The notes under the pieces were generated by a model that had not been told where the DNA came from, did no database searches, and saw only the letters and a list, made by a program, of their open reading frames with translations. Made by a program: the position numbers and the translations under genes. DNA of 64,000 nt from Novosphingobium decolorationis (lineage in GTDB: Bacteria; Pseudomonadota; Alphaproteobacteria; Sphingomonadales; Sphingomonadaceae): positions 4,123,001 through 4,187,000 of the forward strand of contig NZ_CP054856.1 in assembly GCF_018417475.1 (NCBI RefSeq), given 5' to 3'. This document shows, in pieces, positions 1-64,000 of this stretch; position 1 is the first letter of the stretch, and each line of letters starts with the position of its first letter.

Positions 1-620
1 CGACCGGCATCGAGCAGACGGCCGAGCAGGCCGATGCACCGGCGCGCCCGATGGCGATTGGCGGCGGGCGTGGTCCTGTCCGTCCGGCCGTGCAGGCGCC
101 CGCGTCCAGCGCACCGGCGGCACCTGCTCCGGTTCCGGCGCCCGAGCCTGCCCCGCTCGATCTCTCCACCCCGGCTCCCGAAGCCGAGAGCGAGAAGACC
201 CCGGAGGCGGCCAGTGGCTCCAAGCCTTATGTGCCCGAACCGTTCTCGCCGTCTGCGGAACTGGAGCTTGGCGCGACCGAAGAGCTTGAGGACGAAGGTC
301 AGGACGACACCGACGAGAGCAACTACGCCAGCATTTCGGGCTCGCGCAGCTTTGCTCCGCGCAGTCCGCAGCAGATCCCGCCGACCCGCCAGGACGAGCT
401 GTTCGGCGGTGAGAACAAGGCCGCGGCGCCCGTACCGAGCCCGGCGCCCGCGCCTGCCCCGCAGCGCCCTGTTGGCGGCGGTGGCAGCACCCTGTTCGAG
501 CGCATGACCAGCCTTTCGCGGCCCAAGCCTGCGGCGCCTTCGCGCGAGGGCGGTGAGGGCGAGGACGATAGCGGATCGCTCAGCATCCCGCGTTTCCTCA
601 ACCGCCAGAACAACCAGTAA
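1..620 (+). CDS. ftsZ: Cell division protein FtsZ, C-terminal part (5' end outside window)
   Basis: Only the last ~205 codons are present; the reading frame is open from base 3. What is seen is a long, Pro/Ala/Glu-rich, presumably disordered linker followed by the C-terminal peptide IPRFLNRQNNQ. That tail is the conserved FtsZ C-terminal motif that docks FtsA and other membrane tethers in alphaproteobacteria. The GTPase domain lies upstream of the window. FtsZ polymerises into the cytokinetic ring at midcell. Next downstream is a SPOR-domain gene, which fits a cell-division neighbourhood. Identification rests on the tail plus context, since the catalytic domain cannot be seen here. Confidence 0.88.
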   Translation, partial: TGIEQTAEQADAPARPMAIGGGRGPVRPAVQAPASSAPAAPAPVPAPEPAPLDLSTPAPEAESEKTPEAASGSKPYVPEPFSPSAELELGATEELEDEGQDDTDESNYASISGSRSFAPRSPQQIPPTRQDELFGGENKAAAPVPSPAPAPAPQRPVGGGGSTLFERMTSLSRPKPAAPSREGGEGEDDSGSLSIPRFLNRQNNQ

Positions 621-637
621 GGCCAAGCCATAAGGGC

Positions 638-664
638 GCCCGAAGCAGGGGAACTGCTCCGGGC
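638..664 (+). terminator. Stem-loop just downstream of ftsZ
   Basis: GCCCGAAGCAG (638-648) pairs with CTGCTCCGGGC (654-664) apart from one mismatch, around a 5-nt loop. It begins 17 nt after the ftsZ stop. No T-run follows, so an intrinsic terminator is possible but not proven. Confidence 0.3.
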
Positions 665-690
665 TGCCTCTAGCCAGGCTTCACAGTAGG

Positions 691-730
691 AAGGGCCATG
701 GATGCGCGCAGCAGCGCATCTGTGGCCCTT
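691..730 (+). terminator. Long 17-bp hairpin between ftsZ and the SPOR gene
   Basis: AAGGGCCA (691-698) pairs with TGGCCCTT (723-730), and GATGCGC (701-707) with GCGCATC (714-720). The TG/TG positions between them can form two G-U wobbles in RNA, giving a continuous 17-bp stem with a 6-nt loop. It probably ends the ftsZ transcript or protects its 3' end. Confidence 0.45.
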
Positions 731-902
731 CGTCCATCCGGTGGGCGGTATACCGCTTGGCGGGATGGGGCGGGCCGTGGGGGCGCTGCGGCCAGAGCGC
801 TTGGCCTTCGGGCTCTGTGAGGATATGGTGTATCCCAGATAACAGATGGTCCGAGGTCGCCGTGGCTGCGCGGACCCCATGATACGAGATGCAAGGTCCC
901 AG

Positions 903-2828
903 ATGATCCGGCCCAAGGCCCCGAGCGTACTTCGCGCTGCCCTGCGCGCGTCCATTCCCGCTTCCCGTCCGACGTTTCCTGCGCTTCGCTATGCGCTGGG
1001 TTGCGCCCTGCTGACCGGGGTGTCCGGCCTGGCCGTGCAACCCGCCATGGCCAGCGAAGTGGTCCAGGCGCTTCCCGATCCCAACACGGCGCGGCTCGGT
1101 GATGCGCTGACCCGTCTGGCGCGCGACCAGAACGATCTGGAGGCGTTGCTGGACGCGGGCAACGCGGCGCGCGAACTGGGTGATTTCGATGCGGCCAAGG
1201 GCTTCTTCGAGCGGGCGCAGGACGTGGCTCCGCGCGATGGCCGGATCGCGGAAGGCCTGGCTCGCACCACGCTTCGTGCAGGTGACCCGGTCGGCGCGAT
1301 CACGTATTTCGAGGATGCGCGCAAGGCCGGGCGCCCCGTTGCAGCCCTGGCAAGCGATCAGGCCCTTGCCTACGACATGGTGGGAGATACGCTCGCCGCG
1401 CAGGCGCTCTATCGCCGCGTTCTCTCGGGAGGCGCGCTTACGTCGGATGAGGAAAACCTGGTGCGCAGGCGGCTTGCGGTCAGCCAGGCGATCGGCGGTG
1501 ATCTCGAGGGTTCCGAAGGCACGCTGATGCCGCTCCTGCGGGCGCAGGATAAGCCCGGTTGGCGCACGCGCGCCTTCACGCTGGCGATTGCCGGCGACAC
1601 CAAGGAGGCGGTGCAACTGGCCGAGCGCATCCTGCCTGCGCCGCTTGCCGAGGATGTCGCGCCCTATCTTCGTTACATGCCGCGCCTGACCGCCGCCCAG
1701 CAGGCGGCCGCCGCCAATCTGGGGCGCTTCCCCAGGGCATCGGAGATCGGTCGCGACAGCGCGCGGATCGCGGCCTACGAACCCGCTCAGCCCAGCGTGC
1801 CTGCCGCTACGACGAGCTCGGGCGCGCCTGTCGCCAGTACGGCGAAGTCTGCACGCTCGACCGAGGCGCAGGCAGCGAGCCGCCCTGCACGCCGTTCACG
1901 ACGCTCGCTGCGTCTGGGCGAGCGTAATGTGGACGAGTCCGTGCCGCGGGAAAGCGCGCGTCGTCCCGTTCGTGAGCTGGAGCCGGAAGCCGAGGCTGAA
2001 CGTGTGGCGCCGCCCGAGCCCAAGCCGGGCATTGAAGTGGTCCCGGGCGATGGAGGCCCTGTGCTGGGTGCCAATGGCGAACTTCCGCCGGTTTCGGCGT
2101 CGGCCTCGGCTGCCGCGCGTGACCGGATTGCGCGCGCCGCGCCGACCCCGACGCCGCTAGCGTCGGCGAGCGCCGTGGCGGCCTCGGGCTCTGCCGCTGC
2201 CACTGCCGCACTGCCCGCTGCGACACCCGCTGTCGCAACGACGGCACCTCCTGTCTCGGGCGGTGCGATTCCCACGCGCTCGACCGTGCCCGGATTCGAT
2301 CTGGCTCGGGCAAGCCAGGCGCGGGTAAACCAGGCCGGAGTGCCGCTCGCACGTAGCGGCGAAGGGCCTTCAGAGGCAGCCGAAGAGGCTGTCGCGCAGA
2401 TGTCGCTGAGCGAAGCTTTCGCGGACCTTGGCAAGCCGCGTTCGCCCGATACGCCTGTTGCGGGCGCGGTCGACATTCGCAAGGTGACGCCAGCGCGTCC
2501 GGCACCGCCGCCGCCACCCCCGCCGCCCAAGCCCAAGAAGCCGGCGCATCCAAGCCGGATCTGGGTGCAGATCGGCGTCGGGCGCGACACCGATGCAATT
2601 GCCTTCGACTGGCGGCGCTACACGCGTCGCAACCCCGCGCTTTTCAAGGGGCAGGAAGCGCATGTCACCGACATGGGGCGCACCCATCGCATCCTCGTCG
2701 GGCCCTTTGCCACGCGCAAGGCGGCGGACGGCTTCGTCGATGATTTCGCCGAGGCGGGCAACGGCCAGGCGCTGGTCTGGACCAGCCCGGCGGGCCAGGT
2801 CGTCGACGCGCTTGACGCCGGGGGCTAG
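903..2828 (+). CDS. SPOR-domain protein with N-terminal TPR-like repeats
   Basis: A 641-residue exported protein. The signal peptide ends near AMASEV. It is followed by a TPR-like helical region (about residues 50-270) and a long low-complexity Ala/Pro/Arg linker with a proline run. The last ~85 residues form a SPOR domain (beginning near SRIWVQIGVG, with the typical RILVGPFATRKAADGF stretch). SPOR domains bind denuded glycan strands at division septa, so a role in septal peptidoglycan recognition is likely; its place right after ftsZ supports this. ATG 903 is preferred over in-frame ATGs at 846 and 879 because AAGG lies about 7 nt upstream and the signal peptide then starts cleanly. Function beyond SPOR binding is unknown. 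Confidence 0.8.
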   Translation: MIRPKAPSVLRAALRASIPASRPTFPALRYALGCALLTGVSGLAVQPAMASEVVQALPDPNTARLGDALTRLARDQNDLEALLDAGNAARELGDFDAAKGFFERAQDVAPRDGRIAEGLARTTLRAGDPVGAITYFEDARKAGRPVAALASDQALAYDMVGDTLAAQALYRRVLSGGALTSDEENLVRRRLAVSQAIGGDLEGSEGTLMPLLRAQDKPGWRTRAFTLAIAGDTKEAVQLAERILPAPLAEDVAPYLRYMPRLTAAQQAAAANLGRFPRASEIGRDSARIAAYEPAQPSVPAATTSSGAPVASTAKSARSTEAQAASRPARRSRRSLRLGERNVDESVPRESARRPVRELEPEAEAERVAPPEPKPGIEVVPGDGGPVLGANGELPPVSASASAAARDRIARAAPTPTPLASASAVAASGSAAATAALPAATPAVATTAPPVSGGAIPTRSTVPGFDLARASQARVNQAGVPLARSGEGPSEAAEEAVAQMSLSEAFADLGKPRSPDTPVAGAVDIRKVTPARPAPPPPPPPPKPKKPAHPSRIWVQIGVGRDTDAIAFDWRRYTRRNPALFKGQEAHVTDMGRTHRILVGPFATRKAADGFVDDFAEAGNGQALVWTSPAGQVVDALDAGG

Positions 2829-3038
2829 ATTTTCCAAGGGAGCACAGCGCGCTAGCGCCGCCCTTGGAACGGGGCGGGAACAGCTGTCCCGGGATCGGAC
2901 ACGCGGCGCGCTTATCCACATCCTGTAAACAGACTTGTCGGGTTTTGCCCCGGTGATGGAGGCCGCTCCATTGTGCTGACAGGGGCAGGCAAAGCATCCC
3001 TCTATCCGAACACGCGGATAGGGGGCTGCTTAGCCAAT

Positions 3039-3545
3039 ATGAGAATTGTGCGCGACACTATCGGACACGACGACGACGCCGCTCCCGTGGAGATGCTGGC
3101 GTCGCTCTTCGAGGCGCGCGACTGGCCTATCGCCCATGCCAGCGAGGACGAGATCTCGGCCGAGCTGAAGGGCGCCTGGACGACCTACCAGTTCCAGGCG
3201 ATCTGGCGGCGTGAGGACCATGTCCTGCAGCTCCTGTGCCTGCCTGAGCTGCGCATTCCCGAGGAGAAGCGCGCCTACGTCTACGAGGCGCTGGCGCTGA
3301 TCAACGAGCAGCTGTGGGTTGGCCACTTCGATCTGTGGTCGAACGGATCGGTCGTGCTCTACCGCCACGGGCTGATGCTGGGGCAGGACGGCCTCCTGGG
3401 GCCGGGCCAGGCGCAGATGGTGGTCGAGGCCGCGATTGAGGAATGTGACCGCTTCTACCCGGTCTTCCAGTTCATCCTGTGGGGCGACAAGACGCCGCAG
3501 GAGGCGCTTGTCGCTGCGCTTGTGGAGGCGCACGGCGAAGCCTGA
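3039..3545 (+). CDS. YbjN-family protein
   Basis: A 168-residue soluble protein that matches the YbjN family: a Type III secretion chaperone-like fold, with the family pattern from WPIAHASEDEISAELKGAW onward. Members are widespread in proteobacteria. Their role is unclear; E. coli YbjN affects motility and stress phenotypes. ATG 3039 is chosen; an upstream in-frame start at 2973 would add an unconserved 22 residues. It lies 211 bases after the SPOR gene and 153 bases before proC. This order (SPOR, YbjN, proC, BI-1) recurs in sphingomonads. Confidence 0.75.
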   Translation: MRIVRDTIGHDDDAAPVEMLASLFEARDWPIAHASEDEISAELKGAWTTYQFQAIWRREDHVLQLLCLPELRIPEEKRAYVYEALALINEQLWVGHFDLWSNGSVVLYRHGLMLGQDGLLGPGQAQMVVEAAIEECDRFYPVFQFILWGDKTPQEALVAALVEAHGEA

Positions 3546-3698
3546 TCCGGTCCATTCCGGAGGAAACGGGAAGGGCAGGGGGCTCCTTCCCGCCCTGCCG
3601 GCGGGCCACCCGCGCGGGGCGCTGGCCTTGCCCCATCCGGTTCCCGTCCCTAAGTCGAAGCCCGATTTCGACTGACAGCAGACAACGGGAAACGCACC

Positions 3699-4511
3699 AT
3701 GGCGAACTTTGAATCCATCCTCATCTACGGCTGCGGCAACATGGCCGGGGCCATGCTGGACGGGTGGCTCGCCGGTGGCATTCCGGCCTCCAACTTCACG
3801 GTCTACAACCGTACGCCCAAGCCCGTGCCCGAAGGTGTCGAGCAGGTGAACGAGGTCCCGACGGGGCGCGATTTCGACGCCGTGATGATCGGCGTGAAGC
3901 CGCAGGTTCTGCCCACTGTCCTTGACACGATGGAGCCGCTGGTCGGGCCAGGCACGACTGTCTTCTCGATCCTCGCTGGTAACGAACTGGCAAGCCTTGC
4001 CGCGCAGTTCCCGCGCGCCCACGCGGTTCTTCGCATCATGCCCAACCTTGCCTGCGCGCTTGGAAAGTCGCCGATCGCGCTGGGTTCGAGCGGTCTCGAC
4101 GAGGATGAGAAGGCCAAGATCACCAAGCTCATGGAGCCGCTGGGCACGCCGGAATGGCTCGAGGACGAAGAGCAGTTCCACGCCGTCACCGCGCTTGCGG
4201 GCAGCGGTCCGGCCTATGTCTACCGTTTCATCGATGCGCTCGCCAAGGGCGCGGCCGAACTGGGCGTGGAGCCCGGCACGGCGCAGCGTCTCGCGACCGC
4301 GATGGTCGAGGGCGCCGCTTCGCTGGCGAGTGCATCCCCGCTGTCGGCGGGCGAGCTTGCGGACAAGGTGGCGAGCCCGGGCGGCACGACGCGCGCGGGC
4401 ATGAACGTGCTCGACGAGGATGGCGCGGTGAACGCGCTGATGCTGGCCACGCTGACCGCTGCGCGCAACCGCAGCGCTGAAATGGCTGAGGAAGCGCGGG
4501 CCAAGGACTGA
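3699..4511 (+). CDS. proC: Pyrroline-5-carboxylate reductase
   Basis: 270 residues, the usual ProC length. It catalyses the last step of proline synthesis: reduction of 1-pyrroline-5-carboxylate with NAD(P)H in the cytoplasm. Seen in the sequence are the N-terminal Rossmann motif GCGNMAGAM (residues ~11-19), the GSGPAYVYRFIDAL signature of the dimerisation domain, and the SPGGTTRAGMNVLDE C-terminal signature. A purine-rich GGGAAACG precedes the ATG. proB, the first enzyme of the same pathway, is 4.4 kb downstream on the same strand; proA is not in the window. Confidence 0.95.
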   Translation: MANFESILIYGCGNMAGAMLDGWLAGGIPASNFTVYNRTPKPVPEGVEQVNEVPTGRDFDAVMIGVKPQVLPTVLDTMEPLVGPGTTVFSILAGNELASLAAQFPRAHAVLRIMPNLACALGKSPIALGSSGLDEDEKAKITKLMEPLGTPEWLEDEEQFHAVTALAGSGPAYVYRFIDALAKGAAELGVEPGTAQRLATAMVEGAASLASASPLSAGELADKVASPGGTTRAGMNVLDEDGAVNALMLATLTAARNRSAEMAEEARAKD

Positions 4512-4560
4512 GCCCGGCACGGCGCTTCTGTGCCCACGACACATTTCGTTACACGAAAGC

Positions 4561-4588
4561 GGCGCCGGTTTTCCTTGAAAACGGCGCC
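4561..4588 (+). promoter_or_regulatory. Stem-loop between proC and the BI-1 gene
   Basis: The left arm is GGCGCC-G-GTTTTC and the right arm GAAAACGGCGCC, perfect except for one bulged G, with a CTT loop. No T-run follows on the plus strand. It could be a proC terminator without a U-tract or part of the leader of the next gene; the sequence does not decide. Confidence 0.35.
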
Positions 4589-4655
4589 GTGAAGGCAGAT
4601 ATTGGCAAGGTATCGGGAGGCGGCATCATGCGCGCTTCCCCCAAGGGAGTTTAAC

Positions 4656-5393
4656 ATGGCAAATTGGAACGACCCCCAGCCCCGTCAGGGCTTCGGTGCG
4701 TCTCCGATTGATGGACGCACCGCTGGCCGCGCCACCTACGATGCGGGCCTGCGCAAGTACATGCTGTCGATCTACAATTACATGGCCTCGGGCGTGCTGC
4801 TGACGGGCATCGTGGCGATGCTCTTCGCTTCGTCGGGTCTGGCCTACTCGGTTCTGACCACGCCGCTGCGCTGGGTGGTCATGCTTGCCCCCTTCGGCTT
4901 CGTCCTTGCGATGAACTTCGGCCTCAACAAGATGAAGACCTCGACGCTGCAGATCCTCTACTGGGGCTTTGCCGTGGTCATGGGTCTTTCGCTCTCGTCG
5001 GTCTTCCTCGTCTACACCGGGGAATCGATCGCAACGACCTTCTTCGCGACGGCTGCTGGATTCGCAGGTCTGAGCCTGTTCGGCTACACCACCAAGAAGG
5101 ACCTTTCGGGCTTCGGTCGTTTCCTGATCATGGGCCTCGTCGGCATTCTCGTGGCGATGCTCATCAACCTGTTCGTGCAGTCGAGCGCGCTCCACATGGC
5201 GATCTCGATCCTGGGCGTGCTGATCTTCGCGGGCCTGACCGCCTACGACACGCAGAAGCTCAAGATGCAGTACCAGTACCTGCAGGGCACCGAGTTCCTG
5301 GGCAAGGCCGTGATCATGGGCGCTCTGACGCTCTACCTCGACTTCATCAACATGTTCCTCTTCCTCCTCAACTTCCTTGGTCAGCGCGACTGA
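4656..5393 (+). CDS. Bax inhibitor-1 / YccA-family membrane protein
   Basis: A 245-residue inner-membrane protein with about seven hydrophobic segments after a ~40-residue cytoplasmic N-terminus. It carries the BI-1 family pattern AMLINLFVQSS and LTAYDTQKLK near the C-terminal helices, the latter containing the conserved aspartate. Family members behave as pH-sensitive calcium leak channels; E. coli YccA modulates FtsH. AAGGGAG 7 nt upstream fixes the start at 4656 rather than the in-frame 4602. A strong intrinsic terminator follows at 5451, so the gene is probably monocistronic. Confidence 0.9.
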   Translation: MANWNDPQPRQGFGASPIDGRTAGRATYDAGLRKYMLSIYNYMASGVLLTGIVAMLFASSGLAYSVLTTPLRWVVMLAPFGFVLAMNFGLNKMKTSTLQILYWGFAVVMGLSLSSVFLVYTGESIATTFFATAAGFAGLSLFGYTTKKDLSGFGRFLIMGLVGILVAMLINLFVQSSALHMAISILGVLIFAGLTAYDTQKLKMQYQYLQGTEFLGKAVIMGALTLYLDFINMFLFLLNFLGQRD

Positions 5394-5450
5394 GGACGCG
5401 GGAAGAGCCTCCTTTACCGCGCAAAAGCGGTAAAGCGTGGAAACAATGCG

Positions 5451-5490
5451 ATGCCCGGTGCGAAACCTCGCGCCGGGCATTTTCTTTGTT
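5451..5490 (+). terminator. Intrinsic terminator after the BI-1 gene
   Basis: ATGCCCGGTGCG (5451-5462) pairs with CGCGCCGGGCAT (one G-U), followed by TTTCTTTGTT. A smaller perfect 8-bp hairpin (TTTACCGC/GCGGTAAA) lies just before it at 5413-5434. Confidence 0.85.
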
Positions 5491-5506
5491 GGACAGAGCG
5501 CGTAAC

Positions 5507-6280
5507 ATGGTTGGCAACGAGGTAACTTCTTTCTTGAGGGTGGGTACGAAGGTGAAGAGCACGCTTTCCGGGCTTCGGCGGATGCTGAGTGGCGCAAGCC
5601 TGATGGGGCTCGCAGCCCTGGCCGCCTGTGGCCCCAAGGAGCACGTCGTGACCGCGCCGCCGCCGCCGCCGGTCGTGGTCATTCCGCCCAAGCCCACGCC
5701 GCCCAACGGTGCGCAGCTGACCATGAACATTCCGCCGGTGAACGAGCAGGGCGAACGTCACACCGTGAACTACGGCATCTCCACGCCGCAGGCGGTGTGG
5801 AACCTGCGCTCGGCCTACAATGTGGCCGCGCTCAATTGCATCGAGCCCAAGTACGCGCCGATCCTTGAAGGCTACAAGCGCTTCCTCACGCTCTATGATG
5901 CCTCGCTCGACAAGGCGAGCGCGGCGATCGACCGCAGCTTCCGCCAGGGCCATACCCGCCGCGATGCGATCAAGGCGCGCGAAAGCTACCAGACGCAGGT
6001 CTACAACTATTTCTCGCTTCCCCCTGTCGATACCGGCTTCTGCGAGGCTGCGATGGGCGTGACGCAGGATCTGGAAACGGTCGATCCCAGCCAGTTCGAG
6101 ACCTGGTCCTTCATCGGGCTGGCGAAGATGGAAAAGCCCTTCAAGGAATTCTTCGACGCCTTCGAGCAGTACCGTGCCGATCTGGCGGCCTGGGAATCGG
6201 CCTATGGTGGCGGCCTTGTCACCGTGCGTCCCAGCTTTGAACAGCAGACGGCCCGCGCTCAGGAAACTTACGAGCAGTAA
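5507..6280 (+). CDS. Putative outer-membrane lipoprotein of unknown function
   Basis: Lipoprotein by its signal: basic n-region (GLRR), hydrophobic stretch and lipobox LAAC followed by G, so the mature lipid-modified Cys is residue 41 from this start. A proline-rich linker (PPPPPVVVIPPKPTPP) follows, then a ~190-residue helical domain that I do not recognise as a named family. The start is uncertain: ATG 5507 has a GGACAGAG stretch upstream, GTG 5552 would give a more typical signal length, and ATG 5582 would lose the basic n-region. It probably has its own promoter, since the preceding gene ends in a terminator. Confidence 0.7.
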   Translation: MVGNEVTSFLRVGTKVKSTLSGLRRMLSGASLMGLAALAACGPKEHVVTAPPPPPVVVIPPKPTPPNGAQLTMNIPPVNEQGERHTVNYGISTPQAVWNLRSAYNVAALNCIEPKYAPILEGYKRFLTLYDASLDKASAAIDRSFRQGHTRRDAIKARESYQTQVYNYFSLPPVDTGFCEAAMGVTQDLETVDPSQFETWSFIGLAKMEKPFKEFFDAFEQYRADLAAWESAYGGGLVTVRPSFEQQTARAQETYEQ

Positions 6281-6329
6281 GAGGGCGGTGACTAGCCGGG
6301 CTGAATAGCCCGGCGGGCGGCTGCACCCG

Positions 6330-6357
6330 GCCCCCTTTGTCAAAAAGGGGGCTTTTC
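6330..6357 (+). terminator. Intrinsic terminator after the lipoprotein gene
   Basis: GCCCCCTTT (6330-6338) pairs with AAAGGGGGC (6344-6352), followed by TTTTC. A perfect 7-bp CCGGGCT/AGCCCGG hairpin lies just upstream near 6297-6313. Confidence 0.85.
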
Positions 6358-6426
6358 AAGCGTCCCAAGCTTCGCTAAGGGGGCGCTCCTGCCACGGCAA
6401 AGCTCGGGGCAGGGCGATACTGGAAC

Positions 6427-6502
<76 letters not shown>

Positions 6503-6544
6503 GTAGCACACGCCAGATCACGATCCGGTACAAACCGGATTGCC

Positions 6545-6570
6545 GCCCGGTCGCCATGGCCGGGTTTTTT
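6545..6570 (+). terminator. Intrinsic terminator after tRNA-Ala
   Basis: CCCGG (6546-6550) and CCGGG (6560-6564) form a short stem followed by six T. An ATCCGGT/ACCGGAT hairpin precedes it at about 6521-6540. Confidence 0.7.
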
Positions 6571-6639
6571 GTTTATGGGCATAGGGCGCACCGTGGCGCG
6601 CGACGTGCCCCTTTTTGGAACCGTTGGGACCCCTAGCCC

Positions 6640-7695
6640 ATGCATTTTCTCGACCAGGCCAAGATCTACATCCGCTCGGGCGCCGGTGGCCCCGGAGCGG
6701 TCTCGTTCCGCCGCGAGAAGTACATCCAGTACGGCGGCCCCGACGGCGGCAACGGCGGCAAGGGCGGTGACGTCGTGTTCGAGGCCGTGGCCGGCCTCAA
6801 CACCCTCATCGACTTTCGCTACACGCAGCACTTCAAGGCGAAGCGCGGCGGGCATGGCATGGGCAAGAACCGCAATGGCGCGGCGGCCGACGACCTGGTC
6901 ATCAAGGTGCCCGTGGGCACGCAGGTGATCTCGGACGAGGACGGCGAAACCGTCCTGCTCGATCTCGTCGAGGCGGGCCAGCGCGAGGTCCTGATCGAAG
7001 GCGGCATGGGCGGTCGTGGCAACGCCAGCTACAAGACCAGCACCAACCGCGCCCCGCGCCAGCACCAGCCGGGCATCCCCTACGAGGAGATGTGGGTCTG
7101 GCTGCGCCTCAAGCTGCTTGCAGACGTGGGTCTCGTCGGCCTGCCCAACGCAGGCAAGTCGACCTTCATCAACAAGCTCTCGAACGCCAAGGCCAAGGTC
7201 GGGGCCTACGCCTTCACCACGCTGCGTCCGCAGCTGGGCGTGGTCTACCACAAGGGCCGCGAGTTCGTGCTGGCCGACATTCCGGGCCTGATCGCAGGCG
7301 CTTCGGATGGGGCGGGGATCGGCGACCGGTTCCTCGGGCACATCGAGCGTTGCCGCGTGCTGCTCCACCTCATCGACATCTCGGTCGACGATCCGGTCGA
7401 GGCGATGAAGGTCGTCGAGCAGGAACTGGAAGCCTACGCGGGCGAACTGTCGGACAAGCCACGCCTTGTCGCGCTCAACAAGGTCGATCTGGTCGATGAC
7501 GAACTCGCCGCCGAATACGCGCGTGAACTGCTCAAGGCTGGTGCGCACGAGGTCTTCCCGATTTCGGGCGTGACCGGGCAGGGCCTTCCCGCGCTGCTCG
7601 ATGCGGCGATCGAGCATCTGCCCGCCGCTACGGTGACCGAGCGTCCCGAAGGCGAGCAGGAAGAGGCGAACGAGACGCCCTGGTCGCCGATCTGA
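6640..7695 (+). CDS. obgE: Obg-family GTPase ObgE/CgtA
   Basis: 351 residues. The glycine-rich Obg fold occupies residues 1-158 (repeated GGxGG elements such as [14 protein letters not shown]). It is followed by a GTPase domain with G1 GLPNAGKST, switch [12 protein letters not shown]4 NKVD and a G5-like ISGVTGQG. Obg GTPases bind the 50S subunit late in assembly and link GTP/ppGpp state to growth. The C-terminus is short and acidic, as is usual in alphaproteobacteria. Many genomes have obgE beside rplU-rpmA; here it follows a tRNA and precedes proB. Confidence 0.96.
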
Positions 7696-7764
7696 TTCGG
7701 CGCTTCAGCCAGGCGGAGCGCGAGCCGGTGTCGGCCCCGGCTCTGCCACCATCATGGAATGACG

Positions 7765-7810
7765 CGAAGAGCGCGCAGGAGGCGAGTTGCCCCTTGCGCG
7801 CTCTTCGTTT
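7765..7810 (+). terminator. Intrinsic terminator after obgE
   Basis: CGAAGAGCGCGCA (7765-7777) pairs perfectly with TGCGCGCTCTTCG (7795-7807), then TTT. A second short hairpin GGCCGC/GCGGCC with TTT follows at 7822-7840. Confidence 0.75.
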
Positions 7811-7840
7811 GAGCGGGAGAGGGCCGCATTTGCGGCCTTT

Positions 7841-8085
7841 GGAGCCCGGCAGGTGATTCGCCATTCGCGCACAGGACCCGCGTCAGAACGGCCGGGGCGG
7901 ATCTTGTGCAGGTGCGAAAAGAGGGATGTGAGAGGGAACATCCCAGATGTGCCCGCGTTGAAAATTGCTCACAGCACGAAAAGGGGACTTTCGTGCGGCT
8001 TCCACGTGCCGAAACGCCGGTACGCTGCGCCGGTTCGTTGGGTCCACCTTTGCACTCTTGCGCAATTCTTCTAGAAGCCGAGCTT
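7841..8085 (+). promoter_or_regulatory. proB leader region with two perfect hairpins
   Basis: This is the rest of the 390-base obgE-proB gap. It holds GGGATGT/ACATCCC (7923-7944) and GCACGAAA/TTTCGTGC (7974-7996). No convincing small gene is present; the frame upstream of proB stays open by chance. The region probably holds the proB promoter and 5' UTR. Confidence 0.35.
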
Positions 8086-9264
8086 ATGCCTATTACCAAA
8101 CTTTCCGACCTCGCCGATCCTGAACTCAATCCCTGTCTCGTCATCAAGGTGGGTTCGTCCCTTCTTGTCGACGACGACGGGGTCCGTACGGTCTGGCTCA
8201 ACGGCCTCGTCGGTGAAATTTCCGAAGCGCGTCGGCGCGGGCAGAATGTCATTGTCGTGTCCTCCGGCTCGGTGGCTCTGGGCGCGCGTACGCTCGGTTT
8301 CGACAAGGGTGGGCGCGGCTCGCTTGCAGATGCGCAGGCTTCGGCCGCCGTCGGCCAGATCGCGCTCTCGGGCATGTGGGCCCAGCTCCTGGGCAACCAC
8401 GGCCTGACCGCCGCGCAGATGCTGGTCACGCTGATGGATCTTGAAGATCGCCGCCGTTACCTCAACATCACCGCGACCATCGAACGCCTGCTCGATGCCG
8501 GTGTGGTCCCCGTCATCAACGAGAACGATTCGATCACCACGCAGGAGCTGCGCTTTGGCGACAACGACCGTCTGGCCGCGCGCGTTGCGCAGGCTGCGGG
8601 TGCCAGCTCGGTCCTGCTGATGTCGGACATCGACGGCCTCTATGATCGCCACCCCAAGGAGCCGGGCGCGACCCGTCTCGAAGTGGTCAAGGGCATCACG
8701 CCGGAGATCAAGGCGATGGCGTCCACCGAATCGAATTCGGGAATGGGCTCGGGCGGCATGGTCTCCAAGCTCCAGGCTGTCGAGATCGCCGCGATCGCGG
8801 GCGCCTGCGTCGTCATCGGTAACGGCTTCCACGAACGTCCGGTCGAGCGGGTCATGGGCTCGCGCGACGAGGCGGGCGTGGGCACGCTGTTCCTGCCGCG
8901 CCGCCGTCGCGGGGCGAGCAAGCCGGGCGCGCGCAAGGTGTGGCTGGGCGGACGCCTGCGCACCAAGGGCAAGATCATCATCGATGACGGCGCGATGAAG
9001 GCGCTGATCCACGAGGGCGCGAGCCTGCTTGCCAAGGGCGTGATTGATGTCGACGGGCGTTTCCGCCGGGGCGATCCGGTCTCCATCGTCAATTCGGAAG
9101 GGGTCGTTGTCGCCAATGGCCTGTCCGAGTACGACGCCAAGGAGATCCACGCGATTCGGCGCCTGCACTCCAATGAACAGCAGACGGTCCTGGGCTACGC
9201 GCCGCGTTCCTCCGTCGTTCATCGCGACCTCATGTCGATCAAGTATGTGCCGACCGTCGCCTGA
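8086..9264 (+). CDS. proB: Glutamate 5-kinase
   Basis: 392 residues. It phosphorylates glutamate to gamma-glutamyl phosphate, the first step of proline synthesis, and is normally feedback-inhibited by proline. The amino-acid kinase domain runs over residues ~15-270 (LVIKVGSSLL near the N-terminus, VSSGSVALG, INENDSI, and SGMGSGGMVSKLQA). A PUA domain follows (from about GRLRTKGKIIIDDGAMKAL). ATG 8086 matches the family start; the in-frame extension upstream is not conserved-looking. Next is an SDR gene 40 bases downstream. proC is in the same window but not in the same operon. Confidence 0.95.
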   Translation: MPITKLSDLADPELNPCLVIKVGSSLLVDDDGVRTVWLNGLVGEISEARRRGQNVIVVSSGSVALGARTLGFDKGGRGSLADAQASAAVGQIALSGMWAQLLGNHGLTAAQMLVTLMDLEDRRRYLNITATIERLLDAGVVPVINENDSITTQELRFGDNDRLAARVAQAAGASSVLLMSDIDGLYDRHPKEPGATRLEVVKGITPEIKAMASTESNSGMGSGGMVSKLQAVEIAAIAGACVVIGNGFHERPVERVMGSRDEAGVGTLFLPRRRRGASKPGARKVWLGGRLRTKGKIIIDDGAMKALIHEGASLLAKGVIDVDGRFRRGDPVSIVNSEGVVVANGLSEYDAKEIHAIRRLHSNEQQTVLGYAPRSSVVHRDLMSIKYVPTVA

Positions 9265-9304
9265 TTTTCAGGCACGGGACAAGGCCTGAAGGACCACACA
9301 CCGC

Positions 9305-10228
9305 ATGCACAGCGAGAGCCCCATCGTCGCGCTTACCGGCGCGACGGGTTTTGTTGGCCACAGTGTTCTCACAGAAGCGCTCGCCCAGGGCTATCGCGTG
9401 CGCGCGCTCACACGGCGCGAACAGGAGCCTCGCGAGGGTGTGACCTGGGTGCCGGGCGATCTCTCGGACACCGCCGCGCTCTCGGAATTGACGCGCGGGG
9501 CCGAGGCGACGATCCACGTGGCGGGCGTGACCAACGCGCCCGATGCGGCGGGGTTCGAGGCGGGCAACGTCGCAGGTACGCTCAACCTCATCGAGACGGT
9601 GGTGGCCAAGGGCATCCCGCGTTTCATTTTCGTCTCCTCGCTTTCGGCGCGCGAACCGGGCCTTTCGGCTTACGGCGCCTCGAAGGCGCGTGCGGAAAAG
9701 CTCCTCAAGGCGAGCCCGCTCGACTGGACGATCGTGCGCCCGCCGGCGATCTTCGGGCCGCGCGACAAGGAAATGATGGAGCTCTTCCGGGCAGCGCGTT
9801 GGGGCCTGGTCCCGGTTCCGGCGCAGGGGCGCGCCTCGATGATCCATGTCGAGGACCTCGCGCGCCTGCTGGTCGCGCTGATCCTGCCCGGCGATGCGGT
9901 CCACCGCATGACTTTCGAGCCCGACGACGGCAAGCCCGAGGGCTGGGAGCACACCGAGATGGCGCTGGCCATCGGCCAGGCCATGGGGCGCCGTCCCAAG
10001 GTGATTGGCCTGTCGCAAAAAGCGCTCGAACGGGTCGCCAGCCTCGACAACTTCGTGCGCGGCACCAAGGCCAAGATGACCAAGGACCGTGCGGCCTATT
10101 TCGCGCATCCCGACTGGGTCGTTTCGCCCGGTGCGCGGCCGCCCGAGGCACTGTGGCGGCCTCGGATCGAGACCCGCGAGGGGCTTCGTTCGACAGCCGA
10201 GTGGTACCGCGCCAACAAGTGGCTCTAG
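9305..10228 (+). CDS. NAD(P)-dependent atypical SDR (NDUFA9-like epimerase/dehydratase)
   Basis: 307 residues. The N-terminal nucleotide motif is TGATGFVG (residues ~12-19), the SSLSARE strand is of SDR type, and the catalytic YGASK lysine/tyrosine pair is present. Domain architecture fits the extended/atypical SDR group that includes NDUFA9-like proteins; the substrate cannot be read from sequence. It lies 40 bases after proB and 102 bases before a BASS-family transporter on the same strand, so co-transcription is likely. Confidence 0.8.
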   Translation: MHSESPIVALTGATGFVGHSVLTEALAQGYRVRALTRREQEPREGVTWVPGDLSDTAALSELTRGAEATIHVAGVTNAPDAAGFEAGNVAGTLNLIETVVAKGIPRFIFVSSLSAREPGLSAYGASKARAEKLLKASPLDWTIVRPPAIFGPRDKEMMELFRAARWGLVPVPAQGRASMIHVEDLARLLVALILPGDAVHRMTFEPDDGKPEGWEHTEMALAIGQAMGRRPKVIGLSQKALERVASLDNFVRGTKAKMTKDRAAYFAHPDWVVSPGARPPEALWRPRIETREGLRSTAEWYRANKWL

Positions 10229-10330
10229 GGTTCGGGTCGCCCTTCCCGGAGGGTGCACTCAAAATTCTATGCGCGCAGTGTCATAAACAGGTACTGGCCC
10301 CCAAGGGCGACGGCGGCTAAGCGCAAGGCC

Positions 10331-11326
10331 ATGCAGAGCCTCGTCAAACGCCTTAATCTCGATCCCTACATGCTCGCGCTCGTCAGCATGGTGGTGCTCG
10401 CCAGCTTCTTTCCCGCGCAGGGCATCTGGGCGCAGATTGCCGACAGGGCGACCGATGTCGCGATCGCGCTCCTGTTCTTCCTTCACGGCGCCAAGCTCTC
10501 GCGTGAGGCGGTGATTGCGGGGGCCAAGGCGTGGAAGCTGCATCTGGCCACCATGGCGATCACTTTCGTCCTCTTCCCGATCCTGGGCCTGGGCCTGCGG
10601 GCCATTCCGGGGCTGGATGCGAACCTGGGGACGGGCTTGCTGTTCCTCACGCTGCTGCCCTCGACAGTGCAGTCCTCGATTGCCTTTACCGCGATTGCGG
10701 GAGGCAACGTGGCGGCGGCCGTGTGCGGGGCTTCGTTCTCGAACCTTGCCGGCATCTTCGTGACGCCGCTCCTCACCGCGCTGTTCATTACCGGCCAGAG
10801 CCAGGGCATTTCGGCCGATCCTGTCATTGCCATCGCCTCGCAGCTGCTCTTGCCGTTCGTGGCGGGCCATCTGCTGCGGCCGGTAATCGGGGGCTTCGTG
10901 ACCCGCCACAAGAAGATGGTGGGCTACGTCGACCGTGGTTCGATCCTGCTGGTCGTCTACACCGCCTTTGGTGCTGCCGTGCTTGATGGCCTGTGGCAGA
11001 CGGTCACGCTGGGCGAACTTGCGCTCATCGTCGTCATTGCGCTCGCTCTCCTGGCGGTGGTGATGACGGCCACGAACCTGTTGGGCCGGGCGATGGGCTT
11101 TGCGCGCGAGGATCGCATCGTCATGCTGTTCTGCGGCTCCAAGAAAAGCCTGGCGAGCGGTGTGCCACTGGCAGGTGTGCTGTTCCCGGCGGCGCAGGTG
11201 GGCGTGGTGATTCTGCCCGTCATGTTCTTCCACCAGATCCAGCTGATGGTCTGCGCGGTGCTCGCGCGGCGCTATGCCGCCGAGTCGGCCGAGCTGGAAG
11301 CCAAGGGCGAGGCAGCCTCGGCCTGA
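10331..11326 (+). CDS. Bile acid:sodium symporter (BASS/SBF-like) family transporter
   Basis: 331 residues with about ten hydrophobic segments. The SBF-like signatures are FLHGAKLSREAV in the first core repeat and FCGSKKSLASGVPLA in the second. Proteins of this family couple sodium to uptake of organic anions; the substrate is unknown here. ATG 10331 is preceded by GCAAGG and gives the family N-terminus (MQSLVKRLNLDPYMLALV). The longer in-frame start at 10253 would add a non-hydrophobic unconserved stretch. Confidence 0.87.
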   Translation: MQSLVKRLNLDPYMLALVSMVVLASFFPAQGIWAQIADRATDVAIALLFFLHGAKLSREAVIAGAKAWKLHLATMAITFVLFPILGLGLRAIPGLDANLGTGLLFLTLLPSTVQSSIAFTAIAGGNVAAAVCGASFSNLAGIFVTPLLTALFITGQSQGISADPVIAIASQLLLPFVAGHLLRPVIGGFVTRHKKMVGYVDRGSILLVVYTAFGAAVLDGLWQTVTLGELALIVVIALALLAVVMTATNLLGRAMGFAREDRIVMLFCGSKKSLASGVPLAGVLFPAAQVGVVILPVMFFHQIQLMVCAVLARRYAAESAELEAKGEAASA

Positions 11327-11400
11327 GAGAGCGTAAAGGTCGGTCGATAACCTTCAGGAGTATCTGGACGAGGCGCGGCGCCCATGCCTAACGGCGCGCC

Positions 11401-11601
11401 ATGAGTATCATCGCAACCGTCATGAATTCGACCACCGGCCTCGCCATCCAGAAGATGAAGTTCGAGCGCATGCCCAAGCCCTGGGTGACCTTCCACCTCG
11501 AGAACGGCGAGCAGGTCACCGCCGACCGCGTTCACGTCGGCAAGCCCGCGCCGGGCAAGTTCATTACCCCGGTCGAGGTCTGGGTCACGCCCAAGGGTTG
11601 A
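11401..11601 (+). CDS. Small conserved-looking protein, 66 residues
   Basis: No recognised family. It is a soluble 66-residue protein with strongly GC-biased third codon positions throughout, which supports real coding. It has alternating hydrophobic/charged strands (WVTFHLENGEQVTADRVHVG) suggestive of a small beta-rich fold. It starts 74 bases after the transporter gene on the same strand and is followed by a CCGAGGGC/GCCCTCGG hairpin at 11629-11648. Could be the last gene of the proB-SDR-BASS unit. Confidence 0.65.
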   Translation: MSIIATVMNSTTGLAIQKMKFERMPKPWVTFHLENGEQVTADRVHVGKPAPGKFITPVEVWVTPKG

Positions 11602-11628
11602 ACAGCACGGCACTTAGCGAGGATTGAT

Positions 11629-11648
11629 CCGAGGGCCATTGCCCTCGG
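11629..11648. terminator. Hairpin between the small gene and fahA
   Basis: A perfect 8-bp stem, CCGAGGGC with GCCCTCGG, and a CATT loop between convergent genes. No clear T-run on either strand. Confidence 0.35.
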
Positions 11649-11761
11649 GTTCCCCGAACAGTTCAGGTCATCTCTGCCGGGGCAATGCCGGGCGAGAGAG
11701 ATGAGGGGGCGCATTGCAGGTGGGTCAAGGGGCGGCGGCCCCTTGGGAAGCCGCTTTCGAA

Positions 11762-13087
11762 CTAGATTTGCGGCGCAGACGCGATAACCCCGCGGCACTC
11801 GCCAAAGCCGATGCTCCGGCGTCCTTCGGCCATGAAGCGGCCTTTCAGGACGACTTCGTCGCCATCCTCCAGGAACGTGCGCGTCTCCTCGCGCGGCAGT
11901 TGCAGCGGCTGCGCACCGCCGCGGGTGATCTCCAGGAGCGAGCCCTTGCTGCCGGGCTCGGGGCCGGAGAGCGTACCAGTCCCCAGCAGATCGCCGCTTT
12001 CGAGCGCGCAACCGTTCACGGTGTGGTGCGCGACCATCTGGCCCAGCGTCCAGTACATCGCGCACGCCTGGGTGTGGCTGAGCACCTGCGGCTCTTCGCC
12101 GCGTGCGCGCATCGCGGCGCTGGAGAGCGTGACTTCGAGATCGAGCGCAAGCGCGCCCTTGTCCTGATCCTTGGCATCCTGAAGATAGGGCAGAACGCTG
12201 GGGTCTGCCTCGGCGCGAGGAGGTTGGGCGATCCGGAAGGGGGCCAGCGCTTCTGTGGTCACGATCCAGGGCGAGACGGTGGTGTGGAAGCTCTTGGAGA
12301 GGAACGGGCCGAGGGGCTGGTACTCCCAGGCCTGGATATCGCGCGCGGACCAGTCGTTGAGCAATGTCAGGCCGCCCATGTGCTCCCAGGCCTGGCCGAG
12401 GGGGATGGGCTGGCCTTGCGTGTTGCCCGGACCGATCCAGAGGCCCAGTTCCAGTTCGAAGTCGAGACGCTGGGTCGGGCCAAGGCGGGGGAGATCCCCG
12501 TCGGCCCCTCGCGTCTGGCCATTGGGGCGGATCACGGGGGAGCCGCTGGGCCGGATCGTCGAGGCGCGGCCGTGATAGCCGATGGGAATGTGCTTGTAGT
12601 TGGGCAGCAGGGGCTGCTCGGGCCGGAACAGCGCGCCGACTTCGGCCGCGTGATGAATGCCGACGTAGAAGTCCGAATAGTCGCCGACGCGGGCCGGAAG
12701 GTGCATCCTGGCGCGGTGTGCAGGGACAAGGAGGGGCGTCACGTCAGGCTGTTTCGGGGAGCCCTTGGCCAGCAGCGCGCTGACCGCACGGCGCAGCGCC
12801 CGGCGCGGGCCTGTCCCCAGCGCCAGGAGGGGATTGAGCGTCGGACCCGAGGCGGCCTTGGCGGCGGCCAGCGCCTCGCCTTCCAGGAGGCCGCTGTGCG
12901 CAAGCGCGGCCAGGTCGAGGATCATCGCGCCAATGGCAATGCCCCCGCGCGGCACCTGCCCGTCCACTGAAAAGACCCCGAGGGGAAGGTTCTGGATCGG
13001 GAAATCGGGGTGCATGTCGGCACCTTCCACCCACGAACCAAGGTCGGGGGCGTGGGTCTCGTCGATGGTGGCTATGGGGGTGGGCAT
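11762..13087 (-). CDS. fahA: Fumarylacetoacetase
   Basis: 441 residues, the full-length eukaryote-like FAH form. It hydrolyses fumarylacetoacetate to fumarate and acetoacetate, the last step of tyrosine/homogentisate breakdown. Visible active-site elements are the metal ligand region GDYSDFYVGIHHAAEVG, GYHGRAST, the ELELGLWIG glutamates and the NDWSARDIQAWEY aspartate with the following SKSFHTT lysine. No homogentisate dioxygenase gene is adjacent. An Rrf2-type regulator lies 77 bases upstream on the same strand. Confidence 0.95.
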   Translation of the reverse strand: MPTPIATIDETHAPDLGSWVEGADMHPDFPIQNLPLGVFSVDGQVPRGGIAIGAMILDLAALAHSGLLEGEALAAAKAASGPTLNPLLALGTGPRRALRRAVSALLAKGSPKQPDVTPLLVPAHRARMHLPARVGDYSDFYVGIHHAAEVGALFRPEQPLLPNYKHIPIGYHGRASTIRPSGSPVIRPNGQTRGADGDLPRLGPTQRLDFELELGLWIGPGNTQGQPIPLGQAWEHMGGLTLLNDWSARDIQAWEYQPLGPFLSKSFHTTVSPWIVTTEALAPFRIAQPPRAEADPSVLPYLQDAKDQDKGALALDLEVTLSSAAMRARGEEPQVLSHTQACAMYWTLGQMVAHHTVNGCALESGDLLGTGTLSGPEPGSKGSLLEITRGGAQPLQLPREETRTFLEDGDEVVLKGRFMAEGRRSIGFGECRGVIASAPQI

Positions 13088-13164
13088 GGGGTCCTCTCGC
13101 CTCGTCTTTTGCCAGGTAGCCTAACGCGGGAGGGGGAAATGCAAAACCGTGATCGCGCGCGGGC

Positions 13165-13611
13165 TCAGGACGGCTCGGCCTCGTGTGAGGCGGGCGGGGC
13201 CAGTTCGATGGGGTCGGAGAGGCGGATCCCATCGAGGAGTTCGGCCGTGGCGTCGCGAACCTGCAGCATGAGCGCGCGCGTGCGGCATTCGGCTTCGGGC
13301 ACGCAGTTCTTGCATGTCTCGTGGGCGTTGCGACTGGCACAGGGCACCAGCGCGACCGATCCTCGCACGAGCCGGACCAGGTCGCCGTAGCTGATCTCCT
13401 GCGGAGCAAGGGCCAGCCAGTACCCGCCATCCTTGCCGCGCTGCGAATCGATGAGCCCGGCACGCGACAACTCGGAGAGGATGACGGTCAGGAACTTGGC
13501 CGGGATGTTCTGCCTCTCGGCGATTTCGGTGAGCTGGATCGGGCCCTGTCCATGCCGGTCGGCCAGATGCTGCATGGCGCGGATAGCGTACCGGGTCTTC
13601 TGCGCAAGCAT
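13165..13611 (-). CDS. Rrf2-family transcriptional regulator
   Basis: 148 residues. The N-terminal winged helix-turn-helix (KTRYAIRAMQHLADR, then ERQNIPAKFLTVILSELSRAGLI) is typical of Rrf2/IscR. The effector part has cysteines in the order C-x8-C-x2-C-x5-C (CASRNAHETCKNCVPEAEC), plausible ligands for an iron-sulphur cluster, but the spacing is not the IscR or NsrR one. The target and sensed signal are unknown. CTTGCGC-proximal ATG 13611 gives the family start MLAQKTRYAIRAM. It may regulate itself and the adjacent fahA. Confidence 0.85.
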   Translation of the reverse strand: MLAQKTRYAIRAMQHLADRHGQGPIQLTEIAERQNIPAKFLTVILSELSRAGLIDSQRGKDGGYWLALAPQEISYGDLVRLVRGSVALVPCASRNAHETCKNCVPEAECRTRALMLQVRDATAELLDGIRLSDPIELAPPASHEAEPS

Positions 13612-13798
13612 GGGGAACGCGACTCCGCGAAGCAGGAGGAAAGTGAGAGTCCTCCTTGGGGCGCAATGGCTTGCAGCGTCAAGTCGGGCAAGGCGAAGAG
13701 GGAGCAGGTGCCGCCCCGACGCGCGAAAACGCAGGTCGAAGCCGCAGGTTTCCCCCAATCCGCAAAAATAAAACCAGATCGCGCAAATGGCCACGACC

Positions 13799-13824
13799 GG
13801 AACTTTTGGCGGGCGCTCTCCGTT
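13799..13824 (+). promoter_or_regulatory. Candidate EcfG promoter for the GlsB-like gene
   Basis: GGAAC (13799-13803), 17 bases, CGTT (13821-13824), the canonical alphaproteobacterial GSR promoter. The predicted start of transcription is about 30 bases before the ATG at 13863. Confidence 0.7.
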
Positions 13825-13862
13825 TAGGATGCAACAGACACAGACTTTTCGGAGACGGACCT

Positions 13863-14132
13863 ATGACACTTCTTCTTATCCTGCTCGTCGGCGGTATCCT
13901 GGGCTGGCTGGCTTCGATCCTCATGCGCACCGACGCGCAGCAGGGGATCTTCCTGAACGTGGTCGTGGGCATCGTCGGCGCGCTCATCGCCGGCTTCATC
14001 ATCACCCCGCTCATTGGCGGTGCGCCCATCACCAGCGGTTCGTTCGATCTCATGAGCCTCATCTCGTCGTTCCTCGGCGCGGTTGTCCTCCTGGCGATCG
14101 TCAACCTCTTCCGCCGCGGTTCGGTGCGTTAA
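13863..14132 (+). CDS. GlsB/YeaQ/YmgE-family membrane protein
   Basis: 89 residues with three hydrophobic segments and the family's glycine-rich pattern (LLVGGILGWLAS, then GIVGALIAGFII). The family is called transglycosylase-associated, but no enzymatic activity is established; members are common stress-induced small membrane proteins. The gene is preceded by a canonical EcfG promoter sequence, which predicts induction by the general stress response encoded 4 kb away. It stands alone between the divergent Rrf2 gene and a pair of terminators. Confidence 0.88.
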   Translation: MTLLLILLVGGILGWLASILMRTDAQQGIFLNVVVGIVGALIAGFIITPLIGGAPITSGSFDLMSLISSFLGAVVLLAIVNLFRRGSVR

Positions 14133-14145
14133 TCCGGACAGGGAC

Positions 14146-14213
14146 GGGCCCTTCAACCAAGGGCCCTTCCGGCCAAAGGGGACGGCAGCCGCTTGCGGCT
14201 TCTGTCCCTTTTC
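14146..14213 (+). terminator. Two consecutive terminator hairpins after the GlsB-like gene
   Basis: First is a perfect GGGCCCTT/AAGGGCCC stem (14146-14166). Second is a longer stem whose arms start at AAAGGG (14175) and end at CCCTTTTC (about 14206-14213), with an inner perfect AGCCGC/GCGGCT and a TT loop. Confidence 0.7.
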
Positions 14214-14288
14214 GCCGTCCGGACTTCCTGCAGGCGCGCCTTCGCCGCGCCAGATGTTCAAAATGTTTAAAATGCCACATTTCCACGC

Positions 14289-14318
14289 TTGAATTGTGGC
14301 GCTGCAACACAGACATAG
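14289..14318 (+). promoter_or_regulatory. Possible sodB promoter
   Basis: TTGAAT (14289-14294) and ACATAG (14313-14318) are spaced by 18 bases, 110 bases before the sodB ATG, just after a local AT-rich patch. Weak match to a housekeeping promoter. Confidence 0.25.
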
Positions 14319-14427
14319 GCGCTGTGTTTTGCGTAAGGCCTGGCGGAACGCGGCCGGGCTTCGCACACGAAGGCTTCGACTTCGGGGCCACGCGTTCGAA
14401 AACTCGAGAGAACAGGAAAGACTAGCC

Positions 14428-15030
14428 ATGACCATTTCGCTGATGCCGCTGCCCTACGCGCACGACGCCCTCGAACCGCACATCTCGAGCAAGACCCTCG
14501 AAATCCACCACGGCGCGCACCACAAGACCTACGTCGACAAGCTGAACGCGGCCATCGAAGGCACCGAGAACGCCGGCAAGTCGGTTGAGGAAATCACGAA
14601 GTCGGCGTCGGGTGGCCTGTTCAACAACGCGGCGCAGACCTACAACCACGGCTTCTACTGGATGAGCCTGTCGGGTGAGAAGACCGCGCCCAGCGAAAGC
14701 CTCGCGGCCGCGATCACCAACGACTTCGGCTCGATGGACGCGCTCCTCGAAGCGCTGACCAACGAAGCGGTCGGCCACTTCGCCAGCGGTTGGGCTTGGC
14801 TCGTCGTCGACGCGGGCAAGCTCAAGGTCATCTCGACCCATGACGCGGCCACCGCGATCACCGAGGACGTGAACCCGCTCCTCACCATCGACGTGTGGGA
14901 GCACGCCTACTACATCGACCAGATGAACAAGCGTCCGACCTACGTGAAGGCGGTTCTGGAGAACCTCATCAACTGGAAGTTCGCCAGCGACAACTTCGAC
15001 CGCGGCACGCCCTGGACCTACCCGGCCTGA
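14428..15030 (+). CDS. sodB: Superoxide dismutase, Fe/Mn family (iron-type)
   Basis: 200 residues. It converts superoxide to hydrogen peroxide and oxygen in the cytoplasm. The metal ligands are visible in HHGAHHKTYV (N-terminal His), NHGFYW (second His) and DVWEHAYY (Asp and His). The FNNAAQTYNHGFYW context favours the iron-using subgroup. AGGAAAG 7-8 bases upstream fixes the ATG at 14428. The gene ends in a strong terminator and so is probably monocistronic. An exported catalase-peroxidase that would remove its product is encoded at 37.3-39.6 kb. Confidence 0.95.
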   Translation: MTISLMPLPYAHDALEPHISSKTLEIHHGAHHKTYVDKLNAAIEGTENAGKSVEEITKSASGGLFNNAAQTYNHGFYWMSLSGEKTAPSESLAAAITNDFGSMDALLEALTNEAVGHFASGWAWLVVDAGKLKVISTHDAATAITEDVNPLLTIDVWEHAYYIDQMNKRPTYVKAVLENLINWKFASDNFDRGTPWTYPA

Positions 15031-15094
15031 GGCAGCGCGGAACAATCCGGAAACCGCGCTGCCCGTACCGGCAGGCGCGGGCCGGACCGCATTG

Positions 15095-15133
15095 AAAAGG
15101 GGGCGCTCCCGGCAAGGGGAGCGCCCCCTTTTT
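15095..15133 (+). terminator. Strong intrinsic terminator after sodB
   Basis: GGGGGCGCTCCC pairs with GGGAGCGCCCCC around a short loop, with A-run before and TTTTT after (15129-15133). Confidence 0.92.
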
Positions 15134-15158
15134 CGTGGGCAGGTTTTTCGTGGGCAGG
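15129..15158 (+). repeat. Perfect 15-bp tandem repeat
   Basis: TTTTTCGTGGGCAGG occurs twice back to back (15129-15143 and 15144-15158), the first copy supplying the T-run of the sodB terminator. Looks like a recent slippage duplication. Confidence 0.85.
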
Positions 15159-15305
15159 CCGGTCCTGCGGAATTTTCGACGGCAAAAGGCGTGGAAACGG
15201 GGCAAGACTGCTGAGGGAAAGGGCGATTTCGCGCACACCGTCGCGGTTCGCAGGGGTAGCCTCGTCGCGGCCTGCGGACAGGGCCATCCTCGTGCCAGGA
15301 GTGCC

Positions 15306-16196
15306 ATGCGCGGTTTTCTCGTTTCTGCCTTTTTTCTGTTGGCGAGCGTGACGACATCTGCCCGTGCGGCGCAGGCGGACCTGTGGCAGGGGACGATGGC
15401 CTTCACCGCAGCCCCGACGCCGGGACGTGAAGTTGGCGGCGAAGAGCGCAGCGGCGATCAGAACCAGAGCAGCTACGCGCTGCGCCTGCGCATCACGCGC
15501 CGGGACGTGCCGCTGGTGGGCCAGATCAGCGCGGAAGTCGAAAGCAACTACCGCCCCGATTATCTGAAACGCGGACCGCAGTCGCGGTTGCGGCTCCATT
15601 CCGTTCTTGGGAACGGACCGATCGTGCTGGGCGGAGAAGAGGCTGGGCCCCGTGGTGACACGCTTCGCCTCCGGCTCGACGTGTTCCATGACAAGGTGTG
15701 GAGCGTGTGCCGGGCCGAGGATGGCAGCTGCCCGACAGACCCCTCCGGTTTCTTCGAAGGCGAAGTACGCCGCGATGTGACGGTGGGGGCAGGGGCGGTC
15801 TATGCCACCCAGCTCAAGGCTTCCGAGCCCGATATCGAACTGCGGCTCGCCGCGAGCGCCAGTCGCCTGTGGTCAAGCCGTGCCGAACGCAACCGTTGGA
15901 CCCCGCGCGCGCAGGCCAGCGTCCTGGTCGGACCGTTTGGCCCCGGGATTCGGCCCTTCGTTCAGGCCGCCTACGACCTGCGGCTCCATGACAAGCCGTG
16001 GTCGGGAATGGACCGCGCGCGGCGCGATCGCAATCTGCAGATCGGGGCAGGGGCGGACCTGGAGGAATGGGTCGGCCACGGGATTGACGCCCTCCAGATC
16101 GGTGTCCTCTACTACCGGCGCCGCTCGAACCGGGCGAATGCGGGCTACACGCGCGGCTTTTTCGCCCCGCGCCTCACGCTCGCCCGGCGGTTCTGA
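15306..16196 (+). CDS. Exported protein of unknown function, possibly an outer-membrane beta-barrel
   Basis: 296 residues beginning with a signal peptide (MRGFLVSAFFLLASVTTSARA, cut near AQA). The mature part is rich in alternating-strand segments with aromatic and Arg/Asp pairs and ends in a C-terminal phenylalanine (LTLARRF). This is a pattern of outer-membrane barrels, for which a terminal aromatic is the assembly signal. No named family recognised. Two cysteines (VCRAEDGSCP) could form a loop disulphide. ATG 15306 is chosen for the signal peptide. The stop lies only 17 bases from the convergent gene's stop. Confidence 0.7.
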   Translation: MRGFLVSAFFLLASVTTSARAAQADLWQGTMAFTAAPTPGREVGGEERSGDQNQSSYALRLRITRRDVPLVGQISAEVESNYRPDYLKRGPQSRLRLHSVLGNGPIVLGGEEAGPRGDTLRLRLDVFHDKVWSVCRAEDGSCPTDPSGFFEGEVRRDVTVGAGAVYATQLKASEPDIELRLAASASRLWSSRAERNRWTPRAQASVLVGPFGPGIRPFVQAAYDLRLHDKPWSGMDRARRDRNLQIGAGADLEEWVGHGIDALQIGVLYYRRRSNRANAGYTRGFFAPRLTLARRF

Positions 16197-16213
16197 CAGG
16201 TGCCTGTCGTGCG

Positions 16214-17770
16214 CTACTGGGCCGTGTCCACGTCGCCCGAGCGGTAGGCCAGCGACAGCACCTGTCCAAGGTCCTCACCCGTCCAGTCCGGCTCGGCTTC
16301 CAGCCGGGCCAGCAACGCGTGTGCCGCCCTGGCCTGGCTGCCTCCGTGGGGGTTGTAGGCAACCGGCTGGAGATGGCGCAGAGCCCGGTTCCCCTTGCCC
16401 AGGCCGATCAGGGTCGTGGCAACATTCATCTGCAGGCTGAGATCGAAGGGGGCCAGTTCGCTTGCGCGTTCAAGCCCCTGCACCGCGAGTTCGGGCGGCT
16501 TCACTCCGGCTTCGGCAAAGCTGCGGTAGTAGTAGACCAGAGGCAGCGGGTGGTCATTCTCGATCTTGTTCAACGCCAGGAACGGTGCGCGCGCCGCCTT
16601 GAAGGCTTCGGCGTCCGCATCCTCGGCGTCGCGTGCCTTGGCGAAGAGGGCATAGCCCTTCTGGAGGTAGGCGTTGACAGTGCGTGGGTCGGCGGCCAGC
16701 GCCCGGTCGGCCGCCGCGATGGCGGCATCGTAGTGGCCCGTGTCGTACTCGGCTTCAGCCAGTTCGGAGAGGACGGCTGGATCATCGGGATATCGGGCCG
16801 CGATCTCACGGGCTTCGGGAACGATTTCGGCCGCTGCCTCGCTGTCGACACCACGTCGGCTCTCGATGGTGAGTGGCAGGATCTCGGCCTCACCCTCACG
16901 CAGGCGCGTGATCGTCACGGCTACGGCGGGGAGGTTTTCCGGACTCAGATTGAGGGCTGAGATGCGCCGCTGGTCGAGATAATCGTCGAGTTCGTCCTCG
17001 AGCGTCTCGAAATCGCCGAAAACCTCCTCGGCTGCCGCGCGCTCTCCGGTACCTTGCGCGATCCTGGTGAGATAGGCGCGCATCTGTCCCTTTCGGGACG
17101 GTGTGAAGGTCAGGTAGTGGTAGAGCAACCAGCTGCGGCCATAGAAGGCATCGTAGCCCTTGCCGCGGTGCGCCTCGTAGAGTTCGGGATCGAGCAGGTC
17201 CTCGACGGGCACGCTCTTGGCGTTGAACAGTTCGTAGCCGCGGTGCTGCGCGGCGCGACCCATCAGGATGCCGCCGTCGCGCTTGAAGGTGCTGGAGGCG
17301 AAGAACTCGGCCGCGCCTTCGCTCATCCAGCGTGGCATGGTCAGGCTCTGCCCGGAGAGCAGGAAGTGGTGCGCGTATTCGTGAAGCAGCGTGATCATGG
17401 CCACATCCGGCGTGCCGGACGTTGACTGGAGATTCGGCACGATCGCCAAGGACTTGCCCGCACGCGGAACGTAGAAGCCGTTGACGTACTTGTCGCCGCC
17501 CCCGTGGAGGCGGCGTACCTCGTGGCTGCCACTGACCACAAAGATGGTCACCCGATTGGACGGGCTGGGCGCAGGGGCGGTGTCGTCGGTCACCAGCGCC
17601 ATGGCCTCGTGGAAGCGCTCCAGCCGGGAGGTGAAGGTCTCCAGGTCCTTGGCGCTGTCCTTGGCATAGACCACGAAGTGCGGGCTTGCCGCCTTGTACC
17701 AGTCTGCCGCCATGGCCGTGGCTGGAAGAAAAGTGGCGGCCACGCAGGCCGCCAGTGCCAGTTGTTTCAT
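16214..17770 (-). CDS. Exported HExxH putative metallopeptidase with C-terminal TPR repeats
   Basis: 518 residues with a clean signal peptide (cut after AMAA). The N-terminal half contains HEYAHHF preceded by hydrophobic residues and followed by WMSEGAAEFFA. This is the HExxH zinc motif plus downstream Glu of a gluzincin-like metallopeptidase, as in DUF1570-like families. The C-terminal half has TPR-like helices (for example around LAEAEYDTGHYDAAIAAADRALAADP). Its substrate is unknown. The gene is just upstream of ecfG on the map but transcribed in the same direction (minus), starting 114 bases after the ecfG stop. A GGAAC/CGTT pair at 17839-17865 has an 18-base spacer, slightly long for EcfG. 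Confidence 0.75.
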   Translation of the reverse strand: MKQLALAACVAATFLPATAMAADWYKAASPHFVVYAKDSAKDLETFTSRLERFHEAMALVTDDTAPAPSPSNRVTIFVVSGSHEVRRLHGGGDKYVNGFYVPRAGKSLAIVPNLQSTSGTPDVAMITLLHEYAHHFLLSGQSLTMPRWMSEGAAEFFASSTFKRDGGILMGRAAQHRGYELFNAKSVPVEDLLDPELYEAHRGKGYDAFYGRSWLLYHYLTFTPSRKGQMRAYLTRIAQGTGERAAAEEVFGDFETLEDELDDYLDQRRISALNLSPENLPAVAVTITRLREGEAEILPLTIESRRGVDSEAAAEIVPEAREIAARYPDDPAVLSELAEAEYDTGHYDAAIAAADRALAADPRTVNAYLQKGYALFAKARDAEDADAEAFKAARAPFLALNKIENDHPLPLVYYYRSFAEAGVKPPELAVQGLERASELAPFDLSLQMNVATTLIGLGKGNRALRHLQPVAYNPHGGSQARAAHALLARLEAEPDWTGEDLGQVLSLAYRSGDVDTAQ

Positions 17771-17838
17771 CAGTCCCCCCGGTTGAAGGGAGGTACTAAA
17801 GCCTCTGGATCCTTGCTTGGCAAGTGTCTTACCCAGTT

Positions 17839-17865
17839 AACGCCTTGTAATACATGGCTCGTTCC
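17839..17865 (-). promoter_or_regulatory. EcfG-like sequence upstream of the HExxH/TPR gene (weak)
   Basis: On the minus strand: GGAAC (17865-17861), 18 bases, CGTT (17842-17839). The spacer is one base longer than usual, so it is only a tentative promoter. Confidence 0.25.
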
Positions 17866-17883
17866 AGGGGAGTGGGGGCGCCT

Positions 17884-18414
17884 TCAGCGCGCCCCGATCT
17901 TCTCCGGTTCATCGGCCAGCATACGCGTGAGGTCGGTCCGGGCACGGGCCACGCGGCTCTTCATGGTGCCGATCGGACAGCCCGCGATATCGGCCGCCTC
18001 CTCGTAGCTGAACCCCGAAGCACCCACCAGCAGGACGGCCTCGCGCCGTTCGGGCGCCAGCTTCTGGAGGGCCGCTTCCATGTCGCCCAGATGCACCGGC
18101 CCTTCCTGGTCGGCTTCCATCACCAGCATGCGCTCCATGTCGGCGTCCTCGACGTCGGTCTGGCGCTTGGACTTGCGCAGTTCGGACAGGTAGTGGTTGC
18201 GCAGGATCGCGAAGGTCCAGGCGCGCATGTTGGTGCCGACCTGGTAGCGTTCGCGCGCCGTCCAGGCCTTGACCGCGGTCTCCTGGACCAGGTCATCGGC
18301 GAAGTCGTGACGGCCGCACAGGCCACGTGCAAAGGCGCGGAGGTGCGGCAGCACCCCCATGAGTTCGCGGCGGAATGCCTCGTCGCCCGAGGTCGGTGTG
18401 ATGGACTCAGGCAT
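17884..18414 (-). CDS. ecfG: ECF sigma factor EcfG (general stress response)
   Basis: 176 residues. Region 2 (LRAFARGLCGRHDFADDLVQETAVKAW, continuing to RAWTFAILRNHYLSELRK) and region 4 (EEAADIAGCPIGTMKSRVARAR) are typical of the EcfG group of alphaproteobacteria. EcfG directs RNA polymerase to GGAAC/CGTT promoters when its anti-sigma factor NepR is titrated by phosphorylated PhyR. It overlaps the 3' end of nepR by 8 bases, so the two are co-transcribed and probably translationally coupled. A second EcfG-like sigma factor is encoded at 26.1 kb. Confidence 0.93.
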   Translation of the reverse strand: MPESITPTSGDEAFRRELMGVLPHLRAFARGLCGRHDFADDLVQETAVKAWTARERYQVGTNMRAWTFAILRNHYLSELRKSKRQTDVEDADMERMLVMEADQEGPVHLGDMEAALQKLAPERREAVLLVGASGFSYEEAADIAGCPIGTMKSRVARARTDLTRMLADEPEKIGAR

Positions 18415-18592
18415 CGTCGCCGTCGTCCAGCTTCTTCAGGAGGTCCTGGAAGCTGTCCGGCAGCGGTTCATCCACCACGGAGTTGTACAGCTTCCTCAAT
18501 CCACCGGCCCAGCCGGGCTCGCCGTCACGGCGAACCTCCGGCGGGAGACCCGGTGTCTTGCCGGGTTGGCCATTCGATTTGGGGTGGTCCAA
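18407..18592 (-). CDS. nepR: Anti-sigma factor NepR
   Basis: 61 residues, the size of NepR. The conserved core is LRKLYNSVVDEPLPDSFQDL, the two-helix region that clamps EcfG and, on stress, the sigma-like domain of PhyR. The N-terminal tail is polar and presumably disordered. It is the first gene of a nepR-ecfG operon (8-base overlap). An inverted-repeat EcfG promoter lies about 210 bases upstream, so the pair should be autoregulated. Confidence 0.93.
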   Translation of the reverse strand: MDHPKSNGQPGKTPGLPPEVRRDGEPGWAGGLRKLYNSVVDEPLPDSFQDLLKKLDDGDDA

Positions 18593-18799
18593 AGCTGACT
18601 CCTTGCTTCAAAGCTCCTTGCGGCCCGCGGGCGCACCGGTCAAGCCTTGCACGGACAGCGCGCCGCGCAATTTTCCCCCAGCGTGCCGGGCAAGGCGCGC
18701 CCGGATCGTTCGTGTCATTCGCGGCGCCCGGGCGGCCTTGACGGGAAGGCCTTCGGGCGGATGAAGCTGCGCGGTGTTGCGCAAATTGCTCTTACTCAC

Positions 18800-18826
18800 G
18801 GAACCATTGGGGAGCTGCATGGTTCC
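18800..18826. promoter_or_regulatory. Symmetric, divergent EcfG promoter
   Basis: GGAACC (18800-18805) and GGTTCC (18821-18826) are exact inverted repeats 15 bases apart. On the plus strand this reads GGAAC-N17-GTT towards the kinase gene. On the minus strand it reads GGAAC-N17-GTT towards nepR-ecfG. The -35 of one direction is the -10 of the other. The base before GTT is G rather than the usual C on both strands. Confidence 0.7.
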
Positions 18827-18948
18827 CGAATGACGAGTGTCTCGCAAAGTGCCGCCGAATTAGAAGAAATTAATGGGTAGGCTGGAGGCGGGCGGCATGC
18901 CATGGCACGGACGAATTCACACCGCATGGAGCGGCCGAGGATCGGCCG

Positions 18949-20628
18949 GTGCGGATCTCGGGGGTATGTACGGTGGTTGACCAGCCTCTGCTGGACAGGG
19001 TCGAAAAGCAGGCATGGTTCCACAAGTATCCGCGTGGCTGGCCGTTCCTCCTTTTCATCATTGCAAGCGTGACGACGGCCGTCTCGGTCATGGCGATCGA
19101 GCGTGCGGACCGCGAAACGCGCCGCCTTGCGCTGGAAAGCAGCATGACCGAGGTCTCGTCCGCGCTGCAGCGCCGTGCCACCGAGACGATTGCCTTGCTG
19201 CGCGCAGGCAGTGCGCTTTTTGCGACGCAGAAGGAGGTAAGTCAGGAGCAGTTCGCCGAGTTCGTCGGGGACATGCAGCACGAAGGCGATCTCTACGGGT
19301 CGCTCGGGATCGGCTGGGCCCCCCTGGTGGAGCGCACAAACCTGCCGGCCTTTGAAGTGGCTGAGGCCGAGGCGGGGCGGGTCGATTTCCTCGTCCATCC
19401 GCGCCCGGAGCCGGACGATGAACTGGTGGCGCCCATTGTCTATCTGCGCCCTGCAAGCGCCGCGAACCTGCGCGCGATCGGCTTCGATATGTACTCCGAA
19501 GACGTGCGCCGTGCCGCGATGGAAAAGGCGATGGAACTGGGGCGGCCGATTGCCTCGGGCAAGGTTCGTCTGGTCCAGAACAGCCGCGGCGATGATTCGG
19601 CCGGGTTCCTGATCTACATGCCCGTTCTCGTCGACACCTGGGGGGGCAAGCGGGTCAAGGGCTTCATCTATTCGCCGTTCGAAGCCAGCGAGTTTCTCGA
19701 TTCGGCAAGTGAGTTGTTCTCCAGCTCGCGCCTCGAGATGGCGATCTACGACGAGAAGGTGGATCCGGGCAATCTGCTCGCCGAACACCGCGTCGAAGGG
19801 ACCGACGGACCCATGCTGACCCGGCGCCTCGATGTCGCAGGGCACCACTGGGTGCTGCAGGTGCGCGACAAGAAGGGCGGTCTGCTTTCGCCGCTTTCGC
19901 GCATCACGCTGTTCTTCGGTGCGATCGCCTCGCTCATGGTCATGGCGATCGGGCGGCTCATCACCAAGCGCGCGGCCGAAGATCGGCGGGTGCTCGAATG
20001 GCTGCGCAGCCAGGCCTCAATCCGGGATTCGCTGACACGTGAACTCAACCACCGGGTGAAGAACACGCTGGCCAATGTCCTGTCCATTGCCGCCCTGACC
20101 CGGCGCCGCTCGAAAGATATCGACGACTTCACCGACAGCCTGACCGCGCGCATCCGGGCGCTGTCGGCCACGCATGACCTGCTCTCGCAATCGGACTGGG
20201 GCTTCGCGGCTCTGGGCGATGTCGTGGCCTCCGAGCTGGCGCCTTACATGGAAGGGAGCGAGAGCCATGTCGAGATGTCGGGCCCCGACATCAAGCTTGC
20301 GCCCAACGATGCGATGTCGCTGGGCCTCGCCATCCATGAGCTGGCGACCAATGCGGCCAAATACGGTGCGCTCAGTGTCGGCGAAGGGCGGGTTCACGTC
20401 GACTGGGCTCTCATCAGCCATGACCTGGCCACGATCCGTTGGCGCGAGGAGGGCGGCCCGCCGGTGACCGAGCCGGTCAAGCGCGGGTTCGGGCGCGATC
20501 TCATCGAGAAGATCGTGGCGCACGAGTTGAAGTCCCAGGTCAATCTCGAGTTCAAGCCCGGCGGCGTCGAGTGCGAACTCAAGGTACCGGTGCGTGTCTC
20601 GCGCGACTTCGTTCTGCGCAGCCATTAG
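18949..20628 (+). CDS. CHASE-domain HWE sensor histidine kinase (PhyP/PhyK-type)
   Basis: 559 residues. TM1 is at ~31-50, a periplasmic CHASE-like sensor at ~80-240 (IGFDMYSEDVRRAAME), TM2 at ~319-338, and an HWE/HisKA_2 kinase follows with H-box His368 (ELNHRVKN), N-box HELATNAAKYGAL and W498-R-E500. It is divergent from nepR-ecfG and shares their symmetric promoter. In Sphingomonas the analogous gene at this locus, phyP, acts on PhyR, mainly as a phosphatase; in Caulobacter PhyK activates PhyR. The catalytic histidine is intact here, so either activity is possible. GTG 18949 is chosen because GAGG lies 8 bases upstream. Confidence 0.88.
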   Translation: MRISGVCTVVDQPLLDRVEKQAWFHKYPRGWPFLLFIIASVTTAVSVMAIERADRETRRLALESSMTEVSSALQRRATETIALLRAGSALFATQKEVSQEQFAEFVGDMQHEGDLYGSLGIGWAPLVERTNLPAFEVAEAEAGRVDFLVHPRPEPDDELVAPIVYLRPASAANLRAIGFDMYSEDVRRAAMEKAMELGRPIASGKVRLVQNSRGDDSAGFLIYMPVLVDTWGGKRVKGFIYSPFEASEFLDSASELFSSSRLEMAIYDEKVDPGNLLAEHRVEGTDGPMLTRRLDVAGHHWVLQVRDKKGGLLSPLSRITLFFGAIASLMVMAIGRLITKRAAEDRRVLEWLRSQASIRDSLTRELNHRVKNTLANVLSIAALTRRRSKDIDDFTDSLTARIRALSATHDLLSQSDWGFAALGDVVASELAPYMEGSESHVEMSGPDIKLAPNDAMSLGLAIHELATNAAKYGALSVGEGRVHVDWALISHDLATIRWREEGGPPVTEPVKRGFGRDLIEKIVAHELKSQVNLEFKPGGVECELKVPVRVSRDFVLRSH

Positions 20629-20753
20629 TCGGAGGCGGTGTGGCGGAAAAATTCGGCTGCGCACCGCTTCTCCATCGTTTTCAGATATATAGTCTATCTC
20701 TAGGTGTTTTCCCGAGGATTGCTTTCGGGGCTTGGTAATGCTGCAGCGCAAAA

Positions 20754-20758
20754 GCGGG
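20754..20758. repeat. Left target-site duplication of the Tn element
   Basis: GCGGG, directly repeated at 24265-24269 outside the other end. Five bases is the duplication length of the Tn7/Tn5053/Mu-like transposases. Confidence 0.92.
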
Positions 20759-20775
20759 TGTCGCGTTGCCCTTAA
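20759..20775 (+). repeat. Left terminal inverted repeat
   Basis: TGTCGCGTTGCCCTTAA. Its partner at 24248-24264 differs at one position. The TTGCCCTTAAA part is also one copy of the subterminal repeat. Confidence 0.95.
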
Positions 20776-20798
20776 ATCTGAGACACGACGCGTTCGGG

Positions 20799-20818
20799 GA
20801 TATTTTTTGCCCTTAATT
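20799..20818 (+). repeat. Left subterminal transposase-binding-like repeat
   Basis: GATATTTTTTGCCCTTAATT, the reverse complement pattern of the right-end repeats. The tniQ stop codon (20815-20813) lies inside it. Confidence 0.8.
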
Positions 20819-21604
20819 ATGAGATTCCACTGCCATCGCGCCTATGCTTTTCGCGCGCTGCCGGGCGATGTAAACAACCGCGGCAAGCAGACGTGGCTCC
20901 TTATCGAAGGCGCGCAATAGAGCAACCCTTGCATAGTCGTCGATGCCGGAGCTTGAGATGGCCGCTTTGACCAGTGGACGGGATTGGGCTGCATCAATTG
21001 CAGCAAGGCCAAACAGCCTTACTTCCAGCCTGTGGCCCTGAAGAGCGTATAACGGATCTCCGCGGAAGGCCTTTAATGATATGGCAAAGGTGACCGCGCG
21101 CATTGCGCGCCGAAATTGCTTGGAGCTGCGTAATCGCGCGGCGTATTCAAGCCGCGCGGCGCCGTTGCGCGCACGATTTATCAGCTTTTCGGGCATCTGT
21201 TCGCCACTGGCCTTGCCGAGCGTCGGCACAAGTCTCGTCCCACAAACCTGGCAGTCGAATGCCCAGGCTCGCCTCCAATGCTTGAGCGAAAGGCCCTCTC
21301 TGGAACATTGCAGGCAATGCTGGAATGGTATCTGGGCCGTCAGCGAGGCTTCTCGTGTCGTCATTGCTGGGAAGGTCAAAGATCGCACAACATCTGGGTC
21401 AATCCGTGCGGCGTTGGCAATCTTCGCCGCCGCAGCCGCGTCGACGTTGAAGTTCAAGGCGGTGCCATGCGCGGTATCGATTCTGAGATGAGCCAGTAGT
21501 TCCGCATCATCACAGTAGTTGGCCGCCGCCAGCCTAGACAACCAACCTGACAACAACTCGTCGGGCAGCGGCGCGACAGTCTTGGGCAGCGGGTGCGGCT
21601 TCAC
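20813..21604 (-). CDS. tniQ: TniQ-family transposition adaptor
   Basis: 263 residues. The TniQ N-terminal motif PLPDELLSGWLSRLAAAN is followed by a C-x2-C ... C-x2-C zinc finger (CLQC at residues 97-100 and CQVC at 118-121). In Tn5053- and Tn7-type elements TniQ/TnsD proteins link target recognition to the AAA+ ATPase. The start is GTG 21604, whose GTGA overlaps the tniB stop by 4 bases; a start at 21664 would overlap tniB by 64 bases and is less likely. The C-terminal part is helical and unlike its neighbours. The stop falls in the left-end binding repeat. Confidence 0.88.
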   Translation of the reverse strand: MKPHPLPKTVAPLPDELLSGWLSRLAAANYCDDAELLAHLRIDTAHGTALNFNVDAAAAAKIANAARIDPDVVRSLTFPAMTTREASLTAQIPFQHCLQCSREGLSLKHWRRAWAFDCQVCGTRLVPTLGKASGEQMPEKLINRARNGAARLEYAARLRSSKQFRRAMRAVTFAISLKAFRGDPLYALQGHRLEVRLFGLAAIDAAQSRPLVKAAISSSGIDDYARVALLRAFDKEPRLLAAVVYIARQRAKSIGAMAVESHN

Positions 21605-22482
21605 ACCCCGGACTTCTCGAGCCGCCGATGGGGGTTCGCATGGCGCGACCAAACCGGCGTCCATTTTGCGATTGCGTCATCGGTGATGCATTCATCACCT
21701 GTGACAATGGCGTCGATGGAAAGATCCTTGATCAGGGCGAAGATGCGCGAGGTCACCCCGCCGGTCAGCGCAAGTATCTGCTTTAGTGACTTGACCTTCA
21801 GATTGGATTTCTTCTCGAGGGGCATTGCCGCGATGAGTGTCTGGATCATGTCCGAGAACTCGGCGTCGTCGCGCCAGTTTGGAAGGTGATGTTCGTCCAG
21901 CCGCCTGGCAAGCTGGATATCACCACGGATGGCATCGACGGCCTCGCTGACCCCCAGGCAGACCAGCGACACTTCGAGTTCATTGCTGAGATACCGCAGA
22001 ACATTGAGAAAGCGGCGCTGTTCGCGGTGGGTCCCGGCCAAGAGGTTGTGGACTTCGTCGATCATGATCATCCGCAGGCCAAGGTCGCGCAAGAGCGCGA
22101 CGACACGGACTTCGAGGGAGGCCACATTTTGAGCGCGCGCGCTCAGTGCCGTGGCCGGTGCCCCGACGGTCGCCAGGATGTGCAGATAGAACCGTCGTTC
22201 GTCGGGAGCTGGTGGTGCTTGTAACAGTAACAGCGGCGTTCGCGTAATTCCCGATGCTGGGTCATATTCCGGTGCATATCTGCGCGAAAGATTGCGGGCG
22301 ATCATCGTCTTTCCGATCCCGGACGCGCCATGCACAAGAAGGCCAGGCATACGGGTTTGCCTTGGCGCTTCGATCATACACTGCAAACGGTCCAGAACTT
22401 GTTCGGCCCGCGGAAAGCCAATCCAGATATCCGATTGAATGAGGGTGATCCGACCGTCTTCCTCTGTTTTTCCTGCCCTCAA
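21601..22482 (-). CDS. tniB: TniB-family AAA+ ATPase of transposition
   Basis: 293 residues. Walker A GASGIGKT is at residues ~52-59, Walker B MIMIDEVHNL, and a sensor-like LVCLGVSEA follows. This is the TniB/TnsC/IstB-type AAA+ regulator that assembles on target DNA and activates the transposase. No ATG exists in frame near the start. TTG 22482 begins 1 base after the tniA stop and has GGTGGAGAG about 10 bases upstream, so I take it as the start. It overlaps tniQ by 4 bases (GTGA), implying translational coupling through the three-gene operon. Confidence 0.88.
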   Translation of the reverse strand: MRAGKTEEDGRITLIQSDIWIGFPRAEQVLDRLQCMIEAPRQTRMPGLLVHGASGIGKTMIARNLSRRYAPEYDPASGITRTPLLLLQAPPAPDERRFYLHILATVGAPATALSARAQNVASLEVRVVALLRDLGLRMIMIDEVHNLLAGTHREQRRFLNVLRYLSNELEVSLVCLGVSEAVDAIRGDIQLARRLDEHHLPNWRDDAEFSDMIQTLIAAMPLEKKSNLKVKSLKQILALTGGVTSRIFALIKDLSIDAIVTGDECITDDAIAKWTPVWSRHANPHRRLEKSGV

Positions 22483-22483
22483 T

Positions 22484-24118
22484 TCACCATCTCTCCACCT
22501 TGAACAATGGGCGCGATGTATCACCCGTATCGATCGCGCGCAGCCCTTCGGTTGTTGAGACGGCCGAGTTGGCGCCCTCCAATGTCCCTTTTCTTTCACG
22601 GGATCGGCGTTCGGCCCTCGTCAGGCTCCGGCTTTCAGACTCGATTTGGCGTTGCTGTCGGATCAGCTCAGCCAGGACCAGCTCATTGGACCCGGACTTG
22701 CCAAGGGCACGGGCATTCCTCATGGCTTCGCGATATTCCCAGAGCGACACAGGCGGAATTTCCAGGTTTCGGTACCGAGCTTCGACGTATCGGTCATTAT
22801 CCAGTTCGACCCAGATCACCGAGAGGTCGCGAGGGTCGTAGCGGACGACCACCTTTCCATCCCCGCGCCCGATGTGGCCTGCAAGCGCATCGGACCAGTA
22901 CCGTATCTGGAACAGATGGATGCCGTCACGCCTGACCTTGCGCAGTTCACTTGGCAGAAAGCTCACCCGAAAGGCTTCAATCTCGAAGGGGATATCGCCC
23001 ATCATTTGCTCTGAGAGCGCCTCCCATTTGGCAACGGGCGTGCAGCCAAGACTTGAATGAATGCTGTTGTTGTAGCGGCAGATTTCCAGAGCAAACCAGC
23101 GATCGAAGTCGCTTAAGGTCATCGTGGCCATGCCCTCGGCGTCATAGTCGCCCTTGGCCACGACCGAGGATTGCGTTGTTCCAGGCAACAGGTGCACGGC
23201 CCCCATCATCGTGCCGATCAATCGTTCGATGTGCCCTCCGAAATGAGGACTGCCTGGCGGCCGATAGACCAGATCGATCCCCCATTCTGCACATGCCGAC
23301 CGAAAGGCATGCGACCGGAAATCGCGCCCGTTATCGACGTGGATGCTATGCGGTTTACCCTGCGCGGGCCAAGGAACATTGCGCACCAATTCCGCCAGAA
23401 GTTCCGCCTTGGGGGCCACAGCCTGTGTCAGGCAAAGCGCCACCGACAGACGCGAAGGTGCCTCGAGAGAGGTGTAATATCCGGTCACCATCCGCGTTGC
23501 GACGTCGATCGCCAGCGTGACCCAAGGCCGCCCAATTGGTTTGCGTTCAAAACTGTCGACGAGAATGATGTCCGCAGGCGTATGGTCGATTTGCACGACC
23601 TCCAGTGGCCGGTTTGCCTTGTTGTCGCCTACGACCGGCGCAAATTTCTGGCGGGCCGCCTTTGCGCCTTCGCGTGCCTTGGCAATTTCACGGGCATCCA
23701 TTGCATCCAGCCTGCGCTGAACCGTCCGACGTGTCGGCGGTTGCAAGCCCTGCTGCCAGCACGCGCTTCGGATTTCTGTCACGATGCGCGACAGGCTTGG
23801 GCGTTCCCGCCGTAAGAAATAACGGCGAAGATGTTCTTCGATCACCGCTTCCACCTTGCCGGATATCAAGGTTGTACCAGTCGGGCGGCCCCGTTTCCGA
23901 GAAGCCAGCGCGCTGGTGCGCCCACCCTCTTCGGCCAGACGCTTTATCCAGCGCCAGACAGTCGCCCTGCTGACACCAAGCTCCCAAACGGCGTCATTGA
24001 TGCCACTTTCCAGACTGCCAGTTCCTTTGAGATATGCCTGAACAAGCGGACGCAGAACGGCCGCCCTGCGCGCCTCCTCAGCACCAGCGGCAACGAAGTC
24101 TTCGCGATCATCATCCAT
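22484..24118 (-). CDS. tniA: TniA-family DDE transposase
   Basis: 544 residues from ATG 24118 (a GTG at 24133 is an alternative). N-terminal helix-turn-helix elements (ELGVSRATVWRWIKRL and a second near TRRTVQRRLD) bind the ends. The rve-type catalytic core has D178 (QIDHTPADI), D262 (HVDNGRD) and E298 (HIERLIG), a DD(35)E spacing. A Mu-transposase-like C-terminal beta-barrel part follows. It breaks and joins the element ends, making 5-bp target duplications as seen here. The promoter should lie among the right-end repeats, which suggests autorepression by transposase binding. Confidence 0.94.
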   Translation of the reverse strand: MDDDREDFVAAGAEEARRAAVLRPLVQAYLKGTGSLESGINDAVWELGVSRATVWRWIKRLAEEGGRTSALASRKRGRPTGTTLISGKVEAVIEEHLRRYFLRRERPSLSRIVTEIRSACWQQGLQPPTRRTVQRRLDAMDAREIAKAREGAKAARQKFAPVVGDNKANRPLEVVQIDHTPADIILVDSFERKPIGRPWVTLAIDVATRMVTGYYTSLEAPSRLSVALCLTQAVAPKAELLAELVRNVPWPAQGKPHSIHVDNGRDFRSHAFRSACAEWGIDLVYRPPGSPHFGGHIERLIGTMMGAVHLLPGTTQSSVVAKGDYDAEGMATMTLSDFDRWFALEICRYNNSIHSSLGCTPVAKWEALSEQMMGDIPFEIEAFRVSFLPSELRKVRRDGIHLFQIRYWSDALAGHIGRGDGKVVVRYDPRDLSVIWVELDNDRYVEARYRNLEIPPVSLWEYREAMRNARALGKSGSNELVLAELIRQQRQIESESRSLTRAERRSRERKGTLEGANSAVSTTEGLRAIDTGDTSRPLFKVERW

Positions 24119-24156
24119 CAATATTTGCCACACGAAGCTGCGAACCCTGTCTCAGG

Positions 24157-24210
24157 TTTAAGGGCAAAAATATCGGATTTAAAGGCAAAATATCATATTT
24201 AAGGGCAAAG
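24157..24210 (+). repeat. Three right-end subterminal repeats
   Basis: TTTAAGGGCAAAAATATC (24157-24174), TTTAAAGGCAAAATATC (24178-24194) and ATTTAAGGGCAAAG (24197-24210) are direct repeats about 20 bases apart. With the terminal repeat they make four sites at this end against two at the left, the asymmetry expected for Tn7/Tn5053-like ends. They also overlap the likely tniA promoter region. Confidence 0.85.
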
Positions 24211-24247
24211 CAAGGCCGTTGATTTCGTTGGATTTCTCATCTCACAA

Positions 24248-24264
24248 TTAAGGGCTACGCGACA
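24248..24264 (-). repeat. Right terminal inverted repeat
   Basis: TTAAGGGCTACGCGACA on the plus strand; its reverse complement matches the left end at 16 of 17 positions. Confidence 0.95.
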
Positions 24265-24269
24265 GCGGG
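24265..24269. repeat. Right target-site duplication of the Tn element
   Basis: GCGGG, identical to 20754-20758. Removing the element and one copy restores a continuous host sequence. Confidence 0.92.
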
Positions 24270-24317
24270 TCGCAGCCGCAACCAGAGCCGAAAACAGGAC
24301 CAGAAGGAAAACGAAAG

Positions 24318-24710
24318 ATGGGTTGCACCACCAGGGCCAGCCGTTGGCTTGCGCAGGCGGACGAGATCGCGCTTGTCTGCAGCGATGCCGAGACCTCGCA
24401 GCAGGGCGCGTGCCTTGTGGCGATGATGCAGTTCCTGCGCGGGCACCAGGGCCTGGATGCGACGGCGGAGGCGCGCGCCGCGCGGTTTCTCTCCGTGGAC
24501 GCGTATGCCGATGCGGCGTTGGCGCTGTTGCCGGCGCGCTGCGCGTCGATGATCTCGCAGGCGGGCCGTGGCGAGCTCGCCTGCGCGAGCGTACGGCTCG
24601 ATGGGCGCGGTGACCCGGAGGCGACCGCGACGGCGCGCACGCCTGCGCTCGCACTCGTCGCCGCCTATGCGCAGGCGCTGGTCGAGGCGGAGCTGTCGCT
24701 CGCGGCCTGA
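24318..24710 (+). CDS. Unknown cysteine-containing small protein next to phyR
   Basis: 130 residues; no family recognised. Coding is supported by an AAGGAAAACG ribosome site before ATG 24318, GC-rich third positions and a strong terminator right after the stop. The protein is mostly alpha-helical by composition (Ala-rich) with five cysteines. Its 5' end is only 53 bases from the end of the inserted transposon, so whatever promoter lay further upstream is now 3.5 kb away on the other side. It is convergent with phyR. Confidence 0.65.
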   Translation: MGCTTRASRWLAQADEIALVCSDAETSQQGACLVAMMQFLRGHQGLDATAEARAARFLSVDAYADAALALLPARCASMISQAGRGELACASVRLDGRGDPEATATARTPALALVAAYAQALVEAELSLAA

Positions 24711-24732
24711 GGCAGTCCGTCTGCGGACATGA

Positions 24733-24767
24733 AAAAAGGGGCCGTCCTTCTGGGACGGCCCCTTTTT
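24733..24767. terminator. Bidirectional terminator between the unknown gene and phyR
   Basis: GGGGCCGTCC (24738-24747) pairs with GGACGGCCCC (24753-24762); A-run before and T-run after, so it can stop transcription from both sides. Confidence 0.9.
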
Positions 24768-24790
24768 GCAGGAACGTGGAAGCGGGAAAC

Positions 24791-25588
24791 TCAGCCCAGG
24801 GGCTTGCTCGAACCGAAGAACAGCGCCTGGCTGATCGCGGCGCGCACCGTCGCCTCCTTGAAGGGTTTGGTCACCAGGTAGGTGGGCTCCGGGCGTTCGC
24901 CGGTGAGCAGGCGTTCGGGGTAGGCGGTGATGAAGATCACCGGCACGTCACCGAACTTGAGCAGGTCTTCCACCGCGTCGATCCCCGAGCTGCCGTCGGC
25001 CAGCTGAATGTCGGCGAGGACGAGCCCGGCGGGTTCGCGCTCGAACATTTCAAGCGCCTGCGTGCGCGTGGCCGCCGTGCCCACAACCGTGTGCCCCACG
25101 TCCGAGACCAGGCTTTCGAGCTGCATCGAGATCAGGGGCTCATCCTCGATGATGAGGACGCGGGTCGCGCTCTCACCTTCGATCTCGGCGATGGCCTGAG
25201 CGATCAGGGCGTCGACGGCCTCGGGCGTGACGTCGAGGATCGCGGCGGTGTCCTCGCGGCTGAATTCCTCCACCGTGTTGAGGAGCAGGGCCTGGCGGTG
25301 GGTCGGGGCAATCGTCGAGAGGCGCGCCTGGGCGGCCTGCTCGTGACGGTTCTCGGCAAGGTCTGCGCCCAGTTCACCTTCGACGTGGCCGGTCGTCCAG
25401 ATCCGCGTGAAGGCACCATAAAGGGCCGCGCGGCTTTGCGCGATGGCGTTGCGCAACTCGGTATCGGCCAGCGCCGCCTCGAGCGTTGCGCGCACGTAGG
25501 TATCGCCCGACTGCTGGGAGCCGGTGAGCGCACGTGCATAGCGGCGTAGGTAGGGAAGCTGCAGTGCGATCTGATCTGAGACGGACAT
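24791..25588 (-). CDS. phyR: Response regulator PhyR (anti-anti-sigma switch)
   Basis: 265 residues in two parts. The N-terminal ~135 form a sigma-factor-like domain (LPYLRRYARALTGSQQSGD...) that mimics EcfG. The C-terminal receiver has acidic pocket IIEDE, phospho-acceptor D193 (LADIQLADG), T/A switch residue region FITAYPE and K241 (TKPF). On phosphorylation PhyR binds NepR and frees EcfG. ATG 25588 gives the family start MSVSDQIALQ. Unlike many relatives it is separated from nepR-ecfG, here by the kinase gene and a transposon. I see no canonical EcfG promoter directly before it, but a perfect 16-bp palindrome lies about 150 bases upstream. Confidence 0.95.
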   Translation of the reverse strand: MSVSDQIALQLPYLRRYARALTGSQQSGDTYVRATLEAALADTELRNAIAQSRAALYGAFTRIWTTGHVEGELGADLAENRHEQAAQARLSTIAPTHRQALLLNTVEEFSREDTAAILDVTPEAVDALIAQAIAEIEGESATRVLIIEDEPLISMQLESLVSDVGHTVVGTAATRTQALEMFEREPAGLVLADIQLADGSSGIDAVEDLLKFGDVPVIFITAYPERLLTGERPEPTYLVTKPFKEATVRAAISQALFFGSSKPLG

Positions 25589-25735
25589 CCGTATTCCTCG
25601 TCCTTGCAATCTGTATTGTCAGTGTACCCGTCCTTGCTCCCCGAACAGGGGGGCGTCGTCGGGTGCGGCGCGATCGGGCAGGGGCTGTACCGGAGTGGGT
25701 GTCCGGGGCCTTTCCCGAGCCAGTTTTGGCGCGCG

Positions 25736-25751
25736 GACCTTGATCAAGGTC
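25736..25751. promoter_or_regulatory. Perfect 16-bp palindrome upstream of phyR
   Basis: GACCTTGATCAAGGTC is a complete dyad without spacer, 148 bases before the phyR start. Possible operator for an unidentified dimeric regulator. Confidence 0.45.
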
Positions 25752-25809
25752 TGGCGCGGAGCCGGCCTGAGAGCAACATCAAAATTTTTCCTCCGTGCGA
25801 CCAATTCCG

Positions 25810-25834
25810 GGAACCAATTTCCGGAAGCGGCGTT
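25810..25834 (+). promoter_or_regulatory. EcfG promoter for the candidate small RNA
   Basis: GGAAC (25810-25814), 16 bases, CGTT (25831-25834). Transcription should begin near 25841, two bases before the first RNA stem. Confidence 0.72.
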
Positions 25835-25840
25835 ACGCCT

Positions 25841-25940
25841 GTGTTGCCGCCGGAAACCACCCCCACCCCCCCCGCGATCCGGCGTCAACCTGATCCCAAG
25901 AGGCCTCCGATCACGACCGTGATCGGAGGCCTCAAAGTTT
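25841..25940 (+). ncRNA. Candidate GsrN-like stress small RNA
   Basis: About 100 nt in the 540-base gap between phyR and the second sigma gene. Parts seen: an EcfG promoter 7 nt upstream of the predicted 5' end; stem 25843-25853 with 25879-25889 (10 of 11 pairs) closing a 25-nt loop that is almost all C and A (CCACCCCCACCCCCCCC); a 10-nt spacer; then a perfect 15-bp hairpin with a GACC loop (25900-25933). This is the layout of GsrN of Caulobacter, a sigma-T-dependent RNA near the GSR genes whose exposed C-rich loop pairs with mRNAs such as katG. The weak point is the short T-run after the last hairpin (AAAGTTT). No peptide is evident. Existence as RNA is inferred. Confidence 0.6.
25900..25933 (+). 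terminator. 15-bp perfect hairpin, probable end of the small RNA
   Basis: GAGGCCTCCGATCAC (25900-25914) pairs fully with 25919-25933; loop GACC. Followed by AAAGTTT, so the U-tract is poor. Confidence 0.6.
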
Positions 25941-26067
25941 GGGCGCGGCATATGTTCCCAAGCTCGTACGATTTTTTGAAGGCGTACCGCAGTTGCGCGG
26001 TGCAAACTCCATTCATCGCACGCAAAGGGCATTTCGTCGCCGTGAGGCTCTCCTATGTGTGCATTCC

Positions 26068-26093
26068 GGAACTTTTCGCGCGCGCATCACGTT
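26068..26093 (+). promoter_or_regulatory. EcfG promoter of the second sigma gene
   Basis: GGAAC (26068-26072), 17 bases, CGTT (26090-26093), ending 35 bases before the ATG at 26129. Suggests positive autoregulation within the EcfG network. Confidence 0.72.
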
Positions 26094-26128
26094 GGCCTCA
26101 CAACGGAATTCAACGGAGGGTAATCCAG

Positions 26129-26764
26129 ATGACCGCACAGCTGAGCGAAGCCGGCGAAACCACGGCGCTTACGGACGGGGAGTTCAAGCGCGCGCTTGCC
26201 GACGTCGCACCGCACCTGCGTGCCTTTGCGCGGGGCCTTTGTGGCAACCGCGACCGCGCCGACGATTTGGCGCAGGAAGCCATGCTGCGGGCCTGGGCCG
26301 CACGTGAACGCTATGCGGCAGGCACCAACTTCAAGGCCTGGACCTTCACGATCCTGCGCAACCACTTCTATTCCGAAGCGCGCCGCGCGCGCTTCCATGG
26401 CGAGTACGACGAACTGGCCGCCGAACGCATCCTGCGCACCGATGCAACCCAGGAGAGCGCCATCGAACTGGCCGATGTCCTGCGTGCTCTGGAGGCGATC
26501 CCGGCCAACTACCGTGAAGCGCTGATCCTGGTGGCTGCGGGCAATCTTTCCTACGAGGAAATCGCGAGCATCTGCGACATTGCGCTGGGAACGGTGAAAA
26601 GCCGGATCTGCCGCGCGCGCGCCATGCTTTCCAAGATCATCGAGTCGGGCCAGCTGCCGGACTCGCGCCACGAATTCGTGCTCACCGGCGAGGCCATCGA
26701 CGCCTTCTTCGCCGAGTTGGGCAAGGTTTCCAACGTCGAGGAGCTGCGCCGCATCGCGGCCTGA
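26129..26764 (+). CDS. Second EcfG-type ECF sigma factor
   Basis: 211 residues. Region 2 (LRAFARGLCGNRDRADDLAQEA, then FKAWTFTILRNHFYSEARR) and region 4 (SYEEIASICDIALGTVKSRICRARA) closely resemble those of the EcfG encoded at 17.9 kb. It has a ~35-residue C-terminal extension (from HEFVLTGEAIDAFF). GGAGGG upstream fixes ATG 26129. Paralogous EcfG factors in other alphaproteobacteria either share NepR or fine-tune the regulon. No separate anti-sigma gene is adjacent; a single-domain response regulator follows after 63 bases, probably co-transcribed. Confidence 0.9.
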   Translation: MTAQLSEAGETTALTDGEFKRALADVAPHLRAFARGLCGNRDRADDLAQEAMLRAWAARERYAAGTNFKAWTFTILRNHFYSEARRARFHGEYDELAAERILRTDATQESAIELADVLRALEAIPANYREALILVAAGNLSYEEIASICDIALGTVKSRICRARAMLSKIIESGQLPDSRHEFVLTGEAIDAFFAELGKVSNVEELRRIAA

Positions 26765-26827
26765 TCTCCCACTCATTCGGTGTGCCCTCTTTGAGGGGGC
26801 TCCCCCCAGCCGGACCCTGATCGTACC

Positions 26828-27247
26828 ATGCCCCACGCGGCCAATATCCTGATCGTCGAAGACGAATTTCTGCTCGCCCTGCAGCTTGAAGATATCCTCA
26901 TGGATGGCGGCCACGCCGTGGTCGGAACCGTCAGCGAGCGGTCTGCGCTGGATGCGCTGGCACAGAACCAGGTGCGGCCGGACATCGCCCTTGTCGATCT
27001 CAATCTGCGCGACGGGCTGACCGGGCCGGAAGTGGCGCGCGACTTGTGCGACAAGTTCGGGGCGCATGTCATCTACGTCACGGCCAACCCGGCGCAGATC
27101 GGCAATCCGGCGTCGCGTGCAGTGGGGGTGGTCCAGAAGCCATTCGGACCGGAAGCGATCCTCGCGGCCATCCGCTACGTCCTGGATGGGTGTCCGGAGA
27201 CGTCGCGTCCGGCCGGGCTCGACAAGCTTTCGATGGCTTCGCGTTAG
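26828..27247 (+). CDS. Single-domain response regulator
   Basis: 139 residues, a receiver domain only: acidic pair VEDE, phospho-acceptor Asp in LVDLNLRDG, switch residue in YVTANP and lysine in QKPFG. No output domain, so it must act through protein contacts or as a phosphate sink/relay. Sphingomonad GSR networks use such single-domain regulators between HWE kinases and PhyR (SdrG is the named example). This one lacks the FATGUY switch signature of that group, so orthology to SdrG is doubtful. It sits directly after the second EcfG-type gene. Confidence 0.88.
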   Translation: MPHAANILIVEDEFLLALQLEDILMDGGHAVVGTVSERSALDALAQNQVRPDIALVDLNLRDGLTGPEVARDLCDKFGAHVIYVTANPAQIGNPASRAVGVVQKPFGPEAILAAIRYVLDGCPETSRPAGLDKLSMASR

Positions 27248-27271
27248 GCGCGGGATAATCCAGTTTTTGAG

Positions 27272-27307
27272 AAAGGGCGCTGTTCCGAGAGGGACGGCGC
27301 CCTTTTT
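27272..27307 (+). terminator. Terminator after the response regulator gene
   Basis: AAAGGGCGC (27272-27280) pairs with GCGCCCTTT (27297-27305), followed by more T. Ends the sigma/response-regulator unit. Confidence 0.85.
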
Positions 27308-27392
27308 CGTGCGTTGGGCGTGGAGGGGAGCTTGCTGCGTCTGGCATTGCCAGAGAGCGGGGCAGGATAGGGGACTGCAGTGCCCCAGCCAT

Positions 27393-27426
27393 GAAAAAGG
27401 CCTCTTCCGCATGACGAAAGAGGCCT
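27393..27426 (-). terminator. Terminator downstream of the hemerythrin gene
   Basis: AGGCCTCTT (27398-27406) pairs with AAGAGGCCT (27418-27426). Read on the minus strand the stem is followed by five T, about 100 bases past the stop at 27530. Confidence 0.7.
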
Positions 27427-27529
27427 CCTCTCAGGAGCGATCCCGGCGGGGGGATGACGGTTCGCTCTCTCTCCCGATGGTACGGGGCGAGTGCGGTGGG
27501 AGTGTGCGCTCGCCCGGTGTCCGTGTGGC

Positions 27530-28012
27530 TTACTCGCGCTCGTCGCCCGGACCCTGGTCCTCGGCGAGTTCCAGTTCCTTGGGCTTGCGCTTCTCGAAGA
27601 CCTTGGCGATCTTGGCTTCGGTCTCGGCGCTGAGGCCTTCGGCGGCGGCGGGGAACATGTCCTCCTCCTCCTCCTCGATATGGTGCAGGTAGCGATGGCG
27701 CATGTCCTTGAAGGTCATCAGCCAGGCGTTGCTGCTCATGTCGGTGTCGGCCAGCTCGGCGAGGAAATCGTCGATCTCCTTGTGTTCGGCGACCGAGTGG
27801 CGCGCTTCGTCGCGCAGCTTGGGGTCGGCGAGCATGGCCGCGTAAAGCGATTCCTCTTCAGCGGCGGCGTGAGCCTGCAGTTCCTTGCTGAGCGCGGCGA
27901 AGAGCGTGCGGCGCTCCTCGCTGTCACCGTGCGTTTCGCCGAGCTTGGCCAGCATGTCGCGGTGACGGTCGTGGTCGGCCTTGAGATCGGCGAAGATCCG
28001 TGCGTCTGCCAT
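27530..28012 (-). CDS. Hemerythrin HHE-domain protein
   Basis: 160 residues, soluble and very acidic. Four-helix hemerythrin pattern with candidate di-iron ligands: the first helix His (KADHDRHRDML), His/Glu in [12 protein letters not shown], His in VAEHKEIDDF and the cluster RHRYLHHIEEEEEDMFP. Such proteins bind oxygen, nitric oxide or peroxide-related species. Position inside the GSR island and a GGAAA-N17-CGTT sequence upstream suggest stress induction. Physiological partner unknown. The C-terminal tail after the domain is Lys/Glu-rich. Confidence 0.88.
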   Translation of the reverse strand: MADARIFADLKADHDRHRDMLAKLGETHGDSEERRTLFAALSKELQAHAAAEEESLYAAMLADPKLRDEARHSVAEHKEIDDFLAELADTDMSSNAWLMTFKDMRHRYLHHIEEEEEDMFPAAAEGLSAETEAKIAKVFEKRKPKELELAEDQGPGDERE

Positions 28013-28054
28013 GGGGCGTCTCCAAATCCTGTGGTTGTCGGTTTTGCCGATAAC

Positions 28055-28080
28055 AACGGGCAGGAGACGCTTTTGTTTCC
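28055..28080 (-). promoter_or_regulatory. EcfG-like promoter of the hemerythrin gene (imperfect -35)
   Basis: On the minus strand: GGAAA (28080-28076), 17 bases, CGTT (28058-28055), 43 bases before the ATG. The last base of the -35 differs from consensus GGAAC. Confidence 0.4.
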
Positions 28081-28095
28081 CGGAAATACGCCTTT

Positions 28096-30663
28096 TTAGC
28101 GGTGTTCGGCGCTGGCGCGTGCAATGGCCGAGCGCAGGTCACGCTCGCCATAGGGCTTGGTTACCACGGGGACGCCGGTGAAGTTGCCTTCGGGCAGCGT
28201 ACGCTCGCCATAGCCACTGGCGAAGATGAAGGCGATGCCCCTTTCGCGCAGCGCTTCGGCGATCGGCGCGCTGGTGTCCTTGCCCAGGTTGATGTCGAGC
28301 ATGGCAAAGGCGATCTCGGTGTGCTCAAGGATATCCATCGCGGCCGCCACCGACCCCGCCACGCGGCAATCGGCAAAGCCACAGGCGCGCATGTGGTCCT
28401 CGGCTTCCATCGCGATGATGACATTGTCCTCGACGATAAGCGCGGCGCCTTCGGGCAGTTGCGCGCGAAGGTCGGTTCCCTCCGGCACCTCGACCACGCC
28501 CTGGCGCGGGTCCGCACCGGGTGTTTCGAACGTTGCGACATGCTCATTGGGAATGAGGAAGAAGGCCTGCATTCCGGCCTCGGGGTAGATCACCGAGGCG
28601 CTGCCGCCCAGTTCGTGCGGGATCGTGCGCTCGATGATGGTCGAGCCGAAGCCGCGCCGGGTGGGCGGGGTAACCGGCGGACCGTCCTCCTCGCGCCAGT
28701 CGATCTCCAGAGCACCATCGTCGCTGCGGGCGATGGTGACATGGACCGTGCCCTGGCTGTCCGAAAGCGCCCCGTACTTGCACGAGTTGGTCATCAGCTC
28801 GTGAATGACCAACGCGAGGGTGGTGAAGGCGCTGGGGGCGATCAGGGCATCGGGCCCCTCGATCACGACGCGGTCCGTGCTGTGGCTGGCGTAGGCGGCC
28901 GTTTCGGTGCGGATGAGGTCGTAGAAGGAGGACGGGCGCCAGTCCTTCTCGGTCACCTGGTCGTGCGCGCGGGCGAGGGCATGGATGCGGCTGCCCACGA
29001 TCTCGGCGAACTCGTCGATGGTGCTGGCGCCGTCCTTGCTCTGCGAGACCAGGCCTCGGATGAGGTTGAGGATGTTGCGCACGCGGTGGTTGAGTTCCGC
29101 GATCAGCATATCCTGCTGCTGGCTCGCCTGCTCGCGCTGGGCGTGGGCGGCGTCCGACATGCGCAGGACGACTTCCAGGAGCGTGATGCGCAGCGATTCC
29201 GCCGCAGCCGTCTCTTCCTCGGTCCAGGGGCGTGAATAGCCGCGGCGCTCTTCCTTCCAGAGGTCGAAGCTCTTGCGCGGGGTGAGGCGCGCGCCATTCG
29301 GGCCGAGCTCGACCGACTTCTCCGGATTGCCCGCCCAGTGCACCTCGCGCAGCTGCTCCTTGCGGAACAGGACGATGTAGTCGCGCGGGGAGCGGCTGAC
29401 GGGAAGGGCCATGACGCCCGCGGCCTTGTCGGCCCATTCGCGCGCGGGCTCGAAGATGGAGGTGATGTTGTCGGTCGCCCACACGGTGCTGGCGCCCGCG
29501 GTGTTGAGGAAGCGGGCGAGCTGGCCGAACTGGGCGCGGGTCGGGGTGAGGCCGTCGGCCATGAATTCGCCGTCGACCCAGCCGATGGCACCGTCAAAGC
29601 CGATCACCCGTCCGATCGACTCGCTGAAGTCGCCAAAGGCGTCGAGCAGCGAGCCGCCACCGGCGACCCGGCTCATGATCTCGTCATGCAGCTTCATCGA
29701 ATCGCCGCGGCGTTCGAAGGCCGCGTCGGTTTCCTTCTGCTCGAGAAGGTAGGCGAAGAACTCGCCGAACAGCTCCGCTGCCGTGCGCACCGAGTAGGAC
29801 AGGCGCAGCGGGCTGTAGTGATGGCAGGCCATCAGGCCCCACAGCTTGCCCCGGCGCATGATCGAGACCGACATCGAGGCCTTGACCCCCATGTTGCGCA
29901 GGTACTCGATGTGGATCGGGGAGACCGCGCGCAGGCCCGACATCGAAAGGTCGAGCGGATCGCCTGTCGGTCCCGTGGCGGGAATGACCGGCACGGTGGG
30001 ATCGTCGATGTCGGTGATGATGCGCAGCAGGTTGCGGGTGTAAAGCTTGCGTGCCTGCTTGGGGATGTCCGATGCGGGAAAGTGCAGGCCCTTGAAACTG
30101 TCGACAAGGCCGTTGAGGCTCTCGGCGATGACTTCGCCGGCACCTTCCTCGGAGAAGCGGTAGACCATGACCCGGTCGAAGCCGGTGAGGCCGCGCAAGT
30201 GGCGCGCCGCGCTTGCGCACAGCTTCTCGATCGATTCGGTCTGGCGCATGCGCTCGATCATCGGACGCACGTAGGAAACGAAGTCGCGGCGACGCCCGCT
30301 TTCGTGCTCCTCGATCTCGACCACGAAGGAGCGGCCCGAGGTGTGCACGGCAAGGTCGAAGAGGCGCCCGTCGTTCAGGAGGTCGACCTCGAAGATGCGT
30401 TCGACCGTGTTCGAGGAGCCCAGGATCTGCAGGCGCGAGCGGATGTCGTGCATCGCGCTGGGCGAAAGGAACTGCGCGGCGTTGAGGCCGATCAGGTCCT
30501 GCGCGCTCTGCCCGAACAGGGCATCGCAGTTGCGCGAGGCATGGTTGATGATCCAGTCGCTCGAGAACGAGATCAGCCAGCCGAAACTCTGGATCCGTCC
30601 AATGATGTGGATCGGTTCCAGGTCGCAGGTGGAGAGGTCGACTTGGTGTTGGTCTTCAGCCAT
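28096..30663 (-). CDS. bphP: Bacteriophytochrome HWE histidine kinase with C-terminal receiver
   Basis: 855 residues. PAS with biliverdin-binding Cys13 (STCDLEPIHI), GAF with HFPASDIPKQAR (196-205), the conserved His252 region (SPIHIEYLRNMG) and MACHHYSP, PHY with tongue PRKSFDLW, HWE kinase with H526 (ELNHRVRN) and W-x-E (DWREEDGPP), then a receiver (about 742-855, acceptor D790, switch motif FASGYG). It senses red/far-red light through biliverdin. HWE kinases are the class that feeds PhyR, so light input into the stress response is plausible. It overlaps the heme oxygenase gene by 8 bases, and the operon has a canonical EcfG promoter. Confidence 0.95.
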   Translation of the reverse strand: MAEDQHQVDLSTCDLEPIHIIGRIQSFGWLISFSSDWIINHASRNCDALFGQSAQDLIGLNAAQFLSPSAMHDIRSRLQILGSSNTVERIFEVDLLNDGRLFDLAVHTSGRSFVVEIEEHESGRRRDFVSYVRPMIERMRQTESIEKLCASAARHLRGLTGFDRVMVYRFSEEGAGEVIAESLNGLVDSFKGLHFPASDIPKQARKLYTRNLLRIITDIDDPTVPVIPATGPTGDPLDLSMSGLRAVSPIHIEYLRNMGVKASMSVSIMRRGKLWGLMACHHYSPLRLSYSVRTAAELFGEFFAYLLEQKETDAAFERRGDSMKLHDEIMSRVAGGGSLLDAFGDFSESIGRVIGFDGAIGWVDGEFMADGLTPTRAQFGQLARFLNTAGASTVWATDNITSIFEPAREWADKAAGVMALPVSRSPRDYIVLFRKEQLREVHWAGNPEKSVELGPNGARLTPRKSFDLWKEERRGYSRPWTEEETAAAESLRITLLEVVLRMSDAAHAQREQASQQQDMLIAELNHRVRNILNLIRGLVSQSKDGASTIDEFAEIVGSRIHALARAHDQVTEKDWRPSSFYDLIRTETAAYASHSTDRVVIEGPDALIAPSAFTTLALVIHELMTNSCKYGALSDSQGTVHVTIARSDDGALEIDWREEDGPPVTPPTRRGFGSTIIERTIPHELGGSASVIYPEAGMQAFFLIPNEHVATFETPGADPRQGVVEVPEGTDLRAQLPEGAALIVEDNVIIAMEAEDHMRACGFADCRVAGSVAAAMDILEHTEIAFAMLDINLGKDTSAPIAEALRERGIAFIFASGYGERTLPEGNFTGVPVVTKPYGERDLRSAIARASAEHR

Positions 30664-31222
30664 CGGCGCGAGGTGTCTCCATGTTCGACCCGACGGCGAA
30701 GGCGGTCTCGAAGTGAGCGAATGTGGCAAGGGCGGCGGCTTCGACCGCACGCTCTTCGGACGGGCCGAAGCTGCGCGCGCGCGCCCAGGTGTTGAGGGCC
30801 TTCCAGACGGCGTGGCCGGTATCGTCTTCCATGTAGCGCGAAGGCAGTCCCGTCTCGCGGCCATGGTAGCCTTCGGCGCGGATCACCGCGTTGCCCAGAC
30901 GCGAGCCGGCGATCACATAGGCCACGCCTGCGCCGCCGCAAGGGGCGTGAACGCAGGCATCGGGTTCGGGGGCCGGAAGGGCCGACATGGACAGGCCGCG
31001 TTCGGCAAGGTCGGCGGCGAGCATGGCGGGAAAGTCCGGGCAGGGCATGTCGAGCTCTTCCTCGACGAAACGGCGGAACGGCGCATCGAGGCCCTTCAGG
31101 GCCACGGCGTGGGCCGCAAGAAAGCGCGCGCAATCGTCCGCAGCGCCCAGGTCAAGGGCGCCGAAGGCCGCATCGAGCCGGTCGTGCGAGGCTCGTGTCA
31201 CTGCGCGCAGCTGGCTCAGCAT
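30656..31222 (-). CDS. bphO: Biliverdin-producing heme oxygenase (BphO-like)
   Basis: 188 residues. It opens heme to biliverdin, the chromophore of the phytochrome encoded next. N-terminal LRAVTRASHDRLDAAF carries the proximal heme histidine typical of bacterial heme oxygenases. Later VAYVIAGSRLGNAVI is the distal helix glycine region. It is the first gene of the bphO-bphP operon; its stop overlaps the bphP start by 8 bases (ATGGCTGA), indicating coupled synthesis of chromophore enzyme and apoprotein. ATG 31222 gives the family start. Confidence 0.93.
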   Translation of the reverse strand: MLSQLRAVTRASHDRLDAAFGALDLGAADDCARFLAAHAVALKGLDAPFRRFVEEELDMPCPDFPAMLAADLAERGLSMSALPAPEPDACVHAPCGGAGVAYVIAGSRLGNAVIRAEGYHGRETGLPSRYMEDDTGHAVWKALNTWARARSFGPSEERAVEAAALATFAHFETAFAVGSNMETPRADG

Positions 31223-31380
31223 GAAGAAGTCTTTCGGGCCTTTGTCATGAACGTCGGGAAATCCATTGCACGATCGAATAGTTGAACCGCCACCATTTGC
31301 AAGGAGCGCTAAGTGAGTGGGGGAGCGATCCACGCACCGCGACCGGACGCCGCGTTCTGCGCGCCGCGCTCGTGAAATCA

Positions 31381-31405
31381 AACGTCAAGGTTCGAGAAAT
31401 GTTCC
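31381..31405 (-). promoter_or_regulatory. EcfG promoter of the bphO-bphP operon
   Basis: On the minus strand: GGAAC (31405-31401), 16 bases, CGTT (31384-31381). About 160 bases before the bphO ATG. Confidence 0.72.
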
Positions 31406-31440
31406 TGAGGCACGCAATAGCAGTGAGTGAGATGCCTGTC

Positions 31441-31482
31441 TGTGCATTAGTGCACAGAACGTGAAAGTGACAGTTTGTGTCA
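31441..31482. promoter_or_regulatory. Two short inverted repeats in the bphO/crp divergent region
   Basis: TGTGCA-TTAG-TGCACA (31441-31456) and TGACA-GTTTG-TGTCA (31468-31482). They lie between the two divergent EcfG promoters of a 337-base gap and may be operators, possibly for the adjacent Crp/Fnr protein. Confidence 0.4.
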
Positions 31483-31507
31483 GGAACATGCGCCGGAGCG
31501 GCTCGTT
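31483..31507 (+). promoter_or_regulatory. EcfG promoter of the Crp/Fnr gene
   Basis: GGAAC (31483-31487), 16 bases, CGTT (31504-31507). Predicted transcript start about 46 bases before ATG 31560. Confidence 0.72.
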
Positions 31508-31559
31508 AGACAGGGATCAACACATGTGACTGGCGGCGCGCAGGCGTCGGGAAAACCTT

Positions 31560-32276
31560 ATGGACGCTATGGCCCTGAACAACGACAACGCCCTTCTCGA
31601 GCGGCTGGAAGCGCGCGATCGCGACGCGCTGTCCTCGGCGGTAGAGGAGGTTCGCTTCGAATCCGGCGCGGTGCTCTACGAGCCGGGCAGCAATATCGAC
31701 TACTGCTATTTCCCGACCGGCTCGGCGATCTGTTCGTACTTTGTCGAAATGGACGAAGGCGTGGCCGTCGAGACCATCCTGATCGGCCGGGAAGGGGCTC
31801 TGGGCGGCGTGGTCAGCCACGGCAACCTGCCCGCCTTCGCGCGTTCCAATGTGCTGCATGGCGGGGTCTTCCAGCGTATCGCCCTGCGCGATCTCGACCG
31901 GCTGAAGCGCGACAACCCGGCGGTCGCGCACCTGATGAACCGCTACAGTGATTGCGTCATGGCGCAGGTCTTCCAGTCGATCGCCTGCAACGCGGTCCAC
32001 ACCATCGAGCAGCGGGCGGCCAAGTGGCTGGTCGCGGCCGTGGCGCGCATGGGCCGCCCCAGCGTGACGATGACGCAGGAACAACTCGCCTCGATGATGG
32101 GGGTCGGGCGCAGCTACGCCAGCCGCGTGCTCCAGCGCTTCAAGCGCGATGGCCTGCTGCGCACGCGGCGCGGCGGCATCGAGGTGCTGGACCGCGACGG
32201 CCTCGCCAACCGGGCCTGCGCCTGCAACGACCATGTCGATGCGCATTTCGAGCGGGTTCTGGGCGGGCTTTACTGA
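31560..32276 (+). CDS. Crp/Fnr-family transcriptional regulator
   Basis: 238 residues. N-terminal cyclic-nucleotide-binding-like beta-roll (GAVLYEPGSNIDYCYFPTGS, ILIGREGALGGVV) and C-terminal winged helix (MTQEQLASMMGVGRSYASRVLQRFKRDGLL). The FNR-type N-terminal cysteine cluster is absent and the cAMP-binding residues of Crp are not conserved, so this belongs to the broad group with unknown effector. A conserved-looking Cys pair near the C-terminus (ACACNDH) is of interest. Preceded by a canonical EcfG promoter, which would place a secondary regulator under the general stress response. ATG 31569 is an alternative start. Confidence 0.88.
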   Translation: MDAMALNNDNALLERLEARDRDALSSAVEEVRFESGAVLYEPGSNIDYCYFPTGSAICSYFVEMDEGVAVETILIGREGALGGVVSHGNLPAFARSNVLHGGVFQRIALRDLDRLKRDNPAVAHLMNRYSDCVMAQVFQSIACNAVHTIEQRAAKWLVAAVARMGRPSVTMTQEQLASMMGVGRSYASRVLQRFKRDGLLRTRRGGIEVLDRDGLANRACACNDHVDAHFERVLGGLY

Positions 32277-32312
32277 TCGGGTAGGGTTTGGCGGCTCGCG
32301 GCGAGCCCGAGG

Positions 32313-32362
32313 ACACGAAAGGGCGCGCACGGACGGATATGTCCCTGCGCGCCCTTTCGTGT
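32313..32362. terminator. Bidirectional terminator with a 17-bp perfect stem
   Basis: ACACGAAAGGGCGCGCA (32313-32329) pairs fully with 32346-32362, with GGAC/GTCC inside the loop. Separates the convergent Crp/Fnr and autotransporter genes. Confidence 0.75.
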
Positions 32363-32425
32363 TTCGTGTCATGAGGCCCGTTCGCGCGGCACTCGGTAAG
32401 CCGCGCGAACGGAACCGGCGTATTC

Positions 32426-35400
32426 TCAGAAGCGGACGCTGACCGTGCCGCGGTAGGACTGGTAGCTCAGGTCGTTGCGCCACACGGTCGTTTCGGCATG
32501 GAGCGAAACCGCGATCTGGCCACCTGTGGTGATGCCCACGCCAATCTCGCCCCAGTCCTGGTCGTCGCCGGGCAGGGCGAAGAAGGCGTCGGGGCCCCGG
32601 CCACCCACGAAGTTGGCGCCGAAGTAGCCCGGCTTGTCCTGGAAGTCGTGGACATACGTCGCCGAGATATAGGGCTTGATCGCCCCGTTGGCGGCGAGAC
32701 GCGCGCCGGCACGGGCCTGGGCGCTCTCGTAGTTGTCCATATCGTACTGCAGGGCGGGGCCTCCTCCCACTTCCTTGGTGCGGGTGAAGTCGACCGAGGC
32801 GTAGCGGAAGGCGACGCGCGGGGTGAAGCTCAACGCACCGCCCATGCCGATCATCTGGCTGATGCCGGCCTCGCCGCTCAGCACGAGAGGCGAATCGTCG
32901 GCGCGCAGCGACCATTCGCTGGTGCCGATCATCACGTCGCGCTGCGTCTTGAAGTCCCAGAAGCCGCCGCTCAGTTGGGCATCGATACCAAAGCCACTCG
33001 CCGAGCGCGTGCCGCCGTAGAGATTGACCTGGAACATGTCGCCCGTGACATCGCGCGTGGGATAGCCCGGGTCGCCTTCCATGCGGGTGTAGGAGAGCGC
33101 CATGCCGATGAAGCCGGTGCCCCCGTCCGAAATTTCAAGGCCGCCAGCAAGATAGTAGCCGTCGAACTTGTCTCCGGCATAAGGGCGTGCGGTCGGGGCG
33201 CCATCGCTCTTGCCGTCGATGTAGCCACCGGCCACGAAGGCGCTCATCGTGTCGGGCAGGGCGCCCTCGATGACCGAGCCCGGCGCGCCGCCTGCACCCG
33301 CCATGGACGGGGCCGTGCCGGCGGTGTTGCTGGTGTCGAACGCCGACAGGGCGCCGCTGGGGCTGCCGTAGTAGGAGAGGGTGCCCCCCGAATTGCCCGC
33401 GGTCACCGTCGCGATACGTTCGCGCAGGAAGCGCGAATTGGTGTCGAGTGCGGCGGTCGCCATCGATTGGAGAAGCGGCTGCTCACGCGGGGCCAGTTCC
33501 TCGAGCGTGCCCTGAATGCCCGCGATCCCCATCATGTCGAGCGGCCCGTAGACCCCGGCAAGGTTGCCGTAGTACGCGCGGTTCTGGTCGAGCAGCTGCG
33601 CGTAGGCGGACTGCACGTTCGAGGAGGGATCGATCACATCGGCGTAGAGCCCGGCCTCGATGGTGACCAGGACCTCGGTGTCGGTGTAGCTGAGCTCGGG
33701 CGTCAGGATGGCGCTGATCGCGTTCCAGTTGTCGAACTCGCCCTCGATGCCGCCCGTGGCCGTCAGGATGGTGTATTCGTCGCCGTCGCGCACCATGCCG
33801 GTGGGATTGAACATGACCAGACCGCCGATGTCGGCCATGCCGTCGAGCGGAACGTCGGCCGGGTCCAGCATCGTCGGGTTGACCGCGATCAGGTCGGATG
33901 TGCCCGAAGGCCCGAGGTCGACGAGGTAGGTGCTGCCCGAGGAGAGGATCACGTTGCCATTGAAGGTCAGCGTGCCGATCTCGCCCACGCCGCCCGGCGC
34001 GATCACGCCGGCCACGTTGGTGAAGTAGGGCGTGGTGATCATGCCCGAACCCTGCAGGCCGCCGGTCATCAGCATGTAGTCGCCGTTGGTGGCGAGTTCG
34101 CCGTCGACGCGCACCATGCCCTGGTACTGGTTGATCGACATGAGCGAGGTGAGCGAGCCGTCCTCGGTGATGTCGAGGGCCGCGCCCGCACCGTCCATGG
34201 AAAAGCGGTCGATGGTGACCGCGCTCGAGAGCGTGGTCGTACCGTCCGCGCTCAGTGTCACGTCGTAGTAGGTCGGACGCACGCCGTTCGCGGGATCGCC
34301 CGCGTCGTTGTCAGGCACGAAACCGCTCGCACCGGGAAGGCCGTTGGCGATCGTGGGCGCGTCGAGGACAAACGGGGTAACCGTGGCCTGGGCCGCGTCG
34401 TCGGCGCGGGCGAGCAGGTCCCCGACGGCGACGGTCGCACCGGCATCGGTGGTGACCGGCGTGCTCGCATCGACAAGTTCGCCGTCGATGTAGATATCGC
34501 CGGTCGCCATGTCCTCGCAGATGTCGTCGCCGCCCAGCTGGAAGCAGGCGTGGCCGAACGAGTCCGGGCTGCCGGCTGATCCGGCGCCAGGGGCATCGGG
34601 CACGCCGTTGACGAGGTTGCCGTCGGCGTCGAGCACCATGTAGTTGGGATCGGTGATGGTCACCCAGTGCTCGGGATCTTCCCAGGCTCCGTCACCCTCG
34701 ACAGCGCTGGCATAGCGGTAGGGGTTGTTGGCCGCGATCCAGTCCCAGTAGAGATAGAGCGGCTGGTAGAAGCTCATCGTGCCGTAGGTGCTGAAAGGCT
34801 GGGGCCCGAAGAAGCGGCTGCCACCCGAAAGGACGCCGATGACGACGTCGATGTCGTAGGTCTCATCCAGGATCAGCGGACCGCCCGAATCGCCGCCTGC
34901 GGTCGTGCCCTCGTTGGGGGTGGCCGCGTCCTTCCACAAGTTGAAGTCGTAGGGGTTCGCCTCCGGCGTTCCGCGCAGCGGGTCATCGAAGTCGAGCATG
35001 TAGAGGTTCTGCGGGAGCCCCGAGGTGCTGCCGAACAGGAACAGGTCGCGCTGGTCGAAGCTGGCGAGCGCGCCGAGCATGTTCTCGGCGGCGCGGCGGC
35101 GGTAGTCGATGCCGCCGGTGTCGCCCGTCGAGCCCGAGCCATTGCGGCCATAGCCGGTGATCTTGACGTGGTAGCCGGTGCCATTCTCGTCGGTGATCTC
35201 ATCGGGCGTGGGCAGCGGCGAGAACATCAGCGCCCAGGTCGGTACGTCGGCGGCGGGCGTGTCGAGCGAGGCCATCGCGACGTCGCCGTAGAGAAACGAG
35301 AGCGCGGCGGGCTCGAGCGAGGCGGGGTGATAGTTCACCCAGTCCGCGTTGTAGAAGGCCAGGTCCGGGTTGGACTGGTTGCCCCCGAAGTACCAGTCGA

Positions 35401-35863
35401 GAAGGCCGTTGTAGTTGTCTTGCGCGAAGCCGAAGCCGATCGGCACGCCGCCAGTGGTGGAGCCGTAGGTGGTGGGATCGCGATCGTTCACGCAGTGCGC
35501 GGCGAAGATCACCGTGCGCGGGTTGATCAGCGTTCCGGTGCACAGGCCGATGAAGCCGTTCTGCTGGTCGATGATCATCTGGCCAACGCCGTTCACGTCC
35601 TCGGGGTCGAGGCTGGTGGTGCTGTTACCGGGGTCCGCGACCACGATGTGCGGCGCGTTCACGACGTCGGGCGCCTGGATCTGGCGGTAGGCGGCCTCGA
35701 AGACGGTGGTGGCATCGCTGCCCGCGCCGTGCGCGGTGTTCCAGGCCTGCCCCGGCCGCTCCTGCGCGCCAGCCTCGACCGACAGGAGCGCGAGCCCCGC
35801 CGCCGAGCCCAGAAGCAGGCTGCGGCGCATCACCTTGCGAGACGAAACTTGTGCAATCCTCAT
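32426..35863 (-). CDS. Autotransporter with trypsin-like serine protease passenger
   Basis: 1,145 residues. Signal peptide (RRSLLLGSAAGLALLSVEAGA). A trypsin-like domain follows with catalytic His in VIFAAHCV, Asp near YGDVAMASLD and Ser in GGDSGGPL. Then comes a long beta-helix-like passenger with T/S/D-rich repeats, and a C-terminal ~270-residue autotransporter barrel ending in a terminal Phe (YRGTVSVRF). Type V secretion would expose or release the protease. A cysteine pair (HACFQLGGDDICED) is in the passenger. ATG 35863 is chosen; ATG 35830 directly before the signal peptide is also possible. No partner genes nearby. Confidence 0.92.
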   Translation of the reverse strand: MRIAQVSSRKVMRRSLLLGSAAGLALLSVEAGAQERPGQAWNTAHGAGSDATTVFEAAYRQIQAPDVVNAPHIVVADPGNSTTSLDPEDVNGVGQMIIDQQNGFIGLCTGTLINPRTVIFAAHCVNDRDPTTYGSTTGGVPIGFGFAQDNYNGLLDWYFGGNQSNPDLAFYNADWVNYHPASLEPAALSFLYGDVAMASLDTPAADVPTWALMFSPLPTPDEITDENGTGYHVKITGYGRNGSGSTGDTGGIDYRRRAAENMLGALASFDQRDLFLFGSTSGLPQNLYMLDFDDPLRGTPEANPYDFNLWKDAATPNEGTTAGGDSGGPLILDETYDIDVVIGVLSGGSRFFGPQPFSTYGTMSFYQPLYLYWDWIAANNPYRYASAVEGDGAWEDPEHWVTITDPNYMVLDADGNLVNGVPDAPGAGSAGSPDSFGHACFQLGGDDICEDMATGDIYIDGELVDASTPVTTDAGATVAVGDLLARADDAAQATVTPFVLDAPTIANGLPGASGFVPDNDAGDPANGVRPTYYDVTLSADGTTTLSSAVTIDRFSMDGAGAALDITEDGSLTSLMSINQYQGMVRVDGELATNGDYMLMTGGLQGSGMITTPYFTNVAGVIAPGGVGEIGTLTFNGNVILSSGSTYLVDLGPSGTSDLIAVNPTMLDPADVPLDGMADIGGLVMFNPTGMVRDGDEYTILTATGGIEGEFDNWNAISAILTPELSYTDTEVLVTIEAGLYADVIDPSSNVQSAYAQLLDQNRAYYGNLAGVYGPLDMMGIAGIQGTLEELAPREQPLLQSMATAALDTNSRFLRERIATVTAGNSGGTLSYYGSPSGALSAFDTSNTAGTAPSMAGAGGAPGSVIEGALPDTMSAFVAGGYIDGKSDGAPTARPYAGDKFDGYYLAGGLEISDGGTGFIGMALSYTRMEGDPGYPTRDVTGDMFQVNLYGGTRSASGFGIDAQLSGGFWDFKTQRDVMIGTSEWSLRADDSPLVLSGEAGISQMIGMGGALSFTPRVAFRYASVDFTRTKEVGGGPALQYDMDNYESAQARAGARLAANGAIKPYISATYVHDFQDKPGYFGANFVGGRGPDAFFALPGDDQDWGEIGVGITTGGQIAVSLHAETTVWRNDLSYQSYRGTVSVRF

Positions 35864-36232
35864 AAAAGCCCCGGTTCTGCTGTGCCGGCTGCCTTCGCGA
35901 GTGTGCATTCCTGACCCGCTACGGCGCGACCGGCGGATTACGGCCCGGCCTTCGGGGGCCGGTGCCTTGTGATGGAGATGTATCGTGCGCCCTTCGCGTC
36001 GTGGCGGCGCGCTGGACGGCTGCAACGTTCGGCAGACCGGGGCGGATCGCAATAGGGATTATGCGTAATATCTAAGTATTTACCGAAGGGTGTTGCAATT
36101 TGGTCATGCTGGTCTGGTGGGCTCCATATAAATCAATGACTTGTTGAATGTCTGTAGGGCCGGTTCCCGCAATTGTGATCGGTGTTTTATCTGACACAAC
36201 TTGTCACTTTCCGCCCTCGCAATGGAGGCCCG
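35864..36232 (-). other. Intergenic region upstream of the autotransporter gene
   Basis: 369 bases without a gene. The part at about 36060-36210 is clearly more AT-rich than the surroundings and probably contains the autotransporter promoter and the end of the next transcript. No hairpin terminator or GSR promoter seen. Confidence 0.4.
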
Positions 36233-37054
36233 CTATTGCGCGGCGCGGAAGCTGCCGAAGAGCAACTGGGCGTTGTTGCGCGTGCGGGTGGGGGCGCTGA
36301 TGAAGAAATAGCGGGGAAGCTTGCCCGTGAAGGCGCGGGTGTCGGCGATCTTCTGGTCGTCGAGGTAGACCTGCAGCATCTCGCCCTCGACCGCGATGGA
36401 GACATGCATGACGCGGTTGGCGTAGTGGCGCAGGTCGAGGTGCTCGGCGTGGTAGTAGTCGGTTGCGCTGCTGGAAACGTTGCTGCTGCCCATGTAGTTG
36501 ACGTGGACCGCCGCAATGGCGCCGTGGTTGTGGGCGTCCATGATGTAGTCGGCAACGCTGTTGTCCCGCGCGAAGCCGAAATAGAAACCCGAAGCATCGC
36601 GCGCGGTGTCCGCCGCTGTGAGCACGTCGAACTCGACCGTGAAGCTTTCGGGCAGGGCCTTGCCGCCGTTCAGCTTGTAGGTGGCGAAGGGCTGGAGCTT
36701 GAGCCAGTTGCCGTCGATGCCACCGACGGAAACGACTGCGCCGGATCCGTTGGTCTTCCAGGCATCGGGCATCGTGCCGAGCGGTGCGCTGGCAAAGTCT
36801 GTCGCGGCGATGGTCTGGCTGCCGGGGGTGAAGGCGAAGCCTTCGTTGATCTGCAGGCTCTGGCCGCCTGCGGTACCGTCCTGCAAGTCCGAGGTAGCAC
36901 TGCCGGTGCCGCGCATCTGCCGCTCGACTTCCTGCTCGACCTGGTTCTTGATCGCACCGAATACGTCTCCGAACTGTGCGGACGCCGGCGCAGTTGCCAG
37001 CAGCAGGGGGCTGGCAAGACCGGCAAGGAGAAGCGGGCGGGCAAGATAGCGCAT
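36233..37054 (-). CDS. Secreted protein with possible concanavalin/LamG-like domain
   Basis: 273 residues. Signal peptide MRYLARPLLLAGLASPLLL, cut near ASAQF. A short helical segment (IKNQVEQEVERQMRG) follows, then a ~190-residue beta-rich region. Its pattern (SFTVEFDVLTAAD, FYFGFARDNS, VMHVSIAVEGEMLQVYLDDQKIAD) resembles carbohydrate-binding jelly-roll domains of the LamG/concanavalin type. Function unknown. ATG 37054 begins the signal peptide; the frame is open further upstream but without signal features. Monocistronic by position between katG and the autotransporter, all on the minus strand. Confidence 0.7.
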   Translation of the reverse strand: MRYLARPLLLAGLASPLLLATAPASAQFGDVFGAIKNQVEQEVERQMRGTGSATSDLQDGTAGGQSLQINEGFAFTPGSQTIAATDFASAPLGTMPDAWKTNGSGAVVSVGGIDGNWLKLQPFATYKLNGGKALPESFTVEFDVLTAADTARDASGFYFGFARDNSVADYIMDAHNHGAIAAVHVNYMGSSNVSSSATDYYHAEHLDLRHYANRVMHVSIAVEGEMLQVYLDDQKIADTRAFTGKLPRYFFISAPTRTRNNAQLLFGSFRAAQ

Positions 37055-37328
37055 TGAAAAGGTTTCCGAACAGCCTGGAAGAACAAGGTGGGGCGTCGTA
37101 GTTGCGAGGGCCCTACTGTTCAAGGTGTTCGTGAAGTGTGACGTGTCGTTGCCCGACGTGTGCACAGGAGCGTGTTCCCGCATTTGTGAGGGGGCATTCG
37201 TTTGCATCGTGTGCGCCATTGTGGGGCACTTTTTTCTATGCAGGCCGATGGCTGAGTGGGCGGGTGGCGCATCTGCTTGGTGCAAGAGGGAGGGGCGGCG
37301 GGCGTATTTGCCCGCCGCCCCAACGCAT

Positions 37329-39584
37329 TCAGTAGCGGTCCGCGTTCATCACCTTGGTCCAGGCCGCGACGAAGTCGGACACGAACAGGTCCTGTGCGTC
37401 AGCCGAAGCATAGACTTCTGAGACGGCGCGCAGCTCCGAGTTGGAACCGTAGATCAGGTCGACCGGGGTGGCCGTCCACTTCGCCTCTCCGCTTGCGCGG
37501 TCCTTGCCCTCGTAGAGGCCGGGGGAGGCCGACTTCGACCAGACGGTGTCCATCGTCAGCAGGTTGACGAAGAAGTCGTTGGTGAGCTGGCCGGGGCGGC
37601 TGGTGAAGATCCCTGCCGTCGACCCGCCTGCATTCGCGCCCAGCGCGCGCATGCCGCCGAGAAGAACGGTCATTTCGGGAACGGTCAGGCCCAGCATGTC
37701 GGCCTTGTCGACCATGGCGTCGGCCGGCGCGTAGTTGGCACCTTCGCTGTAGTAGTTGCGGAAGGCATCGGCCTTGGGCTCCAGATAGGCGAAGGAGGCC
37801 GCGTCGGTCATGTCCTGCGTGGCATCGACACGGCCGGGCGTGAAGGGCACCTTGACCGGGTGTCCGGCGTCGCTCGCGGCCTTTTCGATCGCGGCCGCAC
37901 CGCCAAGAACGATGAGGTCGGCCATCGAGATCGGCGTACCGGCTTTGGCCGCGCTCGCGCGGATCTTGTCCAACTGGCCCAGCACCATCTTCAGTTCAGT
38001 CGGATCGTTGACCGCCCAGGAGGTCTGCGGATCGAGCCGCAGGCGTGCGCCGTTCGCGCCGCCGCGCATGTCGGTGCCCCGGTACGTCGCGGCCGAGGCC
38101 CAGGCGGTGCGCACGAGCTGGGGCACGGTCAGCCCGGAGGACAGGATCGTCGACTTGAGGGCGTCCGCCTGCGCGGCGCTGAGCGGGGCGAAGCTGGGTT
38201 CGGGCAGTGGGTCCTGCCACACGAAGGTCTCACCGGGCACATCGGCGCCCAGGTAGCGGGCCTCGGGTCCCAGATCGCGGTGGGTCAGCTTGAACCAGGC
38301 GCGCGCGAAGGCCTTGGCGAACAGGCTCGGGTCCTGCTGCCAGCGTTCGAGTACCGCGCGGAAGCCCGGATCGCGCTTGAGCGCGATGTCGGTGGTGAAC
38401 ATGATCGGCGCGTGGAACTTGCCCTCGACATGCGCGTCGGGGACGAGGCTGGCGGCGGCCGGATCGGTCGGGATCCATTGCGTGGCGCCAGCGGGGCTCT
38501 TGGTCGTCGTCCACTCGAAGTTGAGGAGGTTGTCGATGTACTGGGTGGTGAACCGGGTGGGAGCGGCCGACCAGGCGCCTTCAAGGCCGGAGGTCAGCGT
38601 GTCCTCGGCGTTGCCCTTGCCACAGGAGTTCTTCCAGCCAAGGCCCTGCTGTTCGACGCCCGCCGCGGTGGGCTCGTCACCCAGGCAGTCCTCGGGCTTG
38701 TGCGCACCGTGCGCCTTGCCGAAGGTATGCCCGCCCGCGATCAGAGCCAGCGTTTCCTCGTCGTCCATCGCCATCTGGCCGAAGGCGACGCGGATGGCCT
38801 GCGCGGCCGAAACCGGGTCGTGGTTGCCACCCGGACCTTCCGGGTTGACGTAGATGAGGCCCATCGTGGTCGCCGCGAGCGACTTCTGCAGCTTGCCGTC
38901 CTTGGTGTAACGCTCGGAGCCCATCATCTTGGTTTCCGGGCCCCAGTAGACGAGGTCGGGCTGCCAGGCATCGACGCGGCCACCGGCAAAGCCGAGCGTC
39001 TTGAAGCCCATGTCTTCCAGGGCCACCGTGCCCGACAGCACCATGAGGTCGCCCCAGGAGAGCTTGCGGCCATACTTCTGCTTGATCGGCCAGACGAGGC
39101 GGCGGGCCTTGTCGAGGCTGACGTTGTCGGGCCAGGAGTTCAGGGGATCGAAGCGCTGTTCGCCGCCATCCGAACCGCCCCGGCCATCGCCCACGCGGTA
39201 GGTGCCGGCCGAGTGCCAGGCCATGCGGATGAAGAAGGGGCCGTAGTGTCCGTAATCGGCGGGCCACCAGGGCTGGGAGGTCGTGAGGACCTTGCGGATG
39301 TCCTCCTTGACGGCGGCAAGGTCGAGGCTGGCGAACTCGGCGGCGTAGTCGAAGTCGGCGCCGTAGGGGTTGGACATCGCCTCGTGCTGGCGCAGCTGGG
39401 CGAGGTCGAGGCGCTGGGGCCACCAGTCCTCGTTGGTCATGCCGTGGATCTTGGCGCGGACCGAGGTGTCCTCTTCCATCACGGTTTCGTTCTCGACCGC
39501 GGCGAAAGCTGCGTGGGGGCTGAGAAGGGTGAGCGCACTGCCCAGAAGGGCGGCGCGAAGGGTCATCTTTGTGTTCTTGGGCAT
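37329..39584 (-). CDS. katG: Catalase-peroxidase KatG with signal peptide
   Basis: 751 residues. Bifunctional heme enzyme removing hydrogen peroxide. Distal site R120-x-x-W123-H124 ([13 protein letters not shown]), proximal histidine in [13 protein letters not shown], and both halves of the duplicated peroxidase fold present. Unlike most cytoplasmic KatG it begins with a clear export signal (hydrophobic LLGSALTLL, cut near AFAAV), as in periplasmic KatP-type enzymes. GGTGGAGAGG precedes the ATG. Divergent from putP; the 367-base gap holds perfect dyads at 39689-39707 and 39724-39733. In Caulobacter katG is the main target of GsrN, which makes this gene of interest for the candidate RNA at 25.8 kb. 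Confidence 0.95.
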
Positions 39585-39688
39585 GGAGCCTCTCCACCTG
39601 TTGCGACGAACGCGGCGCTGGTTTCAGCGCGCTGGAGGCAGGGTAGGCCCGTGCGCGGGCGAGCCCAAACGGGGAGGCCAGATAAGTG

Positions 39689-39733
39689 TGATCGATTGCG
39701 TCGATCAAACTGGCAAAGTTTCAGCAATATTGC
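39689..39733. promoter_or_regulatory. Dyads in the katG/putP divergent region
   Basis: TGATCGA-TTGCG-TCGATCA (39689-39707) and GCAATATTGC (39724-39733). Plausible operators about 105-150 bases upstream of katG. They do not match the OxyR ATAG/CTAT pattern. The rest of the 367-base gap shows nothing definite. Confidence 0.4.
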
Positions 39734-39951
39734 GATTGGTTCGCGTTCGCGCCTGCACCAAGTTCCGAGTGGAAAATAGAAAATTGGCATGGGCCGCGAT
39801 GAAACGCATTGTATGAGCGACCTAAGGATATGTCGCGGGTAGGGCTGATCCGGCAAGCATCGTCATCTGACACGATGCGATCCTGTCAATTTCGGGCTTT
39901 CTACCCTGCACGCCTTGGGTTTTGCGACTCGGGTGGCTATGTCCTCGGCCT

Positions 39952-41439
39952 ATGCAGACAGGAACCTTGATATCGTTAACCCTCTACTTTGTCCTGATGC
40001 TTGGCATCGGTCTCTATGCTTGGAAGAAGTCCACCGAGGACTCTGAAGGCTATCTGCTGGGCGGGCGTAACCTGCACCCGGCCGTCGCGGCGCTCTCCGC
40101 CGGGGCCTCGGACATGTCGGGCTGGCTCCTCATGGGCCTGCCGGGCGCGCTCTATGCCTCGGGGCTGGTCGAAGCCTGGATCGGCATTGGCCTTTTCCTG
40201 GGCGCACTGGTCAACTGGGTGGTGGTGGCCCCGCGCCTGCGCGAGCAGACGGTCTCCTACGGCAACGCACTGACCATTCCCGAATTCCTCGCCAACCGCT
40301 TCCCCGACAAGGCGACGCTGCTGCGCGTGGTGTCGGCGGTCATCATCGTCGTGTTCTTCACCGTCTATACCGCGGCCGGCCTTGTCGGTGGCGGCAAGCT
40401 CTTCGTCACCAGCTTTGCAGGTCTCTTCGGCGATGTCGGCATGAGCGACTACATGTTCGGGATCTGGATGACCGCAGGCGTGGTGCTGGCCTACACGATG
40501 ATCGGCGGCTTTCTGGCCGTCTCGCTCACCGACTTCTGCCAGGGCTGCATCATGGTCGTCGCGCTGATCCTGATGCCGGTCGTGGTGCTCTGGGGCGGGC
40601 AGGGCGATGGTTTTGCCCAGATGGAAGTGACGCTGACCGAGATCGACCCCAACTTCCTCAGCCTCACCCATGGCCTGACCTTCATCGGCTGGCTCTCCGC
40701 GGTGACCTGGGGGCTGGGCTATTTCGGGCAGCCGCATATCATCGTGCGCTTCATGGCCGTGCGCAGTGTCGAGGACGTCAAGGTTGCACGCAACATCGGC
40801 ATGGGCTGGATGCTGGTCTCGCTGATCGGCGCGTTGGGCGTGGGCCTTGCGGGCCGTGCCTACATGCAGCGCAACGGCATTCCGCTCGATGACCCCGAAA
40901 CGATCTTCATCGCGCTTGCGCATCTGCTCTTCCACCCGCTCATCACCGGCTTCCTGCTGGCCGCGCTCCTCGCCGCGATCATGAGCACGATTTCCTCGCA
41001 GCTGCTGGTCTCGTCCAGCTCGCTGGCGGAAGACTTCTACCGCCTGTTCCTGCGCAAGGACGCCTCGGAGCGCGAGATCGTGAACGTGGGGCGCGTGGCC
41101 GTGCTGATCGTCTCGTTGGCGGCCATCGCCATCGCGGGTGACCCCGAGAGCGAGGTGCTCCAGCTTGTCTCGAACGCCTGGGCCGGCTTCGGCGCGGCAT
41201 TCGGGCCGATGATCCTGCTCGCGCTGACCTGGCGCGGCATGTCGGGGGCGGGCGCGGTTTCGGGCCTCATCGTGGGCGCGCTGGTCGTGATCTTCTGGAT
41301 CGCGATGGAGTGGAACGCGAGCTTCCTGGGCGGACCCGGCGTCTACGAGATCATTCCGGGCGTCATCGCCTCCACGCTGGCCATCTTTGCCGTCAGCAAG
41401 ATGACGTCCAGCAAGGAAGCGGCCGCGGCCATGGCATGA
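39952..41439 (+). CDS. putP: Sodium/proline symporter PutP
   Basis: 495 residues with 12-13 hydrophobic segments of the SSS family. PutP-type signatures: GGRNLHPAVAALSAGASDMSGWLLMGLPGA in the first core helices, and a later LLAAIMSTISSQLLVSSSSLAED. Imports proline with sodium; proline serves as osmoprotectant or nutrient. proB and proC for synthesis are in the same window but distant. The start at ATG 39952 is preferred over 39922 because the first helix then follows directly. A strong terminator follows. Confidence 0.9.
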   Translation: MQTGTLISLTLYFVLMLGIGLYAWKKSTEDSEGYLLGGRNLHPAVAALSAGASDMSGWLLMGLPGALYASGLVEAWIGIGLFLGALVNWVVVAPRLREQTVSYGNALTIPEFLANRFPDKATLLRVVSAVIIVVFFTVYTAAGLVGGGKLFVTSFAGLFGDVGMSDYMFGIWMTAGVVLAYTMIGGFLAVSLTDFCQGCIMVVALILMPVVVLWGGQGDGFAQMEVTLTEIDPNFLSLTHGLTFIGWLSAVTWGLGYFGQPHIIVRFMAVRSVEDVKVARNIGMGWMLVSLIGALGVGLAGRAYMQRNGIPLDDPETIFIALAHLLFHPLITGFLLAALLAAIMSTISSQLLVSSSSLAEDFYRLFLRKDASEREIVNVGRVAVLIVSLAAIAIAGDPESEVLQLVSNAWAGFGAAFGPMILLALTWRGMSGAGAVSGLIVGALVVIFWIAMEWNASFLGGPGVYEIIPGVIASTLAIFAVSKMTSSKEAAAAMA

Positions 41440-41468
41440 TCGCCCGTTCGATAGGAGCCTGAACAGAC

Positions 41469-41505
41469 AAAAGGGGGCGTCCCGGCATCGGGGCGCCCCC
41501 TTTTT
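41469..41505. terminator. Bidirectional terminator between putP and the Tad genes
   Basis: AAAAGGGGGCG (41469-41479) pairs with CGCCCCCTTTTT (41494-41505), with CCCG/CGGG inside. Confidence 0.92.
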
Positions 41506-41527
41506 GTGCGAAGTTTCGAGGGGTGCG

Positions 41528-42163
41528 TCAGTCGCAGCTGGCGACGGGCAGGCCTTGCGCGTTGCTCAGTTCCTGGTTCTGCCGCCCGCGCACGTTGAAG
41601 GCGCTTTCGTACCGGATCGTGCCGGTATCGAACAAGGCCGCGACGATCAGCGGCTGGTAGGTGTAGCTGGCTTCCACGAACATGATCGCGGTGTTCGAGG
41701 ACGCGGCAATGCGGTGCCCGTTGCGGCCCATGCCCTGCGCCAGCGCATCGTTGGTGCGGCCCGTGCCCTGGGTGCCATAGGCGGGCTCGAAGTCGCCATC
41801 CCCCCAGCAGCGCTGCCAGCGGATCATCTGGCCGGCATTGCGTCCGGTGCGGCCATTGGTCTCCAGCGAGGAGAGGACGATGCGGCCATTGGGCTCGAAA
41901 TCGATGCTTTCGCCGATGGAGGCGGCCCCGGCGAAGACCTCCTGGACGTTGGCCTCGTCGATCCCACCCATGACGCGCCCGGCGTTGTCGGCCACGCTCA
42001 TCGCGATCTCGCTCACGCGCAGCTGTGCGCGGGCGTAGTTGGCGAGTTCGAGGCCGGTACACAGAACCATCAGGAAGAGCGGCGCGATGAGGGCGAATTC
42101 GATGATCGCAACGCCGCTCTCATCGGCTTTGAGTTCCTGCAGGCGGGAGGGCAGGGGCTTCAT
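41528..42163 (-). CDS. TadE-family pilus-like protein, third gene of the Tad operon
   Basis: 211 residues. A short basic N-terminus followed by the TadE motif ESGVAIIEFALIAPLFLMVL, a single N-terminal membrane helix, then a periplasmic beta-rich part with two cysteines (QRCWGDG and the terminal ASCD). TadE proteins are pseudopilins processed by a prepilin peptidase and assist Flp pilus assembly. ATG 42163 overlaps the upstream stop by 4 bases (ATGA). No pilin, ATPase or secretin genes are in the window, so this is a separated minor-pilin set. Confidence 0.85.
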   Translation of the reverse strand: MKPLPSRLQELKADESGVAIIEFALIAPLFLMVLCTGLELANYARAQLRVSEIAMSVADNAGRVMGGIDEANVQEVFAGAASIGESIDFEPNGRIVLSSLETNGRTGRNAGQMIRWQRCWGDGDFEPAYGTQGTGRTNDALAQGMGRNGHRIAASSNTAIMFVEASYTYQPLIVAALFDTGTIRYESAFNVRGRQNQELSNAQGLPVASCD

Positions 42164-42789
42164 CGCCGCCGCTCCCCGCACAGGACCGGCGGTACGGCCT
42201 GGGCGCTGTAGGGCTGGTTGCGAAAGGCGCTCTTCGCGGTGAGGGAAACCGCGGCGTTGCCACCTGTGAAAAGATGGACGGGGAGCAGGCGGTCAACCTC
42301 GATCGTGGCCTCGTAGAAGGCAATGTCGTTTGCGCCGCCGATGCCGCTGCGCCCGGCATCGAGGTCATATTCGCCGTTCCCGTTGCTGTCGAGCCAGCAG
42401 TCGCCGTCGTAGTAATCGAAGCGGCCGTTGCGGTTGACGTCGGTCATCAGCTTCTCGGCATTCCCGATGCCGCTGAACTCGTAGTAGTTGCGAATCGTGA
42501 TCTGCGGATTGGCATTGGGAGCAATGCTGGCGAGTTGCGCGCGGATCTGTGCGGCCACGCGCTCCTCGGTCGTGTCTCCCTCGGTCATGAACTCGGGCTC
42601 TTCGACCGAGGCGCGCCGCGCCGCGTCCGACAGAGTGCCCTGCAGGACCGAGAGCACGTAGGACTGGTAGCCAAGATCAAAGGCGCCGGTCAGGAGCACC
42701 ATGAGCGGGCCGATGAGAAGTCCGAACTCGACGGCGGTGACGCCGCTCCGGTTCCGCCTCAGGCGGCGCAGGAGGGGAGGCAGTCTCAT
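42160..42789 (-). CDS. TadE-family protein with calcium-binding-like loops
   Basis: 209 residues. N-terminal TadE helix (RSGVTAVEFGLLIGPLMVLL). Unusual feature: two EF-hand/dockerin-like loops at 117-128 (DVNRNGRFDYYD) and 134-144 (DSNGNGEYDLD), separated by GDCWL. The D-x-N-x-N-G-x-aromatic-D pattern is that of calcium-coordinating loops. A cysteine lies between the loops and another near the C-terminus (LCGERRR). Middle gene of a tightly coupled trio, with 4-base overlaps on both sides. Calcium binding is inferred only from the motif. Confidence 0.85.
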   Translation of the reverse strand: MRLPPLLRRLRRNRSGVTAVEFGLLIGPLMVLLTGAFDLGYQSYVLSVLQGTLSDAARRASVEEPEFMTEGDTTEERVAAQIRAQLASIAPNANPQITIRNYYEFSGIGNAEKLMTDVNRNGRFDYYDGDCWLDSNGNGEYDLDAGRSGIGGANDIAFYEATIEVDRLLPVHLFTGGNAAVSLTAKSAFRNQPYSAQAVPPVLCGERRR

Positions 42790-44327
42790 CGCGTCAACCT
42801 CAGGTTGCCGATGCCGCGGCCGATGTCCTCGAAGATCTGTTCAAGGTCGGAGCCGTCACTCGTATAGAACTGCGAGGAACTGGTGGCGCACGATTCGATG
42901 TCGTCAGTATCGGTCACGTCGAGCGCGATGACCCAGATCGTGACGCCCATCGACTTGGCCAGCGTGCAGGCCGAATCGAAGCGGGAAATATGTCGGTCGC
43001 GAATGGCGCCGGAGCCCTGAACGCGCCTCTGGTAATATTGCAGGCCGTATGCACTGTAGAGGTTGTGACCGCCATTACCCGCGTCAGTGTCGAGCCGCCC
43101 GTCGGTCATGAAGACGATGTGCTGGCGCACGGGGACATCGTCACGCTCGAGCGGGTTGTCGGCTGAGAAGAAGCCGGTGCGCGAGATGAAACGGAGGCCC
43201 CAGAGCATGCCGATGTCGTGGTACGTGCCGCCCGTGACCCGCGCGGTGGCGTTGTTGACAGCGGTCTGGAAGCTGCTCTCAGAGCTGTATTCGCGCAAGG
43301 TTGACGCCTCGGACGGGCAGCCACTCTGGTCCTCCAGTTCCTGCACGGCGGGATCGTAGCGTCCGAACTGGAGTTCGGGCTCGTTGCCCGCGTTGCCCGC
43401 GCGGGTGTCGACGTCCTCGCGCGAGACACTCGTCTCGATCTCGAAGGGATCGAGGCTGTTGCCGATTGATGGGCGTTCCTCGATGCAGCCGTCGCCGCTG
43501 GTCCGGAAGTTCTGCGTATTGCCGCCGGTATTGCCGCCGCCGTTGCCGATGTTCCAGGAGGATTCGTTAATGTCGACCCACTTGGTTTCCAGTCGATTGT
43601 AGCAACTCTGGTTCCAGCCATATCCGCTGCAGACACGGCCTACGTGGACGTAAGGCTGGACCTTGAGGATGTCCTTGTTCATCAGCGAGCGACCGACGTT
43701 CACGGTGTGCGAATAGGGCATGATGCCGAAGCGAGTGACCGAGCCGTTGTCCTCGTCAAGCGCGCGGTAGAGGCCCATCGCGCCCGAGCGCAGGCGCCGG
43801 ATCTTGGTCGAGCCGCCGGAGCTTGGCGCATCGTTCATCGACCCGGTGACGTCGAGCACGAGCATCACGTCGTTGTGGCCCATGTCGCGCTTGGCGTTGC
43901 ACTCGACCGTGACTTCGGTCTGGGTGTAGCCGAAGATGCGCATGAGCGACATCGGCACGGTTGCCTGCGCTGTCCCGAGGATCTCGTTGCTGTCATCCGG
44001 GTTCGGGTTCGCCTCGAAGGCGACCGCGCGCGTACCCAGCAAGCCCTCTTCGAAGTTGAAATCGAAGAAGCGGTCGGCTTCGTCTTCGGCGGTCCGGTTC
44101 CAGCGCGAGCCTTCCATGATCTGGCGCCCCGCAAGCACACCGGCATCGCATGCATTCTGCAGTTTGCCACGAACCAGATAGGCCACGCTCATGTCGAGCC
44201 CGCCTCCGATGATCGCAATCAGGGGCAGAAGCGCGGCGGCCACGATCAGAATGGTATTGCCGTCGCGCTCGACGATCAGGCGTTTGAGGAACGGCGGCAT
44301 TGCCATGCTTCGGGACTCCGGCTTCAC
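42786..44327 (-). CDS. TadG-like protein with von Willebrand A domain
   Basis: 513 residues. N-terminal TadG motif (GNTILIVAAALLPLIAIIGGGLDM), then periplasmic region and a split VWA-like domain beginning at VMLVLDVTGSMND (a DxTGS metal-site variant) and continuing to HIVFMTDGRLDTDAG and the C-terminal IWVIALDVTD. Gly/Asn-rich insertion (NIGNGGGNTGGNTQN). First gene of the trio. TadG proteins are accessory minor pilins. Alternative starts at 44306 and 44300 (MAMPPF) are possible. It is divergent from the ribosomal cluster. Confidence 0.87.
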   Translation of the reverse strand: MKPESRSMAMPPFLKRLIVERDGNTILIVAAALLPLIAIIGGGLDMSVAYLVRGKLQNACDAGVLAGRQIMEGSRWNRTAEDEADRFFDFNFEEGLLGTRAVAFEANPNPDDSNEILGTAQATVPMSLMRIFGYTQTEVTVECNAKRDMGHNDVMLVLDVTGSMNDAPSSGGSTKIRRLRSGAMGLYRALDEDNGSVTRFGIMPYSHTVNVGRSLMNKDILKVQPYVHVGRVCSGYGWNQSCYNRLETKWVDINESSWNIGNGGGNTGGNTQNFRTSGDGCIEERPSIGNSLDPFEIETSVSREDVDTRAGNAGNEPELQFGRYDPAVQELEDQSGCPSEASTLREYSSESSFQTAVNNATARVTGGTYHDIGMLWGLRFISRTGFFSADNPLERDDVPVRQHIVFMTDGRLDTDAGNGGHNLYSAYGLQYYQRRVQGSGAIRDRHISRFDSACTLAKSMGVTIWVIALDVTDTDDIESCATSSSQFYTSDGSDLEQIFEDIGRGIGNLRLTR

Positions 44328-45011
44328 TAGTGCCGCGTGGTTAATTCTCCATTTGTAAAGAATTCGATAAATTACAGATTAAGCCCAATAATTGGTGATG
44401 AACACAGGCGTGATCCGGAGCGTATTGCCTGTTGCTGCCAAAGGATCTGCCGTGACGCTGGCGCCATGATGGTCCGGACGGCTTCGCTCGCGGCGGGGAC
44501 GGGCTCGGCGGCCGTGTTGCGCTTCCTGATCAACCATGTTTCGGACGCCTGCTGGCGAATGCTGACCTTGACCGATCTGCCGCTTTTGCGTAAGGGCGCC
44601 CATCTCCTCCGGACATCGTTCGGGGGAACAGCATAGAGCTGAACACTGCTCGTGTGTGGTTTTCGATGGGTTTCCAGCCTCTTGATGGTGGAAGCCGCAG
44701 TCCTTCCGGATTGCCTCCCGGTCCGATTCGGTCCGGAAAGACATCGCTAGGCCCACGGGCAGAGTAATCCGGTGCCAACTGGGCCGGGTGGAGTGTTTTT
44801 CGGCTCGCGCTGGATGCGGCGTAGCGCGCAGGTGCCTCGGTTCAGGGGCTGGCGTGCAGTTGGCCGATATTCCGCGCGACGCACTTGCACTCTTCCTTTC
44901 CAGCCTTGCATCGGCCCTTAGACCCGGGGTGCGAAGGGTCCGTCCCGTGGCCGGGTTTGCGCCACGGAACGGGCCGGATCCATCGCACTCCCATTTGAAA
45001 GAAGAGTATAG
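44328..45011. other. 684-base gap between TadG-like gene and rpsL
   Basis: No convincing gene on either strand: open frames here lack ribosome sites and family features. The first ~70 bases are AT-rich, with a perfect CCAATAATTGG dyad at 44385-44395, and probably hold the Tad operon promoter. The rpsL side should hold the str operon promoter and leader; I could not pick a clear -35/-10 pair. Confidence 0.5.
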
Positions 45012-45383
45012 ATGCCCACTATCAACCAGCTGATCCGCAAGGGTCGCGAGCCGCAGAAGGCCAAGTCCAAGGTCCCGGCCATGGAGCAGAACCCGCAGAA
45101 GCGTGGCGTCTGCACCCGCGTGTACACCACGACCCCGAAGAAGCCGAACTCGGCACTTCGCAAGGTCGCCAAGGTGCGCCTCACCAACAGCCGTGAAGTC
45201 ATTTCGTACATCCCGGGCGAAGGCCACAACCTGCAGGAGCACTCGGTTGTGCTCATCCGCGGCGGCCGTGTGCGCGACCTTCCCGGTGTGCGTTACCACA
45301 TCCTGCGCGGCGTGCTCGACACGCAGGGCGTCAAGGACCGCAAGCAGTCGCGCTCGAAGTACGGCGCCAAGCGTCCCAAGTGA
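45012..45383 (+). CDS. rpsL: Ribosomal protein S12
   Basis: 123 residues, standard length. Component of the 30S decoding centre. The conserved [11 protein letters not shown] loop with K43 is intact. At the second streptomycin-relevant position the protein has R88 ([13 protein letters not shown]), where E. coli has lysine; K88R is a known resistance substitution in several bacteria. GAAAGAAGAG upstream serves as ribosome site. First gene of the str operon rpsL-rpsG-fusA-tuf. Confidence 0.98.
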
Positions 45384-45477
45384 TCCGGCAGCGGTGCGTC
45401 TCGCGCATCGCTCCATGACATTTCACGGTCGGTGATGCGCTTCGGCGCCCGACCGCAAGAACAAGGAATTCAAAACG

Positions 45478-45948
45478 ATGTCACGTCGTCGTCGTCCCGA
45501 GAAGCGGGAAATCCTGCCGGATCCGAAGTTTGGTGATCTGGTCCTGTCGAAGTTCATGAACAACCTCATGTACGACGGCAAGAAGTCGGCTGCCGAGCGT
45601 ATCGTCTATGGCGCGCTCGACACCATGGAAACCCGAGCCAAGGCCGATCCGGTCCAGCTGTTCCACGATGCCCTGAACAACGTGAAGCCGCAGATCGAGG
45701 TCCGTAGCCGCCGCGTCGGTGGTGCGACCTACCAGGTCCCCGTCGAAGTGCGCCCCGAGCGCGCCCAGGCCCTGGCCATCCGCTGGCTCATCTCGGCCGC
45801 CCGCGGCCGTCCCGAAACCACCATGTCGGCACGCCTCTCGGGTGAGCTCATGGATGCGGCGAACAACCGCGGCAACGCCGTGAAGAAGCGCGAAGACACG
45901 CACCGCATGGCGGACGCGAACCGCGCCTTCTCGCACTACCGCTGGTAA
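45478..45948 (+). CDS. rpsG: Ribosomal protein S7
   Basis: 156 residues, the usual short bacterial form. Primary 16S rRNA binder that nucleates the 30S head; in E. coli also represses its own operon. Typical stretches [18 protein letters not shown] and [24 protein letters not shown]. It follows rpsL by 94 bases and precedes fusA by 128 bases, the standard str order. The ribosome site is ACAAGGAATT before the ATG. Confidence 0.98.
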
Positions 45949-46076
45949 GACGCTTCGTGGCGCGCCTTGGCACCGTTTCGGCGGCGTCATGGGCGCGTCA
46001 CACTTTCAATTCAGGAGGCACGGGTTTATTTGGGCCCGCATTCGCCTCCAAACCCTCCTGCTAAGGAACCTGCACC

Positions 46077-48170
<2,094 letters not shown>

Positions 48171-48264
48171 GGGCAAGAATGGTTCTAGGGGCGGCGCCTG
48201 CGATTCTGTGGGAGCCGCCTCGAATTCCCCAGATTCAAGTTCATTGTGAAAGAAGGTTTGTAAG

Positions 48265-49455
<1,191 letters not shown>

Positions 49456-49484
49456 TCCGCAGGTCTTTGACGACTAACGTGATT

Positions 49485-49516
49485 GGCCCGGTCCTGCGCA
49501 AGCAGGGCTGGGCCTT
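49485..49516 (+). terminator. Probable terminator or attenuator after tuf
   Basis: GGCCCGGTCCTGC (49485-49497) pairs with GCAGGGCTGGGCC (49502-49514) through 11 normal and 2 wobble pairs, loop GCAA, then TT. The tuf-rpsJ gap is 336 bases and holds no gene. Confidence 0.5.
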
Positions 49517-49791
49517 CGCGTTTATGGGGCCGGCTCGGCGAGTCGCGGGCCGCTCCTGGGAGTTCGCGGGTGGTCGGTCCGACGGCCCGGTTTCTCCTGG
49601 CTCGATCGCTTCGCGACCGGGCTTGCATGTGATAGAATCGTGCGTCGCCATGGCCTTGTTGGATATGGGGCGGGCAGGGCGCAGAAAATCGCAAATCAGG
49701 GCTTGCTAGACCGCGCATCAGCGTGTAGTTGCGCGGCTCGAATTTAACAGGGCTTCGCGCCCTTTGGCTCTTTCTCATCGGTAGCAGGTAC

Positions 49792-50103
49792 ATGGAAGCT
49801 CAGAACATCCGCATTCGCCTCAAGGCGTTTGACCACCGCGTGCTCGACCAGGCGACTGGCGAAATCGCTGACACGGCCCGCCGCACCGGCGCGCTCATTC
49901 GGGGCCCCATTCCGCTGCCGACGAAGATCGAGAAGTTCACCGTGAACCGCGGTCCGCACATCGACAAGAAGTCGCGTGAGCAGTTCGAAGTCCGCACGTA
50001 CAAGCGTCTGCTTGACATCGTGCAGCCGAACGCTGCCACCGTCGACGCTCTGATGAAGCTGGACCTCGCGGCCGGCGTGAACGTCGAGATCAAGCTGGCC
50101 TGA
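49792..50103 (+). CDS. rpsJ: Ribosomal protein S10
   Basis: 103 residues, standard. 30S head protein, also NusE in transcription antitermination. Sequence [20 protein letters not shown] is typical for alphaproteobacteria. ATG 49792 with AGGTAC upstream is used; the in-frame 49729 start would add an unconserved 21 residues. First gene of the S10 cluster but separated from rplC by an unusual 358 bases. Confidence 0.97.
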
Positions 50104-50110
50104 TCCAGCT

Positions 50111-50143
50111 CGGGGTCGCCTCAGGTGACCCCGTCCGTCTTTC
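50111..50143 (+). terminator. Hairpin after rpsJ
   Basis: CGGGGTC (50111-50117) pairs with GACCCCG (50127-50133), followed by TCCGTCTTTC. Begins 7 bases after the rpsJ stop; could terminate or attenuate. Confidence 0.5.
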
Positions 50144-50461
50144 TGATCGGACGCTAAACGATCGGGCGAAATTCGGACCTTCGGGTTCAGATAACCTTGT
50201 CGATCCATCGAGATCGGCTTTGCGCGGCAAAACGCGCAGAGACAGAGCCTCCAGAGCCTTCGGGCCGAGAGGACACAAGGGATACCTCCGGTTCCATCCT
50301 TCGGGGTTGAACCGGGAATGCGTCCCCCGTCTCGTTTCCGCCGGGCCATTCGGGCCTTGAGCAGGGAACATTCCAGCCCGGACGGGGCATGCATCACATC
50401 ATTGGGCTGGACACGCCTGTTCGGGATGGGCCCGGGCAGGCCTCTGTTGAGGAGACAGATC
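50144..50461 (+). promoter_or_regulatory. Long leader between rpsJ and rplC
   Basis: This is the remainder of a 358-base gap inside the S10 cluster. No gene is credible. It contains CCAGCCC/GGGCTGG (50373-50410) and several G/C-rich complementary stretches, so it may be a structured leader, possibly a binding site for an autoregulatory ribosomal protein, or hold a promoter for rplC onwards. Confidence 0.4.
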
Positions 50462-51217
50462 ATGCGTACTGGCGTGATCGCCAAGAAAGTCGGGATGACC
50501 CGCCTTTTCCAGGAGGACGGCCGGCATGTGCCCGTGACCGTTCTGGCGCTGGAAGATTGCCAGGTGGTTTCGGTCCGCACCAACGATCGTGACGGCTACG
50601 TCGCGGTTCAGCTCGGTGCCGGCGAAGCCAAGCAGAAGAACGTTGCCAAGCCGCAGCGCGAGCACTTCGCCAAGGCGGAAGTCTCGCTCAAGATGCGCGT
50701 TGCCGAGTTCCGCGTCGCTGACGACGCGCTGCTCGAAGTCGGCTCGACCATTGCTGCCTCGCACTTCGTGCCCGGCCAGCTCGTCGACGTTGCCGGCCAC
50801 ACCCAGGGCAAGGGCTTTGCAGGCGCCATGAAGCGTTGGGGCTTCGGCGGTCTGCGCGCCACCCACGGTGTGTCGCTCTCGCACCGTTCGCACGGTTCGA
50901 CGGGTAACCGTCAGGATCCGGGCAAGGTGTTCAAGAACAAGAAGATGGCCGGCCACATGGGCGACCGTCAGCGCACCCAGCAGAACCTCGAGATCGTCCG
51001 CGTGGACGACGAGCGTGGCCTGATCTTCGTCAAGGGCTCGGTCCCGGGCGCGAAGAATGCCTGGCTCACCGTTTCGGACGCCGTCAAGGTCGCCCGTCAC
51101 GCCGAGGCTCCGTACCCCGCCGGCCTCAAGACGGCCGCCAACAGCAACGATTCGGCTGCTGACACCCCCGCGGAAGACACCGCGGCTGTCGAAGCGACCG
51201 AAGGCCAGGAGGGCTAA
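50462..51217 (+). CDS. rplC: Ribosomal protein L3
   Basis: 251 residues. Early-assembly 50S protein that reaches the peptidyl-transferase centre. N-terminus [16 protein letters not shown] and the [17 protein letters not shown] loop are typical. The last ~35 residues (after [10 protein letters not shown]) form an acidic Ala/Glu/Asp tail longer than in E. coli L3 (209 residues). GAGGAG precedes the ATG. The stop is 3 bases before rplD. Confidence 0.97.
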
Positions 51218-51220
51218 GTC

Positions 51221-51847
51221 GTGAAGGTTCAGGTCCTCAATATCGACGGTTCCGCCGGCAACGGCGACATCGAGCTGTCGGATGACGTGTTCGGCCTCGA
51301 GCCGCGCGCGGACATCCTGCACCGTGTCGTTACCTGGCAGATGGAAAACCGCCGCGGCATCGCCCGCGCCACCCGCGAACGTTCGGACGTTGCGCGCACC
51401 GGCAAGAAGTGGGGTCGCCAGAAGGGCGGCGGCACGGCTCGTCACGGTGACCGTGCAGCTCCCGTCTTCATCGGCGGTGGTAAGGCTCATGGTGCCCGTC
51501 GCCGCGAGTTCGGCCAGTCGCTGAACAAGAAGCTGCGCGCGCTGGGTCTCAAGATGGCGCTTTCCTCGAAGGCCAAGGCCGGTCTCGTCATCGTCGACAC
51601 GCTCGACGTTGCCGACGCCAAGACCAAGGTCCTCGCCGGTCAGCTCGCCAAGGCGAACTTCGGCAAGAAGGTGCTCGTGATCGACGGTGAAGCCGTCAAC
51701 GACAACTTCGCCAAGGCCGCTCGCAACCTCATCGGCGTGAACGTTCTCCCCGCCCAGGGCGCGAACGTCTACGACATCCTGAAGCACGATACGCTGGTGC
51801 TCACCCGCGCCGCTGTCGAAAAGCTGGAGGCGCGCTTCAATGGCTAA
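51221..51847 (+). CDS. rplD: Ribosomal protein L4
   Basis: 208 residues starting with GTG 51221; GGAGG lies 9 bases upstream, inside the end of rplC. L4 lines the exit tunnel with its extended loop (the [24 protein letters not shown] region); in E. coli it represses its own operon. The final codons overlap rplW by 8 bases, so translation is coupled. Confidence 0.97.
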
Positions 51848-52154
51848 GACCGCTGCAGAAATCCGTCACTACGACGTGATCCTTGCACCGCACATCACCG
51901 AAAAGGCGACGCTTCTCTCCGAGAACAACGCGGTCGTCTTCAAGGTGGCCGGCGATGCGACCAAGCCCGAGATCAAGGCTGCCGTCGAGGCGCTGTTCGA
52001 CCGCAAGGTCAAGAGCGTCAACACGCTGGTGACCAAGGGCAAGACCAAGCGCTGGCGCGGTAAGGATTACCGCCGCAGCGACGTGAAGAAGGCGATTGTC
52101 ACGCTGGCCGAAGGTCAGCAGCCGATTGACATCACCGAAGGCGTACAGGGCTGA
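51840..52154 (+). CDS. rplW: Ribosomal protein L23
   Basis: 104 residues. Located at the polypeptide exit site, where it docks trigger factor and SRP. Typical [19 protein letters not shown] and the tunnel-facing [18 protein letters not shown] loop. Overlaps rplD by 8 bases and is followed by rplB after 4 bases. Confidence 0.97.
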
Positions 52155-52158
52155 TCCG

Positions 52159-52995
52159 ATGGCACTCAAGCATTACAACCCGACCAGCCCCGCCCGCCGC
52201 GGCCTGGTCCTCGTCGACAAGTCGGCGCTGTGGAAGGGCAAGCCTGTCAAGGCTCTGACCGAAGGCAAGCGCAAGACCGGTGGCCGCAACAACAAGGGTC
52301 ATGTCACGTCGCGTGGCATTGCCGGTGGTCACAAGCAGAAGTACCGCTACATCGACTTCAAGCGTCGCAAGTGGGACGTTGAAGGCACCGTCGAGCGGAT
52401 CGAATACGATCCCAACCGCACCGCCTTCATCGCGCTCATCAACTACGCGGATGGCGAACAGGCCTACATCATCGCTCCGCAGCGCCTTGCTGCCGGCGAC
52501 AAGGTCATCGCCGCCGAGAAGTGCGACACGAAGCCGGGCAACGCCATGCTCCTGTCGCAGATGCCGGTCGGTACGATCTGCCACAACGTCGAGATGAAGC
52601 CGGGCAAGGGTGGTCAGATCGCCCGTTCGGCCGGTGCCTACGTCCAGGTCGTCGGTCGTGACCGCGGCATGGTCATCGTGCGCCTCAACTCGGGCGAGCA
52701 GCGCTACCTGCGTGGCGACTGTATGGGCACGGTCGGTGCGGTGTCGAACCCCGACAACCAGAACCAGACCCTCGCCAAGGCAGGCCGCAAGCGCTGGATG
52801 GGCCGTCGCCCGCTGACGCGTGGTGTTGCCAAGAACCCGGTCGACCACCCGCACGGTGGTGGTGAAGGCCGCACCTCGGGTGGCCGTCATCCGGTTACTC
52901 CGTGGGGCAAGCCGACCAAGGGTGCCCGCACTCGCAACAACAAGCAGACGGACAAGATGATCATCCGTTCGCGCCACGCCAAGAAGAAGAGGTAA
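52159..52995 (+). CDS. rplB: Ribosomal protein L2
   Basis: 278 residues. Core 50S protein needed for subunit association and peptidyl transfer. The [21 protein letters not shown] segment with its conserved histidine is intact. The start at 52159 gives the family N-terminus [15 protein letters not shown]; an in-frame ATG at 52096 would overlap rplW. rpsS follows after 6 bases. Confidence 0.98.
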
Positions 52996-53001
52996 GACAC
53001 G

Positions 53002-53280
53002 ATGGCACGTTCCGTCTGGAAAGGCCCCTTCGTCGACCTGTACCTTCTCAAGAAGGCTGAGGTCGCGCAGGATGCCGGCAACCGCGCTGGTCCGATCAAG
53101 ACCTGGTCGCGTCGCAGCACCATCCTTCCGCAGTTCGTTGGTCTGACGTTCAACGTCTACAACGGGCACAAGTTCATCCCGGTCTCGGTCAACGAGGACA
53201 TGGTCGGCCACAAGTTCGGTGAATTCGCGCCTACGCGTTCGTTCCCCGGCCACGCTGCCGACAAGAAGGGCAAGCGCTAA
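53002..53280 (+). CDS. rpsS: Ribosomal protein S19
   Basis: 92 residues. 30S head protein that contacts S13 and the A-site finger. [20 protein letters not shown] and [22 protein letters not shown] are typical. Last base overlaps the first base of rplV (TAATG junction), so the pair is translationally coupled. Confidence 0.97.
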
Positions 53281-53657
53281 TGAGCAAGCAGGCAGCACCC
53301 CGCCGCGTCGGCGAAAAGGAAGCCCTGTCGGTCGGTACCACCATCCGTGGTTCGGCGCAGAAGCTCAATCTCGTCGCCGCCCTGATCCGTGGCAAGAAGG
53401 CTGAGGAAGCGATGAACATCCTCGCTTTTTCGAAGAAGGCCATGGCCGTGGACGCCCGCAAGGTTCTCGCTTCGGCGATCGCCAACGCGGAGAACAACCA
53501 CAACCTCGACGTCGACGCCCTCGTCGTCGCCGAGGCGTCGGTCGGCAAGTCGATCACCATGAAGCGCTTCCACACCCGTGGTCGTGGCAAGAGCACCCGG
53601 ATCCTCAAGCCGTTCTCACGTCTGCGGATCGTCGTTCGCGAAGTCGAGGAGGCCTGA
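53280..53657 (+). CDS. rplV: Ribosomal protein L22
   Basis: 125 residues. Its beta-hairpin reaches into the exit tunnel near the site of macrolide action; the hairpin region [20 protein letters not shown] is unmodified in length. Starts with ATG overlapping the rpsS stop by one base. rpsC follows after 3 bases. Confidence 0.97.
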
Positions 53658-53660
53658 TCC

Positions 53661-54356
53661 ATGGGTCATAAGAGCAATCCGATCGGTCTGCGTCTGCAGA
53701 TCAACCGTACCTGGGACAGCCGCTGGTTCGCGGAAGGCCGGGACTACGGCAAGCTGCTTGAGGAAGACCTCAAGATCCGCAAGTTCATCCTCGAGAACGC
53801 GCCCCAGGCAGCGATCTCGAAGGTGGTCATCGAGCGTCCGGCCAAGCTGTGCCGCATCTCGATCTACGCAGCTCGTCCCGGTGTGATCATCGGCAAGAAG
53901 GGCGCGGACATCGAGAAGCTTCGCAAGAAGCTTGCGGTGATGACCTCGAGCGAAGTGAAGCTGAACATCGTTGAAATCCGCAAGCCGGAAGTCGACGCCA
54001 AGCTGATCGCTCAGGGCATTGCGGACCAGCTGATCCGCCGCGTTGCCTTCCGTCGTGCGATGAAGCGCGCGATGCAGTCGGCCATGCGTCTGGGTGCCGA
54101 AGGCATCAAGATCATGTGCGGTGGCCGTCTGGGCGGCGCGGAGATCGCGCGCGTCGAGCAGTACCGCGAAGGTCGCGTGCCGCTCCACACGCTGCGTGCC
54201 AACATCGACTATGCCGAAGCCGAAGCGCTGACCGCTTACGGTATCATCGGCATCAAGGTCTGGGTCTTCAAGGGTGAGATCCTGGGCCACGACCCGATGG
54301 CGCAGGACCGGCTGATGATGGAGGCTCAGACCTCCGGCGTCCGTCCGGCGCGCTGA
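53661..54356 (+). CDS. rpsC: Ribosomal protein S3
   Basis: 231 residues. N-terminal KH domain ([20 protein letters not shown]) and C-terminal domain with [15 protein letters not shown]. Helps form the mRNA entry channel helicase. GAGGCCTGATCC just before the ATG is inside the end of rplV. rplP follows after 22 bases. Confidence 0.98.
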
Positions 54357-54378
54357 GGCTTAGGATAGAGTAAGCACC

Positions 54379-54810
54379 ATGCTGCAACCGAAAAAGACCA
54401 AGTTCCGCAAGGCTTTCAAGGGCAAGATCAAGGGTGATGCCAAGGGCGGCACCGATCTGAACTTTGGCTCCTACGGCCTCAAGGCTCTCGAGCCGGAACG
54501 CATCACCGCCCGCCAGATCGAAGCGGCTCGCCGCGCGATCACGCGTCACATCAAGCGCCAGGGTCGCCTCTGGATCCGCGTCTTCCCCGACGTGCCGGTT
54601 TCGAAGAAGCCTGCTGAAGTCCGTCAGGGTAAGGGCAAGGGTTCGGTGGAATACTGGGCCGCGCGTGTGAAGCCGGGCCGTATCCTGTTCGAGCTGGACG
54701 GCGTTGCCGGCCCGCTCGCCGCTGAGGCTTTCAGCCGCGCTGCGATGAAGCTTCCCATCAAGACCAAGGTCGTTGCCCGTCTCGGCGACACCTCGCACCT
54801 GGAGGGTTAA
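54379..54810 (+). CDS. rplP: Ribosomal protein L16
   Basis: 143 residues. 50S protein near the A and P tRNAs. [19 protein letters not shown] and the conserved [21 protein letters not shown] with the [16 protein letters not shown] loop are present; the arginine used for beta-hydroxylation lies in this latter region. rpmC begins 3 bases later. Confidence 0.97.
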
Positions 54811-54813
54811 TTC

Positions 54814-55017
54814 ATGGCTGCCAAGACTGAAGACTTCCGCGCCAAGACCGACGACCAGCTCACGGAAGAGCTGGTCGCGCTGAAGCGCGAGCAGTTCAAC
54901 CTTCGTTTCCAGGCCGCCACGAGCCAGCTCGAGGCACCGGCCCGGATCAAGGAGGTCCGTCGCAACATCGCCCGCATCAAGACGCTCCAGGCTGAGCGTT
55001 CGGCTGCGGCGAAGTAA
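54814..55017 (+). CDS. rpmC: Ribosomal protein L29
   Basis: 67 residues, two long helices ([20 protein letters not shown] and [18 protein letters not shown]). Sits near the exit tunnel opening beside L23. Ribosome site GGAGG within the end of rplP. rpsQ follows after 12 bases with GGAGGAAAC. Confidence 0.95.
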
Positions 55018-55029
55018 GGAGGAAACACG

Positions 55030-55317
55030 ATGCCCAAGCGTATTCTGATCGGTACCGTCGTTTCCGACAAGACCGACAAGACCGTTACCGTACTCGTCGA
55101 GCGCCGCGTGAAGCACCCGCTTTACGGCAAGATCATTCGTCGCTCGAAGAAGTATGCCGCCCATGACGAAGAGAACGCGTACCACATTGGTGATCGCGTC
55201 CGCATCGAGGAAACCAAACCGATCTCAAAGTCGAAGACCTGGAAGGTTCTCGACACGTTGCAGGCCGGAAAGGGTATTGCCATCGAGGCTAATCTCGACG
55301 TAGAGGCCGCCAACTGA
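55030..55317 (+). CDS. rpsQ: Ribosomal protein S17
   Basis: 95 residues, slightly longer than the E. coli 84. OB-fold 16S rRNA binder: [21 protein letters not shown] and [15 protein letters not shown] are typical. It ends the S10 part of the cluster; a clear intrinsic terminator lies 9 bases after the stop. Confidence 0.97.
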
Positions 55318-55325
55318 TTTGAGAC

Positions 55326-55357
55326 GCCCCCGGCTTAACCGCCGGGGGAGCTTTTTT
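55326..55357 (+). terminator. Intrinsic terminator at the S10/spc boundary
   Basis: CCCCCGGC (55327-55334) pairs with GCCGGGGG (55341-55348) with TTAACC loop, and TTTTTT at 55352-55357. A second perfect hairpin TGCCGGA/TCCGGCA follows at 55363-55381. rplN therefore probably has its own promoter or needs read-through. Confidence 0.88.
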
Positions 55358-55405
55358 GGAACTGCCGGACTGGTTCCGGCAAGCCGTTGAGAAGGAACCG
55401 GATCA

Positions 55406-55774
55406 ATGATCCAGATGCAATCCAATCTCGACGTCGCGGACAACAGCGGCGCGAAGCGCGTCCAGTGCATCAAGGTACTGGGTGGCTCGAAGCGTCGTTT
55501 CGCAGGCGTCGGCGACATCATCGTGGTGTCGGTAAAGGAAGCGCAGCCGCGCGCGCGCGTCAAGAAGGGCGACGTGCACCGTGCTGTCATCGTGCGCACC
55601 CGTAAGGACGTTCGTCGTCCCGACGGCAGCGTCATCCGCTTCGACAGCAACGCTGCCGTGCTCATCAACAAGAGCGAGGAGCCGATCGGCACCCGTATCT
55701 TCGGCCCCGTGGTTCGCGAGCTTCGCGGCAAGGGCTTCATGAAGATCATCTCGCTTGCTCCGGAGGTGCTGTAA
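55406..55774 (+). CDS. rplN: Ribosomal protein L14
   Basis: 122 residues, standard. 50S protein at the subunit interface; [24 protein letters not shown] is its hallmark N-terminus. GAGAAGGAAC upstream is the ribosome site. First gene of the spc unit. Last base is shared with the rplX start (TAATG). Confidence 0.98.
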
Positions 55775-56088
55775 TGGCTGCCGCGAAGATCAAGAAGGGT
55801 GACCAGGTCATCGTTCTGTCGGGCAAGGACAAGGGCCGTACCGGCGCTGTGCTCCAGGTCATGCCCAAGGACGGCAAGGTCGTGGTCGAGGGCGTGAACG
55901 TCGCCACTCGTCACCGCAAGCCGACCCAGCAGAACCCGCAGGGCGGCATCGAGCGCAATCCCGCTCCGATGGCGATCAGCAAGGTCGCGGTTGCCGTTGA
56001 CGGCAAGCCGACCCGCGTTCGCTTCGAAGAGAAGGACGGCAAGAAGGTCCGTGTGGCCGTGAAGACCGGGGAGACCATCGATGGCTGA
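55774..56088 (+). CDS. rplX: Ribosomal protein L24
   Basis: 104 residues. KOW-motif protein that starts 50S assembly: [24 protein letters not shown]. Overlaps rplN by one base and rplE by 8 bases, so the three are translationally coupled. Confidence 0.97.
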
Positions 56089-56665
56089 TAAGTACACCCC
56101 GCGTATGCGTTCGAAGTACGATGCGGAAATCGTCAAGGCGATGACCGAAAAGTTCGGCTACAAGAACGTGATGGAAGTGCCTTCGATCGAGAAGATCACG
56201 CTCAACATGGGCGTGGGCGAGGCGAGCCAGGACAAGAAGAAGGTCCAGACCGCCGCGGCCGAAATGGAAAAGATTGCCGGCCAGAAGCCCGTGATCACCA
56301 AGGCTCGCAAGTCGATTGCGCAGTTCAAGCTGCGTGAAGGCATGCCCATCGGCTGCAAGGTTACCCTGCGCCGCGAACGCATGTACGAATTCCTCGATCG
56401 CCTCATCACGATCGCGATGCCCCGCATTCGCGACTTCCGTGGTCTGAACGCCAAGTCGTTCGACGGCCGCGGCAACTACGCGATGGGCCTGAAGGAGCAG
56501 ATCATCTTCCCCGAGATCAGCTACGATCAGATCGAGAAGGTGCGTGGCATGGACATCATCGTCACCACCACCGCCAAGACCGACGAAGAAGCACGCGAAC
56601 TGCTGCGTCTTTTCGGTTTCCCGTTCCCGGTTGAAGAAGCCGCGGAAGAGAAGGAGGCGGCGTGA
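56081..56665 (+). CDS. rplE: Ribosomal protein L5
   Basis: 194 residues, with a Glu/Ala-rich C-terminal tail beyond the usual ~179. Binds 5S rRNA in the central protuberance. [23 protein letters not shown] and [18 protein letters not shown] are typical. Overlaps rplX by 8 bases. Confidence 0.97.
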
Positions 56666-56694
56666 GCCGCCGCTGAGGAAGAGAGCTTAAGTCC

Positions 56695-57000
56695 ATGGCG
56701 AAACTGAGTTCCGTGAACAAGAACGAGCGTCGTAAGAAGCTCGTCAAGAAGTACGCAGGTAAGTACGAACGCCTCAAGGCGATTGCCGATGACACCTCGC
56801 TCGACGAAACCGAGCGCCTCATCGCCCGTCTGAAGCTGGCCGAGATCCCGCGCAACGGCAACCCGACCCGGGTTCGCAACCGCTGCGCCACGACCGGTCG
56901 TCCGCGTGGTTACTACCGCAAGTTCGGCCTGTGCCGCGTTGAGCTGCGTGATCTTGCCAACAAGGGCATGATCCCCGGCGTGACCAAGTCGAGCTGGTAA
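56695..57000 (+). CDS. rpsN: Ribosomal protein S14 (long form)
   Basis: 101 residues, the long zinc-independent form: it has the insert and lacks the two C-x2-C pairs of the short form. [21 protein letters not shown] is the conserved C-terminal signature. GGAAGAGAGC precedes the ATG. rpsH follows after 14 bases. Confidence 0.97.
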
Positions 57001-57014
57001 GGGATACATAAGCA

Positions 57015-57410
57015 ATGGCTATGACCGATCCCCTGGGTGATATGCTCACCCGCATCCGCAACGGCCAGCAGGCGAAGAAGGACTCCGTCCTTTCCCCCGC
57101 CAGCAAGCTGCGTGCGCGCGTGCTCGAAGTCCTCCAGCGTGAGGGCTACATCCGTGGCTACAGCGATGACACCACCGGTGCCCATCCGCAGCTTCGCATC
57201 GAGCTGAAGTACTTCGAAGGCGAGCCCGCTATCAAGCACATCGCCCGCGTCTCCAAGCCTGGCCGCCGCGTCTACTCGGGTTCCAAGGAACTCCCGGTTG
57301 TGCGCAATGGCCTTGGCATCACCATCGTCTCGACGCCCAAGGGCGTGCTCTCGGATGCCGAAGCACGTGCCGACAACGTCGGTGGCGAAGTGCTGGCGGA
57401 GGTGTTCTGA
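57015..57410 (+). CDS. rpsH: Ribosomal protein S8
   Basis: 131 residues. Central-domain 16S binder and, in E. coli, translational repressor of the spc operon. [21 protein letters not shown] and the C-terminal [15 protein letters not shown] are typical. ATG 57015 follows AAGGGATAC. Its last base overlaps rplF. Confidence 0.97.
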
Positions 57411-57943
57411 TGAGCCGTATTGGTAAGAAGGCCGTGGCGATCCCCGCTGGCGTGACTGCCGATCTCAAGGACAACGTCCTCTCGGTGAAGGGCCCCAAGG
57501 GCACGCTCACCATGGGTGTGTCCGACCAGGTCACCTGCTCGGTGGAAGATGGCGCGGTTGCAATCCAGCCCGTCAACATGTCGAAGCAGGCTCGCAGCCA
57601 CTGGGGCATGCAGCGCACGCTCGTCGCCAACCTTGTTGGCGGCGTGACCGAAGGCTACTCGAAGGTCCTTGAACTCAAGGGCGTCGGCTACCGCGCACAG
57701 ATCCAGGGCAAGAAGCTCAAGCTTCAGCTTGGCTACTCGCACGATGTCGACATCGACATCCCCGAAGGTATCGAGATCAAGGCGCCGGATAACACCACCG
57801 TCGAGATCTCGGGCATCGACAAGCAGAAGGTCGGCCAGATCGCGGCCGAGATCCGTCGCTGGCGCAAGCCCGAGCCCTACAAGGGCAAGGGTATCAAGTA
57901 CCGCGGCGAGTTCATCTTCCGCAAGGAAGGGAAGAAGAAGTAA
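57410..57943 (+). CDS. rplF: Ribosomal protein L6
   Basis: 177 residues. 50S protein near the factor-binding site. [15 protein letters not shown] and the C-terminal [19 protein letters not shown] signature are present. Overlaps rpsH and rplR by one base each (TGATG and TAATG junctions). Confidence 0.97.
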
Positions 57944-58281
57944 TGGCAAAGCTTTCCCTTTTCCAGCGCCGCCGTCAGCGCGTGCGCACCGCCCTTCGCG
58001 CGTCGGCTTCGGGCCGTCCGCGTCTTTCGGTGCACCGCACCGGACGTCACATCTACGCCCAGATCATCGACGATGCGCAGGGCCGTACGGTCGCTGCTGC
58101 CAACACGCTTGGCGGCAAGGGCGCTGACACCGATGCCGCCATCCGCGTGGGCAAGGAACTCGCCGAGGCCGCCAAGAAGGCGGGCATCACTTCGGTCGTG
58201 TTCGATCGCGGCGGCTTCCTCTATCATGGTCGCGTCAAGGCGCTGGCCGATGCCGCCCGCGAAGGCGGGCTGGAGTTCTGA
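57943..58281 (+). CDS. rplR: Ribosomal protein L18
   Basis: 112 residues. Binds 5S rRNA with L5. [25 protein letters not shown] and the C-terminal [22 protein letters not shown] are typical. One-base overlap with rplF; rpsE starts 2 bases after the stop. Confidence 0.97.
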
Positions 58282-58283
58282 GC

Positions 58284-59012
58284 ATGGCTGACGAAAACAC
58301 CAACACCACCAGCAGTGAGCAGCCCATCGCGGCTGACAACCCGCAGGGCGGGGCTCCCCAGGAGCAGCGCGAAGGCCGTGATGGCGGTCGTGGTCGTGGC
58401 GGCCGTGGCCGTGGCGAACGCGGTGGCCGTGGCCGTCGTGACGACCGTCGTGGCCGTCGCGATGACGAGGAGCAGGGCGAAGAGCTGATCGAGAAGCTGG
58501 TTCACATCAACCGCGTCTCGAAGACCGTCAAGGGCGGTAAGCGCTTCGGTTTCGCAGCACTCGTCGTCGTGGGTGACGGCAAGGGCCGCGTTGGCTTTGG
58601 CCATGCCAAGGCTCGCGAGGTTCCCGAGGCAATCACCAAGGCAACCGCTTCGGCCAAGAAGAAGATGATCCGCGTCGCTCTGAAGGAGGGTCGTACCCTT
58701 CATCATGACGGCAAGGGCCACTTCGGTGCGGGCCGCGTCAATGTCCGTACGGCTCCGGCCGGTACCGGCATCATCGCCGGCGGTCCGATGCGCGCCGTGT
58801 TCGAAAGCCTGGGCGTCGCTGACGTCGTGACCAAGTCGGTCGGCACTTCGAACCCGTACAACATGATCCGTGCCACCTTCGACGCGCTGACCGACCAGTC
58901 GTCGCCGAAGGCGGTTGCTCAGCGTCGCGGCAAGAAGGTCTCCGACCTCCTGGGTCGTGGCGGTGCGAGCGAAGCTGAGGCCGAGGCCGCAGCTGAAGCC
59001 ATCGTGGAGTAA
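58284..59012 (+). CDS. rpsE: Ribosomal protein S5 with RG-rich N-terminal extension
   Basis: 242 residues against about 166 in E. coli. The conserved S5 part starts near residue 66 ([21 protein letters not shown]) and includes the decoding-fidelity loop. Residues 31-60 are an Arg/Gly repeat tract ([15 protein letters not shown] and similar), preceded by a polar stretch. RG/RGG tracts often bind RNA and are disordered. A C-terminal Ala/Glu tail is also present. Position between rplR and rpmD is standard. Confidence 0.96.
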
Positions 59013-59018
59013 GCGACA

Positions 59019-59195
59019 ATGGCCAAGATCAAGATCAAGCAGATCGGTTCGCCGATCCGTCGCCCCGAGAGCCAGAAGAAGATCCTCATCGGTCTGGGCC
59101 TCGGCAAGATGCACCGCGTTGTCGAACTCGAGGACACCCCCGAAGTTCGTGGCGCGATTGCCAAGCTTCCGCACATGGTGGCCGTGGTCGACTGA
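59019..59195 (+). CDS. rpmD: Ribosomal protein L30
   Basis: 58 residues. Small 50S protein; [20 protein letters not shown] and the [20 protein letters not shown] segment are the family signature. Starts 6 bases after rpsE. Unlike the usual arrangement, rplO does not follow; instead there is a terminator and an unrelated lipoprotein gene. Confidence 0.96.
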
Positions 59196-59235
59196 CCTGG
59201 CCGCCGCTCCCCCGGGAGCAGCGAGCTGAAGATTG

Positions 59236-59270
59236 AAAGGGCTCCGGTGCATGGCATCGGGGCCCTTTTC
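59236..59270 (+). terminator. Intrinsic terminator after rpmD
   Basis: The arms AAAGGGC...GGTGC (from 59236) and GCATC...GCCCTTT (to about 59268) form a near-continuous stem with two G-U pairs around ATG, followed by TTTTC. It interrupts the spc unit. Confidence 0.82.
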
Positions 59271-59386
59271 GCATGGCGTTGACGGGCAGGGCGCGATGCA
59301 CCTTCCATTCAGGGGCACCTGTGCTATGCGCTCTCGCCTTCCACTCGTCCTCCCGGGATGTCTTCCAGATGGTAATGCCTGCATCG

Positions 59387-60595
59387 ATGTTACGTGGCCT
59401 GCTCGGTTCGGTGTCTTCACATAGGTGTGTGCTGGCAGGTGCGCTGGCGCTTGGTCTGAGCGCATGCAACGCGGATGCGCCAGGTTCGGACGGAGCCCTT
59501 GTTCCCGAGGGTGAGGCCGTGGCCGTGTGCAACGATTTTCGTGCAGATCCCAAGGTGCTGGCCTCGATGCGAGCCGGGGACATCGCTCTGCGCATGGCGC
59601 TCGCCTCGGGCGCGAAGCCCGATCCCGTCGCGGAGGCGGCGAGTGCGATCGCGCGCGGCGATTTTCGGCTTGCCGCTGCGACGACGCCGGTCGGCGTGTC
59701 ACTCGACCTTTACAACGCGCAGTGCCGGCTCCTGGGGAGCCCGGCGGCCTGGTCCATCCGGGCACTGGCGTTCGTGCCGGATCTTGCCGCCGCGGAGGGC
59801 AGGGGGGCAGATGTCCCGGCAACGGCCTTCGGGAGGCAGTACAACGCGGCTCTGATGGCCGACCCGCACTATCCCTATCGTGACATCTGTCGGCCTGTCT
59901 CGGATGTGGGCCCTGAGCCCGAGATCCGGCCGGAAGAGCCGATTTCGCAGCCTTACGGTTTTGCCGATCTCCAGTCGGGCGAGGCGGTCGACACGATGGG
60001 CTATGCGGCGCGTCACAACGCCGTCGACCAGTTGCGCCGGCTTGTCGCGGCGCGGCCGCAGGACATCGACAAGCCCGACATGTTCGGCCTGACGCCGTTG
60101 GCCTGGGCCATTGCCTATCAGCGCTGGCGGACGGCGGACGTTCTCATCGAGGCGGGGGCAAGCCCGACGGGGGCGAGCTGCCAGACCGCGATTGATCGCC
60201 AGTCGCCGCTCCAGGTCGCGCGCCTCATGCGCTGGACGGACATGATCGGGCGCTTGCGTTCGTATGTCAGTGAGGAGGAGTTCGCCAACTTGCGTCAGAA
60301 CCCGCGCTATGACGATGCCAGCCTGGCCGATTTCAACCGCGCGTTCTTCCAGATCAAGCACCGCTACGACCCGATCCTGCGTCAGCGCAGCTTCTCACGC
60401 TACGAGTTGCAGTTCACGATTGACGAGGGTGGCAACTCGACGAGTTGCGAACTCGTGCCTGCGTCGAACTCGCCCGAATTCGACGCCGAACTGTGCGAAG
60501 TGGCGATGAAGGTGGTGCGCTGGACCCCGGCGCGTGATGCGTTCGCGACCACCGTACCTGGCGATGCCAAGCTCGTTTTCGGCCTCGGCAAATAG
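59387..60595 (+). CDS. Lipoprotein with ankyrin-like repeats and a TonB-like C-terminal domain
   Basis: 402 residues from ATG 59387 (ATGs at 59369 and 59375 are also in frame). Lipobox LSAC followed by N marks a lipoprotein. Ankyrin-like helices occupy the middle (MGYAARHNAVDQLRRLV, then MFGLTPLAWAIAYQRWRTADVL). The C-terminal ~80 residues (YELQFTIDEGGNSTSCEL... AKLVFGLGK) look like the TonB C-terminal fold, with a cysteine pair as seen in periplasmic members. Function unknown. It sits between rpmD and rplO, where no gene is normally found, flanked by a terminator on the left and a weak hairpin on the right (60612-60633). Confidence 0.75.
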   Translation: MLRGLLGSVSSHRCVLAGALALGLSACNADAPGSDGALVPEGEAVAVCNDFRADPKVLASMRAGDIALRMALASGAKPDPVAEAASAIARGDFRLAAATTPVGVSLDLYNAQCRLLGSPAAWSIRALAFVPDLAAAEGRGADVPATAFGRQYNAALMADPHYPYRDICRPVSDVGPEPEIRPEEPISQPYGFADLQSGEAVDTMGYAARHNAVDQLRRLVAARPQDIDKPDMFGLTPLAWAIAYQRWRTADVLIEAGASPTGASCQTAIDRQSPLQVARLMRWTDMIGRLRSYVSEEEFANLRQNPRYDDASLADFNRAFFQIKHRYDPILRQRSFSRYELQFTIDEGGNSTSCELVPASNSPEFDAELCEVAMKVVRWTPARDAFATTVPGDAKLVFGLGK

Positions 60596-60692
60596 TCGGC
60601 ACTGCGCGAATAGGGGGTGACAGGTGGTCCCCTTTCGCCTATGGGGCCCGCTTCCCATCCAGCGCGATGAAAAGCGAAAGCGAGTGCATACT

Positions 60693-61172
60693 ATGAATCT
60701 CAACGATCTCCGTGACAACGCCGGTGCCCGTCACCGCCGCATGCGTGTCGGCCGTGGTATCGGTTCGGGCAAGGGCAAGACCTCGGCACGTGGTCAGAAG
60801 GGCCAGAAGAGCCGTTCGGGTGTTGCCGTCAAGGGTTTCGAAGGCGGCCAGATGCCGCTTCACATGCGCCTTCCGAAGCGCGGCTTCACCAACGCGAAGT
60901 TCACCAAGGACTACGCGGAAGTGAACCTCGGCATGGTCCAGAAGGCGATCGACGCCGGCAAGCTCGACATCTCGGGCACCGTCGATCACGCCGCGCTCAA
61001 GGGCGCTGGCCTGGCCCGTGGTGGCAAGGATGGCGTGCGTCTCCTGGGCAAGGGTGAGCTCACCGCCAAGGTCGAATTCAACGTTGCTGGTGCCTCGAAG
61101 GGCGCCGTGGAAGCCGTTGAAAAGGCTGGTGGCAAGGTGATCCTGCCTGCCAAGGAAGCCGCTGCGGCCTGA
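60693..61172 (+). CDS. rplO: Ribosomal protein L15
   Basis: 159 residues. Late-assembly 50S protein: [22 protein letters not shown] and [32 protein letters not shown] are typical. ATG 60693 is used; an in-frame ATG at 60624 would add an unconserved 23 residues. It is separated from rpmD by 1.5 kb and from secY by 239 bases. Confidence 0.97.
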
Positions 61173-61200
61173 TTCGCCACAGTGCGGTAACGCAATACAG

Positions 61201-61311
61201 GAGGGCGGAGCGCGGCGCGTTTCGCCCTCTTGTGCGTTTCGCCACGGCGGTACTGGCGCGAATCATGTGGGTTTCGCGTGCCGTTGGTGGCACGGAGGGT
61301 TTCCGCCCTCC
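61201..61311 (+). terminator. Hairpins in the rplO-secY gap
   Basis: GAGGGCG/CGCCCTC (61201-61229, followed by TTGTG), CGTGCC/GGCACG (about 61278-61295) and GGAGGG/CCCTCC (61294-61311). The first resembles a weak terminator; together they suggest partial uncoupling of secY from rplO. Confidence 0.4.
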
Positions 61312-61411
61312 TACGAATGTCTATATGGACGGACTGGAACGCGGGTTCGACAAGGGTGCTCTCAGCAGCTAAGGCCGAATCCGAACACGCTATTCGAGGC
61401 TTCTACAACTC

Positions 61412-62779
61412 ATGGCTTCCCGTGCCGACAATATCGCCAGCTCGCTGAGCCTGAGCAATTTCTCTAAGGCTACCGAGCTGAAGAAGCGCATCTGGTTCAC
61501 GATCGGTGCGCTTATCGTTTTCCGCTTTCTGAGCTTTGTGCCGCTGCCGGGCGTCGATGCCCGCATCCTGAGCGAGCTTTACAGCCAGACGCAGGGCGGC
61601 ATCCTTGACCTGTTCAACACCTTCTCGGGCGGCTCGCTTTCGCGCATGAGCCTGATTGCGCTTGGCGTCATGCCCTACATCACGGCCTCGATCGTGGTGC
61701 AGCTGGCCGCTTCGCTTCATCCCGCGCTCATGGCGCTGAAGAAGGAAGGTGAGGCTGGTCGCAAGAAGCTGAACCAGTACACCCGCTATGGCACGGTTGG
61801 CCTCTGCGCCATCCAGGGCTACTTCCTGGCTGTGAGCCTGGAAGCCTATGGCGCCTCGAGCGGTCTTCCTGCGGTCGTTGATCCGGGCATCCTGTTCCGC
61901 GTTGGCGCGGTCATCAGCCTGGTTGGTGGCACCATGTTCCTGCTGTGGCTGGGTGAGCAGATCACCTCGCGCGGTATCGGCAACGGCGTGTCGCTGATCA
62001 TCATGGCCGGTATCGTTGCGCAGATGCCGACGTTTGCCTCGAACCTGGGTCAGGCCTATTCGGCCGGGGACACCGGTTCGCTGCTCATCATGTTCCTGAT
62101 CGCGCTCATCGTCGCAATGATCCTGCTGATCTGCTTCTTCGAGCGCGCCCAGCGCCGTCTGCTGATCCAGTATCCCAAGCGTGCGACCCAGCGCGGCATG
62201 ATGCAGGCGGATCGCAGCCACCTGCCGCTCAAGATCAACACCGCGGGCGTGATCCCGCCGATCTTCGCGAGCTCGCTGCTGCTGCTGCCGCTCACCATCA
62301 CCCAGTTCGCGGGCAACTCGCTTCAGCCGGACTCGACGATGGGCAAGATCGTGGTGTCGCTGAACCAGTACCTGGGACACGGCAAGCCGCTCTACATGCT
62401 GTTCTATGCCGCCGGCATCATCTTCTTCAGCTTCTTTTACACCGCGGTTGTGTTCAATCCGGAAGAAACGGCGGAGAACCTCAAGAAGAACGGTGGCTTC
62501 ATTCCCGGCATTCGTCCGGGCAAGAACACGGCGAACTATCTGGACTACGTGCTGACCCGCGTGACGGTGATCGGTGCGGCCTACCTCACGGCGGTGTGCT
62601 GCATCCCCGAGTGGTTCCTGGCCCAGACCGGTCTTCCGCTGCTGTTCATGGGCGGCACCAGCCTGCTGATCGTTGTCAACGTGACCGTGGACACCATCAC
62701 GCAGATCCAATCGCACCTGCTGGCTCACCAGTACGGCGATCTCATAAAGAAGGCGAAGCTGAAAGGTCGCCTGCGCTAA
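61412..62779 (+). CDS. secY: Protein translocase subunit SecY
   Basis: 455 residues with ten membrane helices. Channel of the SecYEG translocon. Typical features: N-terminal FSKATELKKRIWFTIGALIVFR, the plug helix region GGILDLFNTFSGGSLSR, and cytoplasmic loops around RRLLIQYPKRATQRG. Standard downstream partner adk follows after 41 bases. Confidence 0.98.
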   Translation: MASRADNIASSLSLSNFSKATELKKRIWFTIGALIVFRFLSFVPLPGVDARILSELYSQTQGGILDLFNTFSGGSLSRMSLIALGVMPYITASIVVQLAASLHPALMALKKEGEAGRKKLNQYTRYGTVGLCAIQGYFLAVSLEAYGASSGLPAVVDPGILFRVGAVISLVGGTMFLLWLGEQITSRGIGNGVSLIIMAGIVAQMPTFASNLGQAYSAGDTGSLLIMFLIALIVAMILLICFFERAQRRLLIQYPKRATQRGMMQADRSHLPLKINTAGVIPPIFASSLLLLPLTITQFAGNSLQPDSTMGKIVVSLNQYLGHGKPLYMLFYAAGIIFFSFFYTAVVFNPEETAENLKKNGGFIPGIRPGKNTANYLDYVLTRVTVIGAAYLTAVCCIPEWFLAQTGLPLLFMGGTSLLIVVNVTVDTITQIQSHLLAHQYGDLIKKAKLKGRLR

Positions 62780-62820
62780 GCGCAGGCGTTCGCCAAAACG
62801 TAGAACTGAGGGGGTTACGC

Positions 62821-63468
62821 GTGAATATCATTCTTCTTGGGCCGCCGGGGGCGGGCAAGGGAACGCAGGCACAGCGCCTGGTTGAGCGCCATGGCATGCG
62901 CCAGCTTTCGACCGGCGACATGCTGCGCGCCGCGGTCAAGGCGGGCACGCCGACGGGGCTTGAAGCCAAGGCGATCATGGAGCGGGGCGAACTCGTCTCG
63001 GATGCGATCGTGTCGGCGCTGATCGGTGACGAGCTCGATGCGATGGGCCCGGACACCGGCGCCATTTTCGACGGGTATCCGCGTACCGCGGCCCAGGCTG
63101 AAACGCTCGACGGGATTCTCGCCGAGCGCGGCCGCCAGCTCGACCATGTGATCGAACTGGGCGTCGACGAGGAAGCGCTGGTCGAGCGCATCACGGGGCG
63201 TTTTACCTGTGCGGCGTGTGGCAAGGGCTATCACGACAGCTTCGAGCAGCCCAAGGTTCCGGGCACGTGCGACAAGTGCGGCGGCACCGAATTCAAGCGC
63301 CGTCCGGATGACAACGCCGAGACCGTGCGTACGCGCCTGGCCGAGTACCGCGCCAAGACGGCGCCGATCCTTCCGATCTATGAGGAGCGGGGGATTGTCG
63401 CGAAGGTCGACGGGATGGCCGAGATGGACGATGTGACCGCCTCCATCGAAGGTGTCCTCGCCAAGTAG
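62821..63468 (+). CDS. adk: Adenylate kinase, zinc-type lid
   Basis: 215 residues, starting with GTG 62821. Interconverts ATP + AMP and 2 ADP. P-loop GPPGAGKGTQ (residues ~7-16), AMP-site STGDMLRAAV and DGYPRTAAQAE. The lid carries C-x2-C ... C-x2-C (CAAC and CDKC), the zinc-binding long form. GAGGGGGTTACGC precedes the start. A longer in-frame reading from 62596 overlaps secY and is spurious. Confidence 0.96.
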   Translation: MNIILLGPPGAGKGTQAQRLVERHGMRQLSTGDMLRAAVKAGTPTGLEAKAIMERGELVSDAIVSALIGDELDAMGPDTGAIFDGYPRTAAQAETLDGILAERGRQLDHVIELGVDEEALVERITGRFTCAACGKGYHDSFEQPKVPGTCDKCGGTEFKRRPDDNAETVRTRLAEYRAKTAPILPIYEERGIVAKVDGMAEMDDVTASIEGVLAK

Positions 63469-63481
63469 GTATCGAAAAGGA

Positions 63482-63509
63482 AGCCGGGGCGAATGTCCCG
63501 GCTTTTTTT
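63482..63509 (+). terminator. Intrinsic terminator after adk
   Basis: AGCCGGG (63482-63488) pairs with CCCGGCT (63497-63503), followed by TTTTTT. Ends the secY-adk unit. Confidence 0.92.
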
Positions 63510-63549
63510 CTGGCCTTCGTTCGTCTTTGTCGCCAAGACTATGGGCTGC

Positions 63550-64000
63550 ATGAATATCTCGCGTTTCCATCGTTACACGGTCGTCCTCGCCACGGCCTTG
63601 ATGGGCCTGTGCGCACCTCATCTGGCCGAGGCCAAGGTTGCAGAGGCCAATGAGCGCGGCTTCGTCGTGCGCCACATGGTCGAGATCCCTTCCCGCGTGG
63701 ACAAGACCTGGGACACGGTCCTGGATCCGGCCGGGTGGTGGGATTCGGCGCACACGTGGTCCGGGGATGCCGCCAATCTCTCGATCGATCCCAAGGCGGG
63801 TGGCTGCTTCTGCGAATTGCTGCCCAATGACACATCGCCGCGCGCCGCGCCCAAGGGCAGTGTCGAGCACATGCGGGTGGTCTATATCGAACGTCCGCGC
63901 GTGCTGCGCATGACAGGCGCGCTTGGGCCGCTGCAGTCCGAAGCGGTGAACGGGACGCTCACGATCCAGCTCAAGCCCCGGGATGGGGAGGGCGAGAATA
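63550..64000 (+). CDS. SRPBCC-family exported protein (3' end outside window)
   Basis: 150 codons are visible and the frame is open to the window end. N-terminal signal peptide (RYTVVLATALMGLCAPHLAEA). The mature part begins a START/AHSA1-like SRPBCC domain: FVVRHMVEIPSRVDKTWDTVLDPAGWWDSAHTWSG, then GGCFCELLP and the VEHMRVVYIERPRVLRMTGALGPL strands. Such domains bind hydrophobic ligands; the ligand is unknown. An ATG three codons upstream (63541) is an alternative start. It follows the adk terminator and so has its own promoter. Confidence 0.75.
   Translation, partial: MNISRFHRYTVVLATALMGLCAPHLAEAKVAEANERGFVVRHMVEIPSRVDKTWDTVLDPAGWWDSAHTWSGDAANLSIDPKAGGCFCELLPNDTSPRAAPKGSVEHMRVVYIERPRVLRMTGALGPLQSEAVNGTLTIQLKPRDGEGEN

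Follow-up and report, generated by a model that had tools for sequence, protein, structure and literature searches.

A candidate GsrN-like small RNA under EcfG-type control beside phyR in Novosphingobium and its relatives, with a promoter-like element on the opposite strand

A C-loop RNA in the window and the closest described systems

To our knowledge, detailed understanding of how the alphaproteobacterial general stress response (GSR) is controlled after transcription is limited to one RNA, studied in one genus. The closest described system is GsrN of Caulobacter crescentus, which uses an exposed C-rich loop as its base-pairing element and has predicted relatives in Caulobacteraceae and Rhizobiaceae; the legend of figure 9 in the same paper gives Erythrobacter litoralis as lacking an apparent gsrN-like gene (PMC5869019, in the part of the paper drawn on here). 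In that part, GsrN has an EcfG/sigma-T-type promoter, a length of about 100 nt, a 5′ hairpin with the C-rich loop, a linker, and a 3′ terminator hairpin, and most of its predicted homologues lie in a GSR neighbourhood (PMC5869019). GsrN is also described as pairing with the katG leader and as being processed by cleavage to a stable 5′ isoform.

The candidate RNA described here, from a 64,000-nucleotide stretch of the Novosphingobium decolorationis genome (hereafter called the window), shares each of these features, with phyR as its divergent neighbour in 59 of 59 loci. This likeness is one of promoter, locus and structural plan, as described for GsrN. Two features of the window clade differ from GsrN, namely a promoter-like element that runs antisense to the RNA, and a weak U-tract. 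The preliminary description of the locus had proposed a GsrN-like counterpart with katG as a candidate target. The counterpart is supported by sequence, with its EcfG-type promoter, an RNA of ~100 nt that is alone in the relatives, a C-rich loop, a GSR locus and covarying stems, while the katG link, a feature of the GsrN system, is unsupported here.

The candidate RNA is assigned to positions 25841..25938 of the plus strand from its fold, its covariation and its model matches; the predicted 5′ end is at about 25841, and the 3′ end is placed from the second hairpin. All of its elements lie on the same strand. The EcfG-type promoter GGAAC-N16-CGTT (25810..25834) consists of GGAAC (25810-25814) and CGTT (25831-25834), separated by a 16-nt spacer, and we infer that the RNA is transcribed from this promoter with EcfG as the driver. 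First, the 5′ stem-loop (25843..25889; arms 25843-25854 and 25878-25889) is formed by 25843-25846 and 25848-25854, which pair with 25878-25884 and 25886-25889, and it exposes a 23-nt loop (25855-25877) of nearly all C and A, including a run of eight C. Second, the unpaired linker CUGAUCCCAA (25890..25899), parts of which are conserved across 46 sequences, is possibly another exposed region. Finally, a perfect, terminator-like 15-bp hairpin (25900..25933; arms 25900-25914 and 25919-25933), supported by covariation, ends the RNA; the U-tract behind it, AAAGUUU, is poor. The 98-nt segment folds with −47.9 kcal/mol (z −8.0), which none of 200 shuffles equals. The promoter, the C/A loop and the 15-bp perfect hairpin had all been recognised in the preliminary description, and its stem (25843-25853 with 25879-25889) and predicted 5′ end agree with those given here to 1-2 bases.

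The window contains six GGAACN16-17CGTT sites versus 0.99 expected, and none of 100 shuffles reaches six. The sites at 7935, 13799, 31381 (minus strand) and 31483 are likely further EcfG-regulon promoters. In most of the loci viewed by eye, an A/T-rich block (e.g. AAAATTTTT) lies upstream of the −35 element of the RNA promoter, and is perhaps an UP element.

Is the RNA a member of a described family? At the gathering thresholds of Rfam, no model matched it, and the sole match in the window was the tRNA at 6427. The Caulobacter small RNA CC1840 (RF01521) resembles it in having a 5′ hairpin with a C-rich loop and then a GC-rich hairpin. The end-to-end match of CC1840 to one relative (L049) scored 29.0 bits versus a gathering threshold of 50 (E 3.1) and was judged to be due to chance; CC1840 gave no match to the window copy, the RNA was not among the matches of a genome-wide CC1840 search in 16 genomes of the family, and a class-wide RF01521 search found 0 of 240 genomes. 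The alphaproteobacterial small RNA family ar14 (RF02344) is characterised by an anti-Shine-Dalgarno motif. Its match to the same relative (24.4 bits versus a gathering threshold of 58.8, E 0.77) was likewise judged to be chance, and the window copy had no ar14 match. In the open-access literature, we found no paper on this RNA by title or by the start of the abstract, a search that a mention within the text could escape.

Conservation and distribution of the RNA

A DNA search of 61 genomes found six relatives beyond the window's own. In these six, the C-rich loop and the hairpin are retained behind a GGAAC-N16/17-CGTT promoter, and the stems change in step. A covariance model (R1), and then a broader one (R2, 48 sequences), were run on whole genomes. 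In the 48-sequence alignment, two-sided changes occur in 20 of the 26 pairs, namely in seven of 10 in helix 1 and 13 of 16 in helix 2, so that the compensatory changes expected in both stems among relatives are present. The paired cells amount to 93.6%, as compared to 81.7% after shuffling and no more than 48.4% with the partners slid, and none of 500 shuffles attains any of the five covariation measures. Because this alignment was fitted to the covariance model, we also give the result of RNAalifold on a plain MAFFT alignment (46 sequences): 21 pairs, 15 of them with two-sided changes, where the first stem is down to six pairs, three with two-sided changes. Outside the stems, AUCC in the linker is invariant in 46 of 46 sequences and the adjoining G and C are at least 90% conserved, and the loop consensus outside the window clade is GAGACCCCCC(C)UCCCGUCCAAGCGG, with little variation.

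These patterns bear on whether the conserved segment codes for a small protein. A 75-aa frame does cross the segment in the window, but the loop length differs by single bases among the relatives and the changes track base pairing, and a coding function is therefore extremely improbable. The reading as a GsrN-like, EcfG-controlled C-loop small RNA is, at the level of sequence, well supported.

At 52 bits or more, R2 finds the RNA in 116 of 195 genomes of the same genus and in 102 of 249 genomes of the same family (own genome included in both, counted from the listings); at the search cut-offs, the counts become 118 of 195 genomes (E 1e-6) and 120 of 249 genomes (E 0.01), respectively. In the family search, the best scores per genome drop from 52.5 bits to 34.2 with no genome in between, and two genomes of the genus search (G008 and G083) reach only 37-39 bits with their best match. 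Weaker second matches of 38-41 bits in four genomes of the genus (G068:C9, G173:C28, G192:C49 and G086:C1) are possible paralogues. In a class sample of 337 genomes, just four exceed 70 bits, namely the window's own and three more of its family. A pattern scan of genome contigs, made for names, found at least 119 stretches, 80 of them among the matches listed, and 66 of these 80 fit the model at 59 bits or more. The names of these 66, among the matches listed, are Novosphingobium, Erythrobacter, Qipengyuania, Porphyrobacter, Altererythrobacter, Croceicoccus, Tsuneonella, Citromicrobium and their kin, with a few loosely named MAGs. The remaining 14 of the 80 (e.g. Nocardia and Hyphomonas) do not fit the model and were set aside as chance pattern matches. 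In these samples, the RNA matches are confined to the Novosphingobium/Erythrobacter group.

A counterpart is strongly conserved in a large sphingomonad group, which includes a genus with one species reported to be without gsrN, and its conservation opens a second lineage to the question of what EcfG-driven C-loop RNAs regulate. Records that carry the name Erythrobacter and are of species other than E. litoralis contain the RNA, and the statement on E. litoralis in the figure legend (PMC5869019) should be revisited for the genus.

The same surveys address the possibility that the RNA is a true orthologue of Caulobacter GsrN, derived from a common ancestor. The shared plan of EcfG promoter, GSR locus, length of about 100 nt, C-run 5′ hairpin, linker and terminator speaks for this possibility (PMC5869019, as far as the part drawn on here describes it). 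However, the 337-genome class sample, which may not include Caulobacteraceae, yielded no convincing R2 match outside the family. The best one, at 35.2 bits (L102), was rejected as a carrier, with phyR absent from its 3-kb locus and an EcfG promoter absent from the 120 bases upstream. In addition, we inspected 30 hand-picked genomes of the family without a strong match, 25 of which have PhyR, in 26 places. In 25 of these places (L262, at a contig end, was omitted), the combination of an EcfG-type promoter with a C-rich hairpin behind it was not seen; a GGAAC-type site does occur on that strand in four of them, with other sequence after it. The lack of this combination in the control phyR regions suggests a later origin or a fast turnover, and we regard orthology with GsrN as unlikely. 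On the analogy with GsrN, the small RNA nevertheless likely works in a similar manner.

The GSR neighbourhood and a probable exchange of the phyR promoter

In the window, phyR (24791..25588, minus strand) encodes the PhyR sigma-like and receiver domains according to Pfam, with the ATG picked by likeness to relatives. On the other side of the RNA lie a second ecfG-type sigma factor gene, hereafter called ecfG2 (26129..26764, plus strand, Pfam), with its own EcfG-type promoter by sequence pattern, GGAAC-N17-CGTT (26068..26093, plus strand), and a single-domain response regulator (26828..27247, plus strand, Pfam). The ecfG gene beside the RNA is the second copy, because a nepR-ecfG pair is located elsewhere (17884-18592), a point missed in the preliminary description. 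In this pair, the first ecfG (17884..18414, minus strand; Pfam) is 51.8% identical over residues 7-120 to the nepR-adjacent ecfG of a relative (L088), and nepR (18407..18592, minus strand; 61 aa) has the Pfam NepR domain. Homologues of nepR were found in 20 of 20 relatives searched.

Several further genes were noted around this locus. The GSR locus is split, between phyR and the GSR kinase (18949-20628), by three ORFs on the minus strand (20813-24133) whose Pfam domains are TniQ, TniB and Mu-type transposase/integrase, and a 130-aa ORF (24318-24710, plus strand), for which a Pfam match is absent, lies between these transposition genes and the 3′ end of phyR. A phytochrome with an HWE kinase and a receiver-like end (28096-30864, Pfam) is situated beside the GSR genes and might feed light signals into the stress response, and a hemerythrin-domain gene (27530-28012) lies between it and the GSR genes.

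We compared 59 loci (L009-L067), consisting of the 30 best matches of one search, the window's own among them, and the 29 further best matches of another, which are not all of the matches. All 59 have the divergent phyR neighbour upstream and a GGAAC-N16/17 promoter of the same kind as in the window, with CGTT, CATT or, once, GGTT as the −10 element; a stricter pattern recovers the promoter in 125 of 133 loci and misses it in eight. In 20 of 20 ten-kb loci, phyR is near the RNA. In the loci from other genera (L039-L067), the −10 element of the RNA promoter is CATT in 28 of 29 and that of the phyR promoter is CGTT, and the two within one intergenic region perhaps represent two EcfG promoter classes.

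The gene ecfG2 adjoins the RNA in 29 of the 59 loci, all of the window type; N. malaysiense MUSC 273 (L137) is a further strain that shows the window arrangement. This raises the question of whether the RNA is a 5′ leader or attenuator of ecfG2 rather than a stand-alone small RNA. In the window clade, ecfG2 lies within ~160-340 nt downstream of the RNA, and the U-tract of the hairpin is weak, with a mean of 3.2 T in the eight alignment letters past the hairpin (14 window-type rows) versus 5.75 in the 32 others, which are without ecfG2. These two features would suit a leader, but a separate EcfG promoter precedes ecfG2 at 26068, and the RNA is kept in 86 loci without ecfG2 behind it. We conclude that the RNA is not an ecfG leader, because outside the window clade more U follows the hairpin and no ecfG lies directly downstream; the leader reading is very unlikely.

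How is phyR transcribed in the loci that carry ecfG2? On the minus strand of the window, at the 3′ end of the RNA, a promoter-like GGAAC-N16-CTTT element (25934..25958, hereafter called P_anti), which had escaped the preliminary description, faces phyR through the RNA, with a predicted start at about 25927. A transcript from this start would cross the RNA in antisense and reach phyR ~340 nt on. In the window alone, where 0.64 sites of this type are expected, the element is not above chance, and the evidence for it is therefore comparative. We counted the promoters in 133 loci, setting aside nine with short flanks, one of which (L161) has P_anti. Of the 38 loci with ecfG2, 35 contain P_anti, as do 0 of the 86 without it. 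In contrast, the canonical phyR-proximal GGAAC-N15-18-CGTT, between phyR and the RNA, occurs in 65 of 81 loci without ecfG2 and in 0 of 37 with it. Twelve record pairs are identical over the promoter and the RNA; with the second of each pair removed, the counts are 29 of 32 and 0 of 82 for P_anti, and 0 of 32 and 61 of 77 for the canonical promoter (with and without ecfG2, respectively). The exceptions are three loci with ecfG2 and no P_anti (L169, L197 and L198), and 16 of the 81 loci without ecfG2 in which the canonical promoter was also not seen.

These counts are not independent, because on a quick PhyR tree (79 rows) the promoter exchange is essentially one event: the P_anti loci need two changes, within one starred clade. 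The exchange would thus have occurred about once and been kept afterwards. One locus with neither ecfG2 nor P_anti (L036) and one with ecfG2 and no P_anti (L197) branch at the base of the P_anti clade, which suggests that the RNA came first, then ecfG2, and then P_anti; in L169 and L198, the element may have been lost later.

The pattern used for these counts (GGAAC-N16/17-NNTT) was widened after AATT cases had been seen, and the first pattern found the element in 24 of the 30 window-type loci. GTTCC is present at the P_anti position in 29 of the 30, and the −10 element in these 29 is CTTT in 22, AATT in five, CATT in one and GATT in one, never CGTT. This non-consensus −10, together with the chance level in the window alone, could mean that the minus-strand element represents a relic, or else a binding site under conservation, while phyR is read from a nearer, unrecognised promoter; moreover, a GGAAC-N16-GGTT overlapping the RNA's own promoter could also face phyR in 12 of the 30 loci. 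However, wherever a window-type locus has the element (29 of 30), its spacing is 16-17, and the spacer is less conserved: the average over 27 non-redundant sequences is 1.6 bits for the nine defining columns, 0.8 for the 16 spacer columns and 0.3 for the 12 columns beyond. In addition, the element is seen solely where the canonical phyR promoter is missing. The relic or binding-site reading is somewhat unlikely. If P_anti is the phyR promoter, then the phyR leader (25589..25927, minus strand, as placed from the predicted start) is antisense to nearly the entire RNA.

Proposed mechanism and candidate targets

We consider it quite probable that the locus encodes a stand-alone, EcfG-dependent, GsrN-like C-loop small RNA of ~98 nt, and that in the ecfG2 clade phyR is transcribed antisense through it. 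In trans, the exposed C-rich loop would base-pair with G-rich sites in mRNAs, and the small RNA would thereby carry the general stress response beyond transcription. In the ecfG2 clade, phyR, which is without its canonical promoter, would now be read from P_anti, antisense through the small RNA. Then, the small RNA and the phyR leader could pair along nearly the whole RNA, or impede each other's transcription. Either way, feedback would arise between the small RNA and the GSR switch, besides the targets in trans. On the antisense arrangement, feedback between the RNA and phyR is a direct prediction, and one that is easily tested.

More tentatively, we propose that in ecfG2-bearing Novosphingobium an EcfG-controlled, trans-acting small RNA has been captured in the phyR 5′ leader, between facing EcfG-type promoters whose starts are ~85 bp apart. 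If this is true, each activation of the stress sigma factor would yield both the C-loop small RNA and a phyR mRNA with a near-complete antisense leader, which would place an RNA-level, self-timed brake or sponge inside the partner switch that controls the general stress response. The order of assembly (RNA, second ecfG, new promoter) would also be readable from the basal relatives.

Which mRNAs would the loop bind? Pairing of the loop with target mRNAs is predicted from its sequence. The proposed target katG (37329-39584), which encodes 751 aa with a peroxidase domain, gains no support: the predicted score of the loop against its start region is −19.1 kcal/mol, weaker than the mean of −21.4 across 60 crude gene calls from the window, each taken at its start region (ecfG2 was scored from a wrong start), and near the katG start codon only GGTGG is seen. 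The best-scoring gene, the CHASE-HWE kinase at 18949 (−36.2), was rejected, as its G-rich site is not kept, by eye, at the starts of the relatives' genes. The 12-nt loop complement GGACGGGAGGGG, for the loop type outside the window, has seven non-self sites in 30 genomes versus 26 for the reversed control. A long, conserved complement to the loop was not seen in these genomes, and the tests of katG, of the perfect loop complement and of the GSR genes revealed nothing conserved. A G-rich GGGGGGAGG or GGAGGGGGAGG, both absent from the nepR leader in the window, lies just 5′ of nepR in four of 20 relatives (L083, L084, L086 and L087), and is partly complementary to the loop.
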